From Candidatus Rokuibacteriota bacterium (GTDB lineage: Bacteria; Methylomirabilota; Methylomirabilia; Rokubacteriales; CSP1-6), in assembly GCA_016188005.1 (NCBI GenBank), contig JACPIQ010000044.1, forward strand, positions 1 through 64,000: a DNA stretch of 64,000 nt, given 5' to 3'. The position numbers were made by a program, and so were the translations under genes. The notes beneath the pieces were generated by a model that worked only from the letters and a program-made list of their open reading frames with translations, had not been told where the DNA came from and searched no databases. Within the stretch, counting starts at the first letter, position 1. Each line of letters starts with the position of its first letter. Below are positions 1-64,000 of this stretch, in pieces.

Positions 1-1587
1 CCGCTTGCCGGCGATCTTGAGCGTGTCGTCGGAGCGGCCGTGGATGAACCAGGTGCCGTCCCTGTCCACGTAGGCCCAGTCGCCGTGCACCCAGACGTCC
101 TTCCAGCGTGACCAGTAGGTCTCGATGTAGCGGTCGGAATCCTTCCAGAAGCCCTGGGTCATGCCCGGCCAGGGCCGTGTGATCACCAGCTCGCCCACCT
201 CCTCGCGCACGGGCTTGCCGTGGTCGCCGAAGACCTCTGCCGCGATGCCCGGGATGGGACCCGTGAAGCCGCAGGGCTTGATCGGCGCGATGGGGAAGCC
301 CGAGAGGATCCCGCCCGAGATCTCGGTGCCGCCCGTGTAGTTGATGATGGGGACGCGGCCGCCGCCCACATGGTCGAAGAGCCAGCGGAAGGGCTCGGGG
401 TTCCAGGGCTCGCCCGTGGTGCCGATGAGGCGGAGGGCCGAGAGGTCGTGGCTCCGGATCCAGTCGGTGCCGTACGGCATGAGCGCGCGCACGGCCGTGG
501 GCGAGATGCCGAGATGGGTGACCCGGTGGCGCTCGCAGAGCGCCCAGAGGCGGTCGGGCTTCGGATAATCCGGCGTGCCCTCGAAGAGCACCACCGTGGC
601 CCCCATGAGGAGCGTGCCGGTGATGAGCATGGGGCCCATGAGCCAGCCGAGGTCGGTGACCCAGAACATGCGTGCCGCGTCGTCCATGTCGAAGCAGTAG
701 GCCCAGTCATGCGCGTTCTTCATCCCGAAGCCACCCTGCGTCAGCACGGTGCCCTTGGGCCGGCCCGTCGTGCCCGAGGTGTAGATGATGAGGGCCGGGT
801 GGTCGTGCTCGACGGGCTCGGCGGGGCACTCGGCGGGCTCCCGGGCGATGACGTCATGCCACCAGAGGTCGCGGCCGGCCGTCCACGGGATGGCGGCGCC
901 GGTGCGGCGGTGGACGATCACGTGCTCGACGCTCGGCGCATGGGCCACCGCCTCGTCGGCGGTGTGCTTCATCGCCACCACGTTGCCCCGGCGCATGAAG
1001 GCGTCGGCGGTGATCAGGGCCCGGGCCTCGCAGCCCTCGAGACGGGCGGCCACGGCGCCGGCGCCGTAGCCCGAGAAGCACGGCACGTAGACGGCGCCGA
1101 TGCGGGAGACCGCCAGGACGGCGATGGCCGTCTCCTGGCTCATGGGCAGGAAGATGCCGACCCGATCGCCCTTGCCGACGCCCAGCCGCTTGAGGCCGTT
1201 GGCCAGCCGCGCGACCTCCCGGCCGAGCTGGGCATAGGTCAGCGTGCGCACATCGCCGTCCTCGGCCTCGGAGATCACGGCGGCCCGCTCCCCGCCCCCG
1301 GCCGCCAGGTGCTTGTCCAGGCAGTTGGCGGCCAGGTTCATGCGCCCGCCCTCGAACCAGCGCGGCCACTGGATCCCCCGGGCGGTGTCGAGCACGCGCC
1401 GGTAGGGCTCGCTCCACAGCCAGCCGAGGTCACGCGCCACCGCATCCCAGTACCACCCGGTCTCCTCGACCGAGCGCTTCTGGAGCGCGGCCAGCGAGGG
1501 GAGGCCATGCTGCTTCATGAACCGGGCGATGCGGGTGCGCGCGGCCGCGTCGGGATCGGGTCGCCAGATGATCTCGCTCTCGTCCAT
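1..1587 (-). CDS. Acyl-CoA synthetase of the acetyl/acetoacetyl-CoA synthetase type (3' end outside window)
   Basis: Leftward gene entering the window from its left edge; 529 codons are visible and the C-terminus is missing. The ATG at 1587 opens with MDESEIIWRPD. An N-terminal ACAS-type segment is followed by the AMP-binding signature YTSGTTGRPKG near residue 266, a second adenylation motif YTGGTEISGG near 414, and the hinge region GRSDDTLKIAGKR at the window edge. Enzymes of this family activate a short-chain acid with ATP to the acyl-adenylate and then transfer it to CoA in the cytosol. The substrate cannot be read from sequence. The downstream-oriented P5C dehydrogenase gene stops 6 bp upstream of this start, so the two are probably co-transcribed. 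Confidence 0.9.
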   Translation of the reverse strand, partial: MDESEIIWRPDPDAAARTRIARFMKQHGLPSLAALQKRSVEETGWYWDAVARDLGWLWSEPYRRVLDTARGIQWPRWFEGGRMNLAANCLDKHLAAGGGERAAVISEAEDGDVRTLTYAQLGREVARLANGLKRLGVGKGDRVGIFLPMSQETAIAVLAVSRIGAVYVPCFSGYGAGAVAARLEGCEARALITADAFMRRGNVVAMKHTADEAVAHAPSVEHVIVHRRTGAAIPWTAGRDLWWHDVIAREPAECPAEPVEHDHPALIIYTSGTTGRPKGTVLTQGGFGMKNAHDWAYCFDMDDAARMFWVTDLGWLMGPMLITGTLLMGATVVLFEGTPDYPKPDRLWALCERHRVTHLGISPTAVRALMPYGTDWIRSHDLSALRLIGTTGEPWNPEPFRWLFDHVGGGRVPIINYTGGTEISGGILSGFPIAPIKPCGFTGPIPGIAAEVFGDHGKPVREEVGELVITRPWPGMTQGFWKDSDRYIETYWSRWKDVWVHGDWAYVDRDGTWFIHGRSDDTLKIAGKR

Positions 1588-1592
1588 GCCGG

Positions 1593-3266
1593 TCAGGTCC
1601 TCTCGGGTCGCTGCGGGTTCATTCCCCGGGCTGCATGAAAGGATAGCATGAAAGGATACGCGAAGTGCGTCGGCGGCACGAAGGTCTCCTTCACCGCCCG
1701 CGGGCTCACCCAGCGCAGCAGGTTGAGCACGCTCCCCGCCTTGTCGTTGGTGCCGGAGGCCCGCGCGCCGCCGAACGGCTGCTGCCCCACCACCGCCCCC
1801 GTCGGCTTGTCGTTGACGTAGAAATTGCCGGCCGCATGGGTGAGGGCTTCCGTCATCCTCGCGATGGCCGCGCGGTCCCGGGCGAAGATGGCGCCCGTCA
1901 GCGCGTACGGCGTCCCCTGGTCGCAGAGGGCCAGCGCCTTGTCGAGATCCTGGTCCGCGTAGACATAGACCGTGAGCACGGGGCCGAAGATCTCCTCGCG
2001 CATGAGCCGGAAGTCGGCGGTCTTCGCGAGCACCACGGTGGGCTCGACGAAGTACCCCGTGCTGTCGTCGCAGCCGCCGCCGCTGAGCAGCTCGGCGTCG
2101 CTGGACCCGCGCGCGTGCTCGACGTAGCCGCGGATGCTGTCGAACGCCGCGCGGTCGATCACCGCCCCCATGAAGTTGGTGAAGTCGGCCACATCCCCCA
2201 TGCGGATCTCGGCCACCTGGGCCAGCAGCGTCGTGCGGAGCCCCGGCCACAGCGAGGCCGGGATGAAGGCCCGCGAGGCGGCCGAGCACTTCTGCCCCTG
2301 GTACTCAAAGGCGCCGCGCACGAGCGCCGTCGCCAGCGCCGCCACCTCGGCCGAGGGATGGGCGAAGACGAAGTCCTTGCCACCCGTCTCGCCGACGAGG
2401 CGGGGATAGGCGCGGTAGCGCCGGATGTTCCGACCCACCGCCTCCCACATGCCCTGGAAGGTCGCCGTGGAGCCGGTGAAGTGGATGCCGCCGAGATGCG
2501 GCGAGCCGAGGGCCGGATCGCCCACCTCCGCGCCGGGGCCGGGCACCATGTTGATGACGCCCGGCGGCAGTCCCGCCTCCTCCAGTAGCTCCATGATGAC
2601 GTGGGCGGAATAGACCGCGGCGGAGGCCGGCTTCCAGATCACCGTGTTGCCCATGAGGGCGGGCGCCGTCGGCAGGTTGCCGGCGATGCTGGTGAAGTTG
2701 AACGGGCTCACCGCGAAGACGAAGCCCTCCAGCGGGCGGTGCTCGAGCCGGTTCCACGTGCCCGGCGCCGAGAGCGGCTGCTGGCCGTAGATCTCCTGCA
2801 TGAAGTGGACGTTGTAGCGCCAGAAGTCGATCAGCTCGCAGGCGGCGTCGATCTCGGCCTGATGCGCCGTCTTGGACTGCCCCAGCATGGTGGCGGCGTT
2901 GAGCACCTGGCGCCAGGGTCCGGCCAGGAGATCGGCGGCCCTGAGGAAGATCGCCGCCCGCTGCTCCCAGGCCATGCGGGACCACGGCCCCTGGGCCTCG
3001 CGTGCGGCCTCGATGGCGCGCGCGACCTCGGCTGCCCCGCCTCGGTGCCAGCGGGCCAGGACATGCTGATGGTTGTGGGGCATGACGGCCTCGCCGAGGC
3101 GACCGGTCTCGACGCGGCGGCCGCCGATGTGCGGGGCGATCTCGACGATCTCCTTGGACATCCGCTCGCACTGGGCTCGGAGCGCGCGCCGCTCCGGGGT
3201 GCCGGGGGCATAGGAGAGCACGGGCTCGTTGCGGGGGCTCGGGACGCTCGGAATCGCGTTGGCCAT
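1593..3266 (-). CDS. pruA: L-glutamate gamma-semialdehyde (1-pyrroline-5-carboxylate) dehydrogenase
   Basis: 557-residue aldehyde dehydrogenase that oxidises glutamate semialdehyde to glutamate with NAD, the second step of proline catabolism. The length and the opening NAIPSVPSPRNEPV fit the stand-alone bacterial/mitochondrial P5CDH type rather than PutA. The general base is in GETGGKDF (about residue 292) and the nucleophilic Cys in GQKCSAASR (about 326). The C-terminal GQQPFGGARASGTNDKAG segment is typical of this subfamily. The ATG at 3266 is preferred over an in-frame GTG at 3284 because GGAGGAG lies 9 nt ahead of the ATG. No proline dehydrogenase is present in the window. It lies just upstream of the acyl-CoA synthetase on the same strand. 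Confidence 0.93.
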   Translation of the reverse strand: MANAIPSVPSPRNEPVLSYAPGTPERRALRAQCERMSKEIVEIAPHIGGRRVETGRLGEAVMPHNHQHVLARWHRGGAAEVARAIEAAREAQGPWSRMAWEQRAAIFLRAADLLAGPWRQVLNAATMLGQSKTAHQAEIDAACELIDFWRYNVHFMQEIYGQQPLSAPGTWNRLEHRPLEGFVFAVSPFNFTSIAGNLPTAPALMGNTVIWKPASAAVYSAHVIMELLEEAGLPPGVINMVPGPGAEVGDPALGSPHLGGIHFTGSTATFQGMWEAVGRNIRRYRAYPRLVGETGGKDFVFAHPSAEVAALATALVRGAFEYQGQKCSAASRAFIPASLWPGLRTTLLAQVAEIRMGDVADFTNFMGAVIDRAAFDSIRGYVEHARGSSDAELLSGGGCDDSTGYFVEPTVVLAKTADFRLMREEIFGPVLTVYVYADQDLDKALALCDQGTPYALTGAIFARDRAAIARMTEALTHAAGNFYVNDKPTGAVVGQQPFGGARASGTNDKAGSVLNLLRWVSPRAVKETFVPPTHFAYPFMLSFHAARGMNPQRPERT

Positions 3267-3544
3267 GGCTTGCGCCTCCTCCACGTCGACCGTTGCAGGA
3301 GTCCGTCGGGGGGCGAGTGCGCCGGATCGGGCGCCCGCCGCCCGACACTGTCAGTGTACCGCGAATCAGCGCTTGGGAATCCCCGCCGGCCATGAGACAC
3401 TCTCACTGACGACAGAGCGACTCCCGGAGTCCGAACGGCGGTTTCCCCGGCAATCCCCCCGTTCCCGCAACTTCACGCCGGATGTTTCCGCGGCGCGACG
3501 TTCCTGCTGTTGCAGGTGCTCGCCTCGACAAGGACGCCTCCCCC

Positions 3545-4834
3545 ATGCCCTTCTCCACGCTTGGCCTTCACCCCGATCTCCTGCGCGGCGTCGCTGCGCT
3601 GGGGTTCACGCGTCCCACGCCGATCCAGGCCGACGCGATTCCCCCTGGGCTCGGCGGCCGTGATGTGCTCGCCTCGGCCATGACGGGCAGCGGCAAGACT
3701 GCCGCCTTCGTCCTGCCCATCGCCCAGCGGCTGCTGGACAGGCCGCGCGGCACGACCCGCGCGCTGATCCTGACGCCGACCCGCGAGCTGGCCGCCCAGA
3801 TCGACGAGGACCTCAAGCAGCTGGCGCGCTTCACCCCCGTGCGGGGCGCCGCGGTCTACGGCGGCGTCGCGATGGGTCCGCAGGAGCAGGCCTTCCGGCG
3901 CGGCGTGGACGTGATCGTGGCCACGCCCGGCCGGCTGCTCGACCACTTCCAGTACCCGTACGCCCGGCTGCCGCAGCTGGAGATCCTCGTCCTCGACGAG
4001 GCCGATCGGATGCTCGACATGGGTTTTCTTCCCGACATCCGGCGGATCCTCAAGCACCTGCCGGCGAAGCGCCAGACGCTCTTCTTCTCGGCGACCATGC
4101 CGCAGGAGATCGGCCAGCTGGCGCGCGAGATGCTGTCGGCGCCGGCCCTGATCAATCAGGAGCGCAAGGCGGCCCCGGCCGTGGGGATCACGCATGCGGC
4201 CTATCCCGTCGCCCGCGAGCTCAAGTCCGCGCTGCTCCTCACGCTGCTCAAGGACGAGGGCATGCGGAGCGTGCTCGTCTTCACCCGCACCAAGCACCGC
4301 GCCAATCGTCTGGCCGAAGCCCTGGCGCGGCAGGGCGTGACCGTCGACAAGATCCACGGCAATCGCAGCCAGGCCCAGCGCACGCATGCCCTCGCGAGCT
4401 TCAAGAACGGGAAGCACCAGGTGCTGGTGGCGACCGACATCGCCGCGCGCGGCATCGACATCGACGAGCTGAGCCACGTGGTGAACTTCGACGTGCCGGC
4501 GGTGCCGGACGACTACATCCACCGGTCGGGCCGGACGGCCCGCGCCGAGGCCACCGGCGATGCCTTCACCTTCGTCTCGCCGGACGAGGAAGGCGACTTC
4601 CGCGCCATCGAGCGGGCGCTCGGCCGGCCGATCCCGCGCGTGACGGTGCCCGGGTTCGACTACACCGCCCGGACGACCGAGCGGCTGGAGATCCCGCTGG
4701 CCGAGCGCATCGCCGCGATCCGGGCGCGGAAGACGCAGGAGCGCGCCCGCGCCAGGGACAATGCCGCGCGCCGCGGCCAGCATCAGAACCTCGCCGCGGT
4801 GCAGCGCCGGGTCAGCTTCAACCGCCACCCGTGA
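3545..4834 (+). CDS. rhlE: DEAD-box ATP-dependent RNA helicase (RhlE-like)
   Basis: 429-residue helicase core with the full motif series in order: Q-motif region GFTRPTPIQ, motif I TGSGKT, Ia PTRELA, II DEAD, III SAT, ATDIAARGIDI (V) and HRSGRTARA (VI). The short basic tail after motif VI and the absence of a DbpA-type RNA-binding domain fit RhlE-like enzymes involved in RNA remodelling and ribosome assembly. An in-frame start at 3482 would add 21 residues before the conserved FSTLGLHPDLLRG start, so the ATG at 3545 is chosen. Divergent from pruA and followed on the same strand by the sugar dehydrogenase. Confidence 0.93.
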   Translation: MPFSTLGLHPDLLRGVAALGFTRPTPIQADAIPPGLGGRDVLASAMTGSGKTAAFVLPIAQRLLDRPRGTTRALILTPTRELAAQIDEDLKQLARFTPVRGAAVYGGVAMGPQEQAFRRGVDVIVATPGRLLDHFQYPYARLPQLEILVLDEADRMLDMGFLPDIRRILKHLPAKRQTLFFSATMPQEIGQLAREMLSAPALINQERKAAPAVGITHAAYPVARELKSALLLTLLKDEGMRSVLVFTRTKHRANRLAEALARQGVTVDKIHGNRSQAQRTHALASFKNGKHQVLVATDIAARGIDIDELSHVVNFDVPAVPDDYIHRSGRTARAEATGDAFTFVSPDEEGDFRAIERALGRPIPRVTVPGFDYTARTTERLEIPLAERIAAIRARKTQERARARDNAARRGQHQNLAAVQRRVSFNRHP

Positions 4835-4905
4835 CGGGCGACCTCCGCTCGTAGCGGGCGCCTGCGGGGCGGCACAGAGGCAGACGTAGTACGATCGGGG
4901 CCAGC

Positions 4906-6012
4906 ATGTACCCGGTGCGCCTGGCCCTGATCGTCTTCCTCGCGGGCCTCTGCCTCGCCGCGCCGCCGGCGCGCGCCCAGGACCTGCCCTTCCGGCTCCC
5001 GCCGGGCTTCAGGGTCGAGGTGTTCGCCGGTGGCCTCGGCGCCCCGCGCTTCATGGCCGTGGACCCGGCCGGCACGCTCCTCGTCTCCATCCCCCGCGAC
5101 GGGCGTGTCGTCGCGCTGCCCGACCGCAACGGTGACGGCCGGGCGGACGACAGCGTCACCGTGGCCGACGGACTCGATCGTCCTCACGGGCTCGCCTTCA
5201 AGGACGGGGCGCTCTTCGTGGCCGAGACCGGGCGGGTCCTCCGCTTCCGCTACGACCCGGCCGCGCTCAGGGCGACCTCGCCCGTCGTCGTCGTGCCGGG
5301 CCTGCCGCCCGGCGGCGGCCACTGGACGCGCACCATCGCCTTCGGCCCCGACGGGCGGCTCTACGTCTCGGTGGGCTCCTCGTGCAATGTCTGCCGCGAG
5401 CAGGATCCGCGTCGGGCCGCCATCCTCCGCTACGAGGCCGACGGCTCGAGGGAGCAGCTCTTCGCCCGCGGGCTCAGGAACGCGGTGGGCATCGCCTTCC
5501 ACCCGGGAAGCGGCGCGCTCTGGGCGACGGTCAACGAGCGCGACTGGCGGGGCGATGACCTGCCGCCTGACCAGATCACGGAGGTGAAGGCAGGCGGCTT
5601 CCACGGTTGGCCGGACTGCTTCGCCGCCGGCGGGCGGGCCGTCCCCGACGATCGCTTCTCCAGGAGCGCGAGCTGCCCGCCGATGGCCCTGCCCACCATC
5701 GAGATCCAGGCTCACTCGGCCCCGCTGGGGCTGGCCTTCTACACTGGCCGGCTCTTCCCGCCGGAGTACCGCGGGAGCCTCTTCGTCGCCTATCAGGGCT
5801 CGTGGAACCGCTCGGTGCCCACGGGCTACAAGGTGGTGCGCGTGCCCTTCCGGGACGGCAAACCCGGCACCGTGGAGGACTTCGCGACGGGCTGGCTCGC
5901 CGACGGCCGGGTCCACGGCCGCCCCATCGACCTGGCCGTCGGCGCCGACGGCGCCCTCTACCTCTCCGACCAGTCCGCCGGGCGCGTCTACCGCATCACC
6001 CACCGCCCCTGA
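4906..6012 (+). CDS. Secreted PQQ-dependent glucose/sorbosone dehydrogenase-like beta-propeller
   Basis: 368 residues. The N-terminus MYPVRLALIVFLAGLCLAA ending in PARAQ is a clear Sec signal peptide, so the protein acts in the periplasm. The rest reads as a six-bladed propeller of the glucose/sorbosone dehydrogenase family: GLDRPHGLAF, TRTIAFGPDGRLYVSVGSSC, GLRNAVGIAFHPGSG, VNERDWRGDDLPPD, AGGFHGWPDC and YQGSWNRS. Members oxidise sugars or other alcohols/aldehydes with PQQ, though many have no tested substrate. The pair of cysteines in SSCNVC is a recurrent feature of this subgroup. An inverted-repeat element begins 11 bp after the stop. Confidence 0.88.
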   Translation: MYPVRLALIVFLAGLCLAAPPARAQDLPFRLPPGFRVEVFAGGLGAPRFMAVDPAGTLLVSIPRDGRVVALPDRNGDGRADDSVTVADGLDRPHGLAFKDGALFVAETGRVLRFRYDPAALRATSPVVVVPGLPPGGGHWTRTIAFGPDGRLYVSVGSSCNVCREQDPRRAAILRYEADGSREQLFARGLRNAVGIAFHPGSGALWATVNERDWRGDDLPPDQITEVKAGGFHGWPDCFAAGGRAVPDDRFSRSASCPPMALPTIEIQAHSAPLGLAFYTGRLFPPEYRGSLFVAYQGSWNRSVPTGYKVVRVPFRDGKPGTVEDFATGWLADGRVHGRPIDLAVGADGALYLSDQSAGRVYRITHRP

Positions 6013-6023
6013 CCGGCCGCCGG

Positions 6024-6160
6024 GGGGTCAGGTCTTGCAATCCTACACTCGGCCCCGGCACCGCTGCCGTGCCCCTGCGGTACACGACAACCAGGGCCCC
6101 GACCGGTACCGGCTCGCAGGACCACTCCCCTGCCGATGTTGAAATGCAAGACCTGACCCC
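6024..6160. repeat. REPIN/MITE-like element, copy 1
   Basis: 137-bp element whose ends are inverted copies: GGGGTCAGGTCTTGCAAT at the left and the complementary ATGCAAGACCTGACCCC at the right. The centre is unrelated GC-rich sequence with some internal pairing. Two further copies are at 43388-43527 and 51150-51290. It lies between the sugar dehydrogenase stop and a short remnant of an oxidoreductase gene. No transposase is encoded, so it would be mobilised in trans, most plausibly by a REP-associated tyrosine transposase. Confidence 0.85.
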
Positions 6161-6172
6161 GCTGCACCGCTG

Positions 6173-6240
6173 CAGGAAGGCGCGCGGGGCGTTCTCCAGG
6201 CCCTCCGCCCGCCCGGCTCGAAGCCGCGCTTGACGGCTGA
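6173..6240 (-). pseudogene. Remnant of a zinc-type NADP oxidoreductase C-terminus
   Basis: The 33 bp at 6173-6205 are identical to 7874-7906 inside the oxidoreductase gene further right, in the same orientation, and encode the family's C-terminal motif EGLENAPRAFL on the minus strand. The similarity ends 12 bp from the right end of repeat copy 1. I read it as the stump of a second, older copy of that gene, largely deleted near the inserted element. Only the core 33 bp are certain; the outer limit is approximate. Confidence 0.55.
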
Positions 6241-6271
6241 CGCCGCCCATGGTAGATGTTCATGCTACAAG

Positions 6272-6772
6272 ATGAATACATATTCTGTTGGACGCGCCCG
6301 CCGGCGGCGGGTCGAGATTCTCAAGCTGGTCCAGACCCGGGCCGTGCGCTCGCAGGAGGCACTCCAGCGACTCCTCAGCCAGCGGGGCTTCACGGTGGCC
6401 CAGCCGACCCTCTCCCGGGACCTCAAGGGCCTGGGTCTGGCCCGGACCCCGACGGGCTACGCCGCCCCGCCGGCGCCGTCCCCCTTCGTGCCCCCCGCGC
6501 ACCGCACGGAAGCCCTCGACGGCGCGCTGAGGCACTCCGTCCTGGACGTCGAGGCGGCGGGGGCCCTCGTGGTCATCAAGACGCCGCCGGGGGAAGCGCA
6601 GCCGGTGGCCCGTGCCCTCGACGAGGCTGCCCTGCCGGGCGTCGTCGGGACCATCGCCGGGGACGATACGGTCTTCGTCGCCACGCCCAGCCCGACGGCC
6701 GCGCACCGCACGGCGCGCCGGCTACTCGCCCCGCTGACCGCCGCGCGCCCGGCCCGGCGCGCGCGGGTGTGA
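6272..6772 (+). CDS. argR: Arginine repressor ArgR
   Basis: 166-residue transcriptional regulator. The N-terminal winged helix carries RRVEILKLV, RSQEALQRLL and the recognition helix QPTLSRDLKGLGL. The C-terminal oligomerisation and arginine-binding domain carries VVIKTPPGEAQPVARALDE and GTIAGDDTVFV, including the conserved GD-D arginine contacts. The ATG at 6272 is chosen over 6230 because the family begins just before the winged helix. An ARG-box-like palindrome lies over the start codon, which suggests autoregulation. A GNAT enzyme and a broken acetylornithine-type aminotransferase follow, so this may be what is left of an arginine-related operon. Confidence 0.88.
   Translation: MNTYSVGRARRRRVEILKLVQTRAVRSQEALQRLLSQRGFTVAQPTLSRDLKGLGLARTPTGYAAPPAPSPFVPPAHRTEALDGALRHSVLDVEAAGALVVIKTPPGEAQPVARALDEAALPGVVGTIAGDDTVFVATPSPTAAHRTARRLLAPLTAARPARRARV
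6273..6286. promoter_or_regulatory. ARG-box-like operator over the argR start codon
   Basis: TGAATACATATTCT: perfect 5-bp arms GAATA/TATTC around a 2-bp centre, an AT-rich palindrome in otherwise GC-rich DNA. The layout matches the ArgR operator pattern TGAAT-N4-ATTCA except for the last base of the right arm. A weak half-site (GTTCAT) lies about 10 bp upstream. Binding here would block translation initiation as well as transcription. Confidence 0.5.
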
Positions 6773-6802
6773 CCGATCCGATTGCACGAGGAGTCCGGTC
6801 CG

Positions 6803-7273
6803 ATGCTCCACGAATGCCGCCACGGAGAGCTCTCGATCACCACGGACGCGTCCCGGCTCGACCTCGACGTGATCCACGACTTCCTGTCCCGATCGTACTG
6901 GGCCGCCGGGATCCCGCGCGAGGTCGTGGCGCGTGCGATCCGCCACTCGATGTGCTTCGGCGCCTTCGACGGGGAACGCCAGGTGGGCTTCGCCCGCGTC
7001 ATCTCCGACTTCGCGACCTTCGCCTACGTCAGCGACGTCTTCGTCGTCGAGGCGTCGCGGGGGCGGGGCGTGGGCAAGCAGCTGATGGCGGCCATCATGT
7101 CCCACCCGGATCTCCAGGGCCTTCGGCGCTGGACCCTGTTCACGCGGGACGCGCACGGCCTCTACCGGCAGTACGGATTCGGCGAGGCCCGCTATCCGGA
7201 CCGGCTCATGGAGATCCTGACCGACCCGTACACGGCGGCGCCGGCTCCACAACGCGGGGGACCCGCGGCATGA
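6803..7273 (+). CDS. GNAT-family N-acetyltransferase
   Basis: 156 residues with the GNAT core: VGFARVISDFATFAYVSDVFV (strands 3-4) and the acetyl-CoA loop RGRGVGKQLM near residue 95, then the family's terminal RDAHGLYRQYGF segment. It transfers an acetyl group from acetyl-CoA to an unidentified amine. The ATG at 6803 is preceded by GAGGAG 10 nt upstream; an in-frame ATG at 6782 has no such site. The stop overlaps the start of the next (broken) aminotransferase gene as ATGA, indicating former translational coupling. Confidence 0.88.
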   Translation: MLHECRHGELSITTDASRLDLDVIHDFLSRSYWAAGIPREVVARAIRHSMCFGAFDGERQVGFARVISDFATFAYVSDVFVVEASRGRGVGKQLMAAIMSHPDLQGLRRWTLFTRDAHGLYRQYGFGEARYPDRLMEILTDPYTAAPAPQRGGPAA

Positions 7274-7693
7274 ACGACGACGTGCGGCACGTCATGAACG
7301 TGGCCGACCGCCCCCCGGTCGTGATGGTCGGACCAGGGAGGGACGTTCAACGGGACCCCGCTCATGGCGGCGGCCGGCTGCGCCGTCGTCGAGACCGTTC
7401 GTGACCCGCGATTCCTCGGCGCCGTCACCGCGACGGGTCATTACCTGATGGAGCGGCTGAGGACGCTCTCCGCCGAGCTCGGCCATGGCGAGGTCCGCGG
7501 CCGCGGCTTGCTCGTCGCCCTCGAGTTGAACGAGCGCGACGCCGCGACAGTCGCCCGGGCCGCGTTCGACCGCGGCCTCCTCGTCAACGCGCCCCGACCG
7601 GCCACGCTTCGCTTCATGCCGTCGCTCACCGTGTCCCGCGACGAGATCGACCAGATGGTCGAGCTGCTCCGCGCGAGCCTCACCCCGGCGTAG
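7270..7693 (+). pseudogene. Acetylornithine/ornithine-type class III aminotransferase with a large internal deletion
   Basis: The first about 21 codons (MNDDVRHVMNVADRPPVVMV) are the N-terminus of an ArgD-like aminotransferase. Near 7331-7336 the reading frame changes and the sequence resumes as GTFNGTPLMAAAGCAVVETV, the motif that normally follows the PLP lysine, then runs to the normal C-terminus at 7693. Roughly 240 codons, including all PLP-binding residues, are missing, so the product cannot be active. The start overlaps the GNAT stop. It is either a genuine deletion allele or an assembly collapse; read coverage over the junction would decide. Confidence 0.8.
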
Positions 7694-7810
7694 TCGCGCA
7701 AGGAGGGCTCCAGCTCGATCGGCCCAGGAGAGCGCCCGCGCCGCGGTGGGGCTGCCCGGCGCGCCCGCTCTCGCCAGCCCGCGCCTCTCGCGCGCGCCGT
7801 GCGATCCGCG

Positions 7811-8833
7811 TCAGCCCTCTTCCGGCGCCAGGCGGACCAGCATCTTGCCGAGGTTCTCCCCCTTGAAGAGGCCCAGGAAGGCGCGCGGGGCGTTCTCCAG
7901 GCCCTCGACGATGGTCTCCTGGTGCTTGAGCCTGCCGGCCTCGAGCCAGCCGCCGGCCTGGCGCAGGAACTCCGGATAGCGCTCGAAGTGGTCGCTGATG
8001 ATGAAGCCCTGCACGAGGACCCGGTTGCCCACGAGCGAGAAGAGATAGCGCGGGCCCGGCTCGGGCGGATCCTGGTTGTATTGCGAGATCATCCCGCAGA
8101 GCGGGATGCGCGCGAAGGGGTTCAGGCAGCGCAGCACCGCCTCGAGCACGGCGCCGCCCACGTTCTCGAAGTAGACGTCGACGCCGTCGGGGCACGCCTG
8201 ACGGAGCGCCCCGTACAGGTCCCCGGCCGTCCGGTAGTTGACGGCCGCGTCGAAGCCGAGGTCGCGCGTCAGATGCGCGCACTTGTCGTCCGTGCCCGCC
8301 GTGCCCACGACGCGGCAGCCGAGGATCTTCCCCATCTGGCCCACCAGAGAGCCCGTGGCCCCGGCGGCCCCCGACACCACCAGCGTCTCGCCGGCCTTGG
8401 GCCGCCCGATCTCCGTGAGCCCGTACCAGCCGGTGAAGCCCGGGATGCCCAGCACGCCGAGATAGGCCGGAAGCGGCGCCAGCGAGAGATCGAGCCGCAC
8501 CAGTCCCTCGCCCGAGGAGACGAAGTGCTCGCGCCAGCCCAGCATGCTGCTGACATAGTCGCCGGTCGCGAACGTCGGATGCTTCGAGCGGATGATGCGG
8601 CCCACAGCGCGCCCGTCGCAGGGCTTGCCCACCGCCCAGGGGGTCGCATAGGACTTGGCATCCCTCATCCGGCCCCGCATGTAGGGGTCCACCGACATGT
8701 AGATGTTGCGGACGAGCACCTCGCCCGGCCCCGGCTCGGGCACGGGCTTCTCCTCGAGCCTGAAGTTGTCCGCCGTGGGCATGGCCGGCGGGCGAGAGGC
8801 GAGCACGATCTGACGATTCACGGTCGGGTTCAC
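7811..8833 (-). CDS. NADP-dependent medium-chain oxidoreductase (CurA / prostaglandin reductase-like)
   Basis: 340 residues, start GTG at 8833 with GAGGAG 6 nt upstream (an ATG at 8959 lies in sequence without homology). Conserved features of the zinc-free MDR branch are VDPYMRGRM, LGIPGFTGWYGL, the nucleotide loop SGAAGATGSLVGQMGK, NYRTAGDLY, DVYFENVGG, LCGMISQYN and the C-terminal GLENAPRAFLGLFKGENLGK. The family reduces alpha,beta-unsaturated carbonyls with NADPH in the cytosol. A 33-bp piece of this gene is duplicated at 6173-6205. Confidence 0.9.
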   Translation of the reverse strand: MNPTVNRQIVLASRPPAMPTADNFRLEEKPVPEPGPGEVLVRNIYMSVDPYMRGRMRDAKSYATPWAVGKPCDGRAVGRIIRSKHPTFATGDYVSSMLGWREHFVSSGEGLVRLDLSLAPLPAYLGVLGIPGFTGWYGLTEIGRPKAGETLVVSGAAGATGSLVGQMGKILGCRVVGTAGTDDKCAHLTRDLGFDAAVNYRTAGDLYGALRQACPDGVDVYFENVGGAVLEAVLRCLNPFARIPLCGMISQYNQDPPEPGPRYLFSLVGNRVLVQGFIISDHFERYPEFLRQAGGWLEAGRLKHQETIVEGLENAPRAFLGLFKGENLGKMLVRLAPEEG

Positions 8834-8973
8834 GGCAGCCTCCTCGGAGGTGAAGACGCGCGGCACCGGGACCCCCCGGGCGCCGGTACAGAGTACAACA
8901 TATCGGCTTCGACCACGCGAACGCGGAGGCCCCACCCCCATGTCGTCGCTCTCGGTCACCGGCCGTTCCCTGC

Positions 8974-9519
8974 CCCGTCACGATCGCGGAGCTGGCCAGG
9001 CTGTCCATGCAGTTCGGCGCACGCTACGAGCCCGTCCTGGGCCGCGGCTCGACCGCGACCATTGCCCGGGCGCCGGCCTTCGCGGCGCATCTGGCGGAGG
9101 TCGAGGTGGACGCGGAGACCGGCCAGACGCGTGTGACGCGTCACCTGGTCGTCCAGGACGTCGGACGCGCCCTCAACCCGGCCGCCATCCACGGGCAGAT
9201 CCAGGGGGCGGTGGCCCAGGGAGTGGGCTGGGCGCTGCTGGAGCGGATGGTGTACGACGGAGGGGGTCAGCTCTTGACGGCAACCCTGATGGACCATGCC
9301 CTGCCCCAGAGCGACCAGGTCCCGCCGGTGGAGATCGCGCTTGTGGAGGTGCCGTCGGAGGCCGGGCCGTTCGGCGCCAAGGGCGTGGGCGAGCCGCCCG
9401 TCGTCGCCGCCCCGGCGGCCATCGCCAACGCCATCGCGCACGCGACGGGATGCCGGCTGACGGAGCTGCCGATCACGAGCGAGGCGCTCCACCGCGCGCT
9501 GGCGGCAGCGGCGCGCTGA
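8974..9519 (+). pseudogene. C-terminal fragment of a xanthine dehydrogenase/CoxL-type molybdopterin subunit
   Basis: About 180 codons that match only the last quarter of the about 770-residue molybdenum-binding subunit: HLAEVEVDAETGQTRVTRHL, VQDVGRALNPAAIHGQIQG, AQGVGWALLE, SEAGPFGAKGVGEPP and AAPAAIANAIAHATG, which carry molybdopterin and active-site contacts of the terminal domain. Homology appears to begin near VTIAELARL, without a plausible start codon or ribosome site; the first internal ATG is at 9007. No iron-sulfur or FAD subunit flanks it. It is most likely a decaying remnant. Confidence 0.75.
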
Positions 9520-9610
9520 GGTCGGCGCCGGACGCTCACACTGGGCGCGCGCGTCACCCACGCGGGACGACGGGGCGACCGGGCGGGTGACCGCGCGTGG
9601 ACAGCCGGCG

Positions 9611-10405
9611 CTACCGCCCCTTGAAGACGGGCTCGCGCTTGTCCACGAAGGCGCGCGTGGCTTCCTGGTGGTCCTCGGTCATCCCGCAGCGGGTGTGGTG
9701 CCAGGCCTCGAGGTCGAGCAGGTCCTCGAGCGTCCCGCTCTCGGCGGCGTTGAAGTTGCGCTTCATGTAGCGGTAGGCCACGGACGGCCCCCGGGCGAGC
9801 CGCCTGGCCAGCGCCAGCGTCTGCTCCTCGAGCTGGCTGTCGGGGACCACGCGGTTGACGAGCCCCAGCGCCAGCGCCTGCGGGGCGTCGAGGAGGTCGG
9901 CTGTGAAGTACAGCTCCCGGGCCTTGGCCGTCCCCACGAGCTGGGTCAGGAAGTAGGAGCCCCCGAAGTCGCCCGAGTAGCCCACCCGGGCGAAGGCCGT
10001 CCCGAAGCGCGCGCTGTCGGCAGCGACTCGCAGGTCGCAGGCCAGCGCCAGGGACAGCCCCGCCCCAGCCGCCGCGCCCCGCACCATGGCGATGGTCGGC
10101 TTGGGCATCTCGTGGAGCCAGCGCGAAACCTCCATCTTGGCCCGGAGAGCCTGGGCCCTGTCCTCGAGCCCCAGGGTACCGGACTCCATCCCCTCGGCCA
10201 TGGCCTTGACGTCCCCACCGGAGCAGAAGCCACGCCCGGCCCCCGTGAGGACGAGCGCGCCCACTGCGGGATCCCCGGCAAGCCGGGGCAGGGCCTCCAG
10301 CATGCCGTCCATCATGGCGCGGGACAAGGCGTTGAGTCGCTCCGGGCGATTGAGGGTGAGCACGGCGACGCGGTCCGTGACGGTCTCGATCAGGTCCTGG
10401 CTCAT
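9611..10405 (-). CDS. Enoyl-CoA hydratase/isomerase (crotonase family)
   Basis: 264 residues with the crotonase signature: TLNRPERLNALS, the oxyanion-hole segment GAGRGFCSGGDVKAM (about residues 56-70) and the second oxyanion loop GAAAGAGLSLALACDLR. Gly-Asp follows at the position of the second catalytic carboxylate (YSGDFGGSYFL), as in many isomerase-like members. It hydrates or isomerises an enoyl-CoA in beta-oxidation-like pathways; the exact acyl group is not predictable. It stands alone on the minus strand, convergent with the molybdopterin-subunit remnant. Confidence 0.9.
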   Translation of the reverse strand: MSQDLIETVTDRVAVLTLNRPERLNALSRAMMDGMLEALPRLAGDPAVGALVLTGAGRGFCSGGDVKAMAEGMESGTLGLEDRAQALRAKMEVSRWLHEMPKPTIAMVRGAAAGAGLSLALACDLRVAADSARFGTAFARVGYSGDFGGSYFLTQLVGTAKARELYFTADLLDAPQALALGLVNRVVPDSQLEEQTLALARRLARGPSVAYRYMKRNFNAAESGTLEDLLDLEAWHHTRCGMTEDHQEATRAFVDKREPVFKGR

Positions 10406-10561
10406 CGTGGTCCCTCCGGGGACGGGTCCTGGGGTGGCGGCGGGGCCTCAGATGCCCGGATGATCGCCGGCCCGTGGGGAGGGGCGCAAGGGCAAAGCGG
10501 AGGGCAACTGTCAGGAGCGCCGACAGGGGGTGGGGCTACCCCCGCCGGGACGTCCGGGCGC

Positions 10562-10819
10562 TTAGTCTCGAACGAGCCGGTTCGCCCCGTCCACGGGCAC
10601 CAGGAAGGCCCCCAGGGCTGTCAGGGTCTCATCGTTATCCGGGCGCCAGCGGCGGTGGGACTGGCGCCGGTCCAGGTCCGCGGGCCCGTCGCCCCGGCGC
10701 CGCTCCCCGCGCCTGCGATCCAGCGTGACCAGCACATCGGTCTCGTCGGCGAAGTGGCTGGAGAGGTACTCGCAGAGCTCGGGCTTGTCCTTCGACACCA
10801 CGAAGAGGAATCGGCGCAT
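10562..10819 (-). CDS. Small basic protein of unknown function
   Basis: 85 residues from the ATG at 10819, chosen because GAGGGG lies 6 nt upstream; ATGs at 10831 and 10849 lack this. The first half (RRFLFVVSKDKPELCEYLSSHF) resembles a short alpha/beta stretch. The middle is an arginine cluster, TLDRRRGERRRGDGPADLD followed by RRQSHRRWR, of the kind often seen in small response-regulator-associated proteins. I do not recognise a named family. A promoter-like sequence sits about 90 bp upstream. Confidence 0.55.
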   Translation of the reverse strand: MRRFLFVVSKDKPELCEYLSSHFADETDVLVTLDRRRGERRRGDGPADLDRRQSHRRWRPDNDETLTALGAFLVPVDGANRLVRD

Positions 10820-11148
10820 GTCGCCCCTCATCTCCCAGACGCGGCGCATCTAGCCTGCACTCCTGACGCACTCTGATCGATTGCTCATGCCCAGCTCGCT
10901 TTCAGGGCCAGCATAGCAAGTTCCCTGCCGGAAGCAAAACTTTAGCCTTTCCGGCGTGATCACCCCGCATCGAGGGGTCCCGGCGGGGCATCCGTAAAGT
11001 TTCTCGACGCAGTGGAGAACGAGTGACCCGGAAAGGGGGCCCGCAGCGTGGACAAGAGGGCCGTCGCGCCACGGACCACCAGGGCGCGTCGGGGCTCGCC
11101 CCGGCCCGCCTGGAACTCGGGGATCTCGGGCAACCGGGAACCGGGGAG
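10820..11148. promoter_or_regulatory. Intergenic region with a minus-strand promoter candidate (10910-10937)
   Basis: No convincing gene lies in these 329 bp. On the minus strand, TTGCTT (10937-10932) and TATGCT (10915-10910) are separated by 16 bp, a reasonable sigma70-type promoter reading toward the small basic protein. The stretch around 10920-10950 is the most AT-rich part of the region. Confidence 0.4.
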
Positions 11149-11646
11149 CTAGATGAAGAGGGAGACGTTGGCGTCCCCCGCGAAGTCGAGGAAGGTCGTG
11201 GCCCCCGCGCACTGGGCGGCGGCAATGAGGTCCTCCTGCTTGATCCCCATCACCCCCATGGTGGTCGCGCAGGCGAAGAGCTTGACGTCCGCTTCGACGC
11301 AGAGATCGAGCATGTCCGTCACCGTGGGCATCTTCGCCTTGGCCATCCACCCGTGCATCATCATGGTGGCCATGGCGGTCATGCCAGGCAGCGCCCCGAG
11401 GAAATTCGGCACCTTCAGCCCGGGCAGGGCGGCGAGCGGGGGCGGCATGGCGGGGTTGCCGATGGGGCTCACCTGCAGATGCTTGACCCGCTTCTTGTGC
11501 AGGATGTCGAGCCCGTAGAAGGTGAAGAAGATCCCCGTCTCCCAGCCCATGCTGGCGGCGGTCGTGGCGAGGATCAGCGGCGGGTAGGCCATGTCGAGAG
11601 TTCCCTTGGAAGCCACCATCGCCAGGCGCTTCGTGCGGTCACCCAT
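11149..11646 (-). CDS. DsrE/DsrF/DrsH-like sulfur-relay family protein
   Basis: 165 residues of the DsrE-like family: KRLAMVASKGTLDMAYPPL, GWETGIFFTFYGLDIL, then a glycine/methionine-rich middle and VTDMLDLCVEADVKLFACAT with the conserved Cys of this branch. Such proteins carry persulfide sulfur or modulate sulfurtransferases in the cytoplasm or at the membrane. It lies directly downstream of the TusA-like gene (30 bp gap), a pairing common in sulfur-oxidising and sulfur-trafficking loci. Confidence 0.85.
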   Translation of the reverse strand: MGDRTKRLAMVASKGTLDMAYPPLILATTAASMGWETGIFFTFYGLDILHKKRVKHLQVSPIGNPAMPPPLAALPGLKVPNFLGALPGMTAMATMMMHGWMAKAKMPTVTDMLDLCVEADVKLFACATTMGVMGIKQEDLIAAAQCAGATTFLDFAGDANVSLFI

Positions 11647-11675
11647 GACGCGTCCTCCTGCCCCCTCGAGACGGG

Positions 11676-11918
11676 CTACTTGGTCTTCCGGACGAGAAAG
11701 CGGAACACCTCACCCTGCCGCTCGCGGCTCACGATCTCGTGCCCCGTCTGCCGCTGAAAGGCTTCCAGGTCGGGCACCGAGCCCGGGTCCGTGGCGAGCA
11801 TCTCGATCACCTCACCCACCTGGACCCCCTTGACGGCCTTTGAGAGCTTGATGATCGGCACGGGACAGAGCAGCCCCTTGCAGTCCAGCGTCTGAACGAC
11901 CTTCGGTGCGGTGGTCAT
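11676..11918 (-). CDS. TusA-family sulfurtransferase
   Basis: 80 residues. The diagnostic motif DCKGLLCPVPIIKLSKA contains the CPxP active cysteine (residue 18), which carries persulfide sulfur between partners. GEVIEMLATDPGSVPDLEAF and the strand IVSRERQGEVFRFLVRK complete the two-layer fold. The ATG at 11918 fits the family length; an upstream ATG at 11996 adds unrelated residues. First gene of a leftward pair with the DsrE-like gene; divergent from the CoA transferase. Confidence 0.9.
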   Translation of the reverse strand: MTTAPKVVQTLDCKGLLCPVPIIKLSKAVKGVQVGEVIEMLATDPGSVPDLEAFQRQTGHEIVSRERQGEVFRFLVRKTK

Positions 11919-12019
11919 GTCGAGCGTCCCTTTCCGTCCCGGTGGACACCCCGCGCGGACGACTCCACGGGTACCACGACCCCACGGGCTTGGCAAGGCG
12001 CTCTGCTATACTTCCCCGC

Positions 12020-13228
12020 GTGTCCGACGCCTCGCTTCCCCTCACCGGCCTCGTGGTGCTGGATTTCACGCGGGTCCTCGCGGGCCCCTACTGCACGCGG
12101 CTCCTCGCGGATCTCGGCGCCCGGGTCATCAAGGTCGAGCGGCCCGGGGCGGGCGACGAGATGCGCCCCGCCGTGTTCCAGGTGGAGCCGGGGCGCGCGG
12201 ACCAGAGCACGTACTTCATTCGCGTCAACGTGGGCAAGGAGAGCGTCGCGCTGGACCTTGGCCACCCGGAGACGAAGGCCGTCGTCGTGGACCTGGCCCG
12301 CGCCGCGGACGTGGTCGTCGAGAACTTCCTCCCCGGCGTCGTCGCGCGGCTCGGTTGCGACTACGACACGCTCTGCGCCGCGCGCCCCGACCTCGTCTAC
12401 TGCTCGATCTCGGGCTATGGCCAGACGGGCCCATGGCGCCAGCAGCCAGCCTTCGCGCACGTGGTCAACGCCGCCTCGGGGATGATGGCCCTCGAGCGGG
12501 TCGGGCGGGAGGCTCCGCGCGCCGCGAACATCCAGGCGGCGGATGTGCTGGCCGCCACCCACGCCGTGGGCGCCATCATGGCGGCTCTCTGGCGCCGCGC
12601 CCGCACCGGGCAGGGAGCGCACATCGACGTCTCGATGCTCGAGTCCCTCGTGGCGGCCGACGACATCTCCTATGCCGCCGTGCTCAACGGCGGCGAGCCG
12701 CTCGGGGCCCCGCGCCCCGGCATGGCGGTGTATGCCGTCGGCGGGCGGCACCTGGCGCTGCAGATCGTGGGCGCCGCGGCACTCTGGGAACGCCTGGCGG
12801 CGGCCATGGGCCGGCCCGATCTCGCCACGGACCCGCACTTCGCCACTCCCGCGGCACGACGCGAGAACTGGCCGGCGCTGCGCGACGTCATCGGCGACTG
12901 GATCGGGCGCTTCGCCACCGCCGACGAGGCTCTGGCGGTGCTGACCCGGGCGCGCGTGCCCTGCGCCCCCGTCCTCGATCCCGCAGAGGTGATCGCCCAC
13001 CCGCACCTGGCCGAGCGCCAGTTCTTCCCGTCCGTGCCGCACCCGGGAGCGGGAAGCGTGCGCGTGACGGCCTCGCCCTTCCACCTCGACCGCCGGCCCG
13101 TTGGCCCCGCAGGTCCCGCCCCCTACCGCGTGGGCGAGCACACGCGCGCCGTGCTGGAAGGGCTTCTCGGCTACGCCCCGGACCGCGTCGCCGCCCTGGC
13201 CGCGGCCGGCGCCGTCGGTGCCCCGTGA
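12020..13228 (+). CDS. Family III CoA transferase (CaiB/BaiF)
   Basis: 402 residues from a GTG at 12020, which places VVLDFTRVLAGPYCTRLLADLGA at the usual distance from the N-terminus. Other landmarks are VIKVERPGAGDEMR, VENFLPGVVARLG, CSISGYGQTGP and GQGAHIDVSMLESL (the catalytic Asp normally lies further upstream in this fold). It exchanges CoA between two carboxylic acids. The next gene encodes a TPP enzyme, so a formyl-CoA transferase/oxalyl-CoA decarboxylase-like pairing is conceivable, but the TPP protein lacks clear oxalyl-CoA decarboxylase traits. Confidence 0.9.
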   Translation: MSDASLPLTGLVVLDFTRVLAGPYCTRLLADLGARVIKVERPGAGDEMRPAVFQVEPGRADQSTYFIRVNVGKESVALDLGHPETKAVVVDLARAADVVVENFLPGVVARLGCDYDTLCAARPDLVYCSISGYGQTGPWRQQPAFAHVVNAASGMMALERVGREAPRAANIQAADVLAATHAVGAIMAALWRRARTGQGAHIDVSMLESLVAADDISYAAVLNGGEPLGAPRPGMAVYAVGGRHLALQIVGAAALWERLAAAMGRPDLATDPHFATPAARRENWPALRDVIGDWIGRFATADEALAVLTRARVPCAPVLDPAEVIAHPHLAERQFFPSVPHPGAGSVRVTASPFHLDRRPVGPAGPAPYRVGEHTRAVLEGLLGYAPDRVAALAAAGAVGAP

Positions 13229-13306
13229 CGATCGAACACTCGTGACAGCCATGCCCCCTTCACCCGGACCCGCCCCCAGGCGGATGCAAGAGGAGGAGAG
13301 CGCACC

Positions 13307-14938
13307 ATGGCCCGGATGACCGGCGGCGAAGCTCTCGTCAAGTCCCTCGCGCGCGAAGGGGTCCGCGTGGTGTTCGGGCTGCCGGGCGTGCAGCTCTACG
13401 GTGTGCTCGCGGCGCTGCGCGACGAGCCCGGGATCCGCTTCATCTCCACCCGCCACGAGCAGGCGACCTCCTACATGGCCGACGGCTATGCGCGCGCCGG
13501 CGGGGACTTCGGGACGGCGCTGGTGGTGCCGGGGCCCGGCCTGCTCAACGCCGCGGCGGGACTCAGCACGGCCTACGCGGCCTCCTCGCCAGTGCTCATG
13601 ATCGCCGGCCAGATCCCGAAGGGGAGCCTCGGCAAGAACATCGGGCTGCTCCACGAGGTCAACGACCAGCAGGACGCCATCGCCCCCGTCACCAAGTGGC
13701 GCCGCCGGGTGCTGGAGATCGCCGACATCCCGGGCGCGGTGCGCGAAGCGGTGTACCACCTGCGCAGCGGCAGGCCGCGCCCAGTGGAGATCGAGATGTC
13801 GCCCGAGACGATGGAGGACGAGGGCGAGGTGGAGCTCTGCGAGCCCGTGCGTCCGCCCCGGGCCTGCGCGCCCGCCTCGGATGTGGATCGCGCCGCCGAG
13901 ATGCTGCTGGCGGCCACGAGTCCCGTGATCTATGCCGGCGGGGGCGTCCACCTCTCGGGCGCCCATGAGGCGCTGGCCGCGGTGGCCGAGTACCTCCAGG
14001 CGGGCGTCGCCACATCCGCGGAGGGCAAGGGCGCGGTGAGCGATGGCAGCGATCTCTCGCTGGGCGCCGCCTTCTGGCGCGAGTCGCCGCTGCGGAGGCA
14101 TCTGCACGCGGCCGACCTCGTGCTGGCCGTGGGGAGCCGGCTCGCGGTGGTGTCCTTCTCCCCGGGGCAGCAGGTGATCCAGCTCGACGCCGATGTGGAG
14201 GAGATCGGGCGCAACCACAAGAAGACCCTCGGGCTGGTGGGCGACTGCCGGGCCACGCTCCTGGCCCTCCTCGAGCGCCTCCGCGCTGCAGCCCCGCCGC
14301 GCGCCTCCCGCAAGGCCGAGCGCGAGGCGCTACGCGCCGGGATCGCGGCGCTGGCCACCCAGGAGCCCCAGGCCGGAATCCTCAAGAGCCTGCGCGCGGG
14401 GACGCCGGAGGATGCCATCCTCGTCGCGGGGATGACCCAGATCGGCTACTACTCGCGCCCGTTCTGGCCCGTCTACCAGCCGCGCACCTACCTCACCTCC
14501 TCCTACTCCGGCAACCTGGGCTATGCCTACCCCGTGGCGCTCGGGGCCAAGGTCGCCCGCCCGGACCGGCCGGTCGTCTCCGCGTCGGGCGACGGCGGTT
14601 TCCTCTTCAACGCCCAGGAGCTGGCGACGGCGGTGCGCCACAAGATCAACGTGGTCGCCGTCGTGTTCAACGACCACGCCTACGGCAATGTGGCCCGGGA
14701 CCTCGACGAGGCCTGGGGCGGGGCCATTGGCGCGGACCTCTCGAACCCCGACTTCATGAAGCTCGCCGAGGCCTTCGGCGTCCACGGCATGCGCACCAAG
14801 GAGCCCACGGAGGTGGGCGCGCTCGTCCGCGCTGCCGTCCAGCTGGATCGCCCCGTCCTCATCGAGGTGGCCGTGGGGCGCATGCCGCGCCCGGTGTTCT
14901 TCACGCCCCGGCGCACTCCCGCCAGGGACCCGCGGTGA
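13307..14938 (+). CDS. Thiamine pyrophosphate-dependent enzyme (acetolactate synthase-like)
   Basis: 543 residues with three-domain POX/AHAS organisation. The PYR domain carries RVVFGLPGVQLYGVL and the cofactor-activating Glu in STRHEQATSYMADGYAR (about residue 50). The central domain carries SPVIYAGGGVHLSGA. The PP domain carries ASGDGGFLFNAQELATA with Asn further on in FNDHAYGNVARD, the Mg-TPP motif GDG-N. AGGAGGAGAG precedes the ATG. It decarboxylates or ligates 2-oxoacids; no small regulatory subunit or ilvC accompanies it, so biosynthetic AHAS is unlikely. It follows the CoA transferase by 78 bp on the same strand. Confidence 0.88.
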   Translation: MARMTGGEALVKSLAREGVRVVFGLPGVQLYGVLAALRDEPGIRFISTRHEQATSYMADGYARAGGDFGTALVVPGPGLLNAAAGLSTAYAASSPVLMIAGQIPKGSLGKNIGLLHEVNDQQDAIAPVTKWRRRVLEIADIPGAVREAVYHLRSGRPRPVEIEMSPETMEDEGEVELCEPVRPPRACAPASDVDRAAEMLLAATSPVIYAGGGVHLSGAHEALAAVAEYLQAGVATSAEGKGAVSDGSDLSLGAAFWRESPLRRHLHAADLVLAVGSRLAVVSFSPGQQVIQLDADVEEIGRNHKKTLGLVGDCRATLLALLERLRAAAPPRASRKAEREALRAGIAALATQEPQAGILKSLRAGTPEDAILVAGMTQIGYYSRPFWPVYQPRTYLTSSYSGNLGYAYPVALGAKVARPDRPVVSASGDGGFLFNAQELATAVRHKINVVAVVFNDHAYGNVARDLDEAWGGAIGADLSNPDFMKLAEAFGVHGMRTKEPTEVGALVRAAVQLDRPVLIEVAVGRMPRPVFFTPRRTPARDPR

Positions 14939-15002
14939 GGGGCGACCCCGGCGCCGGGGCGATCTCCATGGCCCGGGACGCACGCGACCGGCCGCCGGGC
15001 CC

Positions 15003-16163
15003 GTGAGCCACGCCCGCTCGGGGCGGCTCTACCGCTGGCCCTTCATCTGCCTCTGCCTCTCGGTCTTTCTCTTCTACCTCTCCTTCAACCTGCTCTTGCC
15101 CCTGATCCCGCTCTACGCCATCGAGCTAGGGCTGAGAGAGGCGCACGTGGGACTCCTCCACGGCTTCTTCGCCTTCTCGGCCATGCTCTGGCGTCCGCTG
15201 GCCGGCCGCTGGGCCGACGCCATCGGCCGACGGCCGCTCGTGGTGCTGGGCCCGGTGATCTTCGCGCTCTCCTCCCTCGGGTACTCGGCGGCGGCCGGCG
15301 CGGCGAGCCTCCTGGCGCTGCGCTTCTTCCACGGCATCGGGATGGGCGTCGGCCCCACGGCGGGCAGCGTCGTGGTGGCCGACGTCGCGCCGCAGGACAG
15401 GCGCGGCGAGGCGATGGGCATTTTCGCCTTGACCACGACGACGGGGCTCGCCATCGGGCCGTATCTCGGCGTCGAGATCTCGGAGCGCTGGGGCATCCAC
15501 GCGGCCTTCGTCACCTCGGCGGCCGTGGCCGCCGCGGCGCTGGCGCTGGCCCTCGTGCTCCCCGAGACGCGCCCCGCGGGGCTCCGGCCGCCGGGGCGCC
15601 TCTCCGTGCGGGGGCTCTTCAGCCGCGGTGCCCTCTACCCGTCGGCCCTGCTGCTGACGCTCTTCTTCGGCTACGGCGGCCTCCTCTCCTTCGTGCCGCT
15701 CTTCGCCCGGCGCGAGGGACTCGGCAACCCGGGCCTCTTCTTCACCGTGTTCGCCCTGGCCGCCCTCGTGGGCCGCACCCAGGCCGGCCCCCTGACCGAC
15801 CGCTTCGGGCGGCGGCTCGTGCTCGTGCCGGGGCTCGTCAGCGCAGGCCTCGGGCTCGTGGTGCTGGCGGCGACCGGCACGCGCTCGACGATGGTCCTGT
15901 CGGCCATCGTCTACGGCCTTGGCTTCGGCGGCGCGCAGACCGCCCTCATGGCCATGATCACCGACCGGGTGCCCCCCGAGGAGCGCGGCCGCGCCATGGG
16001 AACCTTCTTCACGGCGTGGGAGCTGGGCATTTCCGCCGGCGCCATGCTCGCGGGCGTGCTGGTGGCCTCTCTCGGCTACACGGCCATGTGGTGGACCGCC
16101 GCGGGCCTGGCCGGGGCGGGCGCGCTCATCGCCTCTCCCCACATGACCCGCCCCCGCGGCTGA
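15003..16163 (+). CDS. MFS transporter, 12 transmembrane segments
   Basis: 386 residues, GTG start. Twelve hydrophobic segments alternate with short loops. The motif A-like loops RPLAGRWADAIGRRPLVV (between TM2 and TM3) and AGPLTDRFGRRLVLV (TM8-9) are classic for the major facilitator superfamily. It is an inner-membrane secondary carrier of drug or metabolite type with unknown substrate. It follows the TPP enzyme by 64 bp and may export or import a related acid. Confidence 0.88.
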   Translation: MSHARSGRLYRWPFICLCLSVFLFYLSFNLLLPLIPLYAIELGLREAHVGLLHGFFAFSAMLWRPLAGRWADAIGRRPLVVLGPVIFALSSLGYSAAAGAASLLALRFFHGIGMGVGPTAGSVVVADVAPQDRRGEAMGIFALTTTTGLAIGPYLGVEISERWGIHAAFVTSAAVAAAALALALVLPETRPAGLRPPGRLSVRGLFSRGALYPSALLLTLFFGYGGLLSFVPLFARREGLGNPGLFFTVFALAALVGRTQAGPLTDRFGRRLVLVPGLVSAGLGLVVLAATGTRSTMVLSAIVYGLGFGGAQTALMAMITDRVPPEERGRAMGTFFTAWELGISAGAMLAGVLVASLGYTAMWWTAAGLAGAGALIASPHMTRPRG

Positions 16164-16281
16164 CAGCCGTGGCCCGTCACATCATCCGAGGCGGATTGGG
16201 TGACCTTCCATGTTGCGATCGGCGCAGGAACGATGTGAGGTAAGATGACGCCCGGCCCCTTCTCAACGTAAGGAGGATCCC

Positions 16282-16854
16282 ATGGCCCAGACGATGCTCG
16301 TCGGAAGCCTTCTCCTCATGGTCGGTCTCGCGGTTGCCAGCGTGAGCGAGGCCCAGCAGTTCAAGCTGACAAGCCCCGACATCAAGCCGAACGGCGTGAT
16401 CGCCGAGGAGCAGGTGTTCAATGGCTTCGGCTGCTCGGGCAAGAATGTCTCGCCCGCGCTGTCCTGGGCTGGTGCCCCCAAGGGAGCGAAGAGCTTCGCC
16501 CTGCTGGTGCACGATCCGGACGCGCCCACGGGCGGCGCCGGCTGGTGGCATTGGCTCGTGGTCAACATCCCGGCGAGCGTCACCGAGCTCCAGAAGGACG
16601 CCGGCAAGGCCGACGGCACCACCCTGCCGCAGGGCGCGGAACACATCAGCACCGACTTCGGCGGCCCTGGCTGGGGTGGCCCCTGCCCACCGGCGGGCGA
16701 CCGGCCGCACCGCTACAACTTCACGCTCCACGCGCTGAAAGTGGAGAAGCTCGATCTGCCCAAGGGGGCGACCGCCTCGCTCGCCGGCTTCATGGTCAAC
16801 GCCAACTCGATCGGTAAGGCCACGCTGACCGGCAAGTACGGCCGGAAGAAGTAG
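16282..16854 (+). CDS. Exported YbhB/YbcL-type PEBP-fold protein
   Basis: 190 residues. The N-terminus MAQTMLVGSLLLMVGLAVA ending in VSEAQ is a signal peptide. The mature part is a phosphatidylethanolamine-binding-protein fold with CSGKNVSPALSWAGAPKGAK, LLVHDPDAPTGGAGWWHW and CPPAGDRPHRYNFTLHAL, the ligand-pocket motifs DPDAP and GDRPHRY. Bacterial members are periplasmic proteins of uncertain role. AAGGAGG lies 6 nt upstream of the ATG, one of the strongest ribosome sites in the window. Confidence 0.92.
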   Translation: MAQTMLVGSLLLMVGLAVASVSEAQQFKLTSPDIKPNGVIAEEQVFNGFGCSGKNVSPALSWAGAPKGAKSFALLVHDPDAPTGGAGWWHWLVVNIPASVTELQKDAGKADGTTLPQGAEHISTDFGGPGWGGPCPPAGDRPHRYNFTLHALKVEKLDLPKGATASLAGFMVNANSIGKATLTGKYGRKK

Positions 16855-16881
16855 CAGCGCCCCGATGCCTTCATCCTGCCC

Positions 16882-17685
16882 ATGACAGCCCGGGTGATCG
16901 TCTCGACGCAGGACGGGGTGGCCGAGGTTCGGCTCAACCGACCGGACAAGATGAACGCGCTGGACCTCGGCATGTTCGAGGCGCTCGTGGAGACGGGGCG
17001 GGCGCTCGCGGGGGAGGCCTCGCTCCGCGCGGTGGTGCTCTCGGGCGAGGGGCGCGCCTTCTCGGCGGGCCTCGATTTCGCGAGCTTCATGGCGCTGGCC
17101 GAGGGCAGCGATGGGGCCGGCCGGCTCCTCCGGCGCGAGCCGGGAGGCACGGCGAACCACGCCCAGCAGGCCGCGTCGGTGTGGATGGACCTGCCCGTTC
17201 CGGTGATCGCCGCCGTGCACGGCGTGGCCTTCGGCGGGGGACTGCAGATCGCGCTCGGCGCCGACATCCGCTTCGTCACGCCCGAGGCGCAGCTCTCGGT
17301 GATGGAGGTCAAGTGGGGGCTCATTCCCGACATGACCGGGAGCCAGACGCTGAGACGCCTCGTGCGCCTGGACGTCGCGAAGGAGCTCACCTTCACCGGA
17401 CGCATCGTGTCGGGCAGAGAGGCGGTGGCGCTGGGGCTGGCCACCCATGTGAGCGACGATCCACGCGGGGCGGCGCTCGCGCTGGCGCGGGAGATCGCGA
17501 CCCGCTCGCCAGATGCCGTGCGCGCCGCCAAGCGCCTCCTCGACCGCGCAGGGCTCGTGACGGTCGAGGAGGGGCTCAGGCTCGAGGAGTCCCTCCAGCT
17601 CTCGCTGATCCGTTCGCCGAACCAGATCGAGGCCGTCCGCGCCAACATCGAGAAGCGGCCGCCGCGCTTCGTCGATCCCGCCTGA
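16882..17685 (+). CDS. Enoyl-CoA hydratase/isomerase (crotonase family)
   Basis: 267 residues with RLNRPDKMNALDLGM, the oxyanion loop SGEGRAFSAGLDFASFM (about residues 54-70) and AVHGVAFGGGLQIALGADIR. Glu appears in the second catalytic segment (LSVMEVKWGLIPDMTGS), the arrangement seen in Delta3,5-dienoyl isomerases and hydratases. It has 28 bp spacing from the PEBP gene but no functional link to it. Convergent with the Gfo/Idh/MocA gene. Confidence 0.9.
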   Translation: MTARVIVSTQDGVAEVRLNRPDKMNALDLGMFEALVETGRALAGEASLRAVVLSGEGRAFSAGLDFASFMALAEGSDGAGRLLRREPGGTANHAQQAASVWMDLPVPVIAAVHGVAFGGGLQIALGADIRFVTPEAQLSVMEVKWGLIPDMTGSQTLRRLVRLDVAKELTFTGRIVSGREAVALGLATHVSDDPRGAALALAREIATRSPDAVRAAKRLLDRAGLVTVEEGLRLEESLQLSLIRSPNQIEAVRANIEKRPPRFVDPA

Positions 17686-17709
17686 CGGCGCCGCGCCCAC
17701 GCCTCCCGG

Positions 17710-18813
17710 TCAGCGTGGCGCGTCCTCGACGCTGACCCAGCCGCCGCCGCGCGCGGAGGCCGCCACGGCGTCGAGCACCGCCTGGGCGCGCATGCCGTCC
17801 TCGAACGAGGGGGAGGCGCTCTGCCCCTTTGCGATCGCTGCGAGGAAGCGCTTCACGAGCGGGCCGATGGTCGCCTTGCCCGTGACCTCGATCGGATCGC
17901 CGTCGCCCACCGAGCGGGGAAGCCCCGCCCTGACCTGCACGGGCTCGAGCCCCTTCGTGCCGGAGGCGGCCAGAAGCTCGCCGCGGTACCAGCGTCCCGC
18001 CCGGCCCCGCCCGATGCTGTAGCGGAGCGCGCCGAGGCTGCCATAGGCCTCCAGGGTCTGGTCGTTGGCGGCGCGCGCCACGCGGCTCACCTGCAAGGTG
18101 GCCTGCGCTCCGGAGGCGATCTCGACCATCGCCGTGCAGAAGTCCTCGGTGTCCGCCGCCTTCTCGCCACCCGGCACCGTGCGCGAGGGATAGGCGATAC
18201 CGGCGCTCGCCGACACGCGCACCGGCTCGCCGAAATTCCACCGGATGAGGTCCACCAGGTGGACGCCCAGATCGCCCATGACCCCGTGCCCGGCCTGCGC
18301 CCTGTCCATGCGCCATGTGGGCTGGACCGACTCATCCGCCCAGCGTGGAACCAGGTAGCGCCCGCTCACGTGGAAGAGCCGGCCGAGGAAGCCCTCGTCC
18401 ACCATGGCGTGCAGCCGCTGCATGGCGGCGGGAAAGCGCCAGTTGAAGCACGTCATGGCCACGCGCCCGGCGCGGGTGGCCGCCTCGCTCATGGCGCGCG
18501 CCTCGGCGGCGTTCAGCGCCAGCGGCTTCTCGCACAGCACATGCGCCCCCGCGGAGAGCGCCTCGACGGCGATCACGCGATGGAGGGCGGGCGGGGCGGC
18601 GATGACCACGATGTCGGGGCGCGCCTGCTCGAGCATGGCCTCCCAGCGGTCGAAGGTGCGCGGGACGCCGTAGCGCTGCGCGACCTCGCGCGCCTTGGCC
18701 TCGTCGCGCTGGCAGACGGCGACCACCTCGCACCCCTGGGACTGGAAGGCCGGGATATGAGCGCGGCCGAAGCCGAGCCCGATGACGCCTACCGTGTGCC
18801 GCCGCTTCGCCAT
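17710..18813 (-). CDS. Gfo/Idh/MocA-family NAD(P) oxidoreductase
   Basis: 367 residues. The N-terminal Rossmann fold begins TVGVIGLGFGRAHIPAFQSQG, then PDIVVIAAPPALHR and the family hallmark CEKPLALNAAEARAM (about residues 92-107, with the catalytic Lys of the EKP motif). The C-terminal alpha/beta domain has MGDLGVHLVDLIRWNFGEP. Members oxidise or epimerise sugars, inositols or related polyols with tightly bound NAD(P). It is followed on the minus strand side by no obvious partner; the alpha/beta hydrolase gene lies upstream. Confidence 0.9.
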   Translation of the reverse strand: MAKRRHTVGVIGLGFGRAHIPAFQSQGCEVVAVCQRDEAKAREVAQRYGVPRTFDRWEAMLEQARPDIVVIAAPPALHRVIAVEALSAGAHVLCEKPLALNAAEARAMSEAATRAGRVAMTCFNWRFPAAMQRLHAMVDEGFLGRLFHVSGRYLVPRWADESVQPTWRMDRAQAGHGVMGDLGVHLVDLIRWNFGEPVRVSASAGIAYPSRTVPGGEKAADTEDFCTAMVEIASGAQATLQVSRVARAANDQTLEAYGSLGALRYSIGRGRAGRWYRGELLAASGTKGLEPVQVRAGLPRSVGDGDPIEVTGKATIGPLVKRFLAAIAKGQSASPSFEDGMRAQAVLDAVAASARGGGWVSVEDAPR

Positions 18814-18891
18814 GTCGTGTCTCCCCTCGCCGGTCCTACGCCGGCCTCACGCGTGGATGCGCCCGCCCCGGGACGACCTGCGTGGTCCGAA

Positions 18892-20865
18892 TCAGACGGA
18901 GGCGCCGGTCAGCCCGTGGTGGAAGAGGTCCCATTGCTGGCCCGCGCGTTCGACCATCGCCTCCACATCCTCGGCGAGGGCGTGACGGGCCGCCACGAGC
19001 GACTCGGCGATCGCGCGCACACGGCGCAGGTACTCGGCGCGCGAGGCGTAGCGCTCGGCGATGGAGGGACGCGGATCGCCCGAGGCCGCGCGCTCCGCCG
19101 CCGTGCGCGCGAACGGCAGCGTCGAGCCCATCATGCTCATGAGATCCCCCGGCGCCCCCTGGGCGGGATGGCGGGGGTTCCAGCCTGTGAAGGTCCCCAG
19201 CGGGACCGCGAGCTCCACGGGGCGGATGCCCGCGACCTCGTTGCCGTCGCCATCCACTGCGGAGACGAAGGTCACGAAGGGCGCGCCGACCTTGGGGGGC
19301 AGCTCCGTCACCACGCCCTCCCCGAAGGAGGCGCCAAGATCCAGCCGCGCGGGACGGGCGAGCCGGTCGGGAAAGCGCAGGCCGGGGATGGCGGCGAAGG
19401 CCGGCCGCGTGGATTCGGCAGGCACCGCCGTGCCGTCGGCGAGGCGCGGGACGGCGCTGGGGGGTGGCTCCACGCCCGCCGTCACCCACCGGTCGAGATT
19501 CACGAGGGCCGCGCGCAGGAGCGGCGCATAGTCCACGACGTTGAAGGCATGGAGCCCCCGCCCGCCCGTGTTGGGATCCGCCGAGGGCGGCGGCAGGGCG
19601 CCCGGCGTGTGCTGTGTCCCGGCGAGGAGATAGATGCGCACCTCCGCCGGTGGCTCCACGTCCCGGCCCCCCACGGCGTCGGTGTGGACCAGCGAGGCAT
19701 CTCCCCGCCAGTACTCCGCGGAGGTGTTGATGGTGAAGATCCTCGGCACCTTTCGCCGGGCCCTGAGCCGCAGGAGGAGGCCGTCGCGCTCGCCCGTCAC
19801 GGGATCGGTCGCCTCCTCGTCCGCGAAGGGGAAGAGGCTGCCCACGCCCTCCGTGGCGTTGAGCGAGGGCTGGCCGAAGCGCATGTTGAACTCGCCGCGC
19901 CGGGCGCCCGCCACATGCGGGATCACCGCGTCGAAGACCTGCCTTCCCGCCTCGTCCTCGTTGAGCCCGAGGTAGAGGAGATGGCGCAGGAAGCGCCCGC
20001 TCTGGGAGACGCCGAAGGCGTAGGCGCGCTCGATCCGGCCCGCGCAGGGGTTGCCGGCGGCGGCGGCGCCACCGCGGAGAAACGCCGCGGCGTCGCGCAC
20101 GGCCAGCAGCCCCAGCCCCACCACCGGCGGATCCTGGGAGCGGTAGACCAGATCGTAGATCTTCCCCGGCTCGAAGCCACCGCCCAGGTGGATATGCGAG
20201 GCGTCGGGCACCAGGCGGTACTGCTCGCGCCGCCGGAAGCCCCAGGCGCTCCGCGGCACGACCACGGCCGCAGCGCCGGCGTGCTCGCGCACGGTCAGTG
20301 CCGCCTCCGGATCGTGGAGATCCAGGCTCGGATGGGGAATGTGGCAGCGGTCGGCCAGCGGCAGCACGTCGGCGCGGGCATTGGGCCGCCACTGACAGCG
20401 GAGCCGGCCCCCCGCGCCCGCGGCCCGGGGCGCCCCGAGGGCCATGAGCCCGTCCTGGCGCGGGACATCGGGCTGCCAGCCGCACCAGGCGACGGTCCAG
20501 CCGTGGCGCATGAGGAAGCCATTGCCGAAGTCCTCGGGGGCACTCGGGTCGGGGACGCGGACGCCGCTGTTGAACATGCCCAGCGCGACCTTGCGGCCCC
20601 GGTTCGGGACATCGAGGAGCAGCCGGCCGTTGCCCCGCGCGGGATGGAGCGGCTGGAGCAGGTAGAAGTCCGCCGAGCACTCGACGAGCCCCCGAGCGTT
20701 CCGCGGTGCCAGCTCCAGGTCGGTGATGCGCCGGTGGAGCGGATGCGCGGGATCCACGGCGAAGCGGATGATGCCGGCGCACTTCTCGTAGGCGCCCGCC
20801 GCGCCGAAGCCATGGCCGCCGAGGAGTCTCTCCCGCCTCGTGATCTCGAGGCCTGTCACCGCCAT
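18892..20865 (-). CDS. Large alpha/beta-hydrolase-domain protein (Abhydrolase_10 type)
   Basis: 657 residues with no signal peptide. The order of features fits the large alpha/beta hydrolase-domain family: ECSADFYLLQPLHPARGNGRL, LMRHGWTVAWCGWQPD, the nucleophile elbow GVSQSGRFLRHLLYLGLNED (about residues 290-310, Ser in SQSGR), FDAVIPHVAGARRGEFN, and a late HAFNVVDYAPLLRAALV. Characterised members are few, so the substrate (ester or lactone) is unknown. It reads toward the Gfo/Idh/MocA gene and is divergent from a crotonase gene. Confidence 0.85.
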   Translation of the reverse strand: MAVTGLEITRRERLLGGHGFGAAGAYEKCAGIIRFAVDPAHPLHRRITDLELAPRNARGLVECSADFYLLQPLHPARGNGRLLLDVPNRGRKVALGMFNSGVRVPDPSAPEDFGNGFLMRHGWTVAWCGWQPDVPRQDGLMALGAPRAAGAGGRLRCQWRPNARADVLPLADRCHIPHPSLDLHDPEAALTVREHAGAAAVVVPRSAWGFRRREQYRLVPDASHIHLGGGFEPGKIYDLVYRSQDPPVVGLGLLAVRDAAAFLRGGAAAAGNPCAGRIERAYAFGVSQSGRFLRHLLYLGLNEDEAGRQVFDAVIPHVAGARRGEFNMRFGQPSLNATEGVGSLFPFADEEATDPVTGERDGLLLRLRARRKVPRIFTINTSAEYWRGDASLVHTDAVGGRDVEPPAEVRIYLLAGTQHTPGALPPPSADPNTGGRGLHAFNVVDYAPLLRAALVNLDRWVTAGVEPPPSAVPRLADGTAVPAESTRPAFAAIPGLRFPDRLARPARLDLGASFGEGVVTELPPKVGAPFVTFVSAVDGDGNEVAGIRPVELAVPLGTFTGWNPRHPAQGAPGDLMSMMGSTLPFARTAAERAASGDPRPSIAERYASRAEYLRRVRAIAESLVAARHALAEDVEAMVERAGQQWDLFHHGLTGASV

Positions 20866-20998
20866 GCGCCGCCCCCCTGGTTCCGTGCCGCTCGCGCCTG
20901 CTGCGCCCTTGTCCTGCCACTGCCCAGGCGGGTATGCTACCGGCGCGGCAGAGATCGATCAAACGGAAAGCAGCGAACGACCGGTAGAAAGGGCATCC

Positions 20999-21772
20999 AT
21001 GGAAACCCTCCTGCTCGATCGCACGCCCAGCGGCGTGGTGACGCTCACGCTCAACCGGCCGGAGAAGAAGAACGCCATGAACGGCGCCATGTGGAACGAG
21101 CTGCTCGCCGTCTTCCGCGAGGTGGCGGCGAGCCCCAGCGACCGCGTGCTCGTCATCACCGGGGCCGGCGATGCCTTCTGCTCGGGCGCCGACCTCTCGG
21201 CGGGCCGACCCGCGGAGGGGCATCCGATGGTCGCCATGCGGCACGTGGCCGAGGTCGCGCTGGCGCTGCACCACATCCCCAAGCCCGTCATCGCCAAGGT
21301 CAACGGGGTGGCGGCGGGCGGCGGGTGCAACCTGGCGCTAGGCTGCGACCTGATCGTCGCCGCCGACACCGCGCGCTTCTCGGAGATCTTCGCCCGCCGG
21401 GGGCTCAGCGTGGATGTCGGCGGCACGTGGCTCCTGCCGCGGCTCATCGGCATGCACCGGGCGAAGGAGCTCTGCTTCTTCGCCGACGTCATCTCGGCGA
21501 AGGAGGCCGCCGAGATCGGCCTCGTGAACCGCGTCGTGCCGGCCACCGAGCTTGACGCCTTCGTGAGCGGCTGGGCCGACAGGCTGGCCGCGGGGCCCCC
21601 CATCGCGCTGGGGCTGACCAAGCGCCTGCTCACCAACGCCTTCTCGGTGACGCTCGACGAGGCGCTGGAGCATGAGGGAATGGCGCAGAGCGTGAACCTC
21701 GGCACCGAGGACACGCGGGAGGCGATCACGGCCTTCCTCGAGAAGCGGGAGCCCCGCTTCAAGGGGCGGTGA
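20999..21772 (+). CDS. Enoyl-CoA hydratase/isomerase (crotonase family)
   Basis: 257 residues from the ATG at 20999 (GAAAGGG upstream; homology begins at METLLLDRTPSGV). Crotonase motifs are TLNRPEKKNAMNGAM, GAGDAFCSGADLSAG, KVNGVAAGGGCNLALGCDLI and RRGLSVDVGGTWLLPRLIG, where Asp replaces the second catalytic Glu, a common pattern in PaaG-like isomerases. The C-terminus ITAFLEKREPRFKGR is typical. Its stop overlaps the GTG of the CHAT lipoprotein gene, although the two products have no obvious shared function. Confidence 0.9.
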   Translation: METLLLDRTPSGVVTLTLNRPEKKNAMNGAMWNELLAVFREVAASPSDRVLVITGAGDAFCSGADLSAGRPAEGHPMVAMRHVAEVALALHHIPKPVIAKVNGVAAGGGCNLALGCDLIVAADTARFSEIFARRGLSVDVGGTWLLPRLIGMHRAKELCFFADVISAKEAAEIGLVNRVVPATELDAFVSGWADRLAAGPPIALGLTKRLLTNAFSVTLDEALEHEGMAQSVNLGTEDTREAITAFLEKREPRFKGR

Positions 21773-24243
21773 CGGCGCGCCGCCTCCAGGGGCGTCTCCT
21801 CGCATCGGGGCTCGCGCTCGCCCTGGCGGCCGGCGGCTGCGCCCCGGCGGCGACCCCGGACGCCGGGGCCAGCGTCGGCGTGAGGCAGAGCCCGGCCGGC
21901 GGGCCCGCCCGCGCCGGGCCGCCCACCCCGCCGGGCCGCGAGGAAGGGCGCTTCGGGCTCAGCCGCACCGATGCCCTCGCGGCGATCGAGAGCGGCGCTG
22001 GACGCGAGGCGCTGGCCTTCTACGAGCGCGAGGCGGAGCGTCTCGAGGGCGCGGGGCAGCGGCTGGAGGCGGCTCTCGCGCACACGGCGGTGTCCTTCAC
22101 CGCTCCGCGACTGGGCGAGTACCAGCACGGCATCCGCGCGGGGACGCGCGCGCTGGAGCTGCTCCGGGACGCGCCCCGGACGGTGGAGGTCACCGCAGCC
22201 CTGGTCAGCGCCTCCAACTCGCTGGGCAACTCGTACCGCCAGGTGGGCGATCTCCCGCGCGCGCGGCAGACCTTCGAATCCGCCCTCGAGCTGGTCCAGG
22301 CCTCGCCCTTCAAGCGGCGCGCCAGGTTCTGGATTGGCAGCCTGTCGCGGGGACTCGCCAGCGTCGCCGCCTCCCAGGGAGACCACGCCACCGCGGTGGA
22401 GCAGGGCGCTCGTGCCGTCGCGCTCCTCGAGCAACGCGTCCGGAGCGAGAAGGCCGTACGCCCGAGACGGGCCGCGCGGCTCCACCTGGCGAAGGCGCTC
22501 CTCCTGGTCGGCAACGCCAAGCGCCATCTGGGGCGGCATGCCGAAGCGGAGGCCACGCTCCGGAGGGCACAGCAGGTCTCGGATGCGCCCGAGGTGAAGG
22601 CGCAGGTGGTCGGCGCCCTCGGCCAGCTGGCCCGGGCGCGGGGAGACAGGGCGGGCGCCCTCGAGCATTTCGCCAGGGCGCTACCCGAGGCGCAGCGGCT
22701 GGGCCGGGTGGGGCTGCTGGTCTCGCTCCACTCCGAGATGGGACGGATCCACCTGGCGGACCGGCGCTGGGAGGAGGCGCTGCGGGAGTACAGCGGGGCG
22801 ATGCGGTTGGTGGAGGACGTGAGGAGCGAGCTGGAGGAGTCCGCCTACAGGAGCGGGTATCTCGAGGACAAGCTCGGGATCTATCACGGGGCCGCTCGTG
22901 CGGCGTTGGCGCTGGGCCGGAGCGAGGAGGCCTTCGGCTTCGCCGAGCGGGCCAGGGCGCGGGCCTTCCTCGATCTCCTGGGCACCCACACCACCCTCTC
23001 CAAGGGGAAGACGCGGGCCCTGGTGGAGGAGGAGCTGCGCCTCCGGGCGCAGCTCGCCGAGGCGCGCGCGGCCGCGGCCGACAGCGAGGGGGGCGACGAG
23101 GAGGACGAGGCGGCGACCGACCCGACGTGGGCGCGGGGGCGCCTCGCGGCCGCGGAGGCGAGCTACCGCGCCTTCCTCGACCGGGTGCGCGGGGAGAGCC
23201 GGGAGCAGGCCTCGCTCATGAGCGTGGAGCCGGTGAACTTGGCGGAACTCCAGCGCCTGCTGCCCGAGGGGACGGTGCTCCTCGAGTACCTGGTGACCGA
23301 GCCCGAGACGCTGCTCTGGATCGTCACGCGGACGGCGGTGGAGTCGCTGCGGCTCCCGGTGACCCGGCGCTTCCTGGTCGCCGTGGTGCGCGATCTCCGC
23401 ACCGCTATCGCGGACAACGCCACGCTCGCCGAGGTCCAGGGCCGCAGCCGGCGGCTCCACGACGCGCTGCTCTCGGCCGCCCGCCCTCGCATCGCCGGGG
23501 AGCGCCTTCTGATCGTCCCGCACGACGTGCTCCACTACCTGCCCTTTGCGGCGCTCAGGAGCCCTCGGGGGCGCTGGCTGATCGAGGACTACACGCTGGC
23601 CACCCTGCCCAGCGCCAGCGTGCTCAAGTACCTCGAGGGCAAGGGCGGTGGCAGGGAGGCGCGCACAATCGCCGTGGGCAATCCCGATCTCGGCCCCGCC
23701 CTCTCGCTCCGCTATGCGGAGCGGGAGGCGCGCGCGGTGGGCGCGCACTTCCCCGGCGCAAGCATCCTGGTCCGCGCGGAGGCCACGGAGGCGCGGGTCA
23801 AGACGCTCGCGGGCGGGGGCACGCTCCTGCACTTCGCCACCCACGGCGCCCTGGACGAGCAGGATCCGCTGGCCTCGGCCCTCCTCCTGGCGCCGGAGGG
23901 CGCTGAGGACGGCCGGCTCGAGGTGCGGGAGGTCTTCGGGCTCGACCTCGGGGCGCGGCTCGTGGTGCTCTCGGCCTGCGAGACCGGGCTCGGCCGGCTC
24001 TCCCGCGGCGACGAGCTGGTGGGCCTGCAGCGCGCCTTCCTCTACGCGGGCACGCCGGCGGTGATCACCACGCTCTGGAAGATAGACGACCGGGCGAGCT
24101 TCGCGCTGATGGAGCACTTCTACCACGCCCTGGAGCGCGTCGGGCCCGCGCAGGCCCTCCGTCAGGCCGGGCGGGCGACACTCGCCGAGCACCCGCACCC
24201 CTTCGCCTGGGCCGCCTTCGTCCTCACCGGCGTCCCCGACTGA
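21769..24243 (+). CDS. TPR-repeat lipoprotein with C-terminal CHAT (caspase-like) protease domain
   Basis: 824 residues from a GTG overlapping the preceding stop (GTGA). The N-terminus RLLASGLALALAAGGC is a lipoprotein signal with the lipidated Cys at about residue 24. Helical TPR-like repeats cover about residues 80-370, a charged coiled segment follows, and the CHAT domain occupies about 480-820. The catalytic His lies in LLHFATHGALDEQDPL (about 694) and the Cys in VLSACETGLG (about 737); both are intact, followed by GDELVGLQRAFLYAGTPAVI. The family are clan CD peptidases; anchored forms are found in filamentous and soil bacteria without a defined target. Confidence 0.92.
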   Translation: MTARRLQGRLLASGLALALAAGGCAPAATPDAGASVGVRQSPAGGPARAGPPTPPGREEGRFGLSRTDALAAIESGAGREALAFYEREAERLEGAGQRLEAALAHTAVSFTAPRLGEYQHGIRAGTRALELLRDAPRTVEVTAALVSASNSLGNSYRQVGDLPRARQTFESALELVQASPFKRRARFWIGSLSRGLASVAASQGDHATAVEQGARAVALLEQRVRSEKAVRPRRAARLHLAKALLLVGNAKRHLGRHAEAEATLRRAQQVSDAPEVKAQVVGALGQLARARGDRAGALEHFARALPEAQRLGRVGLLVSLHSEMGRIHLADRRWEEALREYSGAMRLVEDVRSELEESAYRSGYLEDKLGIYHGAARAALALGRSEEAFGFAERARARAFLDLLGTHTTLSKGKTRALVEEELRLRAQLAEARAAAADSEGGDEEDEAATDPTWARGRLAAAEASYRAFLDRVRGESREQASLMSVEPVNLAELQRLLPEGTVLLEYLVTEPETLLWIVTRTAVESLRLPVTRRFLVAVVRDLRTAIADNATLAEVQGRSRRLHDALLSAARPRIAGERLLIVPHDVLHYLPFAALRSPRGRWLIEDYTLATLPSASVLKYLEGKGGGREARTIAVGNPDLGPALSLRYAEREARAVGAHFPGASILVRAEATEARVKTLAGGGTLLHFATHGALDEQDPLASALLLAPEGAEDGRLEVREVFGLDLGARLVVLSACETGLGRLSRGDELVGLQRAFLYAGTPAVITTLWKIDDRASFALMEHFYHALERVGPAQALRQAGRATLAEHPHPFAWAAFVLTGVPD

Positions 24244-24318
24244 CGCCGGGGCAGGCCTCTCCACCTCGCGCGCACGGCCGGGCGGGCGCCGAGCCGCTCG
24301 CGGCCATGTGGGTTCCCT

Positions 24319-25905
24319 CTACTTGACGAACCGCGCCGTCTCGAACACGGGGAGGTAGAACGTGAGGCTCTCCTTCGCGTCGTAGCCAAGGTCGAGCTTC
24401 GGGCTCGTCGCAAAGACGTACTTCCAGATGTAGAGGGGGACGGCCGCAACGTCCCGCGCGACCGCCCGCTGCACCTCCTCGACGTACCGCCGTCGCTCGT
24501 CGAGGGAGCGCCCCTTCTCGGCCTTCTCGATGAGCTCGTCGCTGCCGGTGTAGTGGCCGAAGTTCATCCCTTTCATCTGCCCGGTCGGGGGCGGAGCCGA
24601 TGTCGAGTGGATCTGCCACCGGAGCAGCAGGGCACCGTCCGGCGCCCGCAGGGTGCTGTACGCGATCAGATCGTTCAGGTCTTTCCGGATCCGCTCGTGA
24701 TAGACGGGGTGCTCGACGGGCTCGACCTGGAGCCCGATCCCCACGCGCCGGAGCTGCTCTTGAATCAGCAGCACGTGATCGAGCTGCACCTTGAGATTGC
24801 TCTGGATCATCCTCAACCGCAGATCCGTCCGACCGGCCTCGCGAAGGAGCTGGCGGGCTTTGTCGGGGTTGTACTCGTAGCGCGCGACACCCTGAGTGAT
24901 GTGCCCGAAATAGGCGGGCGGGACAATCGAAGCGTCGATGACCTGCGCGGCCGCGCCGTAGAGCGTGTCGACGATCTCCTTGCGGTTGATCGCATGGGCG
25001 ATCGCCTGCCGGACCCGGCGATCCTTCAGCGGCTCGTGATTCATGTTGAAGTACAGGATGACGTGCACGCCCGGTGCCAGTGCCCAGACCCGGTCCCCCC
25101 GACTCTGAAAACGGTCGATCCACTGCTGTTCGCTCAGCCCGGTCACGACCTGCAGCTCCCCGGCCATGAACGCGCGCTCGGCGGCTCCCTGGTCCGAGAT
25201 GATCCGGAACTCGATGCCCGCGACGGCAGGCGCTCCCCGGAAATACTTCTCGTTCCTGGCCAGCACCACCTTCTGCCCGGCGACGTACTCCGTGAAGGCG
25301 AACGCCCCGGTCCCCACGGGCTTGAAGGTGAAGTCCTTGCCGCGTTCCTCCACGGCCCTCTTCGACACCATCCAGCCTCCCTGATAGTTCGCCACGAGAA
25401 GCAGGAAGAGCGGATCCGGCCGTGAGAGATGGATCGTCACCTCATGCGGTCCCTTGCTCCGAACCTCACGAACGTGAGCGTAGCCCGCCGCCAGTTTCGA
25501 CTCGGGCCCCTTCAACCGGTCGAGCACGAACTTGACGTCCTCCGCGCTAAACTCCCCGTAGCCGTGGTGAAACTGCACCCCTCGCCTCAGCTTGAAGGTC
25601 CACGTGAGGCCGTCCGGAGACACGCCCCACTCCTCGGCCAGGTCGGGAAGGAAATGCGTCAGGTCCGCGCTGCCCGGCCGGAAGCGTACCAGCCCGTTGT
25701 AGATCTGCGACTTCACCTGGGCATCGTTCCAGAGAAGACTACCGTTCTGTGGATCCCACCCAGCCGATGGCTTCGCATTGATGTGGGCGCGGATCCACTG
25801 CAGCGGCTCCGCCGCGCTTGCGACGTCAGCGGGTCCCGTCACGGCCAATACGGCCAGCGCCGTCATCACCGCGAGCCACGTGCGCAATGTCGATCGTGTC
25901 CTCAT
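24319..25905 (-). CDS. ABC transporter substrate-binding protein, peptide/opine/nickel type (SBP_bac_5)
   Basis: 528 residues from the ATG at 25905 (GAGGGACG upstream). The signal peptide TWLAVMTALAVLAVTGPADVASA targets it to the periplasm. The family-5 solute-binding fold shows LAEEWGVSPDGLTWTFKLRRGVQFHHG cut into its usual order, FSAEDVKFVLDRL, PVGTGAFAFTEYVAGQ, VRQAIAHAINRKEIV and YNPDKARQLLREAG. It is the last gene of the leftward nine-gene cluster; 25 bp separate it from the permease. It would deliver the catabolic substrate to the two permeases. No ATP-binding subunit is encoded in the cluster. Confidence 0.92.
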   Translation of the reverse strand: MRTRSTLRTWLAVMTALAVLAVTGPADVASAAEPLQWIRAHINAKPSAGWDPQNGSLLWNDAQVKSQIYNGLVRFRPGSADLTHFLPDLAEEWGVSPDGLTWTFKLRRGVQFHHGYGEFSAEDVKFVLDRLKGPESKLAAGYAHVREVRSKGPHEVTIHLSRPDPLFLLLVANYQGGWMVSKRAVEERGKDFTFKPVGTGAFAFTEYVAGQKVVLARNEKYFRGAPAVAGIEFRIISDQGAAERAFMAGELQVVTGLSEQQWIDRFQSRGDRVWALAPGVHVILYFNMNHEPLKDRRVRQAIAHAINRKEIVDTLYGAAAQVIDASIVPPAYFGHITQGVARYEYNPDKARQLLREAGRTDLRLRMIQSNLKVQLDHVLLIQEQLRRVGIGLQVEPVEHPVYHERIRKDLNDLIAYSTLRAPDGALLLRWQIHSTSAPPPTGQMKGMNFGHYTGSDELIEKAEKGRSLDERRRYVEEVQRAVARDVAAVPLYIWKYVFATSPKLDLGYDAKESLTFYLPVFETARFVK

Positions 25906-25930
25906 CGGTCGTCCCTCCACAGAGCGGCCA

Positions 25931-26791
25931 TCACTTGAGCCGCGGATCCAGATAGTCTCGAAGCGTATCGCCCAGGAGATTGAAGCACATGACCGCCAGC
26001 ATGATCGCGAGCCCTGGGAACACGACCAGCCAGGCCGCCTGCCACAGGTAGTCCATCCCCTCGCGGACCATCGACCCCCAGCTGGGCATCGGAGGCCGGA
26101 TGCCGAGGCCGAGGAAGCTGAGCGCCGCCTCGACCCGGATCGCGTTGCCCAGGTAGAGCGTCGCCACGATACCCACGGTGCCCGCGATGTTGGGAACAAT
26201 GTGCGCCAGAACCACCCGTACGTCGCTGGCCCCGAGGGCGCGCGCCCCTTCGATGTACTCGAGTGATGCGACGGTCACGACCAGATTCCGGATGACGCGC
26301 GCAAACCGAGCCGCCAGGCCGATGCCAATGGCGAGCACCAGGTTCGGATAGCTCGAGCCGAGCGCCGCGACGACCATCAGCCCGAACAGGAGCGGTGGAA
26401 ATGTGAGCAGGAGGTCGATCAGGCGCTGAAGGGCGAAGGCGCTCCGGCCCTTGAGAAACCCAGCCGGGAGCCCGAGGAGGCTCCCGCCTGCAAGACCCGC
26501 GAGGACGGATAGTACGGCGATCCCGAGCGTCGCTCGAGCCGCCCACACCATGCGGGAGAGCACGTCGCGCCTGAGGCCATCCACCCCGAGCCAGTGCGCC
26601 TGCGACGGGGCTTCGAAGCGCGTTGCGCTCGCGACCAGCTGTCTGTAGTCGTAGCGTGCCAGGGCTCTGGGCGCGATCGCCGCCAGGAACAGCGACACGA
26701 GAACGATGGCCGGCAGGATGAGTGGCAGCGCCTGCGCCGTCCGCCGTGTCACCCTCATCACCGAGGGACTTACCGGTCCCGCCCCGCTCAC
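25931..26791 (-). CDS. ABC transporter permease, DppC type
   Basis: About 286 residues with an N-terminal membrane segment (ALPLILPAIVLVSLFLAAIAP), the inter-domain LGVDGLRRDVLSRMVWAAR motif of DppC proteins, and the cytoplasmic EAA loop EYIEGARALGASDVRVVLAHIVPN that contacts the ATPase. The GTG at 26791 overlaps the preceding stop (GTGA), typical of coupled permease pairs; an ATG at 26758 is a possible alternative start. It forms the inner-membrane channel together with the DppB-type partner. Confidence 0.9.
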   Translation of the reverse strand: MSGAGPVSPSVMRVTRRTAQALPLILPAIVLVSLFLAAIAPRALARYDYRQLVASATRFEAPSQAHWLGVDGLRRDVLSRMVWAARATLGIAVLSVLAGLAGGSLLGLPAGFLKGRSAFALQRLIDLLLTFPPLLFGLMVVAALGSSYPNLVLAIGIGLAARFARVIRNLVVTVASLEYIEGARALGASDVRVVLAHIVPNIAGTVGIVATLYLGNAIRVEAALSFLGLGIRPPMPSWGSMVREGMDYLWQAAWLVVFPGLAIMLAVMCFNLLGDTLRDYLDPRLK

Positions 26792-27729
26792 TCGAACCGG
26801 ATCCGTGGGTCGACGGCTCCGCACAACCAGTCCGTCAGGAGGTTCACGAGAATGAGGCTGCCGCCGATCAGGGCCAGCAATCCCTGAACGACGGGGTAGT
26901 CCCTGGCCACGATCGATTCGACCAGGAGCGTTCCGATTCCGGGACGCGCGAACACCGCCTCCACGACGATGGCGCCCGCGAGCAACTCGGCGAACAGAAG
27001 CCCGCTGAAGGTGATGACCGTCACGAGCGCGTTGCGGAGCGCGTGGCGAAGCACGACGACAAGGCCCGTCAGCCCCTTCGCGCGCGCCGTACGGATATAG
27101 TCCATGCCAAGCACGTCGAGCATGGCCGAGCGCGTGAGTCGCATCACGAAGGCCGTCTGGATCATTCCGACGGTCACCGCTGGTAGCAGCAGGTGGTGTA
27201 TCCGCTGGGAAAACACGGCCAGATCGCCGCCCCCGATCACCGGGAACAACGTCCACTTCACCCCGAACGGGACGACCAGCAGAACGCCCAGGACGAACGC
27301 GGGCATCGACTGGCCCACCTGGCTGAGCATCCGAACCACGAGATCGCCGCTCGTGTTCCGCCGAACGGCGGCGAGAACGCCGGCCAGGATGCCGAGGCAG
27401 CTCCCGATGAGTGTGCCGGCCACCGCCAGGTCGACGGTGTACGGCACGGTTTGTCCGATGAGCGCCAGTGCGGACTGGTCCGAGCGAAACGACTGCCCGA
27501 ACCGACCGGACAGCATGTCCCGGAGAAAGCTGACGTACTGGACGCCGATGGGCCGGTTGAGCCCGAGACTCGTCCGGACTTGCTCAAGGGACTCGGCCGT
27601 CGCGTCGCTCCCCAGGATTGCATACGCCGGATCGCCGGGGAGCACTCTGAGGACGAAGAACACAATGGTGAGAATCAGCAGCGCGTTCACGGGCACGAAT
27701 ACGAGGCCGCGGCCAAGATACGTCAGCAC
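26788..27729 (-). CDS. ABC transporter permease, DppB type
   Basis: 313 residues. The start MLTYLGRGLVFVPVNALLIL leads into FFVLRVLPGDPAYAILG, the signature N-terminus of DppB/OppB permeases. Conserved IGVQYVSFLRDMLSGRFGQSF and the EAA loop DYIRTARAKGLTGLVVVLRHALRNA follow, with five to six membrane helices. It pairs with the DppC-type permease and the substrate-binding protein encoded directly downstream. The gene starts 30 bp after the aminotransferase stop, so it is part of the same transcript. Confidence 0.92.
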   Translation of the reverse strand: MLTYLGRGLVFVPVNALLILTIVFFVLRVLPGDPAYAILGSDATAESLEQVRTSLGLNRPIGVQYVSFLRDMLSGRFGQSFRSDQSALALIGQTVPYTVDLAVAGTLIGSCLGILAGVLAAVRRNTSGDLVVRMLSQVGQSMPAFVLGVLLVVPFGVKWTLFPVIGGGDLAVFSQRIHHLLLPAVTVGMIQTAFVMRLTRSAMLDVLGMDYIRTARAKGLTGLVVVLRHALRNALVTVITFSGLLFAELLAGAIVVEAVFARPGIGTLLVESIVARDYPVVQGLLALIGGSLILVNLLTDWLCGAVDPRIRFE

Positions 27730-27759
27730 CGCGCCATTGCCTCGCCCCGCATCCGCCGG

Positions 27760-29046
27760 TCAGTCACCGGCGATCGGATCGGACAGCGCGTGATCGTATA
27801 CAGCGAGCACGTGATCGAGCTCGGTCCGGGTGTGCGCCAGGGAGAGGTAACTCTTGCTGGCCGGGTTCACGAGGACGCCCTCGCGCAGCACACGAAGCCC
27901 CAGGGCCCTCGCCCGTCTCTTGTCGTGTCGCAGGTAGTCCGCGTAATTCCGCACGGGCCCCGTGGTGAACAGGATCTGGTACCAGGGACCGACTCCCACC
28001 GCCTGCGCCTGGACGCCATGCTTCTGGAACAGGCGGTTGAGACCGGCCCGCATGTAATCCCCCATCTCGTGCAGGCGTTCGTACGTGCCCGGCGCGCGAA
28101 GCACGGCGAGGGCAGCAAGCCCGGCGCTGGTGCTGATCGGGTTGCCGTTCAAGGTCCCGGAGTAGTGGATCGACCCCGGGTGAGTGCCGTCGCCCACCAG
28201 GTCCATGATGTCCTTCCGGCCACCGATGATTCCGATCGGATAGCCGCCCCCCACTGCCTTGCCGAGGATCGTCAGGTCCGGCGTGACATTGTAGAACTGC
28301 TGAGCCCCGCCATAGGCAAGGCGAAAGCCCGTGACGATCTCGTCGAACAGCAAGAGGACCCCGCATTGTCGAGTGACGTCGCGAACCGTTTCAAGGAAGC
28401 CAGGCTCGGGAGCGATCACGCGCTGGACGGGTTCCACGATCACCGCCGCGAGCTCGGAGGCGTGCTCCGCGATCAGCCGGGCCGCCATCGGCGCATCGTT
28501 GAAGGGCGCGACGAGGACGGTGTCGCTGGCGCCGGATGGCACGCCTCGCGACTCCACGACGCCGCGGGGATACTGCGCGAGGCGGGGCGCGAACTGGCTG
28601 ACCAGGGCGTAGTCGGAGTGGCCGTGGTACCCGCCCTCGAACTTCAGAATCTTCTCCTTGCCGGTGAAGGCGCGGGCGAGGCGCATCACATGGGACGCCG
28701 CCTCACTGCCCGTGCTCGCGAATTTCACGAGCTCGATGCTCCGCACGGCCTGGATCACTTCCTCTGCGAGCTCGATCGCGTGAGGGTTCAAGCAGGAGAA
28801 GTGACTGCCCCTCGTCGCCTGCTCCGTGACGCGCTCCACGACCAGTGGATGCGCGTGCCCGACAAGCAAGGGGCCGTTTCCCATGACCAGGTCGATGTAG
28901 CGGCGTCCGGCGTCATCGAAGACGTACGCCCCCTCCCCCCGTTCGATGACGGGGGTCAGGTCCGGGGGGAAACCGAGCCGGCTCAGCTGTCCGCCCGAGA
29001 TCGCGCGCGCCGCCCGCCCGTAGTCGAACCGCGTAGCTTTCACCAT
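27760..29046 (-). CDS. PLP-dependent class III aminotransferase (glutamate-1-semialdehyde aminomutase-like)
   Basis: 428 residues. Motifs include FDDAGRRYIDLVMGNGPLLVGHAHP, the phosphate-binding STGSEAASHVMRLARAFTG, FEGGYHGHSDYAL, the PLP-ring Asp in LLLFDEIVTGFRLAYGG and the Schiff-base Lys in LTILGKAVGGGYPIG (about residue 266). Members move an amino group on omega-amino or semialdehyde substrates. It lies between HyuA and the importer permease in one operon, which suggests that it acts on the amine or aldehyde released by ring opening. It is too divergent from HemL, and in the wrong context, to be assigned to haem synthesis. Confidence 0.88.
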   Translation of the reverse strand: MVKATRFDYGRAARAISGGQLSRLGFPPDLTPVIERGEGAYVFDDAGRRYIDLVMGNGPLLVGHAHPLVVERVTEQATRGSHFSCLNPHAIELAEEVIQAVRSIELVKFASTGSEAASHVMRLARAFTGKEKILKFEGGYHGHSDYALVSQFAPRLAQYPRGVVESRGVPSGASDTVLVAPFNDAPMAARLIAEHASELAAVIVEPVQRVIAPEPGFLETVRDVTRQCGVLLLFDEIVTGFRLAYGGAQQFYNVTPDLTILGKAVGGGYPIGIIGGRKDIMDLVGDGTHPGSIHYSGTLNGNPISTSAGLAALAVLRAPGTYERLHEMGDYMRAGLNRLFQKHGVQAQAVGVGPWYQILFTTGPVRNYADYLRHDKRRARALGLRVLREGVLVNPASKSYLSLAHTRTELDHVLAVYDHALSDPIAGD

Positions 29047-29059
29047 CTCCCTCTCCCTG

Positions 29060-31189
29060 TCACTGCTCGGCCCCGAGTCGAATGATCAGGTTGCGGAGCT
29101 CGTCCACCTCCAGCCGGCCCCCCGTCGGGACGAAGCTCGTCGATTCGCGTTCCTCCACCAATGCAGGGCCGTCGACGCTGTACCCCGCCGGCATCGCTTG
29201 ACGGTCGAGCACCACGCAGTCTGCGAAGACCGCTTTGCCCAGGTACACGTTTCGCCGGCCTTTCTTCACCTCGCCGCTCGGCCGGGACTGTCCTCGATTG
29301 TCGAGCACCAACGAGGCGACTGGCGACGGCGCCTCCACGACGATCCGCCATGTGACCACCTCGAGCGCAGTGGTCCGATCGAGCGCGATCCCGAACGTCT
29401 GTCGGTACACGGTCTCGAACGTCTGCTGGAGCTGAAGGGCCGACGCAGGCCCGACTGCAACGTCATCGAGAGAGACCGTGATCTCGTAGCCCTGACCGGC
29501 GTAGCGCATGTCGACCTGGCCTTCGATCGTCATCTCGCGCTCCGCGACGCCGGCCCGTCGCAGGATCTCGACACCCTCCTGTCGCATCTCGGTGATGAAC
29601 GAGCGCACCCGCACCCAGTCGATGGCCTCCAGATCGCTCACGTAGCTTCGTGCTTGCCGCGCCGAGAGTGGAGCCTCGAGGAGCCCGAGCGCCGCGGTGA
29701 CGCCGGCGCCATAGGGCACGACGACCGTTCCGATGCCGAGCAGCCGCGCAACCTCGCACGCGTGCGCGGGCCCCGCGCCACCGAAGGCGACGAGCGTGTA
29801 GCGACGCGGGTCCCGTCCCTTCTCCGTGAGCGCCACACGAGCCGCCGCGGCCATGTTCTCATTGACGATCGCCCGGATGCCGACGCCGGTGTCCAGCGGA
29901 GCCAGCCCGAGCGAGGTTGCGAGACGAGCAACAGCCTCGTGGGCCGCCTCCTCGGCGAGCCGCATCTCGCCCCCGAGGAAGTAGCGGGCGTCCAGATAGC
30001 CGAGCAGCAGGTTGGCGTCCGTCACGGTGGCGTCGCTCCCACCGTTGCCGTAGCATGCGGGCCCCGGCGCCGCGCCCGCACTCTGAGGCCCGACCTTCAG
30101 GAGGCCGAGATCGTCAACCCATGCGATCGTCCCTCCCCCGGCGCCGATCTCGAGCAACTCGACGGACGGCACTTGAAGCGGCAACCCGCTGCCCTTCTTG
30201 AAGCGTCGGATCCGAGCGACCTCCAGTTCGTTCACGAATGTGGGCCGGCCTCCATCGACGACACTGAGCTTGGCGGTCGTGCCGCCCATGTCGAAGGCGA
30301 GGACGTTCGAGAGACCGATGTGTCGCCCGACGAACGCGGCCGCAATGGTGCCAGCCGCTGGCCCGGATTCCACCAGGCGGATCGGCATCTCGACCACCCG
30401 ATCCACCTCTCCGATGCCGCCCTCGGACATCATGACGTGCAACGGCCCCTTGTAGCCGAGGCTCCGGATACGGCCATCCAACCGGGTCAGATAGCGCTGC
30501 ACGAGCGGTTTCACGTAGGCGTTGGCGACCACGGTCGACGTCCGAGGGTACTCGCGAATGACCGGCGAGAGCTCCCCGGAGAGCGACACCTCGAGGTCGG
30601 GAGCCAGGCGGCTCACGACGTCACGCACCGCCCGCTCGTGCGCCGGGTTCGCGTAGGCATGAATGAGGCACACCGCGACGGACGCAACACCCGCGTCCCG
30701 GAAATCACGCACGATTCCGGCAAGGTCCTCAGTCGCCAGCGGCTCGCGCTCAGCGCCCGTCGCCCCGATCCGTCCCCTGATCTCTCGCCGCAACGCGCGT
30801 GGGACCAGTGGCTCCGGCTTCTCATGGTAGACATCGTAGATGTCGTACTTGTACTCGTTGCCGATTTCGAGCGTGTCGCGGTAGCCTGCGGTCGTGATGA
30901 GCCCTGTCCTGATGCCCTTGCGCTCGATGAGCGCGTTCGGGACCAGGGTCGTGGCATGAGACAGGCGACCGACATCTTCGAAGCTGGCGCCGTACTCCGC
31001 GAGAAGCTGCGCGAGGCCCGACAGGATCCCGTCGCTGGGATCCTTCGGCGTGGTGAGCGACTTGCCGAACATGATGACGGAGCGTTCGGGATCGATGAGC
31101 ACGAAGTCCGTGAACGTGCCGCCGACATCGATACCGATACCGATCCCCCGCACCCCGGCGCCGCCGGCCGCAAGGCCGTTCGCCGTCAT
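29060..31189 (-). CDS. hyuA: Hydantoinase/oxoprolinase family subunit A
   Basis: 709 residues. It opens with the actin-like phosphate loop GIGIDVGGTFTDFVLID (about residues 13-29), then TLVPNALIERKG, AVCLIHAYANPAHERAV, SEGGIGEVDRVVEMP, AFDMGGTTAKLSVVDGG and AFGGAGPAHACEVARLLG. These are the conserved nucleotide and subunit-contact segments of ATP-dependent hydantoinases, 5-oxoprolinases, caprolactamase and acetophenone/acetone carboxylase large subunits. The ATG at 31189 overlaps the HyuB stop (ATGA), indicating equimolar coupling. With HyuB it would hydrolyse a cyclic amide or carboxylate a ketone at the cost of ATP. The symbol denotes the family, not a proven substrate. Confidence 0.92.
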   Translation of the reverse strand: MTANGLAAGGAGVRGIGIGIDVGGTFTDFVLIDPERSVIMFGKSLTTPKDPSDGILSGLAQLLAEYGASFEDVGRLSHATTLVPNALIERKGIRTGLITTAGYRDTLEIGNEYKYDIYDVYHEKPEPLVPRALRREIRGRIGATGAEREPLATEDLAGIVRDFRDAGVASVAVCLIHAYANPAHERAVRDVVSRLAPDLEVSLSGELSPVIREYPRTSTVVANAYVKPLVQRYLTRLDGRIRSLGYKGPLHVMMSEGGIGEVDRVVEMPIRLVESGPAAGTIAAAFVGRHIGLSNVLAFDMGGTTAKLSVVDGGRPTFVNELEVARIRRFKKGSGLPLQVPSVELLEIGAGGGTIAWVDDLGLLKVGPQSAGAAPGPACYGNGGSDATVTDANLLLGYLDARYFLGGEMRLAEEAAHEAVARLATSLGLAPLDTGVGIRAIVNENMAAAARVALTEKGRDPRRYTLVAFGGAGPAHACEVARLLGIGTVVVPYGAGVTAALGLLEAPLSARQARSYVSDLEAIDWVRVRSFITEMRQEGVEILRRAGVAEREMTIEGQVDMRYAGQGYEITVSLDDVAVGPASALQLQQTFETVYRQTFGIALDRTTALEVVTWRIVVEAPSPVASLVLDNRGQSRPSGEVKKGRRNVYLGKAVFADCVVLDRQAMPAGYSVDGPALVEERESTSFVPTGGRLEVDELRNLIIRLGAEQ

Positions 31190-32913
31190 TCGGTCGACCC
31201 CTGGTCGGACACCCTCGAGCCGGTCGTCGGATCGACCCCGTAGATCGCGCGGCACGCCATGGGCGAGATGATGCCGCCCTCCAAGTCATGCATCACCCGC
31301 TCCACATCGCGCTCCGTGGCGCGTCCGTAGCCACCGCCGCCGGGCGTGCCGATGGACACCCTGTCCCCCGGCGCGATCATGACCCTCCCGAGCGGGGGGA
31401 GCCTGCCGTTGCTGTTGAGCCGGAGCCCGGCAAGCCCGCCGGCGAGCCCGCCGACGCGCCCAAGGGCGGGAAGTCGGAGCCGCACCATGTGCGAGGCGTA
31501 CATCGCCGGTCGCTCCGACAGAAGCTCAATGACCACGCGCGCGCCGAGCCCCCCCCGGAAGCGGCCCGCCCCTCCGGAATCCGGCACGAGTTCCTTGCAG
31601 TGGAAGAGCAAGGGGCTGTGCTGCTCGATCATCTCGATGGACGAGATGCCGCAGTTGCTCGGAAACGCCGTGCACGACAACCCGTCCTTGAACCGCGCCG
31701 CCCCCATGCCACCGGAGGCGAGCAGCACCTCCGAAAAGCGACCACCATCCGGCCGCTGGCCGCTGAAGACACAGCGGCTCGCCGGGGCCCCCGGGTCGCC
31801 GACGACGAGATCCGGCGCGACCTGCTCCATCGCGGCGAAGAGCCCGGCCACCAGGTACTGGCCGGTCGCGTGCCGGCTGTTCACCGCCGCCGGAAACGTC
31901 GCATTCACCAGCGAGCCCTCCGAGGCACGGACCTCGAAGCGTCGAAACACCCCCTCGTTGTTCGGCAGCGTCGGGTGGAGCAGGCATTTCAGCGGGAACA
32001 TGGTGAGCGCAAACGTGTACGTGTATGGGCAATTGATCGCCGCCTCCTGTGTCTGCGGCGACGAGCCCGCGTAGTCGACGACGATGCGTCCGCCGCGCAC
32101 GGTCAGACGCAGATTCACGTGAAGCGGTTCGTCGAGGCTGTCGAGCTCGAGCGCCGACGCGTACTCACCCTCCGGCAGCGCCCGAATCACTCGTTCCATG
32201 GCGGCTTCGGAGCGCGACTGGATTTCGTGGAACACCGATGTCGGATCGTCGACGTCGTACTCCAGACAGGTCGTGAGCAACCGCTGTCGGCACGCTTCCA
32301 TCGCGGCCACCTGCGCGTGCATGTCGCCCAGGACCTGGTTCGGGACACGCACGTTGGCCGAGATCACGTCGAGCAGCGTCTCATTCCACCGGCCGTGATT
32401 CACGAGCTTGGTCGGCGGAATTCTCAGCCCCTCCTCGAACACCTCGCGGCTGTCGCCAGACCAGATGCGGCCACCGACATCGCTGAGGTGCGACGAGCAG
32501 GCGGCGAAGCCGATGATCCGGTCCCGGTGGAAGATCGGCATCGCCATGTTGAGGTCGGGTAGGTGGCCGGTCCCCATCCACGGATCGTTCGTGATGATGA
32601 TGTCCCCCGGCGCCATCTCCTCCGCCCGGTACTTCGCCAGGAAGTGCCGGACGGTTCGAGGCAGCGTGCCGATGAACCCCGGGACGGTGATGTTGCTCTG
32701 GGCGACGGAGCCGCCATCGCGGTCCAGCAGCACGACCGCGAAGTCGAGGGCCTCACGCGCCACGGGCGAGAATGCTGTGCGGCGCAGCGTCACGGCTCCT
32801 TCGTCGACGATCTGGATCAACCGGCTCCAAAAGATCTCCAGCTCCACGGGATCCCAGCGGCGCTCGCTCGCTGGGTCCTCGGCCGGTCGCGTACCGCGCT
32901 CAGAAGGGGCCAT
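31186..32913 (-). CDS. hyuB: Hydantoinase/oxoprolinase family subunit B
   Basis: 575 residues. Family markers in order are DPVELEIFWSRLIQIVDEG, ALDFAVVLLDRDGGSVAQ, PGDIIITNDPWMGTGHLPDLN (metal/nucleotide-facing segment about residues 105-125), AACSSHLSDVGG, VDYAGSSPQTQEAINCP-like GSSPQTQEAAINCPYTYT, NSRHATGQYLVAGLF and PGGGGYG at the C-terminus. It forms the catalytic partner of HyuA; the coupled ATGA overlap keeps them stoichiometric. It begins 6 bp after the class IV aminotransferase stop. Confidence 0.92.
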   Translation of the reverse strand: MAPSERGTRPAEDPASERRWDPVELEIFWSRLIQIVDEGAVTLRRTAFSPVAREALDFAVVLLDRDGGSVAQSNITVPGFIGTLPRTVRHFLAKYRAEEMAPGDIIITNDPWMGTGHLPDLNMAMPIFHRDRIIGFAACSSHLSDVGGRIWSGDSREVFEEGLRIPPTKLVNHGRWNETLLDVISANVRVPNQVLGDMHAQVAAMEACRQRLLTTCLEYDVDDPTSVFHEIQSRSEAAMERVIRALPEGEYASALELDSLDEPLHVNLRLTVRGGRIVVDYAGSSPQTQEAAINCPYTYTFALTMFPLKCLLHPTLPNNEGVFRRFEVRASEGSLVNATFPAAVNSRHATGQYLVAGLFAAMEQVAPDLVVGDPGAPASRCVFSGQRPDGGRFSEVLLASGGMGAARFKDGLSCTAFPSNCGISSIEMIEQHSPLLFHCKELVPDSGGAGRFRGGLGARVVIELLSERPAMYASHMVRLRLPALGRVGGLAGGLAGLRLNSNGRLPPLGRVMIAPGDRVSIGTPGGGGYGRATERDVERVMHDLEGGIISPMACRAIYGVDPTTGSRVSDQGSTE

Positions 32914-32919
32914 GGTCCT

Positions 32920-33804
32920 TCAGAATGCCACGTGACGAGACTCGGCCATGAGCTCGCGCAGTCGCCGAAGCATGTCCTTGGCAACCGGTCCGGGGACGCC
33001 GCTGCCGATGCTGTGCCGATCAATCTCGGTGATCGGGCAGATCTGCGTCAGCGTCGAGGTGAAAAACACCTCCTCGGCCATGTAGAGGTCATACGGAGTG
33101 AGATCGGCCTCCTCCACGTCGACGCCGCTTGCCCTCGCGAGCCGGATGACCGTTTGCCGCGTGATCCCGTCGAGAATGTTCGTGCGCCGAGGCGTCAGCA
33201 GCCGGCCCTGCTGCAGGCAGAAGATGTTCTCGCCTGCCCCTTCAGCCACGAAGCCTCGCATATCGAGCATGATCGCCGCATCGACGCCTGCATCCCACTG
33301 TTCGAATTTCGCCATCAGGTTGTTCAGGTAGTTGCAGGACTTGACCCGAGGATCGAAGACCTCCGGCGGGACGCGACGCGTGCGGGCTATGATCGTGCGA
33401 ATGCCCTTGTTCTGGCGGATGTCTTCGCTGTGCTTGCTGCGGAGCTGCGGAATGACGACGATCGTCGGTCGCTCGATGTCCCTGCTGTACTCCAGACCGA
33501 GCGGACCAGCGCCGCGCGTGACGAGCAGCCGCATGTAGCCGGACTCGAGGTGGTTGCGCCGCACCGTCTCCAGCACGGCGTCGACCATGCTGTCTTTCGT
33601 CATGCCGATGTCGATCCGGCAGTAGCGCGCCGAGAACCACAGGCGGTCGACGTGTTCCTGCAGCGAGTAGACCCGGCGATTGCTGATCCCCAAGCCTTCG
33701 AAGACGCCGTCGCCGTACTGCATGCCATGATCGGTGACGGACACGGTCGCCTGGGACAGTGGCATCCAATCCCCGTTGATATATGCGAGAAGGTCTGCGC
33801 TCAC
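32920..33804 (-). CDS. Class IV PLP aminotransferase (branched-chain / D-amino-acid type)
   Basis: 294 residues from a GTG at 33804 with GGAGGAG 5 nt upstream; an ATG at 33888 would run into the preceding gene. The fold-IV motifs are MQYGDGVFEGL, the Schiff-base Lys in DPRVKSCNYLNNLMAK (about residue 158), GFVAEGAGENIFCLQQGRLLTP and ILDGITRQTVIRLA. EEVFFTSTLTQICPITEID ends the PLP-phosphate site. It would transaminate an amino acid set free by the HyuAB step or by the preceding metalloenzyme. It is not an ilvE biosynthetic gene by context. Confidence 0.9.
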   Translation of the reverse strand: MSADLLAYINGDWMPLSQATVSVTDHGMQYGDGVFEGLGISNRRVYSLQEHVDRLWFSARYCRIDIGMTKDSMVDAVLETVRRNHLESGYMRLLVTRGAGPLGLEYSRDIERPTIVVIPQLRSKHSEDIRQNKGIRTIIARTRRVPPEVFDPRVKSCNYLNNLMAKFEQWDAGVDAAIMLDMRGFVAEGAGENIFCLQQGRLLTPRRTNILDGITRQTVIRLARASGVDVEEADLTPYDLYMAEEVFFTSTLTQICPITEIDRHSIGSGVPGPVAKDMLRRLRELMAESRHVAF

Positions 33805-33841
33805 GATGACTCCTCCACCGGTGCTGGACCGCGCCGGATCC

Positions 33842-34888
33842 CTAGACGCCGATGAGCCGGCCGTCTTCGATGATGAGCCGGCCGTCAACTTCCAGCGTGG
33901 GCCGGAGGATCACCCCATCGAGATGGAGCTTGCTGTAGATGGTGCCGCCGATATCGTCGTTACGTCCGAGAGCGACGTGGATCGCCCCGAGGATGTTCTT
34001 GTCCTCACGCTGCACGCCCGTGATGCGCGCCTCTGGGTTCAAGCCAATCGACGCCTCCACGGGCATGTGCCAGGCATTCTCGTCGCCGAAGCGGCGAATG
34101 TACTCCTCCAGCTCGCGGGCCTGATACCCGCCCTCGATCGACTTGATGCGCCCCTGGTGCACGGCGAAACGAATCGGCTGCTGCAGGAGCCCGATCTGGT
34201 GCAGCGTGGTGTCGACCACGATCACGCCGTTTGCCGTACCCTCCACCGGCGGGATGTTGAACTCCAGACCAGGGAACACCACTCCGTACAGCGGACTCCC
34301 CTTGCGCCCTTCCTCGGCGCGCCGGAAGACCTTCAGGGGATGCCGACTGCCGTCCGGCTCCTTCGGCACGAAGATGCGGCCCTCGACGCTATACGTTACA
34401 TCGGTGCCCAGCGAAGAACGAAGCCGCGCCATCCGGGCGCCTTCGAGCCGCTTCCCCAGTGCGTACCGCGTGCGCAGCATCTGCTGATAGTCTGCCGTCA
34501 CTCCGCCCCGCGTTAACATGTCGGCCGTGATGCCGCCGTCCATCACGATGGTGGGGACGCCGGCTCCCATCGTCCGATGACCGGCAGGGCTGTGGAACAT
34601 GCCCGTCGTCGCGACCAGCACGACCAGATCCGCCCTCGTCATGGCCTCGACGACCGGCTCGGGAGGGTCCAGGTAGTCGGCGGGCCGGGGCGGGAACAGC
34701 ATGACGCTCGGTGTGGCGCCGAGCTCGTGGACGCACGTCGCGACGGCCTGCCAGACTAGGGGATCATGCGCCGTGTCGGTGACGATCACGACGTGTTGAC
34801 CGGCCTGCGCATTGACCTCGAACACTGGCCGGATGTATCGGAGCATCTCGATGCAGCGGGTCGGAACGGCCTCTGCGGGACGCAGCAT
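33842..34888 (-). CDS. M29 aminopeptidase / 2,5-dihydroxypyridine dioxygenase (NicX)-like metalloprotein
   Basis: 348 residues. The C-terminal third has the metal-site pattern of the M29/NicX superfamily: EASIGLNPEARITG, then IHVALGRNDDIGGTIYSKLHLDGVI, with His and Asp residues placed like the ligands of the M29 centre. The N-terminal half is an alpha/beta domain with VVIVTDTAHDPLVWQAV and ADLVVLVATTGMFHSPAGHR. Members are either aminopeptidases or Fe(II) ring-cleaving dioxygenases of hydroxypyridine catabolism, and I cannot decide between these. The second promoter-proximal gene of the IclR cluster, it would carry out an early catabolic step. Confidence 0.7.
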   Translation of the reverse strand: MLRPAEAVPTRCIEMLRYIRPVFEVNAQAGQHVVIVTDTAHDPLVWQAVATCVHELGATPSVMLFPPRPADYLDPPEPVVEAMTRADLVVLVATTGMFHSPAGHRTMGAGVPTIVMDGGITADMLTRGGVTADYQQMLRTRYALGKRLEGARMARLRSSLGTDVTYSVEGRIFVPKEPDGSRHPLKVFRRAEEGRKGSPLYGVVFPGLEFNIPPVEGTANGVIVVDTTLHQIGLLQQPIRFAVHQGRIKSIEGGYQARELEEYIRRFGDENAWHMPVEASIGLNPEARITGVQREDKNILGAIHVALGRNDDIGGTIYSKLHLDGVILRPTLEVDGRLIIEDGRLIGV

Positions 34889-34971
34889 GCGAGTCTCCTT
34901 CGCTTTGCCGATTCATCGCTCCTGAGGTCTCGGCTGACGTCGACCCGTTCCCTCGACCCGGTCACCCACCG

Positions 34972-35760
34972 TCACGTCTCCGATGAGCGCCGAGCCGTCT
35001 TCCGCATCGGCCTCGAGATGTGCCCCAATTCCTCCGACATCGTCTCGGCCGCCGCGACGACAGCCGGGATGAGCCGGTGGATGCGAGCCGGCGTCAGGTG
35101 CAGCCGGGGTCCGAGAACATTCACGGCTGCCACGACCCCTCCGTCCTTGTCGAGGATCGGGGTTGCGATCGCGGCCGCGCCGCGGACTGCCTCGCCCTCC
35201 GAGACCGCGACGCGCCGCGCCCGGATGTCCTTGAGCTGCCGCAGCAGCTGCATCCCATCCGTGAGGGTCCGCTCGGTGATCGCCTCCAGCGGGCGACCGC
35301 ACACGATCCGGCGAGCCTCGTCCTCCGGCATGAAGGCGAGCAACACCTTCCCCGCCGCGCCTGCGTGAAGCGGCCGGGTTGCGCCGACGTTGATCGTGAT
35401 GCGCAGCTCGTGCTGGCTCGGGGCCACGTCCACGCAGAGCCGATCGCGACCAGTCCGAACGAAGAGACAGACCGTCTCCTCCGTCAGCGCCTGGAGCCGC
35501 CGGAGGTGTCGCCGGCACACCTCCAGGAGGCCGGAGTGATTGAGCGCCAGCGTGCCGAGGCGAACGAGCTCCGGGCCAAGCACGAACGCACGATCCTCCT
35601 CGCGTTGCCGGACGATGCCGTGGTGCGAGAGCGTCCACAGGATCCGAAGCAAGGTTGCCTTGCTCATCCGCAGCGCGCGACTCAGCTCGGACAGGCCAAA
35701 GGCGGCGCGATCCTCAGTGAACGACGCCAGAATGACCATCGCGCGATCGATCGCCTGCAC
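34972..35760 (-). CDS. IclR-family transcriptional regulator
   Basis: 262 residues, GTG start at 35760 immediately before the winged helix QAIDRAMVILASF, FGLSELSRALRMSKATLLRILWTL. The effector domain carries RPLHAGAAGKVLLAFMPEDEARRIV and AAAIATPILDKDGGVVAAVNVLGPR. It is the first gene of the leftward cluster and the probable substrate-responsive regulator of the whole operon. A GTTC-N7-GAAC palindrome between its promoter and start codon suggests autoregulation. Confidence 0.92.
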   Translation of the reverse strand: MQAIDRAMVILASFTEDRAAFGLSELSRALRMSKATLLRILWTLSHHGIVRQREEDRAFVLGPELVRLGTLALNHSGLLEVCRRHLRRLQALTEETVCLFVRTGRDRLCVDVAPSQHELRITINVGATRPLHAGAAGKVLLAFMPEDEARRIVCGRPLEAITERTLTDGMQLLRQLKDIRARRVAVSEGEAVRGAAAIATPILDKDGGVVAAVNVLGPRLHLTPARIHRLIPAVVAAAETMSEELGHISRPMRKTARRSSET

Positions 35761-35857
35761 GCGCCCCGGCCGGCCGCGTGTCCGTGCCGGAGGAGGAAGC
35801 GCTACTCCGGTCGCGCGTCGCGTCGCTTTCCCTCCCGGCGGATCACGCCGCCAGCTG

Positions 35858-35872
35858 GTTCACAATACGAAC
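35858..35872. promoter_or_regulatory. Putative IclR operator
   Basis: GTTCACAATACGAAC, a 15-bp palindrome with GTTC/GAAC arms, about 100 bp before the regulator start and just downstream of the predicted promoter. A half copy (GGTTCAAAAT, 35877-35886) repeats the left arm nearby, as is usual for IclR-family tandem binding. Confidence 0.45.
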
Positions 35873-35897
35873 CGGTGGTTCAAAATGGCCCCCCTCC

Positions 35898-35927
35898 CTA
35901 TTACGGCGGCGGGGCACACATTGTCAA
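35898..35927 (-). promoter_or_regulatory. Sigma70-type promoter of the nine-gene cluster
   Basis: On the minus strand TTGACA (35927-35922), 17 bp, then GTAATA (35904-35899). The -35 hexamer is a consensus match and the spacing is ideal. It reads into the IclR gene and, in the absence of other obvious promoters, into the catabolic genes. Confidence 0.55.
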
Positions 35928-36011
35928 TGCCCTTCTTGCCGTGAGAGGCGCCGATGCCAAATCAGCCGGATGGCCAGCTCGGTCTCGCGGGCACGGAAGG
36001 CCGCCGCCTCG

Positions 36012-36749
36012 TCACTCCAGGCCGAGGTTCCAGCGCCGGGTCCGGGCGAACTCCGGAGGAACGGGCGGCAGGTCGGACAGGACGAAGCGGACGAACTCCG
36101 CCCGGGAGCGGTACTGGAGGGCGGGATTCTCGCGGCGCTCACGGCCGATGGTCGAGCCCAGGGGCCCGGCCAGGGCCGAGCTCGGTGCGCTGACGCTCAC
36201 ATGAGCCGGATAGACCTCCACGGGGTCGGGCAGCTTGAGCAGGGTGCCGTGGAGGCTGTCGTACAGACGCTCGGCCAGGGCGCCCGCCGCGCCGGCCTCC
36301 TCGACCTCGGGACGTCCCACCCGGCCCGGCAGGAGGGTGTCGCCCGTGAGCACGCTCCAGGGCTCGGTCGCCCGGCTCCGGTCCGTCACCAGGAGGGAGA
36401 GCCCCTCGGGGGTGTGGCCCGGGGTGTGCAGCGCGGTCAGGCGGACATTCCCCAGCTCGTGCTCCTCCTCGTCGGCGAGGCCCGCGTGGGGGAAGGCCAC
36501 CTCGGCCGACTCGTGGAAGAAGACAGGGGCGCGCGTCACGGAGGCGAGCAGGCGAGCGCCGGAGCGGTGATCGCCGTGGGCGTGGGTCTCGACGATGTGG
36601 GTGATGCGCAGGGAGGCCTGCGCGGCCGCCTCGAGATACGGGGCGATGTCCTGCTGTGGATCCACCACAGCGCAGCTGGCTGCACGCGGTCAGCCGAGGA
36701 GATAGCTGGCGCAGCCGGTACCGGGCGCGAGGATCTGCCGGAAGATCAT
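36012..36749 (-). CDS. Probable selenocysteine-containing ETHE1-like metallo-beta-lactamase-fold hydrolase
   Basis: The frame from the ATG at 36749 (AAGGGGG upstream) reads MIFRQILAPGTGCASYLLG, then TGA (36692-36690), then PRAASCAVVDPQQDIAPYL and on to the stop at 36012 without a frame change: 245 codons, UGA at codon 20. MBL motifs follow: THAHGDHRSGARLLA, HTPGHTPEGLSLL, LTGDTLLPGRVGRPE and YPAHVSV, the two-metal or single-Fe site of persulfide dioxygenases and glyoxalase II-like enzymes. The UGA falls where this protein family commonly has Cys (SYLLGC). A hairpin follows the UGA. If UGA were a real stop, translation could restart at a GTG (36668) but would lose the first beta strands. It lies downstream of two Cys-rich small genes. 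Confidence 0.75.
36654..36670 (-). promoter_or_regulatory. Candidate bacterial SECIS hairpin for the metallo-beta-lactamase gene
   Basis: CTGTGGTGGATCCACAG on the coding (minus) strand: perfect 6-bp stem and 5-nt loop UGGAU with G in the second loop position. It starts 19 nt after the UGA, so the loop begins 25 nt after it, within the window normally accepted for bacterial SECIS elements. Confidence 0.5.
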
Positions 36750-36851
36750 CGGAGGGCCCCCTTCTTGGGCGTGGGATCGGTCACAAACGACCCTAGGGGC
36801 CCCCAGGGCGGCCGGCAAGTCGAATGATCAGAACCGAGCGATCGTCGGCGC

Positions 36852-37070
36852 TTATCGGAGCGGCCCCTCCTTGCCCGCGCGGTAGCCCGCGCAGGCCCGA
36901 TGGGCCGGGGTGGTGCAGGTCGAGGCCAGGGTCGCCGGGGCGGGGAAGCGCATGCCGAGCCCGGGCCGGCGACAGAACGCGCTCACGGGATACACGCACA
37001 GGCGATCGGCCGTGACAGGCACGAGAAACGGACACGTCTCCGGTGGCGCGGGCCGGGCACTCTTCTCCAT
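36852..37070 (-). CDS. Small Cys-rich protein of unknown function
   Basis: 72 residues from the ATG at 37070, 2 bp after the stop of the membrane protein gene. Five cysteines are spread as CPFLVPVTADRLCVYPVSAFC and STCTTPAHRACAGYRAG, a spacing that looks like a small metal- or redox-binding fold. I do not recognise the family. Its upstream neighbour is also Cys-rich, and a probable selenoprotein follows 102 bp downstream, so the three may serve one thiol or sulfur task. Confidence 0.6.
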   Translation of the reverse strand: MEKSARPAPPETCPFLVPVTADRLCVYPVSAFCRRPGLGMRFPAPATLASTCTTPAHRACAGYRAGKEGPLR

Positions 37071-37072
37071 GG

Positions 37073-37432
37073 CTATGTCCGGTACGCCACGCCGTCAGCG
37101 ACCAGCGAGAAGCGCGGGACTACCGGCGTGCCGACGGAGGCGGTGTGCGCCAGGGCAAGGCAGCCCTTCTTGCAGCGGATGCGCGCGGGTTCCAGGAAGG
37201 CCGAGCACGAGACGACGTCGGCCGGATACTCGGCGCCCGGCCAGGAGAGGAACGCCGCGTCCACCCGCCGATGGGAGAACGGGCAGTCGAACGACGTCCG
37301 AGCCACCGAGGGGCTGGCCGGCAGGAACTGGGCGAAGACCGTCAGCAGCAGCGCCCCAGCCACCATCACGACCAGGGGACCCAGCAGGACCAGGACCACG
37401 AGGCTCGCCACCACCGCGCCACCCCATTCCAT
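37073..37432 (-). CDS. Small single-pass membrane protein with a Cys-rich tail
   Basis: 119 residues, ATG at 37432 with GGGAGG 8 nt upstream. Residues 4-36 form a long hydrophobic stretch (AVVASLVVLVLLGPLVVMV and following), so the protein is membrane-anchored. The tail carries FDCPFSHRRVDAAFL, DVVSCSAFLEPARIRCKKGCLA: four cysteines in C-x19+-C-x9-C-x3-C spacing, suggestive of a metal or redox site. First gene of a short leftward set with the 72-residue Cys-rich gene. Family not recognised. Confidence 0.6.
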   Translation of the reverse strand: MEWGGAVVASLVVLVLLGPLVVMVAGALLLTVFAQFLPASPSVARTSFDCPFSHRRVDAAFLSWPGAEYPADVVSCSAFLEPARIRCKKGCLALAHTASVGTPVVPRFSLVADGVAYRT

Positions 37433-37731
37433 GATCGCCACCTCCCTGAGCGGCCAAGCGCGCCCGTGACGCTCTGGACCAGCGCGTCGGAGACGCCTGG
37501 GCCCGACCACTCGACGGGCCACTCCATGCCCCCACCCTCCCGCGGCGACACCTGCCTGCAGCCGACTTTGCCGATTACGTGTGCAAGCCGAGTGCCGGGG
37601 TGTGTCGCCCCAGAATGACTCAATCTCGGCAGGTTGGCAACGGGGTGCGGGAGCCGCCCGCTCCGAAGTGGTCCCCGGCTGTCTCAGGTGAGGCTCGCCC
37701 GCCCCAGCGCGCTCCACAGCCGCGTACGGGC

Positions 37732-38919
37732 TCAGCCGCTCCCGGCCGACTTGCCCTCCCCTCCCCCGCCCTGTCGCTGCCGCTCCAGGAGCCCCCGCGC
37801 GATCACCAGCCTCAGCGCCTCCGTCGTGCCCTCGCCGATGCGCCAGCCGCGGACCAGCCGGTAGAGCCGCGCCAGCGGATGGCCCTCGACGACGGCGGCG
37901 CCGCCCGTGAGCTGCATGGCGCGGTCCACGATGCGCGCCACGGCCTCGGTGGCGAGCGCCTTGGCCATCGCCGTCTCGGTGTCGACGGCTCCGCCGCCCT
38001 CGGCGAGGCGGGCGCAGGCCCCCAGCGCCGAGCGCGCGGCGAAGAGATCCATCGCGCTGTCGGCGATCATGGCTTGTACCTGCTCCCGCGCTGCGGGCGG
38101 GGTGCCGCTCCGGTGGGGGCGCGCCGTCTGGCTCAGGGTGTAGCCGAGCACCCAGCGCCCCGTGCCGCAGGCCTGAGCGGCCGCCCGCCGCCTGAGCGCC
38201 GTGATGCTCTCGAGCGCGCGCGGCAGCCCCTGGCCGATCTCCCCCAGCACATCCTCGGGCGGCACGGGAGCCTCCCGCAGCTCGAACTCGCCGTGCAGCC
38301 CTCCGTCCAGCGTGCGCAGCTCGCGGCGCAGCACCACTCCCGGAGCCGCGCGCCGGAGCACGAAGAGCGCCGTCCCCGTCGGCCCGCCCTCGTTCTCGGT
38401 GACGCGGGCCACCGTGAGCAGGAGATCGGCATGGGGCCCGTCGGTGACGAAAGCCTTGACGCCGGTGAGGCAGAAGGCCTCGCCGCGCCGCACGGCGGTG
38501 GTCCGCGGTCCCTCGGGGGTGTCGGTGAAGGCGAAGGCCGCGCTGAGCTCCCCTGCGAGCACCGGGGCGAGGAGGCGGCGACGCTGATCGGCCGTCCCGT
38601 GGCGCAGGAGTCCGCCGTCGCCGCCCAGCACGAAGCGGCCCAGAACGCAGTTGGAAGCCGCGATCTCCTCGTGGAGCGCGGCCTGGCCCACGGGGCCGAG
38701 GCCGCCCCCGCCGACCTCCGCAGGCTGGAGCAGGCGGAAGAGGCCGCGGGCCTCCGAGCGGGTGCGCACCCAGCGTCTGAGGGCCGGCGGCGCGTCCGCC
38801 TCGTCCCGCACGCCCTGTGCCCGCTCGGCGGGCAGGAGCTCGTCGCGAAGGAAGGCGCCCGTCCGCTCGCGGAGAGCTTCGAGCTCGGCGGGCAGCGCCT
38901 CCGGGGCCAGAGGGATCAC
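37732..38919 (-). CDS. Acyl-CoA dehydrogenase
   Basis: 395 residues from a GTG whose first bases overlap the stop of the potassium-channel gene (GTGA). FAD-enzyme features are AAFAFTDTPEGPRTTAVR, CLTGVKAFVTDGPHADLLL (flavin pocket), QLTGGAAVVEGHPLARLYRLVRGWRIGEGTTEALRLVIARGLL split over the C-terminal helical domain. The usual Glu base position near GGAAVVEGHPL is present. It dehydrogenates an acyl-CoA in the cytosol and passes electrons to ETF. The translational overlap with an ion channel is odd. Confidence 0.9.
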   Translation of the reverse strand: MIPLAPEALPAELEALRERTGAFLRDELLPAERAQGVRDEADAPPALRRWVRTRSEARGLFRLLQPAEVGGGGLGPVGQAALHEEIAASNCVLGRFVLGGDGGLLRHGTADQRRRLLAPVLAGELSAAFAFTDTPEGPRTTAVRRGEAFCLTGVKAFVTDGPHADLLLTVARVTENEGGPTGTALFVLRRAAPGVVLRRELRTLDGGLHGEFELREAPVPPEDVLGEIGQGLPRALESITALRRRAAAQACGTGRWVLGYTLSQTARPHRSGTPPAAREQVQAMIADSAMDLFAARSALGACARLAEGGGAVDTETAMAKALATEAVARIVDRAMQLTGGAAVVEGHPLARLYRLVRGWRIGEGTTEALRLVIARGLLERQRQGGGGEGKSAGSG

Positions 38920-39971
38920 GGCCGGCCGCGGGCCGCGCCGTTGCCGATCAGCTTCTCGAGCTGCTCCAGCTGACCGCTTGTGCCGAGGGCCAGGAGGCGA
39001 TCGCCCGAGCCCAGCACCAGGTCACGCCCCGGGTTCACCAGCGGCGCGTCCTCCCGCAGGATGGCCAGCACCGTGGCGCCGGTGGCGTGGCGGATGTCGA
39101 CGTCGCCGAGGCTGCGCCCGAGAATGCGGCTGTCGGCGGAGATGGCCAGGTCCTCGATGTTGAGCGCCTCGTTCCCCTTGCGGAGCGCGGTCTCGAAGAA
39201 GTCCACGACGGTCGGGCTCAGGATGAGGTGGGCCAGGCGGTGGCCGCCGATGGCGTAGGGGCTGATCGCGCGGTTGGCGCCGGCGCGGATGAGCTTGGCC
39301 ACGCTGGCCTCGTCCACGGCCCGGGAGACGATGTGGAGAGCCGGGTTGAGGACGCGCGCCGAGAGCACGATGTACATGTTGGTGGCGTCGTTGGCCGTCG
39401 TGACGATGAGGCCGCGCGCTCTGCGGATGCCGGCGCGATCGAGCACCTCGTCCTCCGTCGCATCCCCCTGGACCCAGAGGTAGCCGCGCTCCTCGGTCCT
39501 CCGCGCGGCGGCTGGACTGGGGTCCACGACGACGAACGCGACACCCGCCTCCTTCAGCTCCAGCGCCGCCTGGCCCCCCACACGCCCGAGCCCCGCCAGG
39601 ATCACGTGCCCCGCCACCTTCGCGATCTGCTTCTCCATCCTGCGCCTCCCCCCGGGATCGGCCAGCCGGACCGTGACGAGATACTCCATGAGGACACCGA
39701 GGGCGTAGAAGAGGCTCCCCACCCCGACGACGGCGAGGGCCATGGTGAAGATGCGCCCCGTCCCGTCGAGGGGCTTGACCTCGCCGTAGCCCACGGTCGT
39801 GATGGTGATGACGGTCATGAAGAGGGCGTCGAGCCAGCTGCCTCCGATGCCCCGCCAGAGCCAGGCGTAGCCCACCGTCCCCGCCCCCACGACCCCGGTC
39901 ACGAGCGAGAGGGACAGGAGCACCCGGGGCCGCAGGTAGCGCGTCTCCCGTCGGGCCAGCGGCTTCCACAT
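38916..39971 (-). CDS. Potassium channel with RCK (TrkA-N/TrkA-C) domains
   Basis: 351 residues. Two N-terminal membrane helices flank the selectivity filter TITTVGYGE (about residue 60), making a 2TM pore. A Rossmann RCK domain follows with HVILAGLGRVGGQAALEL, VQGDATEDEVLDRAGI and VTTANDATNMYIVLSARVLNP, then a TrkA-C domain (GRSLGDVDIRHATGATVLAILRED). It is an inner-membrane K+ conductance gated by a ligand on the RCK ring. Divergent from the thioesterase gene with 91 bp between the start codons. Confidence 0.93.
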   Translation of the reverse strand: MWKPLARRETRYLRPRVLLSLSLVTGVVGAGTVGYAWLWRGIGGSWLDALFMTVITITTVGYGEVKPLDGTGRIFTMALAVVGVGSLFYALGVLMEYLVTVRLADPGGRRRMEKQIAKVAGHVILAGLGRVGGQAALELKEAGVAFVVVDPSPAAARRTEERGYLWVQGDATEDEVLDRAGIRRARGLIVTTANDATNMYIVLSARVLNPALHIVSRAVDEASVAKLIRAGANRAISPYAIGGHRLAHLILSPTVVDFFETALRKGNEALNIEDLAISADSRILGRSLGDVDIRHATGATVLAILREDAPLVNPGRDLVLGSGDRLLALGTSGQLEQLEKLIGNGAARGRP

Positions 39972-40062
39972 GAGGCCCGCATCATAGCAGCGCGGGCGCA
40001 GGGTTGACGAGAGCCGCCGCCGCGCCCATGATGCGGGAGGCGCGCGCGCCGCGCCCCGACCC

Positions 40063-40491
40063 ATGCCCGAGGATCTCCTGACCGCCGCCCGCCTGCGAGC
40101 CCAGGCCAACTCCTTCTGGCGCCACCTCGGCATCGAGGTGGACGAGGCCCGCGAGGGCTGGGTACGCCTGCGCGTCCCGATCCGCGACGCGCTCCGCAAC
40201 GCCCCGGGCGCCCCCCTTCACGGCGGCGTCCTGAGCACGCTGGTGGACGCGGCCGTGGGCGCGGCGCTGGGCACGCTGCACGCGGCCTCGGCAGGAGGGG
40301 TGGGGCAGACGACTCTGGACCTCAACGTGAGCTTCCTCGCCGCCGCTGGCGAGGGCGAGGTCTTCGCCGAGGGGCGCATCCTGCGCCGGGGCCGGACCAT
40401 CGCCTTCGGCGAGGCGACCATCACCGACCCGGCCGGCCGGCTCGTGGCCGTCGGCCGCGCCACCTACATGATCATCGCACCGCCCGCGTGA
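40063..40491 (+). CDS. PaaI-type hotdog thioesterase
   Basis: 142 residues with the single hotdog domain. The conserved GAPLHGGVLSTLVDAAVGAAL contains the HGG-x-D/E active-site pattern of PaaI-like thioesterases, followed by TTLDLNVSFLAAAGEGEVFAEG and GRTIAFGEATITDPAGRLVAVG. It hydrolyses acyl- or aroyl-CoA esters. Its stop overlaps an in-frame GTG that could be the start of the next gene. Confidence 0.9.
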   Translation: MPEDLLTAARLRAQANSFWRHLGIEVDEAREGWVRLRVPIRDALRNAPGAPLHGGVLSTLVDAAVGAALGTLHAASAGGVGQTTLDLNVSFLAAAGEGEVFAEGRILRRGRTIAFGEATITDPAGRLVAVGRATYMIIAPPA

Positions 40492-40517
40492 GCGGCGCCC
40501 CGAGGAGGAGAACCCCC

Positions 40518-41489
40518 GTGGCCATCAAGATCGTCTTCGCGCCCGCGCTCCCGGCCCCCATCATGAACATTGCCCGCGCCATGGTGCCCGCGGGTTTCGA
40601 GCTCCACGTGGTCGAGCAGACCTCGCCGGAGTTCCTGCCCTCGCTCCGGGACGCCGAGTTCTTCCTGGGCTTCGCCCGGGAGGCGCTGAACCGGGACTTC
40701 TACGGGGCGGCGCCCCGTCTCAAGCTGGTGCAGCTCATCAGCGCCGGCTACGACCGCCTCGACCTCGAGGCCGCGCGCCGCGCGCAGGTGCCGGTCGCCA
40801 ACAACGGTGGGGCCAACTCGGTGGCCGTGGCCGAGCACACGCTGATGCTGATCCTGGCCGTCTACAAGCGGCTCGTCTGGCAGCATCGGAACGTGGTGGC
40901 GGGGAAGTGGCGGGTCGGCGACTTCTCGCACACGCGGCTCTACGAGCTCGAGGGCAAGCGGCTCGGCATCGTGGGGCTCGGGCGCATCGGCAAGCGGGTG
41001 GCGCGGCGGGCGCGCGCCTTCGACATGGACGTGCAGTACCACGACATCGTGCGGCTGAGCGAGGACCAGGAGGACGCCCTCGGGGCGCGCTTCGTGCTCT
41101 TCCCCGAGCTGCTCCGCACCTCGGACGTGGTGAGCCTGCACGTGCCGCTGAACGCCGAGACGCGCAACCTGATGAGCACGGCCGAGTTCAACGCCATGAA
41201 GGACACGGCCATCCTGATCAACACCTGCCGGGGGCCGGTGGTGGACGAGGCGGCGCTCCACAAGGCGCTGACCTCGGGGCAGATCGCGGGGGCGGGGCTC
41301 GACGTGATGGTACAGGAGCCGCCGGGGGCGGATCATCCGCTCTTCGCGCTGGACAACGTGATCCTCACGCCCCACACGGCCGGCCCCACCTGGGAGAACT
41401 GGGCCAAGGCCTTCCGCAACGGCTTCGACAACATCCAGCGCGTCGCGGCCGGCCGGCCGCCCGAGTGGGTGATCCCCGAGCTGCGGTAG
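40518..41489 (+). CDS. D-isomer-specific 2-hydroxyacid dehydrogenase
   Basis: 323 residues from the GTG at 40518, preceded by GAGGAGGAG (a GTG at 40488 overlapping the upstream stop is the alternative). The family NAD domain shows GKRLGIVGLGRIGKRVARRARAF, VVSLHVPLNAETRNLM, LINTCRGPVVDEAALHKAL and the catalytic Arg-Glu-His triad including LTPHTAGPTWENWAK. Its N-terminal substrate domain and the VAVAEHTLMLILAVYKRLVW segment match phosphoglycerate-dehydrogenase-like enzymes. Substrate unknown. Confidence 0.9.
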   Translation: MAIKIVFAPALPAPIMNIARAMVPAGFELHVVEQTSPEFLPSLRDAEFFLGFAREALNRDFYGAAPRLKLVQLISAGYDRLDLEAARRAQVPVANNGGANSVAVAEHTLMLILAVYKRLVWQHRNVVAGKWRVGDFSHTRLYELEGKRLGIVGLGRIGKRVARRARAFDMDVQYHDIVRLSEDQEDALGARFVLFPELLRTSDVVSLHVPLNAETRNLMSTAEFNAMKDTAILINTCRGPVVDEAALHKALTSGQIAGAGLDVMVQEPPGADHPLFALDNVILTPHTAGPTWENWAKAFRNGFDNIQRVAAGRPPEWVIPELR

Positions 41490-41530
41490 CCCCGCGGCCC
41501 CCGCGGCGGCCTCGCGGGAGAACCCCTCGG

Positions 41531-41995
41531 TCAGATGACGCCGTCCGCGCGCAAGCGGGCGACATCGGCCTCGGTGTAGCCCGCCTCACGCAGGATGGCG
41601 GACACGTAGATGAGCCGCGGGTTGAGGACGCTCACGCTCTCCCAGCCGAGGCCCCAGCGCTCCAGCACCCCCGGCCTGAAGTTCTGGACCAGCACGTCCG
41701 CCCCCTCGACGAGCCGGCGGGCGACGGCTTGCCCCTCGGCTCGCTTGAGGTCGAGGGTGAGGCTGCGCTGGTTGCGGTGCGCGAGGAGGAAGAAGGCGCT
41801 CACGCCGTTCAGGTAGAGATCGCAGCCGGCCCAGTTGCGCTCCCAGAGCGTGCCCCCGGGCGGCTCGATCTTGACCGCGTGGGCGCCGAGGTCGGCCAGG
41901 AACTGCACGGCCGAGGGGCCCAGCAGGAACTGGGTGAAGGAGAGCACGCGGATACCCGCCAGGACGGACAGCGGCGGGCGCGGGTCGGCGGTCAC
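41531..41995 (-). pseudogene. CoA transferase (CaiB/BaiF) with internal deletion
   Basis: 154 codons from a GTG overlapping the MaoC stop (GTGA). The first about 133 residues are a normal family III N-terminus (GIRVLSFTQFLLGPSAVQFL, VKIEPPGGTLWERNWAG, VQNFRPGVLERWGLG, LNPRLIYVSA). The next 21 residues (ILREAGYTEADVARLRADGV) are the normal extreme C-terminus. Some 230 codons in between, holding the catalytic Asp and the large domain, are absent, but the frame is kept. The product could be made but should not have transferase activity. Confidence 0.8.
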
Positions 41996-42420
41996 TCGAC
42001 GATCTTGAGGATGTGGGTGGCCGCGGCCACCACGTCGCCCCTCTGCGTGGTGCAGGTCACGCGCGCGAAGGTCTTGAGCGCCGCCTCGTCGCGCTCCACG
42101 ATCTCGTAGGTCACGGCGACCGTGTCGCCGAAGAACAAAGGTGCCGGGAAGCGCACGCGGTCGTACCCGTAGGAGATGATGGTGCCCGGCAGCCCGTCGA
42201 TGATCTTCGTGGAGGCGGCCGACATGAGCCCGATGCAAAGTGCCCCGTGCGCGATGCGCCGGCCGTAGCGCGTGCGGCGCATGTACTCCTCGTCCGTGTG
42301 GTTCGGTGAGTGATCCCCGGTGAGGCCGGCGAAGAGGTAGACGTCGGACTCGGAGACGGTGCGCCGCACCGTCACCGTCCGCCCCACGGGGAGGGCCGCG
42401 AAGGCTGCGTTCTCTTCCAT
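41992..42420 (-). CDS. MaoC-like (R)-specific enoyl-CoA hydratase
   Basis: 142 residues forming a single hotdog domain. DVYLFAGLTGDHSPNHTDEEYMRR carries the conserved Asp of the hydratase active site and RRIAHGALCIGLMSA the catalytic His. FPAPLFFGDTVAVTYEIVERDE follows. It hydrates trans-enoyl-CoA to an (R)-3-hydroxyacyl-CoA. It is translationally coupled to the deleted CoA transferase downstream, so the pair once formed an acyl-CoA degradation unit. Divergent from the LLM oxidoreductase. Confidence 0.9.
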   Translation of the reverse strand: MEENAAFAALPVGRTVTVRRTVSESDVYLFAGLTGDHSPNHTDEEYMRRTRYGRRIAHGALCIGLMSAASTKIIDGLPGTIISYGYDRVRFPAPLFFGDTVAVTYEIVERDEAALKTFARVTCTTQRGDVVAAATHILKIVE

Positions 42421-42546
42421 GGCCTCTCCCCAGTTACCAGACTCGGGGGTCGGAACGCAAGGGGACAGACACCCGGCGCTTGACGGACACCTTCCGGACG
42501 TCTACGCTCGGGCGCGGACGTCAACCCGCGGTCCCGGGAGGAGCCC

Positions 42547-43416
42547 ATGCACATCGGCCTCTGCATCTTCGCCACGGACTACTCGATCCGCCCGGATGAG
42601 CTCGCGCGCGCCGCCGAGGAGCGCGGCTTCGAGTCGCTCTTCCTCACCGAGCACACCCACATCCCCACCAGCCGCCGCACCCCCTTCCCCGCCGGGGGCG
42701 AGCTGCCGCGCGAGTACTCCCACACGCTGGATCCCTTCGTGGCGCTCATGGCCGCCGCGGCGGCCACCCGTCGGCTCCTCGTCGGGACGGGCATCTGCCT
42801 GCTCATCGAGCGGGACACCATCACGACGGCCAAGGAGGTGGCGAGCCTCGACCTCCTCTCGGGCGGGCGCTTCCTCTTCGGGATCGGCGGCGGCTGGAAC
42901 GTCGAGGAGATGGAGAACCACGGCACCGGCGCGAAGACGCGCTTCAAGCGGCTCACCGAGCAGGTGCTCGCCATGAAGGAGATCTGGACGAAGGAGGCGG
43001 CCGAGTTCCACGGGGAGATCGTGCGCTTCGACCCCATCTGGGCGTGGCCCAAGCCCGCGCAGAAGCCGCACCCACCCATCCTGCTTGGCGGCGAGAGCGG
43101 CCACACGCTGCAGCGCGTGGTGGACTTCTGCGACGGCTGGTTCCCGCGGGCGCGCACCGCCGCGCGCGTGCTGGAGGGGCTGGCGGACCTGCGGGCGCGC
43201 GCCGCGCGCGCCGGGCGCGATATGCAGACGATCTCGGTGTCCGTGTTCGGCACGGCGCCCGACGCGGCGCTGCTCGACCGCTACGCCGCCGCCGGCATCA
43301 CCCGCTCGATCCTCCGCGTGCCGTCGGAAGGCCGCGACACGGTGCTTGCGCTGCTGGACCGCTGGGCCCCCCTGGCGGCCCGGTTCGGGGGTCAGGTCTT
43401 GCAATCCGACACGTGA
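42547..43416 (+). CDS. LLM-class F420-dependent oxidoreductase
   Basis: 289 residues of the luciferase-like TIM-barrel family: MHIGLCIFATDYSIRPDELA, FESLFLTEHTHIPTS, LVGTGICLLIERDTI, DLLSGGRFLFGIGGGWNVEEM and PPILLGGESGHTLQRVVDFCDGWFP in order. These are typical of the F420-binding branch (TIGR03619-like). The natural C-terminus seems to end near ARFG. The last residues GQVLQSDT and the TGA stop are supplied by repeat copy 2, which begins at 43388 inside the frame. Electrons would come from reduced F420; no F420 biosynthesis genes are in the window. Confidence 0.9.
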   Translation: MHIGLCIFATDYSIRPDELARAAEERGFESLFLTEHTHIPTSRRTPFPAGGELPREYSHTLDPFVALMAAAAATRRLLVGTGICLLIERDTITTAKEVASLDLLSGGRFLFGIGGGWNVEEMENHGTGAKTRFKRLTEQVLAMKEIWTKEAAEFHGEIVRFDPIWAWPKPAQKPHPPILLGGESGHTLQRVVDFCDGWFPRARTAARVLEGLADLRARAARAGRDMQTISVSVFGTAPDAALLDRYAAAGITRSILRVPSEGRDTVLALLDRWAPLAARFGGQVLQSDT

Positions 43417-43527
43417 CCACGGGGCCACCGCTGTCTTGTTCCCAGCGGCACCCGGTGCCCGGTGCCCCGACCCGTATCCCAATGCAAGACCGCCCCCGCC
43501 CGATGTCGGAATGCAAGACCTGACCCC
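43388..43527. repeat. REPIN/MITE-like element, copy 2
   Basis: 140 bp bounded by GGGGTCAGGTCTTGCA and its complement. A third, partial internal copy (ATGCAAGACC followed by a GC tract) lies near 43482, so this element may be composite. It sits between two convergent genes: it supplies the last codons and stop of the LLM gene, and its right edge coincides with the last base of the stop codon of the CMD-family gene on the opposite strand. Confidence 0.85.
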
Positions 43528-44057
43528 TAGCCGAGGTCGGGGTCGATCTGGAGCGCGTCGTTGAACCGGTTGGTGAAGTTGGCCGCGCAGATCACGAGGG
43601 TCAGCTCGACGATCTGGTCCTCGGTGAAGTGTTCCCTGAGGCCCGCCAGGGCCTCGTCGCGGAGGGCCGCGGCCCCTCGCGTCACTCGCTCCGCGTAGAG
43701 CAGCGTGGCCCTGTCCTTGGCGTCGAAGAGCGGGCTCCGCCGGTAGAACGTCAGCGCCGCGATGTGCTCGTCGGTGATCCCGACCCGCTTCGACGAAGCG
43801 GTGTGGGCGCGGGTTCAGTACTCGCACCCGTTGAGCGTCGAGGCCTCGAGGTAGGCGAGCTCCTTGTAGCGGGGCTCCACCGTCCCCGCGCGCATGACGG
43901 CGGCATAGAACGGCATGAAGTGCTTGAGCACCGAGGGCCGATGGGCCATCACGCCAAACATGTTCGGCATCTTGCCGTAAGCCTTGGTGAGCGCGTCGTA
44001 GATCGGCTGTGCCTCCTCCGCCGCCTGCGGCCTGGGAAGCGGGTTCACGGTCGCCAC
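43527..44057 (-). CDS. Probable selenocysteine-containing CMD/AhpD-like peroxidase-related protein
   Basis: 177 codons from a GTG at 44057 (GGAAGGAGG upstream). The frame reads to NGCEY, then TGA (43817-43815), then TRAHTASSKRVGITDEHI and continues in the same frame through LTFYRRSPLFDAKDRATLLYAERV and DQIVELTLVICAANFTNRFN to TAG at 43529-43527. The carboxymuconolactone-decarboxylase/AhpD active site is C-x-x-C followed by H three residues later; here it is Cys78-Glu-Tyr-UGA81, with His85. UGA thus replaces the resolving Cys exactly. CMD proteins with Cys-x-x-Sec are known selenoproteins. It would act in peroxide or alkylhydroperoxide reduction. The start overlaps the end of the MFS gene by 13 bp. 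Confidence 0.85.
43785..43801 (-). promoter_or_regulatory. Candidate bacterial SECIS hairpin for the CMD gene
   Basis: CCGCTTCGTCGAAGCGG on the coding strand: perfect 7-bp stem with loop GUC, G in the first loop position. It starts 13 nt after the UGA, loop at 20 nt, inside the range used for bacterial SECIS prediction. Being GC-rich, such stems can arise by chance, so it supports the selenoprotein reading but does not prove it. Confidence 0.55.
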
Positions 44058-45370
44058 GGAAGACCTCCTTCCCCCGAGCGCGGGGTGTGCGGGATCCGGC
44101 CCGCGACGGCGCGGACCTTGCGAGGCGCCGCCAGCCAGATCGCGACGATGGAGACGAGGCTGGCGGCCATGGCCAGCCAGAATGCGGGGGCGTAGGAGCC
44201 GGTGCGGTCGTAGATGACGCCCGCCACCCAGGGGCCGGTCCCTGAGCCCGCCCCCGCGCCGAGGCCGAGAGTGCCGAACACCGTGCCGTAGTGCTTGCCC
44301 TGGAACAGCTCGGCCGGGATGGCGCCGAAGACCGAGGCCAGGCCATAGCCGAGCATGCCCTGGGAGGCCACCATGAGGTAGAGCAGGGCCGGCGTGGGAT
44401 GCTGCCGCATCAGGAGCAGCAGGACGTAGCAGAGGATGAAGCCCGCGCTGGCCAGCGTCCACACCCACTCGCGGCCCACGCGATCCGAGAGGTGGCCGAG
44501 ACCGATCTGGCCCACGATGCCACCCAGCCCCACGAAGCCGAGAGCGTAGGCCGCCACCGCGGGTGCGAAGCCGACCTCGATCAGGTACTTCGTCTGATGC
44601 ACCTGGACGGCGTACCAGGCGAAGAGCCCGGCGAAGAAGCCGAGGAAGACCCACCAGAAGCGCGCCGTCCCCAGGGCCCGGCCCAGCGTCCACTCCACCG
44701 AGGCCCAGGCCTGATCCACCACGTTGTCCGGGTGCGAGCGGCCAGCCGCGATGGAGGCGGGGGCGAGATCGCCGTCCGCGACGAGGTGCAGCTCCTCGGG
44801 GTGGCGCCGCTGGAAGATGGCGTTGAGCGGCACGAGCGTCACGGCGAGGAGGGCGGCCATCGCCCAGCACGCCTGGCGCCAGCCGGAACGGAGAATGAGC
44901 GCCTGCAGCCACGGGAACAGGATGATGGAGCCGATCCCCACTCCCGCGAAGGCCAGTCCCATGGCCACCCCGCGCCGCCGGATGAACCAGTGGGGCAGGA
45001 ACAGGGCGTGCCCCGTGTAGCCCACGCAGACGCTGCCGCCCACCACCAGCACGCCGAGCGTGAGGTAGAGGTGCCAGGGCTCCCGGGCCAGCGTGCCCAG
45101 GGTGAGGCCGGCGCAGATGCACCCCACGCCCAGGGGGATCACGCGGCGCGGGCCCCACCGGTCCATGAGCCGGCCCAGGAACGGCGTGAAGAGCATGGAG
45201 AGCAGGAAGCCCACGGAGATCGTCGCCGCGGTGACCCCGCGCTCCCAGCCGAACTCGTCGAGGATGGGCGGGAAGAGCAGCGAGAAGGCCGTGCGGGAGT
45301 TGACGCCGATGGCCATGGTGACGAAGGCCACGGCCACCACCACCCAGCCGTAGAAGAAGGGCACGCGCAT
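44045..45370 (-). CDS. MFS transporter, 12 transmembrane segments (monocarboxylate/oxalate-formate type)
   Basis: 441 residues. It starts FFYGWVVVAVAFVTMAIGV, a beginning shared by monocarboxylate/oxalate:formate antiporter-like MFS carriers, with LGRLMDRWGPRRVIPLG after TM2 and LGHLSDRVGREWVWTLA between TM8 and TM9. A long cytoplasmic loop (about residues 190-240) separates the halves. Substrate unknown, probably an organic anion. Its end overlaps the start of the selenoprotein-like CMD gene, so both are made from one transcript. Confidence 0.9.
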   Translation of the reverse strand: MRVPFFYGWVVVAVAFVTMAIGVNSRTAFSLLFPPILDEFGWERGVTAATISVGFLLSMLFTPFLGRLMDRWGPRRVIPLGVGCICAGLTLGTLAREPWHLYLTLGVLVVGGSVCVGYTGHALFLPHWFIRRRGVAMGLAFAGVGIGSIILFPWLQALILRSGWRQACWAMAALLAVTLVPLNAIFQRRHPEELHLVADGDLAPASIAAGRSHPDNVVDQAWASVEWTLGRALGTARFWWVFLGFFAGLFAWYAVQVHQTKYLIEVGFAPAVAAYALGFVGLGGIVGQIGLGHLSDRVGREWVWTLASAGFILCYVLLLLMRQHPTPALLYLMVASQGMLGYGLASVFGAIPAELFQGKHYGTVFGTLGLGAGAGSGTGPWVAGVIYDRTGSYAPAFWLAMAASLVSIVAIWLAAPRKVRAVAGRIPHTPRSGEGGLPWRP

Positions 45371-45430
45371 GTCGGTTCCCGCGGTATCCTGCCACGCCGC
45401 CGCGCCGATGGAAAGCGCGGAGGCGGCCCC

Positions 45431-46141
45431 TCACCAGTCGAGGGTGGCGAGCAGGCTGGCCACCGCACTGATCCCGGCCTCGACGAGACCGACAGGGCCT
45501 GAGAGGTCGAGCCGGTTCCCCTCTCGGTCCCGGAGCAGGCGCTGGACGTCGAGCCGGTCCGTGAGGAGCCGCGCGGCCAGCGCCGGATCCTCGGTGGTCC
45601 GACGGATCTCCGCCTGCTTGAGCGCGCGGACCGTGACCTCGACCTGGTCGGGATCGAGCATCGAGACGGGCGCGCGGCAGTGGCCGCAGACGGAGCCCGT
45701 GGCAAGATCCACCGGCGCCCCGCAGCTGGAGCACCGGATCATCTGCACGTGCCGCCGGAGCTCGACCAGCTCGGCGGGCCCGAGCGGACGGACGAAGTCC
45801 TTCTCCCTGAGGAACTCGGCGAAGGTGATGAAGCGCCCATGTTCCGCCGGGCATCGCCAGTAGTGGAAGCGCGTGCCGCGCTGCAGATCGGCGGTCTGCG
45901 CCAGGCGCACCCGGCACCGCGGACAGGCCAGCGTGTCGGGCAAGGGCGGGCGCGGCTCCGCCCCCTTGTCGTGGATCATGGTGAAGAGGCGCAGGACCGA
46001 GCCGGGCGTGAGCACGATGCTCTCATGGGTGTCGAACCAGAAGGCGCCGCACCCGACGCACCAGTCGAGCCCCGCGGGACGGCCGTAGTGGCCCTCCAGG
46101 GTCTCGGAGGCCATCTCGTGGCTGCAGCCCGGGCACTGCAT
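45431..46141 (-). CDS. Zinc-ribbon protein (TFIIB-type zinc finger family)
   Basis: 236 residues from the ATG at 46141, where the first ribbon MQCPGCSHEM begins; an ATG 30 bp upstream would enter the SPFH gene. Three Cys clusters are visible: CPGC with CVGC, CPRC with a later CP, and CSSC with CGHC (RCSSCGAPVDLATGSVCGHC). The remainder is helical, with ALKQAEIRRTTEDPALAARLL. It lies 8 bp after the SPFH/zinc-ribbon gene. Such pairs occur widely, but their job is not established; a membrane-scaffold accessory is my guess. Confidence 0.75.
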   Translation of the reverse strand: MQCPGCSHEMASETLEGHYGRPAGLDWCVGCGAFWFDTHESIVLTPGSVLRLFTMIHDKGAEPRPPLPDTLACPRCRVRLAQTADLQRGTRFHYWRCPAEHGRFITFAEFLREKDFVRPLGPAELVELRRHVQMIRCSSCGAPVDLATGSVCGHCRAPVSMLDPDQVEVTVRALKQAEIRRTTEDPALAARLLTDRLDVQRLLRDREGNRLDLSGPVGLVEAGISAVASLLATLDW

Positions 46142-46149
46142 GGACGGCG

Positions 46150-47148
46150 TCAGCCGAGCGGGGCCCCGCACTCCGGGCAGAACTTGCTTGGCCGGTCGAG
46201 CCGCGCCGTGCAGCGCCCGCAGACCAGGGTGGCGGCACCGCCGGGTGGGGCGGCGGCGGTGGCGTCCCGCACGGCCGGTTCTGCGGGCCGGGTCGCGCCA
46301 ATGGCCTGGGCCATGGCCTGCCCCATGGCGATGCCCGCGCCGACGCCGACGCCCGCGCCGGCGGCGCCTCCGCCCTGCTCGGCGGCCAGGGGAATCGACT
46401 GCGCCACCTGGAACTGGGTGTAGCGGCCGAGATCTCCGACGATCCCCATGCCGATGCGCTCATCGAGGCGCCCCTGCAGTTCCTCGGGGAGGGAGATGTT
46501 CTGGATCTGGAAACCCTCGAGCGCCAGTCCCAGCTCGGCGAAGAGCGATGCGCCCCGGTCGCGCACGGCGGCCGCCAGCTCCACCTGGTTGGCCGCCATG
46601 TCGAGGAAGGGCACATGGCTCTCCCCGAAATGATCGGCCAGGGTGGTGACCAGGGTGCTGCGGAGCTGCCCCTCGAGGTCTGCCGAGAGATAGCTCTCCC
46701 GCGTGCCCGACACGCGCTGGTAGAAGGTCCCGGGCGCGGCGATGCGGTAGCTGTAGATGCCGTAGGCGCGCAGGCGCACGGCGCCGAACTCCGGGTCGCG
46801 CACCGTGATCGGGTGCGCGGTGCCCCAGGTCTGGTTCAGGCGCAGGCGCGTCGAGAAGAAGTAGACCTCGCTCTTGAACGGAGACTCGAAGAGCTTGTCC
46901 CAGTGCCGGAGATCGGTGAGGAGCGGCAGGTTCCGGGTGCGGATCGCGTGCTGGCCGGGCCCGAACAGATCGGCCACCCGCCCCTCGTGGACGAAGAGGG
47001 CCATCTGGGTCTCGCGCACGACGAGCTGCGCGCCCTGCTGGATCTCCATGTCCGCCGTGGGGAAGCGCCAGGCCAGGACATCGTCGCCGGGCTCCGTCCA
47101 CTGGATGATGTCGACGAACTGCTTCTTGACGAAGTCCATCAGGCCCAT
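46150..47148 (-). CDS. SPFH-domain protein with C-terminal zinc ribbon (YdjI / virion-core-like)
   Basis: 332 residues. The N-terminus MGLMDFVKKQFVDIIQW and QLVVRETQMALFVHEGRVADLFGPG cut across the SPFH (band 7) domain, followed by FESPFKSEVYFFSTRLRLN and LADHFGESHVPFLDMAAN. A Gly/Ala-rich linker (GAAGAGVGVGAGIAMGQAM) leads to a terminal ribbon CGRCTARLDRPSKFCPECG. Proteins of this type assemble on membranes; some act in envelope-stress or phage responses. Operon with the zinc-ribbon gene downstream. Confidence 0.88.
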   Translation of the reverse strand: MGLMDFVKKQFVDIIQWTEPGDDVLAWRFPTADMEIQQGAQLVVRETQMALFVHEGRVADLFGPGQHAIRTRNLPLLTDLRHWDKLFESPFKSEVYFFSTRLRLNQTWGTAHPITVRDPEFGAVRLRAYGIYSYRIAAPGTFYQRVSGTRESYLSADLEGQLRSTLVTTLADHFGESHVPFLDMAANQVELAAAVRDRGASLFAELGLALEGFQIQNISLPEELQGRLDERIGMGIVGDLGRYTQFQVAQSIPLAAEQGGGAAGAGVGVGAGIAMGQAMAQAIGATRPAEPAVRDATAAAPPGGAATLVCGRCTARLDRPSKFCPECGAPLG

Positions 47149-47443
47149 GGCAGGCTCCTCCGCTCTGTGTGGCAGACACGACGGCCACCGGGCATACCCC
47201 GCCCGTCTTCCTCTTCACGACCTACCCAGCAACCCGGATGCCAGAGGGCAGATATCCGCCAAGTCGCTGACTCGATGGAGCGCGGCCCTTCAGGACCGGG
47301 CACCGGCGCTGACGGTCTGCGTCAACCCTTGCCGCGGGACGTCCGGCACGTGGTGCCGCGTGAGGGTGCCAGGATCGGCCACTGCCGGGCGCCCGCAGTG
47401 CGCGGCCGGTCGGTGTCGCCGGCGCGCCACCGGGGAGTTCCGC
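47149..47443. other. Intergenic region without recognised feature
   Basis: 295 bp between the SPFH gene start and the Memo gene stop. I see no gene, repeat or clear hairpin; it must hold the promoter of the SPFH operon, but no good -35/-10 pair is visible. Confidence 0.4.
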
Positions 47444-48292
47444 CTACACGCTGCGGGTCACCACCGCGGCCCCGTAGCCGACCACCTCGTCGAGGTCGCC
47501 TGTCACGTCCCCCGAGGTCGCCTGTCGCAGCACGCGGGCGCGGTCCGCGCCGAGGTCGCGCGCCGCCCACAGCACCGCGGCGAGGGCGCCCGCGCCGCAG
47601 GCCTCGCCCCTGCCCTCCGCCTCGGCGCTGAGCACGGCGGCTGGATCGAGGGCCTCCACCCGCCTGAGCATCTCCCCGTCCAGCCGCGTCGCCTCAGCCT
47701 GCGAGTGGAAGTGCGAGAGATCGGTGCTCGCCACGAGCAGTGTCGGCCGCCCCTCGAGGGCTCGGGCCAGTGCGCGTCCCAGGGCCCGCAGCGCATCGGG
47801 GCGGAGGGTGCGCACCATCAGCGGCAGGAGACGGAAGGGCGCAGCGAGCACGCGCTGAAGGAAGGGAAGCTCGATCTCGAGGGAGTGCTCGCGATCGTTC
47901 CTGATCCGCGCCAGCCCCGTGTCCCCGTCCTGGCCGAGATGCGCCTCCAGGCGCCCGACGGCGTCCCGGTCCACCTGGACCGTGCCGAGCGGCGTCTCGT
48001 AGGCGGTGTGGCCGGAGGTGAGGAGCCAGTGGGGGTGCAGGTCGTGGAGCGGGCCGACCACGGCCACCAGCTCGGGCGCGAGCCCGCGCAGCGCGGCGAA
48101 GGCATACCCGGCCACGGGCCCGGAGTACCTGTGCCCGGCATGGGGCGCCACCACCGCCACCACGGCGCCCATGAGCTCCGGCAGCCGCGCGGCCGCGAGG
48201 TGGTCGTCCACGCTCCGGGCGAGCCGCCGCGGGTCGCCGGGGTACCACGAGCCGGCAATGGGCGACGGGCGGACATCCGCCGGGACCTCCAT
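47444..48292 (-). CDS. amrB: AmmeMemoRadiSam system protein B (Memo family)
   Basis: 282 residues of the Memo family: RPSPIAGSWYPGDPRRLARSV, APHAGHRYSGPVAGYAFAAL with the metal-binding His pair, VAVVGPLHDLHPH, SLEIELPFLQRVL, LLVASTDLSHFHSQAEATRLD and AGALAAVLWAARDLGA. The fold resembles extradiol dioxygenases. It is found with AMMECR1 and a radical SAM protein in many genomes; here the radical SAM gene is divergent, 109 bp away, and the AMMECR1 partner is not in the window. Confidence 0.92.
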   Translation of the reverse strand: MEVPADVRPSPIAGSWYPGDPRRLARSVDDHLAAARLPELMGAVVAVVAPHAGHRYSGPVAGYAFAALRGLAPELVAVVGPLHDLHPHWLLTSGHTAYETPLGTVQVDRDAVGRLEAHLGQDGDTGLARIRNDREHSLEIELPFLQRVLAAPFRLLPLMVRTLRPDALRALGRALARALEGRPTLLVASTDLSHFHSQAEATRLDGEMLRRVEALDPAAVLSAEAEGRGEACGAGALAAVLWAARDLGADRARVLRQATSGDVTGDLDEVVGYGAAVVTRSV

Positions 48293-48401
48293 GGTGCCGG
48301 GGCTCCTCTGACCTCGACTCTAGCGCAAGACGCTCAGCCGGGGGGAGGGGCCGCCGCGCCCGGAGAGAGCGGATATGGGATAGTGTGGCGGAGAGGAGCC
48401 G

Positions 48402-49460
48402 ATGAGCCTCGAAGCCCCGCCCGCCACCCCGTCGGAGGCGCTGCTCTGGAGCCGCCAGCCCGACGGGAGCGTCGTGTGTCATCTCTGCGCACACCGCTGC
48501 CGCATCCGCCCGGGGCTCAGCGGGATCTGCGGCGTGAGGGAGAACCGGGACGGCATGCTGGTCACCCTCGTGGCGGATCGCAGCGTCAGCGCCGAGGTGG
48601 ACCCGATCGAGAAGAAGCCGTTCTTCCACTTCCTGCCCGGTACGCGTGCCTATTCCATCGCCACCGTCGGCTGCAACTTCCACTGCCTCTTCTGCCAGAA
48701 CTGGTCCATCTCCCAGTGGCCCCGCGCGCATGCCGGGCGGATCCCGGGGGAGCGGACCTCCCCGGCCGAGGTGGTGCGGGCCGCGCGCGCGGCCGGCTGC
48801 GCCTCCATCGCCTACACCTACACCGAGCCCACCGTCTTCCTCGAGCTGGCGCTGGCGACGAGCCGGCTCGCCGCGGCGGCGGGCCTCGGGAACGTGTTCG
48901 TCACCAATGGCTACATGACGGCGGAGGCGCTGGCCCTCGTCGCCCCGGTGCTCCACGGCGCCAACGTGGACCTCAAAAGCTTCTCCGACCGCTACTACCG
49001 GAAGGTCTGCGGCGCCACCCTTGCGCCCGTCCTCGACACGATCCGCGGCCTGCGTGAGCGCGCCATCTGGGTCGAGGTGACGACCCTCCTGGTGCCCGGG
49101 CACAACGACGGGGACGAGGAGCTGCGGGCGCTCGCCGCCTGGCTCGCCTCCGTGGACCGTGACATGCCCTGGCACGTCTCGGCCTTCTCCCCCGCCTACA
49201 GGATGCGGGACGTGCCGCCCACCTCCACCGCCGCGCTCCACCGGGCGGCGCGGATCGGCCAGGACGCGGGCCTCCGCTACGTGTACACGGGCAATGTCCC
49301 GGGCGATCCCTTCGAGAGCACCCGCTGCCCGGGCTGCGGGCGGGAGCTCATCCGCCGGCGCGGCTTCGCGGTGGTCGCCAGCGCGCTGGCGGATGGCCGG
49401 TGTCCGGGCTGCGCCACCGCCATCGCCGGGGTCTGGGAGGCGCGCTTTGACTTGCGCTGA
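48402..49460 (+). CDS. amrS: AmmeMemoRadiSam system radical SAM enzyme
   Basis: 352 residues. The N-terminal Cys cluster CHLCAHRCRIRPGLSGICGV is followed by VGCNFHCLFCQNWSIS with the 4Fe-4S triad C91, C95, C98, then AYTYTEPTVFLELAL, FVTNGYMTAEAL, ANVDLKSFSDRYYRKVCG and TTLLVPGHNDGDEEL. The C-terminus adds a zinc-ribbon-like part with CPGCGRELIRRRGF and CPGC. This is the AmrS type. The reaction of the system in bacteria is still not settled. Divergent from the Memo gene. Confidence 0.93.
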   Translation: MSLEAPPATPSEALLWSRQPDGSVVCHLCAHRCRIRPGLSGICGVRENRDGMLVTLVADRSVSAEVDPIEKKPFFHFLPGTRAYSIATVGCNFHCLFCQNWSISQWPRAHAGRIPGERTSPAEVVRAARAAGCASIAYTYTEPTVFLELALATSRLAAAAGLGNVFVTNGYMTAEALALVAPVLHGANVDLKSFSDRYYRKVCGATLAPVLDTIRGLRERAIWVEVTTLLVPGHNDGDEELRALAAWLASVDRDMPWHVSAFSPAYRMRDVPPTSTAALHRAARIGQDAGLRYVYTGNVPGDPFESTRCPGCGRELIRRRGFAVVASALADGRCPGCATAIAGVWEARFDLR

Positions 49461-49491
49461 GCGCGCCGGCGTGCTTTCCTTAGACGCTCAT

Positions 49492-49782
49492 ATGGGCTCA
49501 GCGAGGCAGGCCACAGTCGAGCGCCGGCGTCACCCCCGCGTCCCTGCGGCCTGGGCCGTCCGCGTGCAGGTGGACGAGGAGACCCTGGTCGGCCGCACGG
49601 TGGACGTGAGCGCGTACGGCATCCTCGTGGTCACGGCGCCCACGGTGACGCTCAAGGTCGGCCACTCCTACTGGGTGGAGCTCGTGGCCGGCAAGGGCAA
49701 CACGCTCGTGGCGCTCGGCGAGGTCCGCCACGTCAGCGGCAAGGGCGCGGGCCTGAAGATGACGGTCCGCCTGCCGGTCTGA
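49492..49782 (+). CDS. PilZ-domain protein (c-di-GMP receptor)
   Basis: 96 residues covering one PilZ domain: the R-rich loop VERRRHPRVPAAWAVRV and the GRTVDVSAYGILV (D/N-x-S-x-x-G) strand make up the two-part c-di-GMP binding signature. The C-terminal beta strands carry GEVRHVSGKGAGLKM. Its function is to relay cyclic di-GMP to a partner; no partner is adjacent. The start ATG at 49492 lies in a TTAGACGCTCATATG context without a strong ribosome site. Confidence 0.82.
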   Translation: MGSARQATVERRRHPRVPAAWAVRVQVDEETLVGRTVDVSAYGILVVTAPTVTLKVGHSYWVELVAGKGNTLVALGEVRHVSGKGAGLKMTVRLPV

Positions 49783-49813
49783 GATCGTCACGTCCGGGAA
49801 AGGAGCCTCGATC

Positions 49814-50485
49814 ATGCGCGAGTCCCTGACGCTCACCGCCGAGGACGGCCACCGCCTCTCCGCCTACCGCGTGGCGCCCGCGGGCCAGCCCCGCGGCGGC
49901 CTCGTCATCGTCCAGGAGATCTTCGGCGTCAACCCCCACATCCAGAAGGTCTGCGACGGCTTCGCCGCCGACGGCTACGTCGCGCTGGCGCCAGCGCTCT
50001 TCGACCGCGTGGAGCGCGGGATCATGCTCGGCTACAGCCAGGACGACCTCGAGCGCGGGCGCAGCATCCGCGGCAAGGTCGACATGGGCGACATGGTCAA
50101 GGACGTGCGCGCCGCCGTGCGCGCCCTGGCGGCGGCCGGCCTCCAGGTGGGCGTGGTGGGCTACTGCATGGGCGGGACGCTCGCGTGGCTGGCCGCCACG
50201 CGCATCGAGGGCGTGGCCGCCGCGGTGGGCTACTACGGCGGCGGCATCGCCGCGGCGGTGGAGGAGCGGCCGCGCTGCCCCGTGCTGCTCCACTTCGGCG
50301 AGACGGATGCCTCGATCCCCGCGGAGCAGTACCAGCGCGTGATGGCCGCGCACCCGGCCATCCCCGTGCACATCTATCCCGCGGGGCACGGCTTCAACTG
50401 CGACGAGCGCGCCTCGTACCACGCGCCCAGCGCGACGCTGGCCCGCACGCGCACGCTGGAGTTCCTGCGCCGCCACGTCGGGTAG
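49814..50485 (+). CDS. Dienelactone hydrolase family protein
   Basis: 223 residues. The nucleophilic Cys118 is in VGYCMGGTLAWLAA; Asp near 165 (HFGETDASIP) and His near 192 (AGHGFNCDE) complete the triad. The N-terminus LIVQEIFGVNPHIQKVCDGFA-like VIVQEIFGVNPHIQKVCDG is standard. Members hydrolyse dienelactones or similar esters in aromatic catabolism. GGAAAGGAG lies upstream of the ATG. Convergent with the nitroreductase gene. Confidence 0.93.
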   Translation: MRESLTLTAEDGHRLSAYRVAPAGQPRGGLVIVQEIFGVNPHIQKVCDGFAADGYVALAPALFDRVERGIMLGYSQDDLERGRSIRGKVDMGDMVKDVRAAVRALAAAGLQVGVVGYCMGGTLAWLAATRIEGVAAAVGYYGGGIAAAVEERPRCPVLLHFGETDASIPAEQYQRVMAAHPAIPVHIYPAGHGFNCDERASYHAPSATLARTRTLEFLRRHVG

Positions 50486-50512
50486 CGGGCGCGCCCCGGC
50501 GAGCGCCGGCGG

Positions 50513-51136
50513 CTACGCCCAGGGCACGGGCGCGCCCCAGCGGTCGAGCGACGTCGTCTCCGACGTCGGGCGCCGCGTGTTCGGGCCGAACGACCCGCGC
50601 GGATAGCCCAGCGGGATGCAGAAGTGGAACGCGACCGGCTCCGGGATGCCGAACATGGCGCGGAAACGGTCCATGACCTTGGCGTGGAGCGTGGTCGGGA
50701 CCGAGCCGATGCCGAGCGCGCGGGCGGCCAGCATGAGGTTCTGGCAGGCGGGGATCACCGAGTTGGCCGCCCCGGGCGGCTCCGCGAGCGCGAAGACGAC
50801 GCAGGGGACGTCCTTCATCTCGTCCGCGAGCCCCATCGCGGAGCGGTGAGTGCGGTCCTCCACGGGAATGTCCTCCGGCTTCGTCCAGCGGTGATCGTCC
50901 CAGCGCTTGGCCCACCACGCCTCCCGGTAGAGCGCGCCGAACTGCCTGATGAGCGCGCGGTCCGTGACGGCCAGGAAGCGCGCGATCTGGCGGTTGCCGC
51001 CGTTGGGCGCCTTGGCCGCCGCCTCCAGGATGAGCCGGAGGTCCTCCATCGGGATCGGGTCCGGCCGGAAGCGCCGGATGGAGCGCTGGGTGAACATCGC
51101 CTCGCCGACGGGCATCGCAAGCCGGTGATGGTCCAT
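50513..51136 (-). CDS. FMN-dependent nitroreductase family protein
   Basis: 207 residues from the ATG at 51136 with GAGGAG 5 nt upstream. The N-terminal FMN motif is FTQRSIRRFRPDPIPMEDL, followed by EAAAKAPNGGNRQIARFL, SVIPACQNLMLAARALGIGS and FCIPLGYPRG near the end. It reduces nitro compounds, quinones or enoates with NAD(P)H. Repeat copy 3 lies 13 bp upstream of the start codon, next to the ribosome site, so any promoter must lie within or beyond the element. Confidence 0.9.
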   Translation of the reverse strand: MDHHRLAMPVGEAMFTQRSIRRFRPDPIPMEDLRLILEAAAKAPNGGNRQIARFLAVTDRALIRQFGALYREAWWAKRWDDHRWTKPEDIPVEDRTHRSAMGLADEMKDVPCVVFALAEPPGAANSVIPACQNLMLAARALGIGSVPTTLHAKVMDRFRAMFGIPEPVAFHFCIPLGYPRGSFGPNTRRPTSETTSLDRWGAPVPWA

Positions 51137-51149
51137 GACGCCTCCTCCT

Positions 51150-51290
51150 GGGGTCAGGTCTTGCATTCCGACATCGCTATGGGTACGGTCTTGCACTGTG
51201 ATATGGGTCAGGGCGTTGGTCAACTTGTATCGCCGGCAGCGCAGCAGCGGCGGGGCCGGGCCCGCGTGCTGGATTGCAAGACCTGACCCC
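51150..51290. repeat. REPIN/MITE-like element, copy 3
   Basis: 141 bp with the same inverted ends as the other two copies (GGGGTCAGGTCTTGCATT and its complement). A partial internal repeat (GGTCTTGCACT) lies near 51190. It separates the divergent nitroreductase and racemase-like CoA transferase genes, 13 bp from one start codon and 17 bp from the other, so it fills the whole promoter region. Confidence 0.85.
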
Positions 51291-51307
51291 GGGAGTGAGG
51301 AGGCGCG

Positions 51308-52456
51308 ATGAGCACGGGACCGCTGGCAGGGATCAAGGTCGTCGAGATCGCCGGGATCGGGCCGGGGCCGTTCTGCGCGATGATGCTGGCGGACATGGGA
51401 GCGGAGGTGCTCCGCGTGGACCGCACCGCCGAGGCCGACATCGGCTTCGCCGGCGATCCGCGCAAGAGCCTCCTCAATCGCGGCCGCCGCTCGGTGGCCA
51501 TCGATCTCAAGCGCGCGGCGGGCATCGGCGCCGTCAAGCGCCTCGTCGCGGGCGCGGATGCGCTGATCGAGGGCTTCCGCCCCGGCGTGATGGAGCGGCT
51601 CGGGCTGGGGCCCGACGAGTGCCTGGCCGCGAATCCGCGGCTCGTCTACGGGCGGATGACGGGCTGGGGGCAGGACGGGCCCATGGCGCATGCCGCCGGC
51701 CACGACATCAACTACATCGCGCTGTCGGGCGTGCTCCACGCCATCGGCCGCCATGGCGGGCCGCCGGTGCCGCCACTCAACCTGGTGGGCGATTTCGGCG
51801 GTGGCGGCATGTACCTGGCCTTCGGCGTGGTCTGCGCGCTGCTGGAGGCGGCCCGGTCCGGCCGCGGCCAGGTGGTGGACGTCTCCATGGTGGACGGCTC
51901 GGCCTCGCTCTCCACGGCTGTCTTCGGGCTCCGCGCCATGGGGATCTGGAGCGAGGAGCGCGGCGACAACGTCCTCGACTCGGGCGCGCCCTGGTACGAC
52001 GTGTACGAGACGAAGGACGGCAGGTACGTGGCCATCGGCTCGCTGGAGAAACGGTTCTATGGTGAGCTGATGCGCCTCACCGGGCTGGCCGCCGACACCC
52101 CCCCGAAGCAGTGGGACCGGACGCAGTGGCCCGAGCTGCGCGCGCGGCTGGCGGCGACGTTCAAGAGCAAGACGCGCGAGGAGTGGCGCGCCATCATGGA
52201 GGGCAGCGACGTCTGCTTCGCCCCCGTGCTCTCCTACTCCGAGGCGCTCCAGCACCCGCACAACCGCGCGCGCGGCACCTTCGTGGAGGTGGACGGCATC
52301 GAGCAGCCGGCGCCGGCGCCGCGCTTCTCGCGCACGCCGGCGGCCATCCAGCGCCCTCCCGCCCGTCCCGGCGAGCACACGGAGGAGGCGCTCGGGGACT
52401 GGGGCTTCTCGGCGGCCGACATCGCGGCGCTCAGGGCGGCGGGCGCGCTCGGCTGA
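51308..52456 (+). CDS. Alpha-methylacyl-CoA racemase-like family III CoA transferase
   Basis: 382 residues. IKVVEIAGIGPGPFCAMMLADM, GFRPGVMERLGLGPDECLA, RMTGWGQDGPMAHAAGHDIN and PPLNLVGDFGGGGMYLAFGV are characteristic of the racemase branch; His and Asp in AGHDIN and the GDFGGGG loop match the racemase bases. It would interconvert (R)- and (S)-2-methylacyl-CoA. GTGAGGAGG precedes the ATG. The C-terminus WGFSAADIAALRAAGAL is intact, unlike the deleted CoA transferase at 41.5 kb. Confidence 0.92.
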   Translation: MSTGPLAGIKVVEIAGIGPGPFCAMMLADMGAEVLRVDRTAEADIGFAGDPRKSLLNRGRRSVAIDLKRAAGIGAVKRLVAGADALIEGFRPGVMERLGLGPDECLAANPRLVYGRMTGWGQDGPMAHAAGHDINYIALSGVLHAIGRHGGPPVPPLNLVGDFGGGGMYLAFGVVCALLEAARSGRGQVVDVSMVDGSASLSTAVFGLRAMGIWSEERGDNVLDSGAPWYDVYETKDGRYVAIGSLEKRFYGELMRLTGLAADTPPKQWDRTQWPELRARLAATFKSKTREEWRAIMEGSDVCFAPVLSYSEALQHPHNRARGTFVEVDGIEQPAPAPRFSRTPAAIQRPPARPGEHTEEALGDWGFSAADIAALRAAGALG

Positions 52457-52457
52457 G

Positions 52458-53309
52458 TCAGGCCGCGCCCGCCTCGCCGGGCGCTGGCCCGCGCCGCGCG
52501 CGAGCATAGGCCGCGCGGGCGGCCGGCCAGTGCCTGATCAGCGAAGGGCAGAGCGGCAGCAGTCGCCGCACGATTGCCGCCGAGAGACGGAGCGCCCGGT
52601 CGCGGCGAGCGTCCCAGGGAAAGCCGTAGGCGGCGCGGATCGCCGACGGGAGGAGCCCCACCGTGGGCAGCCGGAGCAGCGGCAGGAGCGGGCGCGCGAT
52701 CAGCGGCACGGGCGGCGTCACGATGGCCGAGGCCAGTTCCCGCGCCGTCGGCGTCACGGCGATGGCACCGCTCGCGAGCATCTCCTCCATGGACGTCCGG
52801 AGCGCGGGCATGCTCCTGGGCAGGACGCCTGGGGGGATGCCCAGCAGCGGCTCGATGCCGGCGGCCTCCACGCAGTAGCGGTCCCTGTCGGCGCGCCCGA
52901 GCGGGCCGACGAAGAGCTCGTAGGTGAGCAGGAAGGAGTCCACCAGCGTGGCATGTACCCAGCCGAGCAGCGCCGGATCCTCGGCCGTGTACGCGGTGCC
53001 CGGCGAGAAGCGCCCGGCCGCTTCGGGGAGAAGGCCATTCACGCGCGCGTGGATGTGACGGATGCCCGCTGCGGCCTGCTGCCGCTCCTCCTCCGTGCCG
53101 AAGGTGAGCGCCAGCATGGCGCGGAGGGTGCGGGCGAGCCTCTGCCACCTCTCCCGCGGCTCCCGCAGGAAGGTGCTGTGCTCGGCCACGCCGCGCGCCA
53201 CCAGCGGGTGGGCGATCTGGAGGAGGATCGCCCGTCCCCAGCCGGCAAGCAGCACGACCTCGCGGTGGAGCCGCCACGACATGCTGTCAGGCCCCCGTCC
53301 TTCCGTCAC
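52458..53309 (-). CDS. Oxygenase MpaB-family protein (DUF2236)
   Basis: 283 residues. The GTG at 53309 is chosen because the family-typical GPDSMSWRLHRE lies before the next ATG (53282). Conserved segments are AILLQIAHPLVARGVAEHSTF, RTLRAMLALTFGTEEERQQAAAGIR (cut in two), VNGLLPEAAGRFSPGTAYTAEDPALLGWVHATLVDSFL and YELFVGPL. His residues in the AHP and GWVHATL motifs probably bind haem, as in fungal MpaB and latex-clearing-related enzymes. The substrate is unknown. Convergent with the racemase-like gene. Confidence 0.88.
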   Translation of the reverse strand: MTEGRGPDSMSWRLHREVVLLAGWGRAILLQIAHPLVARGVAEHSTFLREPRERWQRLARTLRAMLALTFGTEEERQQAAAGIRHIHARVNGLLPEAAGRFSPGTAYTAEDPALLGWVHATLVDSFLLTYELFVGPLGRADRDRYCVEAAGIEPLLGIPPGVLPRSMPALRTSMEEMLASGAIAVTPTARELASAIVTPPVPLIARPLLPLLRLPTVGLLPSAIRAAYGFPWDARRDRALRLSAAIVRRLLPLCPSLIRHWPAARAAYARARRGPAPGEAGAA

Positions 53310-53418
53310 GCCGGTCCTCCCTCACCGTCATTATCCCGCGGGCGGCGAGGCTTGACAGGGCGGGCGTCCATCTGGCGGTATCGGGGCATATGGTGACCGC
53401 GGACGGGAGAGACAGGTG

Positions 53419-54690
53419 ATGGCGGCCGCCTCGCGGGAGTTCCAGGTGATGGTCAAGCCCATCGGGGCCCTCTGCAACCTGGACTGCGACTACTGCTATT
53501 ACCTCGACAAGCAGCAGCTCTACCCCGCCACCGCCGCGCCGCGGATGCCCGACGACCTGCTGGAGGCCTACATCGTCCAGCACATCGCCGCCGCGCCACG
53601 CCCCCTGATCAACTTCCAGTGGCATGGCGGCGAGGCCACGTTGCTCGGGCTCGACTACTTCCGGAAGATCGTGGCGCTCCAGCGCAAGCATCAGCCGGCG
53701 GGGCGGCGGATCACCAACGGGCTCCAGACCAACGGGACCACGCTCGACGAGGAGTGGGGCCGTTTCCTCGCCGCCGAGGGCTTCTTCGTGGGGCTCTCCC
53801 TCGACGGCCCGCAGGAGCTCCACGACCGGCACCGCGTGACCAAGGGGCAGAAGCCCACCCACAAGGCCGTCATGCGCGCCTGGCGTCTGCTCCAGCAGCA
53901 CCGGGTGGCCACGGACATCCTCTGCGTGGTCCATGCCGACAACGCGGGCTCGCCCATGGCGGTGTACCGCTTCTTCAAGGAGATCGGCGCCCGCCATCTG
54001 CAGTTCCTCCCCTTCGTGGAGCCGCTGCGCGACGGCTCGGGCGGGGTGACCCCGCACTCGGTGCCGCCGCTGGCCTACGGGGAGTTCCTCTGCGCGATCT
54101 TCGACGAGTGGGTGCGCCAGGACGTGGGCCGCCTCACGGTGCAGATCTTCGACGAGGCGGCGCGCCCGGCCTGCGGGCTGCCGCACGCGCTCTGCCACTT
54201 CCGGGAGGAGTGCGGGGACGTCCCCGTGGTCGAGCACAACGGCGACTTCTACGCCTGCGACCACTTCGTGGACCCGGCCCACCGCCTCGGCAACATCAGG
54301 GAGACGCCCCTGGCGGCGCTCGTGGACGGCGAGCCCCAGCGCCGGTTCGGGCAGGCCAAGCGGGAGAGCCTGCCCCGCTACTGCCGGGAGTGCGCGGTGC
54401 TGGCCATGTGCAATGGCGGCTGCCCCAAGGACCGCTTCATCCGCACCCCCGACGGCGAGCCCGGCCTCAACTACCTCTGCGCCGGCTTCAAGCGCTTCTT
54501 CACCCACAGCCGGCCGGCCCTCGAACGCCTCGCCGCCGTCTGGCGGGCCGGACAGCCCATGGAGCGGCTGATGCAGGAGATGCGGGCGGCGGACCGGAGC
54601 GCGGCGCAGCAAGCCGGGCGCAACGACCTCTGCCCCTGCGGCAGCGGGAAGAAGTACAAGCGCTGCTGTCTGGGGAAGCCGGCGCGCTGA
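53419..54690 (+). CDS. Anaerobic sulfatase-maturating-type radical SAM/SPASM enzyme with C-terminal SEC-C motif
   Basis: 423 residues. The 4Fe-4S motif is CNLDCDYCYYLDKQQLYP (C19, C23, C26). Further landmarks are FQWHGGEATLLGLDYFRKIV, NGLQTNGTTLDEEWG, VGLSLDGPQELHDRHR and the SPASM Cys sets CHFREECGDVPV, YACDHFV and CRECAVLAMCNGGCPKDRF. The last 25 residues add a zinc-binding SEC-C motif, NDLCPCGSGKKYKRCC. Enzymes of this class form formylglycine or crosslink peptides. No sulfatase is adjacent; the PEP-CTERM gene is convergent. Confidence 0.92.
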   Translation: MAAASREFQVMVKPIGALCNLDCDYCYYLDKQQLYPATAAPRMPDDLLEAYIVQHIAAAPRPLINFQWHGGEATLLGLDYFRKIVALQRKHQPAGRRITNGLQTNGTTLDEEWGRFLAAEGFFVGLSLDGPQELHDRHRVTKGQKPTHKAVMRAWRLLQQHRVATDILCVVHADNAGSPMAVYRFFKEIGARHLQFLPFVEPLRDGSGGVTPHSVPPLAYGEFLCAIFDEWVRQDVGRLTVQIFDEAARPACGLPHALCHFREECGDVPVVEHNGDFYACDHFVDPAHRLGNIRETPLAALVDGEPQRRFGQAKRESLPRYCRECAVLAMCNGGCPKDRFIRTPDGEPGLNYLCAGFKRFFTHSRPALERLAAVWRAGQPMERLMQEMRAADRSAAQQAGRNDLCPCGSGKKYKRCCLGKPAR

Positions 54691-54780
54691 CGGCTCAGCG
54701 CGACACCGGCGTGCCGTCGAGCTCCCCGCTCAGCAGCCTCGGGGCTGCATGCGGCTGGCCGGGGCCGCGAAGAGTCGGGC

Positions 54781-55419
54781 CTACTTCCGGGAGCGCCTCC
54801 GGACGGCACCCGCGAGGAGGAGCAGGCCCGCGCCGAGGAGGAGAGCCGAGGCGGGCTCCGGGATGCCGCTGGGGGGCGGTGGTGGCGGGGGCGCCTGGAG
54901 CGTCAGCGCGATGTTGTCGATCTTGGCTTCGTAGTCGGAGCCATTCCGCTCCGCCGCCAGGCCGATCGTGTGACTCGTGCTCGTCGCCGTGAAGGTCGTC
55001 GAGAAGGGCACGAAGGTGTCGGTCGGCGCGCCAGTCAGCTCCAGGATAGCCACTCCGTCGAGCAAGACCCCGAAGGAGAGATGTGTGATGCTGCCGCAGC
55101 AGCCGTACTCGTTCGCGTAGTCCCCCGCGACGAGATAGACGGCGCCGACGGTGAGGCCCGACACCAGCTGGCTGATGGTCGGGTCCGTCGCGGACGCCCC
55201 GCCGTCGTTGAGGATGAACATGGCATCGGGGTTCCCGCCAGTGGTTCGATGCCCGCCGGCGCCGTCGATGTGCACCGAGGTCCAGCCGCCGCCGGTGCCA
55301 TTGCTCGGGACAGCGGTGTCGAAGGTCCCGTTGGTGATCAGGCTCGCGCTGGCCGCCGGGACGCTGCCGAACAGGAGCGCGGCCATCCCCAGCACGAGCA
55401 CCGCTCGACGTCGGTCCAT
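54781..55419 (-). CDS. PEP-CTERM sorting-domain protein
   Basis: 212 residues. The signal peptide RAVLVLGMAALLFGSVPAASA is followed by a beta-rich domain (SLITNGTFDTAVPSNGTGGG, VSGLTVGAVYLVAGDYA, LTGAPTDTFVPFSTTFTATS) of the type found in extracellular carbohydrate-associated proteins. A proline run leads to the sorting signal IPEPASALLLGAGLLLL followed by basic RRRSRK, the target of exosortase. No exosortase gene is in the window. GGAGGATC precedes the ATG. Confidence 0.92.
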   Translation of the reverse strand: MDRRRAVLVLGMAALLFGSVPAASASLITNGTFDTAVPSNGTGGGWTSVHIDGAGGHRTTGGNPDAMFILNDGGASATDPTISQLVSGLTVGAVYLVAGDYANEYGCCGSITHLSFGVLLDGVAILELTGAPTDTFVPFSTTFTATSTSHTIGLAAERNGSDYEAKIDNIALTLQAPPPPPPPSGIPEPASALLLGAGLLLLAGAVRRRSRK

Positions 55420-55919
55420 GATCGATCCTCCATCGAAAAGGCGGTTCGAACCTTGGGAACTGCTCCACCCAAGTCCAGGTCAAGTGGAGCAAGACGGATG
55501 CCCGGCCGGGAGCCTGCCGCCCAAGTCCCTGTCACAGTGCAACTCCCCGGGAGTCGCGTCGATTCGCCGGCGGGCCCTCATTCGAAGATCGTAAAGATCC
55601 CGGACACCCCCTCCCAAGCGCCTGAAGCCTCGATCGGCTGAGCGTGCCGGCCGGCGGCTCAGCTGATGTCCTCGGGCCCGCCGTGGGGACCTTCTCGAGG
55701 CCCGCGAGGAGGGCGCCCTGCCAATGAGAGGTCGGGTGATAGGCCAAAGGACCCAGGAGGTGCGCCCCGGGGAGCCGTGTCAGGGACCGACAGGAGCCCA
55801 TCGTCATGGCCAGCCTCCTCGACGCGGCGCTCGATCGTAAGCATCCCCGACACCTCGCGACATCCGGGGAAGCCGGCGCGCTGCTCCGATGCCCCCGGCT
55901 GCCGGGAGCGCCCACCGAT
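55420..55919. repeat. Gene-free 500 bp with a 22-bp imperfect direct repeat
   Basis: No convincing gene. The 22-mers at 55587-55608 and 55833-55854 agree at 19 positions (core GATCGTAA then ATCCC-GACACC) and are 246 bp apart in the same orientation. They lie about 170 and 415 bp ahead of the PEP-CTERM start, read from its strand. They may be binding sites of an activator of that gene; no functional assignment can be made from sequence. Confidence 0.45.
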
Positions 55920-57104
55920 TCAGTAGGACTTGGGCATGCCGAGGAGATGCTCGCCGATGTAGTTGAGGATCATCTCGCGCGACACGGGCGCCGTGCGCTG
56001 GAGCCGGAGGAAGGAGTAGATGTCCAGCAGATCGTAGTCGCTGGTGAAGCCGTTGCCGCCATGCGCCTGGAGCGAGATGTCGAAGGCCTCGAGCGCCGCA
56101 TCGGCGGCGGCGAGCTTGGCGATGTTGGCCGCGGGGCCGGCGGCCTCGCCGCCGTCGAAGAGGCGGGCGGCGCGCCGGTTCATGAGGAGCGCCAGCTCGA
56201 GATGCGCCTTGGCCAGCGCCATCGGGTGCTGGATGGCCTGGTAGGCGGCGATGGGCCCCTCGAAGACCTGGCGGCCCTTCGCGTACGCCACGCCCTTGTC
56301 CAGCACGTACTCGCCCAGCCCCACGCACATGGAGGCCACCAGGATCCGCTCCGGGTTGAGCCCGTCGAAGAGCGCGCGGAGCCCCCGCCCCTCCTCGCCG
56401 ATCAGGTCCCCCTCGGGCACGAAGACATCGTCGAGGAACACCGCCCACTGCGTCTCCAGCTTGCACACCTGGGTGTCGATGCGCGTGCGCGAGATCCCCG
56501 GAGCCTTGGTATCCACCACGAGGAGCGAGAGCCCGCGCGTGCGGTGCGCGGGGTCCAGCGGGCTCGTGCGCGCCACCAGCAGCATGTGGTCGCTCACGTC
56601 GATCCCCGTGATGAAGGTCTTCTGGCCGCTCACCCGGTAGCCGCCCGGCGCCTTCCGCGCCATGGTGCGGATCCTGAACGTGTTGGTGCCGGCATCGGGC
56701 TCGGTGATGGCGAAGCAGAACTTGCTGGCCCCCGTGACGGTGCCGGGCAGCCAGCGGCGCCTCTGCTCCTCCGAGCCGTGGCGGGAGACGACGATGGCGC
56801 CGAGCCCCGGGCTCACCACCAGGAGCACGATGGGCACCCCCGCGCGGGCCAGCGTCTCCTCCACCAGGGCCAGCTCCTGGATGCCGAGCCCCGCGCCGCC
56901 ATAGGCCTCGGGCACCGTGATGCCGAGGACGCCCAGCGTGGCCAGCTCCTGCCACACCTCCTCGGGGAAGCGCCCCTCGCGGTGGCAGCGGAGAAACTCC
57001 GCGCGCGTGAAGCGGCGAGTGAGTCGCCCGACGCTGGCGACGAGCTGCTTCTGCTCCGCGGTGAGGTCGAGATCGCCGATCGACGAGACCCGCGCTTCCG
57101 TCAT
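55920..57104 (-). CDS. Acyl-CoA dehydrogenase
   Basis: 394 residues, ATG overlapping the upstream MaoC stop (ATGA). Features are PEAYGGAGLGIQELALVEE, FCFAITEPDAGTNTFRIRTM (substrate-binding), VSGQKTFITGIDVSDHMLL (flavin), GRQVFEGPIAAYQAIQHPMA and AHGGNGFTSDYDLLDIYSFLR. The usual Glu is replaced by Thr-Ser-Asp at the GGNGF motif, so the base may be elsewhere. It is the last gene of a three-gene unit with two MaoC-type proteins: dehydrogenation followed by hydration of an acyl-CoA. Confidence 0.92.
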   Translation of the reverse strand: MTEARVSSIGDLDLTAEQKQLVASVGRLTRRFTRAEFLRCHREGRFPEEVWQELATLGVLGITVPEAYGGAGLGIQELALVEETLARAGVPIVLLVVSPGLGAIVVSRHGSEEQRRRWLPGTVTGASKFCFAITEPDAGTNTFRIRTMARKAPGGYRVSGQKTFITGIDVSDHMLLVARTSPLDPAHRTRGLSLLVVDTKAPGISRTRIDTQVCKLETQWAVFLDDVFVPEGDLIGEEGRGLRALFDGLNPERILVASMCVGLGEYVLDKGVAYAKGRQVFEGPIAAYQAIQHPMALAKAHLELALLMNRRAARLFDGGEAAGPAANIAKLAAADAALEAFDISLQAHGGNGFTSDYDLLDIYSFLRLQRTAPVSREMILNYIGEHLLGMPKSY

Positions 57105-57490
57105 GGGGCCGGCCGCGCGTGGCCCGCGATCACGGCCTCGCCCGCCTGGTTCTCGATCCACACCTCCCAGCCTCCGGCCGCGTCTGCCTCGCGCCGGGCG
57201 CGCGCCCGCACCGTGTCGCCCGGCCTCACGGGCTTCTTGAAGCGCACCGTCAGCTCGACTCCCGCGATGCCCTCGTCGCCGTGGGTCTCGCGCAGCAGCT
57301 CCCACGCGAGATTGAGCGACAGCATGCCGTGAGCGATGACGCCGCCGAAGGACGTCGTGCGCGCGAAGGCCTCGTCCACGTGGAGCGGGTTCCAGTCCTC
57401 CGTGATCTCCGCGTAGCGGCCGATCCGCTCCTGCGTGATCCTGATCGGCGTCCCGCCGGTCTCCGTCTGCCCGGGCTCGAGCGGCGTCAT
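57101..57490 (-). CDS. MaoC-like hydratase
   Basis: 129 residues. The hydratase motif is RYAEITEDWNPLHVDEAFARTTSFGGVIAHGMLSL (Asp and His catalytic pair), here split across residues 26-60, followed by VRFKKPVRPGDTVRARARRE. It overlaps both neighbours by a few bases (TGATG upstream, ATGA downstream). Together with the upstream MaoC-N protein it probably forms one two-subunit hotdog hydratase. Confidence 0.9.
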   Translation of the reverse strand: MTPLEPGQTETGGTPIRITQERIGRYAEITEDWNPLHVDEAFARTTSFGGVIAHGMLSLNLAWELLRETHGDEGIAGVELTVRFKKPVRPGDTVRARARREADAAGGWEVWIENQAGEAVIAGHARPAP

Positions 57491-57879
57491 CACCGCGCCC
57501 AGAGAATGACCATCTCGCCCTCGAGGACAGGCTGGCCGTCGGCGTCGCTGGTGAGGGTCTCGAGGGTCACCCAGCGCCGCTCCTGCCGGAGCTCGGCGCT
57601 CTTCAGGCGCACCACCGTCTCCAGCCGCTCGCCTACGCACGGCAGCCGTCGCCAGCGGAAGCGCTGCGAGCCGTGCACGTTGCCCTCGGGCCGGGGCGAG
57701 GTGAGCCGGCCATAGGCCGTGATGGCGATTACCGCCGCCAGCCCCGGCGGCACCCGGCCCCCGGCCGGCGGCGGCAGCTCCGGGTAGATCGCGCGCCAGC
57801 GCTCGAGCACCTCGGCGCTGCAGTCGAAGGGCTGCCGGCCGAACTCCCGGCCCGGCACCAGCTGATCGAAGGTCAGCAC
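57490..57879 (-). CDS. MaoC-N-type hotdog protein (non-catalytic half)
   Basis: 129 residues with a degenerate hotdog domain: TFDQLVPGREFGRQPFDCSA, GLAAVIAITAYGRLTSPRPEGNVHGSQRF and LTSDADGQPVLEGEMVIL. It lacks the Asp-His dyad, like the MaoC-N halves that complete the fold of paired hydratases. The TGATG overlap with the catalytic subunit supports a heterodimer. First gene of the unit that ends with the acyl-CoA dehydrogenase. Confidence 0.78.
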   Translation of the reverse strand: MLTFDQLVPGREFGRQPFDCSAEVLERWRAIYPELPPPAGGRVPPGLAAVIAITAYGRLTSPRPEGNVHGSQRFRWRRLPCVGERLETVVRLKSAELRQERRWVTLETLTSDADGQPVLEGEMVILWAR

Positions 57880-57888
57880 CAGCAGCCC

Positions 57889-58173
57889 TCAGCGGCGCTC
57901 GACGCCGGTACGACGCCGAGCCAGCCCCTTGAGGAGGATGCACGCGCCCAGGCCCGCCGGGAAGCAGGCGACCAGCAGGAGGACGGCGAGGCCCGCGCTT
58001 CCACGCCACCCGGACCCGGAGCGGCCGAGACCCATGGCGGCCACGGCCAGCGGCAGGAAGATCGACCCCAAGAGACCCAGGTAGTAGGCCGCGTCCCCGA
58101 CCTGCCAGACGATCCCCCAGCCGCGGCTCCGCTGCCAGACGGCATCTCGCTCCCCCGCGTGTCCATTCGGCAT
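57889..58173 (-). CDS. Small two-pass membrane protein of unknown function
   Basis: 94 residues with two hydrophobic segments (AAYYLGLLGSIFLPLAVAAMG and AGLAVLLLVACFPAGLGACIL) and a basic C-terminus RRRTGVERR. Stop 10 bp before the MaoC-N gene on the same strand, so it may be co-transcribed with the acyl-CoA unit, but no functional link is evident. Family not recognised. Confidence 0.5.
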   Translation of the reverse strand: MPNGHAGERDAVWQRSRGWGIVWQVGDAAYYLGLLGSIFLPLAVAAMGLGRSGSGWRGSAGLAVLLLVACFPAGLGACILLKGLARRRTGVERR

Positions 58174-58237
58174 GGCTCAGACGTCTTCCGGCCGCTTCCC
58201 GGCGAACACACCTTTCTGTTCCATGCGCCCGCGCGCC

Positions 58238-58459
58238 TCACGCCACCGACTTCCAATTGAGCGCCAGCCGCTTGCCGGTTGCCGCGCAATCACGCAGGTA
58301 GAGGTTGATCAGCGTCTGATATGGGATCCCGCACTCCCCCGAAATGCCCTTGAAGTACTTGACAGTCTGGGCATCGAGCCGAATGGTTACCTGGCGCTTG
58401 AGCCGGCTCGCGTACAGGTTCCGACGACCCTTCGAGAAGTCATACTTGTTGAGCAGCAT
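58238..58459 (-). CDS. BrnA-like ribbon-helix-helix antitoxin without toxin
   Basis: 73 residues. The opening YDFSKGRRNLYASRLKRQVTIRLD and the RHH core TVKYFKGISGECGIPYQTLINLYLRD match the BrnA/CopG antitoxin type, which binds its own promoter and neutralises a BrnT RNase. The 252 bp upstream, where brnT normally lies, contain no toxin-like frame. It therefore looks like an orphan antitoxin in the accessory island. Confidence 0.75.
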   Translation of the reverse strand: MLLNKYDFSKGRRNLYASRLKRQVTIRLDAQTVKYFKGISGECGIPYQTLINLYLRDCAATGKRLALNWKSVA

Positions 58460-58711
58460 CTGCCGCTGCGAACGCGGCCCGTGGCCGTGTTCCGGATCCG
58501 GCCCGGGTGCGGTCTGGTGAACGTCGCTTCGCCACGGCCTTCACCCGTCTCCTCCAGCGCCCCAGAAGTCCTCACCACGCCGCTCCTTTCGCACGGCGTC
58601 CTCGCCCTCACCCTGACGGCGGCCGCGGTGGAGCGGCGCACCCTGGTGATGTTTACCTTCGCGATTCGGCAGGAGCCCGCTGAACCGCGCAGTCTGGCAC
58701 TGTCACCTGAA

Positions 58712-59032
58712 TCACTGCTTGTGCAGGTGAATCACGTTCGGGGCGGCGCCGTCGCCGCGGCGCGTGTCCTCCGGCCGACGCAAGAGTCCGGGAGCGACGT
58801 TCCAACGCTGACCGCTCTCGGTAATGACGGTAACCGTCTTCTTGTTGTAGCGCGTGAGCATCCCAACCACGATCGGGCGGCCTTCTGGTTGAAACGACAC
58901 TCGATCGCCGATCTTGAACTCCAGCATCTGCGCGTGCGCCCGCATGTGATTCAAGAATCGCAGCCGCTCAACGATCCGGTTGTTCAGATCGACGAGATCT
59001 GCCTCGGTCAGCTTGTCGATATCGATCTTCAT
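58712..59032 (-). CDS. Small KOW/SH3-like-domain protein of unknown function
   Basis: 106 residues from the ATG at 59032, GAGGTG upstream. An N-terminal helix (KLTEADLVDLNNRIVERLRFLN) is followed by FKIGDRVSFQPEGRPIVVG and MLTRYNKKTVTVITESGQRW, which reads like a small beta barrel of the KOW/SH3 type, as found in nucleic-acid-binding proteins. It is the gene immediately after attC-like site 1, so it may be the next cassette in the array. Confidence 0.6.
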   Translation of the reverse strand: MKIDIDKLTEADLVDLNNRIVERLRFLNHMRAHAQMLEFKIGDRVSFQPEGRPIVVGMLTRYNKKTVTVITESGQRWNVAPGLLRRPEDTRRGDGAAPNVIHLHKQ

Positions 59033-59082
59033 GCACACCTCACGGAGGGCAAGGCCTGTGGGCACTACCGGCAGCCCGAGCT

Positions 59083-59142
59083 CCCGAACGACCAGGCTGA
59101 GCGGCCGGCGTCGAGCCGGGCCGTTCACGCCTGCTGTTATGC
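59083..59142 (-). repeat. attC-like recombination site 1
   Basis: 60-bp imperfect palindrome read on the minus strand: 7-bp outer core GCATAAC at one end and GTTCGGG at the other, inner arms pairing with bulges around a small GACG-type centre. The inner 46 bp agree at 40 positions with site 2 at 62209-62268, in the same orientation. The outer core contains the stop codon of the DUF2442 gene. Confidence 0.7.
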
Positions 59143-59379
59143 GGGAACGCGCACGCGCTCATGCAGGAACTCCGGCGCGAGATCTGCGCCGTTCGGCCAG
59201 ACGATCGTACGCAGTTCTGGATGCAGGCGGACGGACCGAAATGCCTCGAGCTGGCGCAGAGGCTCGAAGATCGGGCCGCCGAGTTCCTCGCGCAGGTCCA
59301 CCTCACCCGCAAGACCGTCACTGAAACGGAGCCGTATCACGTAGTCCCGAGCGTAGCGCGCCTCAACGGCGTGGATCAT
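59137..59379 (-). CDS. DUF2442 domain protein
   Basis: 80 residues: MIHAVEARYARDYVIRLRFSD, GEVDLREELGGPIFEPLRQ and RTIVWPNGADLAPEFLHE, the complete DUF2442 signature. The family often sits beside toxin-antitoxin genes (with DUF4160) and in integron cassettes. Here it ends directly in attC-like site 1, so gene plus site look like one mobile cassette. Function unknown. Confidence 0.85.
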   Translation of the reverse strand: MIHAVEARYARDYVIRLRFSDGLAGEVDLREELGGPIFEPLRQLEAFRSVRLHPELRTIVWPNGADLAPEFLHERVRVPA

Positions 59380-59565
59380 GGTTACCCCCCGATTTACTCC
59401 AGTGGCTCAATCGCGAATCGTCACACACTCCATCTTCGCATAAAGGGGCGGCGGATGAGCGGCGGGAGGAACCGCGAGCGTGCTCGCGGGGGCCGCCCGT
59501 CAGGCGGATGTCAATCCGCCGCCCCCGATGGCGCGGCGCGAAGCGTCCGTGCCATCGTCCGCGGT

Positions 59566-59600
59566 GACCAGCCGTGGCGAGCGAATGCGAGCCAGCGGTC
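59566..59600. repeat. Degenerate attC-like palindrome
   Basis: A 35-bp imperfect palindrome (GACCAGCC and GGCGAGC pairing with GCGAGCC and GCGGTC) lies in the 267-bp gap between the DUF2442 and the 129-residue gene, the position expected for that gene's attC. Clear 7-bp core sites are missing, so this is at best a decayed site. Confidence 0.35.
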
Positions 59601-59646
59601 TGCTCGACTGCGAAGTTCGACCCGCTGTCGCCAGCCCTTGATGGCT

Positions 59647-60036
59647 TCATGATCTGGCTCGGGCGAGGGCTGCTACGATCTGTTGGGTCGGGTACCCGAC
59701 GATCGTCCGCACTCGGCCTGCTTTGTCGGCAAAGATCATTGTCCCGCCGTCGATTCGGAACGTCCCAGGCCACTCGATGGCGAAGCGCTCCGGTGTCTCG
59801 GTGATCGTGAAAGGCAGCCGGGTCTTCGCTGCAGCTAGCTGGACGGCCAGACCGTCCTCCGCGTCGAGGATCCAGGCGTCGCCGGTTGTCGTCGAAAAGA
59901 AGACGAGCGGCGGCAGCGAGACGATCCGAGCGTCCTCAGCGATTGCTCGTGCGATGATGTACTCCGCCTCCCCGGTGATCGACACTTCCTCCCACCGAAC
60001 CTCTCGTGTCTGGAGCCGGTCCTTTCGGCGATTCAC
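59647..60036 (-). CDS. Protein of unknown function in the cassette array
   Basis: 129 residues: SITGEAEYIIARAIAEDARI, LPPLVFFSTTTGDAWILDAED, PFTITETPERFAIEWPGTF and IFADKAGRVRTIVGYPTQQI. It looks like a small soluble alpha/beta protein; no family is recognised. The reading frame is clean and the codon use normal. It follows attC-like site 3 and is followed by a degenerate palindrome, so it occupies one cassette position. Confidence 0.65.
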   Translation of the reverse strand: MNRRKDRLQTREVRWEEVSITGEAEYIIARAIAEDARIVSLPPLVFFSTTTGDAWILDAEDGLAVQLAAAKTRLPFTITETPERFAIEWPGTFRIDGGTMIFADKAGRVRTIVGYPTQQIVAALARARS

Positions 60037-60059
60037 GACCTGCCCTCCCGGATCAGAGG

Positions 60060-60119
60060 GGCGAACGATCTGCGCTTCAGCTGCGCGCGAAGCGCGTCTG
60101 CTGGAAGCGCTTGTTGGGC
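60060..60119 (-). repeat. attC-like recombination site 3
   Basis: 60 bp, minus-strand reading: outer core GCCCAAC (perfect RYYYAAC), arms AAGCGCTTCCAGC and GCTGAAGCGC pairing with one extrahelical base and an offset loop, then GTTCGCC. The layout with a bulged base and an unpaired spacer is that of integron attC sites. It lies 24 bp after the stop of the restriction-endonuclease-like gene. Confidence 0.7.
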
Positions 60120-60142
60120 CGTTTCTGGGAGAGAGCCAGCCC

Positions 60143-61444
60143 TCACGATAGCCTCCGGGCGATGGCCTCGATCGGCTTCATGCCCTGTCCGAATCGGGCG
60201 ATGGCCTCGCGGTGCTTCGCCAACTCCCCGTACGCGATGAAGCGAACATCTACATCGACCACCCGACTGAAGGCAGGACGCTTCAACTGTTCACGGACGT
60301 CAGCCTCTCGGGCATCGGGGGCGACCAGGAACAAGGACTGTCCGGCCTGGCCGAAACCGAGCGCAAGATCCAGCATCCGTACGATGCCGGAGTGGATCGA
60401 CGTCGTGTGTTCGCCCTCGCACGCGGCCGCTACCCGACCGGTTGCCGGTTCGACCCAGAGTATGTCGATCAAGCGGATCGTCTCGACAGCCGGGGCGTTT
60501 TCCAGCGCTTCGGGGAGGCGACCGAGGCACCCGTCAGCCAAATGCCCCTCACCGTAGGGGCGGCTCCGGTCGTTGCTGGCGACCCACACTCCGAATCCCA
60601 GGGCTGTCCCTAGATCCCGCAGCCATCCCTGGATCTCGGTGTGCGTGCGCTCCTCGTCGCGGGCGGCCTGAATCGCCCAGTTGGCTCGGTCGGACTCGGC
60701 GCGGATCCGAGCCAGATCCTGCTCCCATCGCGCGAGCGCAGCGTCATCCGACTCGCGTGGCGGCGGCGGGTACCTGCCCGACCCTACATCGAACAGCAGG
60801 CCCGCGATCGCGCCCAGGTCGTTGGACAGAAGGTCGCGGTACTTCGTGTTTACCTCCCGGATCCCGCTCCGCATCGCCAAATATTCGTCCCACCGGCCCA
60901 GCTTCACCTTGGCCCCCATCACCGCGTTGTAGCCCTTCACGATGGCGGTGTTGAAGGGCGGCACCACGGTCGGGTGGAGGAAGTAGAGAAGATTGGCAAC
61001 CGCGGGGCCAAGGCCCTTGATCGCGGCGCGGTCGAGGACCTGGATGGCCCCGATCACCTGAGCCTCCTCACCGGCACAGCAGGCGCAAGTCTGGAGGAAA
61101 CGGGCGAACGCGAGCTGATTCGGACGGTTCTCGTAGATGTCGGGGATGCGCAGTTTGGGTTTCCAGAGAAACGCGTGGTCGGCGCCACGGAAGATCTGTC
61201 TCTGCTCTGCGATGGACCCTACGACTGTCTCGAGAGAAGAGCCCTTGTAGGCGTTGCCGAAACTGTCCGCTTCAATCTCGGCGACCACTGCCGAGATCCC
61301 CTGACGGATCGAGCGGAAGTTCTTGAGCCGCTCTTCCCAGAGGAACCACGTGCGGTAGGTGCCGGACGGGTCATCACGCCACCGAGTGAGGAGGCCACGA
61401 AGGGGGTCGATTGTGGACCTTTGCGCGTCAGGCACCCTGGTCAC
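60143..61444 (-). CDS. Restriction-endonuclease-like (PD-(D/E)XK) protein
   Basis: 433 residues. The C-terminal domain (about 285-410) has [37 protein letters not shown] as one motif (Asp, then Glu-x-Glu-His) resembling the catalytic core of the restriction-endonuclease-like fold, although Lys after the acidic pair is not obvious. The N-terminal part has [19 protein letters not shown] and [21 protein letters not shown], a helix-hairpin-helix-like segment. It has no methyltransferase partner, so it is either a modification-dependent nuclease or a solitary defence cassette. It is followed by attC-like site 3. Confidence 0.55.
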
Positions 61445-61471
61445 CCTCTTTCCTCACTCACGATCGCATCA

Positions 61472-61512
61472 TCCGAATTGGCCCATCGGGCTGCTCAAAC
61501 GCGTTGTTCGGA
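61472..61512 (-). repeat. Possible degenerate attC between the inverted toxin-antitoxin cassette and the nuclease gene
   Basis: 41 bp bounded by TCCGAAT (plus strand) and its near complement GTTCGGA, with a GCCC-ATC-GGGC hairpin inside. It is shorter than the other sites and lacks good inner pairing. It lies exactly at the boundary where a cassette junction is expected. Confidence 0.3.
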
Positions 61513-61521
61513 GCGAATGCG

Positions 61522-61550
61522 TTGACGGCATGTCGCATCTGACATATATT
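61522..61550 (+). promoter_or_regulatory. Promoter of the toxin-antitoxin pair
   Basis: TTGACG (61522-61527), 17 bp, TATATT (61545-61550). This is among the best sigma70 promoters in the window. The toxin GTG follows the -10 box by only 6 bp, so the transcript should start at or next to the start codon and be leaderless. Confidence 0.65.
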
Positions 61551-61556
61551 CCCGTC

Positions 61557-61889
61557 GTGAGCTTGAGCGACAAGCCGCTCGTCTGGCTTCACGGCGAGAT
61601 CAAGACGCCGCCCTTCTCGCAGGCAGCCAGGCTGGAGGCGGGCTATCTTCTTCGCCGGCTCCAACAGGGGGACGTGCTTGGTATACCCTACTCGAGGCCG
61701 TTGCCGGTCCTGGGACCTCGCTGTCACGAACTGCGCGTCCGAGATGTCGGGGCGGACTGGAGAATCGTGTACCGAGCCGACCCGGACGCGATCGTGATCT
61801 TGGAGGTCTTCAGCAAGAACACCCGCACGACGCCGAAGTCCGTCCTTGACATCTGCTTCAGGCGACTCAAGGAGTACGACCGTGCGTGA
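61557..61889 (+). CDS. HigB/RelE-type toxin
   Basis: 110 residues from the GTG at 61557, where family proteins begin (SDKPLVWLHGEIKTPPFS). An upstream ATG at 61530 lies inside the promoter. Core features are EAGYLLRRLQQGDVLGIPYSR, GPRCHELRVRDVGADWRIVYRAD and ILEVFSKNTRTTPKSVLDIC, including the basic residues of the RelE fold (RCHELRV, WRIVYR, SKNTRTT). It would cleave ribosome-bound mRNA. The gene overlaps the antitoxin by 8 bp. Toxin-first order, as in higBA. Confidence 0.9.
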   Translation: MSLSDKPLVWLHGEIKTPPFSQAARLEAGYLLRRLQQGDVLGIPYSRPLPVLGPRCHELRVRDVGADWRIVYRADPDAIVILEVFSKNTRTTPKSVLDICFRRLKEYDRA

Positions 61890-62214
61890 CGAGAAGCGAA
61901 AGCGTCTCCAAGCAATGGGCTGGAAGGTCGGTAGTGCCCAGGAGTTCCTCCGCCTGAGCGACGAGGAGGCCGCGTACATCGACCTGAAGGTGCGCCTCGC
62001 CTCCAGCCTGCGCGAGCGACGGCAGCGGCGTCGACTCACGCAGGCGGACCTCGCCAGGGTGCTGCGCTCGAGCCAATCGCGCGTCGCCAAGATGGAGGCG
62101 GGCGATCCCTCGGTGTCGCTGGACCTCCTCATCAGGTCGCTACTCGTCCTTGGAGCGTCGCGCCGCGAGTTGTCGCGGATCATCTCAACCGGCTCGCCCG
62201 CTCCCGCCGCATAA
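61882..62214 (+). CDS. XRE-type helix-turn-helix antitoxin
   Basis: 110 residues from a GTG at 61882 (AAGGAG upstream), overlapping the toxin stop. The N-terminal helix region MGWKVGSAQEFLRLSDEEAAY leads to an XRE domain: LRERRQRRRLTQADLARVLR, SSQSRVAKMEAGDPSVSLD and LIRSLLVLGASRRELSRII. It neutralises the toxin and presumably represses the promoter. Its stop codon falls into the outer core of attC-like site 2, although the site is oriented the other way, so this pair lies inverted within the array. Confidence 0.88.
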   Translation: MRDEKRKRLQAMGWKVGSAQEFLRLSDEEAAYIDLKVRLASSLRERRQRRRLTQADLARVLRSSQSRVAKMEAGDPSVSLDLLIRSLLVLGASRRELSRIISTGSPAPAA

Positions 62215-62268
62215 CGGTCAGGCTGAACGGCCGGCGTCGAGCCGGGCCGCTCGAGCCTGCTGTTGGGC
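62209..62268 (-). repeat. attC-like recombination site 2
   Basis: 60-bp imperfect palindrome. Minus-strand reading gives GCCCAAC (perfect) and GTTATGC as outer cores; the inner arms CAGGCT and AGCCTG and the GGCCGGC/GCCGG blocks pair with bulges. It is highly similar to site 1 in the same orientation. It lies 32 bp after the stop of the HEPN gene, as expected of that gene's cassette end. Confidence 0.7.
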
Positions 62269-62300
62269 AGCTGCGTTACCCGACTTCGTCTTCTGGATGC

Positions 62301-62813
62301 TCACGGAATGCTGAGTCCTGTGCCAGAACCTACCAGCTGTTGCACGAGCTGGTGGAGGTCAGCATGCACGACATCAATGCGCTGGCGATCTGTCTTATGA
62401 GGCCAGTTCATGTGCCCCACGATATTGCGAGGCAGCCGTACCTGCTCTATGCGGGCGATCCACTGATCAATGTCCGGTATCACCGGTTTGAATAGGTGGC
62501 TATTTGCGGTGATGATCCTGCTCAGGTCCGATAGAAACGCGTAGTACACGTCGTGCTTTCCGGGCGTGCTGTGCCAAGGCCGGTTCGTGTAGTCCGCGCG
62601 TCGACGTTGCACACCGGCCTGGATTGCTGGATCGACGGCCACTGCCCACCAGTTCGAGCCGACCTGTGCCGTCAGTATCGAGTGCGCCATCACGCGGACG
62701 AGGTTTTCAATTGCGTACAGCTTCCAGTAAACTTTCTGCCCGACGTTCTTCCCCGCCGCATCGACGCGGCGCGCGTCAAACGCGTAGGACCGGAAATCGG
62801 TGGTAGGTGGCAT
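62301..62813 (-). CDS. Swt1-type HEPN-domain protein, putative RNase
   Basis: 170 residues, all-helical. VYWKLYAIENLVRVMAHSIL and WWAVAVDPAIQAGVQRRRADY precede HDVYYAFLSDLSRIITANSHLF and the diagnostic RNIVGHMNWP motif: R129-x4-H134, the HEPN RNase signature (with N130). Related Swt1-like HEPN proteins cleave RNA in eukaryotic surveillance and bacterial defence. Last gene of a four-gene leftward operon behind three small helix-turn-helix proteins; attC-like site 2 follows. Confidence 0.78.
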   Translation of the reverse strand: MPPTTDFRSYAFDARRVDAAGKNVGQKVYWKLYAIENLVRVMAHSILTAQVGSNWWAVAVDPAIQAGVQRRRADYTNRPWHSTPGKHDVYYAFLSDLSRIITANSHLFKPVIPDIDQWIARIEQVRLPRNIVGHMNWPHKTDRQRIDVVHADLHQLVQQLVGSGTGLSIP

Positions 62814-62831
62814 CGGATCGCTGAGATGGCT

Positions 62832-63056
62832 CTACTTCCGTGAGCCTTGAGTCTTCGGTTTCTTCTTCGGCACGCGACGGGCCTCGTACAGAGATTGCGC
62901 CACGACGCCGGCTGTCGTCTGGAGCAGATCCGCAATCTCAGTATTCGTAAAGCCTGCAAGGCTTAAGTGAAGCGCCTTCTCTCGTTGTGGTGCGGTCTTT
63001 AAATGCTGGAGTAACAGCAGGGCAAGGAGCTTCTCCGCGCGGTCCTCTGATGGCAT
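62832..63056 (-). CDS. Short helix-turn-helix protein (sigma-region-4-like), third of three
   Basis: 74 residues: KLLALLLLQHLKTAPQREKA, ALHLSLAGFTNTEIADLLQT, TAGVVAQSLYEARR and a lysine-rich end KKKPKTQGSRK. The tri-helical core looks like the DNA-binding region 4 of sigma factors. Its ATG follows the preceding stop without a gap (TAAATG). The HEPN gene starts 18 bp later. Confidence 0.7.
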   Translation of the reverse strand: MPSEDRAEKLLALLLLQHLKTAPQREKALHLSLAGFTNTEIADLLQTTAGVVAQSLYEARRVPKKKPKTQGSRK

Positions 63057-63269
63057 TTACCGCGTCCCTCTCTTTGAGCGCAGGTTGGCCGTAAGCGTCC
63101 GGATCGTTCCGGGGGAAGTGTTTAGGACCTCTGCGATGGTCTGGTTGTCCAGGCCTGCGAGTTTGAGCAACCTGGCGCCTTCAGTGACGCTCCTGTTGCT
63201 AGCAGCCTGGATCGCCTCCACCTTCAGAATCTGCGTGAGGAGGTCGATTATCTTCTCGTCTGTCTTCAT
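63057..63269 (-). CDS. Short helix-turn-helix protein (sigma-region-4-like), second of three
   Basis: 70 residues from the ATG at 63269 (GCGAGGA upstream; an upstream ATG at 63305 overlaps the previous gene). KIIDLLTQILKVEAIQAASN is a helix, followed by LKLAGLDNQTIAEVLNTS and PGTIRTLTANLRSKRG: the same LaGl-x-n-x-x-IAevL core as the neighbouring protein. The two are therefore probably paralogues; the first gene (63295-63480) shares the pattern more weakly. Confidence 0.7.
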   Translation of the reverse strand: MKTDEKIIDLLTQILKVEAIQAASNRSVTEGARLLKLAGLDNQTIAEVLNTSPGTIRTLTANLRSKRGTR

Positions 63270-63294
63270 CGGCGGTCCTCGCTTGGTAGCGCCT

Positions 63295-63480
63295 CTATTC
63301 GGCACGCTTGGTGCTCTTCAGGTGTTTCACGATGGCGTTGACGCGATTGATGCTGCAGCCAACGACCTTCCGAATGTTCTGTTGCTGGACGCCCGCAAGC
63401 CCGAGTTGGGTGATGAGGATGTCCTTCAACACCTCAACGGCCGGGTCCGCGTTCCGTTTGCCCCTCCGTGATTTTCCCAT
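63295..63480 (-). CDS. Short helix-turn-helix protein, first of three
   Basis: 61 residues from the ATG at 63480 with GGGAGGAG upstream. DPAVEVLKDILITQLGLAG, then VQQQNIRKVVGCSINRVNAI and VKHLKSTKRAE: a basic, helical protein with the LGLAGVQQQNIRKVVG turn that matches LAGLDNQTIAEVL of its neighbour. First gene of the operon with the HEPN protein. Too small to act alone as anything but a DNA- or RNA-binding subunit. Confidence 0.65.
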   Translation of the reverse strand: MGKSRRGKRNADPAVEVLKDILITQLGLAGVQQQNIRKVVGCSINRVNAIVKHLKSTKRAE

Positions 63481-63861
63481 GGATCACTCCTCCCGGGGTC
63501 TTTGCCTGTGGCTGCCAACGTGAATTCGGAGGAACCAGCGAGAAACGGTGACGCAGCGCGCGCTGCAGTATAGAGGCCCGATTGAGCTGGTCGCCGGAAG
63601 GTAAGATCAGCCTGGAACGGCGGCCCCTTATGGCGGGTCGGCGCGCGGCCGGCGTCCTTTCTCTGCGGAACCGGCGAGGCGGGTCCGGAAGGGCTGGGTG
63701 CCGGTCGGCGGTCGGCGGGGCTCGGCGGGCTCGCCGGGCCCCGGGTGAGCACGTGCGTGCGAGTCATCGCCGTGCTTGCATCCAGGTGGTTCAGACGCTC
63801 CTGGGCTGTCAGGATTCTCCCGACGATCGGCACGCTGGCCTGCGCCGCCACGATGCTGAGA
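63481..63861. promoter_or_regulatory. Intergenic region with a -10-like box for the HEPN operon
   Basis: 381 bp without a convincing gene. On the minus strand TATACT lies at 63572-63567, about 90 bp ahead of the first operon gene; no good -35 box is seen. The rest is GC-rich sequence with short repeats of GGCGGG type. Confidence 0.35.
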
Positions 63862-64000
63862 CTATAGGTCCTCTCCTGGGCTGGCGCAAGGGCGGAACTG
63901 GGGGAGGGCGATGTCGCCGCGGCGCTCGAAGGTCACCGTGACACGGTCGCCGATGGCGACGGCCTCGGGGGCGGCGCTCAGGACATTGGCCATCATGCGG
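63862..64000 (-). CDS. C-terminus of a DUF35-type OB-fold/zinc-ribbon protein (5' end outside window)
   Basis: 46 codons entering from the right edge: MANVLSAAPEAVAIGDRVTV and TFERRGDIALPQFRPC, the closing strand pattern of the DUF35 OB-fold (G-D-x-V-x-V-x-F-E with a terminal LP-x-F-x-P). Such proteins assist thiolases or CoA enzymes with acyl-CoA substrates. It marks the return to the chromosomal backbone right of the accessory island. Stop TAG at 63864-63862. Confidence 0.65.
   Translation of the reverse strand, partial: RMMANVLSAAPEAVAIGDRVTVTFERRGDIALPQFRPCASPGEDL

Follow-up and report, generated by a model that had tools for sequence, protein, structure and literature searches.

Gene content of the locus

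The window, a 64,000-nucleotide stretch of a contig from a Candidatus Rokuibacteriota bacterium, carries a gene for a 245-residue protein that matches the metallo-beta-lactamase (MBL) family PF00753 and has an in-frame UGA as its 20th codon (Table 1). The coordinates of the original prediction are correct and only the strand, which is minus, was absent from it. The peptide it gave around codon 20, SYLLG-U-PRAASCAVVDPQQ, is matched exactly, and the frame is open on both sides of that codon over 245 codons, as it had claimed. The residue encoded by the UGA, numbered here as Sec20, lies outside any CxxU/UxxC motif. Directly upstream on the same strand is a small open reading frame for which no family match was found.

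The original prediction also counted a second UGA site within 8 kb, and this one holds as well. It lies in a gene whose product is AhpD/CMD-like and has the motif CEYU, and the UGA is kept in most of the relatives found. The nearest NCBIfam model, GroundWater_YciW, reaches 100 bits, its cut-off being 310, and CxxU selenoproteins of the CMD/AhpD type are an already catalogued kind. Other TGA codons of the window were considered and rejected. The readthrough frame at 38916-40463, with TGA at 40218, has potassium-channel domains after the TGA and no match before it, and six other TGA positions from coding-potential scans seem to be ordinary ends of genes, frames open by chance, or overlaps between frames.

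Table 1. Positions of genes, codons, and signals in the window
Feature	Position	Strand	Remarks
MBL selenoprotein gene	36012..36749	minus	245 codons, MBL fold, Sec = codon 20; basis: translation with TGA = U, PF00753, orthologues, model
ATG start of MBL selenoprotein gene	36749-36747	minus	
Shine-Dalgarno-like AAGAAGGGGG, purine-rich	36757..36766	minus	before ATG codon 1; direct reading
Cys13 codon	36711..36713	minus	conserved as Cys in all 31 UGA proteins and all 7 fused paralogues
Sec UGA codon (codon 20)	36692-36690	minus	basis: TGA in orthologues; fused and stand-alone homologues have a Cys codon here
Cys26 codon	36672..36674	minus	on strand facing Sec20 in predicted beta-hairpin; Cys in 25/31 UGA proteins
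SECIS hairpin GCUGUGG-UGGAU-CCACAGC	36653..36671	minus	7 bp, 5-nt loop, starts 18 nt past UGA
His56 codon	36582..36584	minus	first His of THxHxDH, predicted to bind iron; unchanged in 31/31 UGA proteins and in every Cys homologue compared
His112 codon	36414..36416	minus	predicted iron ligand; invariant in 31/31 UGA proteins
Asp137 codon	36339..36341	minus	predicted iron ligand; no variation among 31/31 UGA proteins or the rhodanese-fused Cys homologues
Terminal TGA of MBL selenoprotein gene	36014-36012	minus	
Small ORF	36852-37073	minus	73 residues, several Cys; directly upstream of MBL gene
AhpD/CMD-like CEYU selenoprotein gene	43527-44057	minus	UGA 43817-43815; second UGA gene in window

Conservation of the UGA codon and of the hairpin behind it

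Searching 95 Methylomirabilota genomes, we found 31 UGA-bearing matches in 29 genomes, each with one internal stop that is always TGA. Codon 20 is TGA in all 31 distinct full-length orthologues (~53-91% identical), most of which have AAGGAGG-like Shine-Dalgarno sequences 5' of codon 1; the nearest named relative is a 91%-identical protein of the Candidatus Rokubacteria MAG GWC2_70_16. Four close pairs gave dN/dS values of ~0-0.13 for the part 5' of the UGA and 0.09-0.27 for the part 3' of it, and by this measure purifying selection acts on both sides of the codon. Deep searches for UGA orthologues were limited to Methylomirabilota. Other phyla were covered by a single contig scan with six peptide patterns, whose UGA-bearing matches were all from Methylomirabilota/Rokubacteria, and a scan of viral contigs found no relatives of the protein.

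The hairpin described in the original prediction is present, with its geometry amended from 6 bp at 19 nt to 7 bp at 18 nt, since the earlier version lacked the outer pair. The segment GCTGTGGTGGATCCACAGC 3' of the UGA is almost invariant among orthologues, and among the first 70 codons synonymous constraint is strongest at the four codons 27, 28, 29, and 31. Pro31 is CCA in 30/30 sequences, a codon that makes up 8% of Pro codons elsewhere in these genes, and Ala27 is GCT in 29/30 (7% elsewhere). All seven pairs form in each of the 32 aligned UGA sequences, which answers the question of conservation that had been raised, and the hairpin is missing from Cys copies. Searched as a pattern, UGA-N18-hairpin gives 30 matches in 28 of the 95 genomes and none with the reversed control. 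Published limits for bSECIS elements are a loop of 3-9 nt with a G in its first two positions, a stem of 4-16 bp, a UGA-to-loop distance of 16-37 nt, and an energy of at most -7.5 kcal/mol; the window hairpin meets them with the 5-nt loop UGGAU (G second), a 7-bp stem, 25 nt, and -11.1 kcal/mol. Covariation support is thin because the stem hardly varies: we see one compensatory and one wobble change, equaled in 21 of 500 shuffles. Single-sequence folding is ordinary (z = -0.32), and Rfam at gathering thresholds found nothing in the window. The evidence for the hairpin is comparative and is not a matter of single-sequence stability.

That the organism decodes UGA as Sec had been inferred from the two sites alone, and the machinery is found directly in its genome: tRNA-Sec (69 bits), SelA (577 bits), SelB (364 bits), and SelD (348 bits), all above cut-off. 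The first three are grouped on contig 4, and the SelD gene (contig 86, 102037-102972) itself contains an in-frame UGA. SelA occurs in 83 of the 95 Methylomirabilota genomes and in 31 of the 32 in which a protein or pattern search located the UGA gene; the one without SelA is an 85%-complete MAG.

Two readings would remove Sec from codon 20. The TGA might be a nonsense mutation, the mark of a pseudogene, or an assembly error, given that the assembly is metagenomic, that several conserved residues are missing from the window copy, and that truncated relics of the family exist. However, all 31 full-length genes, which come from independent assemblies, have TGA at this codon and an open frame on either side of it; selection remains purifying past the UGA, and the hairpin is conserved. 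This conservation already refutes the idea, and we regard it as practically ruled out. The original prediction had held a chance nonsense mutation to be unlikely and had named resequencing as a check; TGA in every independent full-length orthologue serves in its place. Alternatively, UGA could be read as Cys or Trp by general recoding, or translation could start at GTG 36668, which opens a 218-codon frame, leaving the UGA to end a leader peptide. Against general recoding, the MBL gene itself and neighboring genes end in TGA, whereas a downstream start would disregard the Shine-Dalgarno sequence and the family N-terminus MIFRQ before the UGA in orthologues, a region under the low dN/dS given above, and would, according to the model, cost the protein its first MBL-fold strand. 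The presence of tRNA-Sec and SelB further counts against both versions, which we consider highly improbable. Sec insertion at codon 20 of the MBL protein is thus inferred with near certainty from sequence comparison, with no protein or selenium measurement behind it.

Homologues, predicted metal site, and gene neighborhood

Related MBL proteins had been expected often to have Cys at the Sec position, and homologues that do were found. Position 20 is a Cys codon (TGC or TGT) in 7/7 rhodanese-fused MBL paralogues and TGT in stand-alone homologues from other phyla, on Acidiphilium and Cytobacillus plasmids, and at the protein level a Cys of CstB and of 3tp9 aligns with Sec20.

Two incomplete copies were also seen. 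One, on contig 69 of the same genome as the window (2030-2260), is a truncated gene copy with Cys (TGT) at codon 20, in which homology ends after residue 77 and an apparent alcohol dehydrogenase continues in another frame; it is either a relic or a chimeric assembly. It keeps the peptide CAVVDPQ and not the hairpin codons (GCC GTC GTG GAT CCG CAG). Because it groups with the window gene in the tree (100/98 support), a Sec-to-Cys change is suggested for this copy; the tree does not resolve the monophyly of all Sec forms. The other is a divergent, UGA-bearing relic of the family (genome G026, contig 145, gene start 1409, minus strand) with a different hairpin, GUCUAC-GGUC-GUAGAC, which is bSECIS-like and similar in geometry to that of the main family. 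Both copies act as natural controls, and they agree with the reading of the hairpin as a SECIS.

The original prediction called the protein ETHE1-like. Its kinship with MBL-fold persulfide dioxygenases, enzymes of sulfide detoxification, stands, and the nearest kin are of the CstB type (type III), not ETHE1 itself. A profile search of solved structures gave 3tp9 (E=7e-60) and CstB 3r2u (7e-54) as best matches and ETHE1-type persulfide dioxygenases next (1e-17 to 1e-30). The AlphaFold2 model (pLDDT 78.5, pTM 0.81) was built on an alignment of 4 sequences, which alone gave a pLDDT of 35, with five distant relatives and one partial relative added; fold comparison of this model ranks the matches as the profile search did, with CstB-type persulfide dioxygenases on top. 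No model of NCBIfam release 20 fits the protein, equivalog cut-offs not being reached, and GloB (glyoxalase II) scores 68 bits against a cut-off of 200.8. Since the chain stops at residue 245, past the MBL domain, and lacks C-terminal rhodanese domains, we do not file it as CstB. Most likely, as far as sequence and predicted fold can tell, it is a Sec variant of the CstB-type persulfide dioxygenases.

His56, His112, and Asp137 are iron ligands on our assumption that they are equivalent to the ligands of ETHE1-type enzymes. Because these three are invariant and 28/31 UGA proteins have Gln for the second His of THxHxDH (the window protein keeps His), a mono-metal, persulfide-dioxygenase-like center fits better than that of a di-zinc hydrolase, the metal content being inferred. 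The protein retains Asp60 and His61, which belong to the second metal site. In the stand-alone Acidiphilium and Cytobacillus homologues His replaces Asp137; the metal site may differ there, and the MBL module may therefore not be a dioxygenase everywhere. In the model, strands 16-20 and 25-29 form a beta-hairpin whose first strand ends with residue 20, from which we infer that this residue is probably not a metal ligand; the model provides no Sec-iron distance. A further residue, C189, is Cys in 29/31 UGA proteins and aligns with C201 of CstB; the window protein has Pro there, and its genus-mate Thr.

The UGA gene is followed by a major facilitator superfamily (MFS) gene in 28/31 loci, within 66 nt or with slight overlap, and a divergent LysR gene lies upstream in 23 of the 29 loci that could be assessed. 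Nine LysR proteins were compared with NF040786, the selenium-metabolism LysR family: eight, from different loci, match at 237-248 bits, slightly below the curated cut-off of 250, and the match of the ninth falls short of E=1e-60. LysR_Se proteins have been reported only in SelD-containing organisms, and an archaeal orthologue of LysR_Se, HrsM, acts as a repressor of the genes for selenium-free hydrogenases in the presence of selenium (PMC5322559). Both neighbors, MFS and LysR, are missing beside the window copy, and the window protein and that of its genus-mate depart from the family at residues conserved elsewhere. With the operon left and the C201 equivalent lost, the role of the protein may have shifted in this genus. 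On the Acidiphilium and Cytobacillus plasmids, the stand-alone Cys MBL gene is in an operon with an MFS gene and an ArsR-rhodanese fusion gene, the latter pointing to sulfane sulfur.

Proposed function and relation to known systems

Overall, we consider a Sec-decoding, CstB-like MBL protein with a role in persulfide chemistry to be the probable explanation. As sequence comparison shows, the organism's own SelA, SelB, SelD, and tRNA-Sec read UGA codon 20 as Sec, directed by the hairpin 18 nt downstream; in the inferred part of the scheme, a mononuclear iron on His56, His112, and Asp137 would oxidize a low-molecular-weight persulfide with O2 to sulfite. We lean toward such a persulfide-dioxygenase-type reaction, which rests on homology alone, the activity being inferred. 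TauE, encoded beside CstB, is thought to export sulfite or a related product, and by analogy the co-transcribed MFS protein of relatives may do the same, while the LysR_Se-type regulator would couple expression to selenium supply. As Sec20 terminates the first strand of the predicted beta-hairpin and is probably no metal ligand, it would most likely be a peripheral nucleophile that docks or relays persulfide sulfur, or a redox switch, in place of Cys20 of the CstB relatives; we put this relay or redox role forward only tentatively. More speculative, and rather doubtful as a whole, is a selenium-dependent branch of persulfide oxidation in which the first MBL-fold selenoenzyme, with a dedicated MFS exporter, a selenium-sensing LysR, and a metal-remote Sec that captures or relays sulfane sulfur or its selenium analogue, would operate side by side with a Cys-type isoenzyme, fused to rhodanese, that many of these genomes also encode.

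A true selenoprotein need not be a persulfide dioxygenase. It could be a hydrolase of the glyoxalase II/thioesterase type, with which it has the MBL fold, the 68-bit GloB match, and the retained Asp60 and His61 in its favor. However, the second His of THxHxDH is mostly Gln, both the profile and the fold comparison have only persulfide dioxygenase types as their best matches, and the Cys relatives adjoin rhodanese-type sulfur genes, all of which makes a hydrolase unlikely. The substrate could also be a selenium or metalloid compound such as a selenopersulfide, handled by a selenium operon with an MFS exporter. The adjacent LysR_Se-like regulator and an MFS partner of unknown substrate would suit this, but the regulator may only match expression to Sec supply, and in Acidiphilium and Cytobacillus the Cys MBL-MFS pair stands beside the ArsR-rhodanese gene, which indicates sulfane sulfur; we give this possibility little weight.

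The MBL selenoproteins are a real family that is absent from the 2026 catalog, the deep-Sep paper, and NCBIfam release 20. Table 1 of a review of May 2026 gives 119 prokaryotic selenoprotein families or subfamilies (PMC13188914), none of them an MBL-fold or persulfide dioxygenase family, and the deep-Sep paper has no MBL-fold family. The same review credits Deng et al. 2026 (Cell Rep 45:116760) with predicting 63 selenoproteins in a single Methylomirabilota MAG, and an earlier listing of the MBL selenoprotein in that study is possible. With this exception, the suggestion of a possible new selenoprotein family is upheld. Without an MBL-fold member in the catalog, the family would add a new fold class and, for an uncultured phylum, tie the metabolism of H2S and persulfides to selenium. 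Moreover, the coexistence of Sec forms, Cys forms, and a relic that appears to have reverted from Sec to Cys makes the importance of the CstB-type Cys testable. Standard annotation would end such genes at codon 20, yielding apparent truncated hydrolases.

Compared with known systems, the protein is closest to CstB and 3tp9, its best profile and fold matches, with which it has the predicted iron ligands in common; their Cys20 aligns with Sec, and C201 with C189 of most UGA proteins. It differs from them in standing alone without rhodanese domains, in having Sec for Cys20, and in pairing with MFS and LysR_Se genes, whereas CstB is paired with CstR/TauE/SQR; the window copy also lacks the C201 equivalent. 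The type I enzymes (hETHE1, MxPDO, and AcPDO) have the same fold, the same predicted mono-iron ligands, and a single domain, but their kinship is more distant, and MxPDO has Asp at the Sec position. The essential surface Cys residues of AcPDO are C87 and C224 (PMC6060420), at positions that differ from Sec20; that essential Cys can be distal makes a role of Sec away from the metal plausible. The Acidiphilium and Cytobacillus operons resemble the UGA loci in their stand-alone MBL protein of the same length (43-49% identity), with Cys at codon 20, and in the MFS gene directly downstream, whose product is 39-50% identical over ~285 residues of the Rokubacteria MFS; they differ in having Cys and not Sec, no hairpin, His for Asp137, and ArsR-rhodanese instead of LysR_Se. 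Finally, none of the catalogued selenoprotein families is an MBL-fold protein or persulfide dioxygenase, and the placement of Sec20 outside CxxU/UxxC also sets this family apart, but it shares with them the swap of Cys for Sec, the bSECIS geometry, and the SelA/SelB/SelD machinery.
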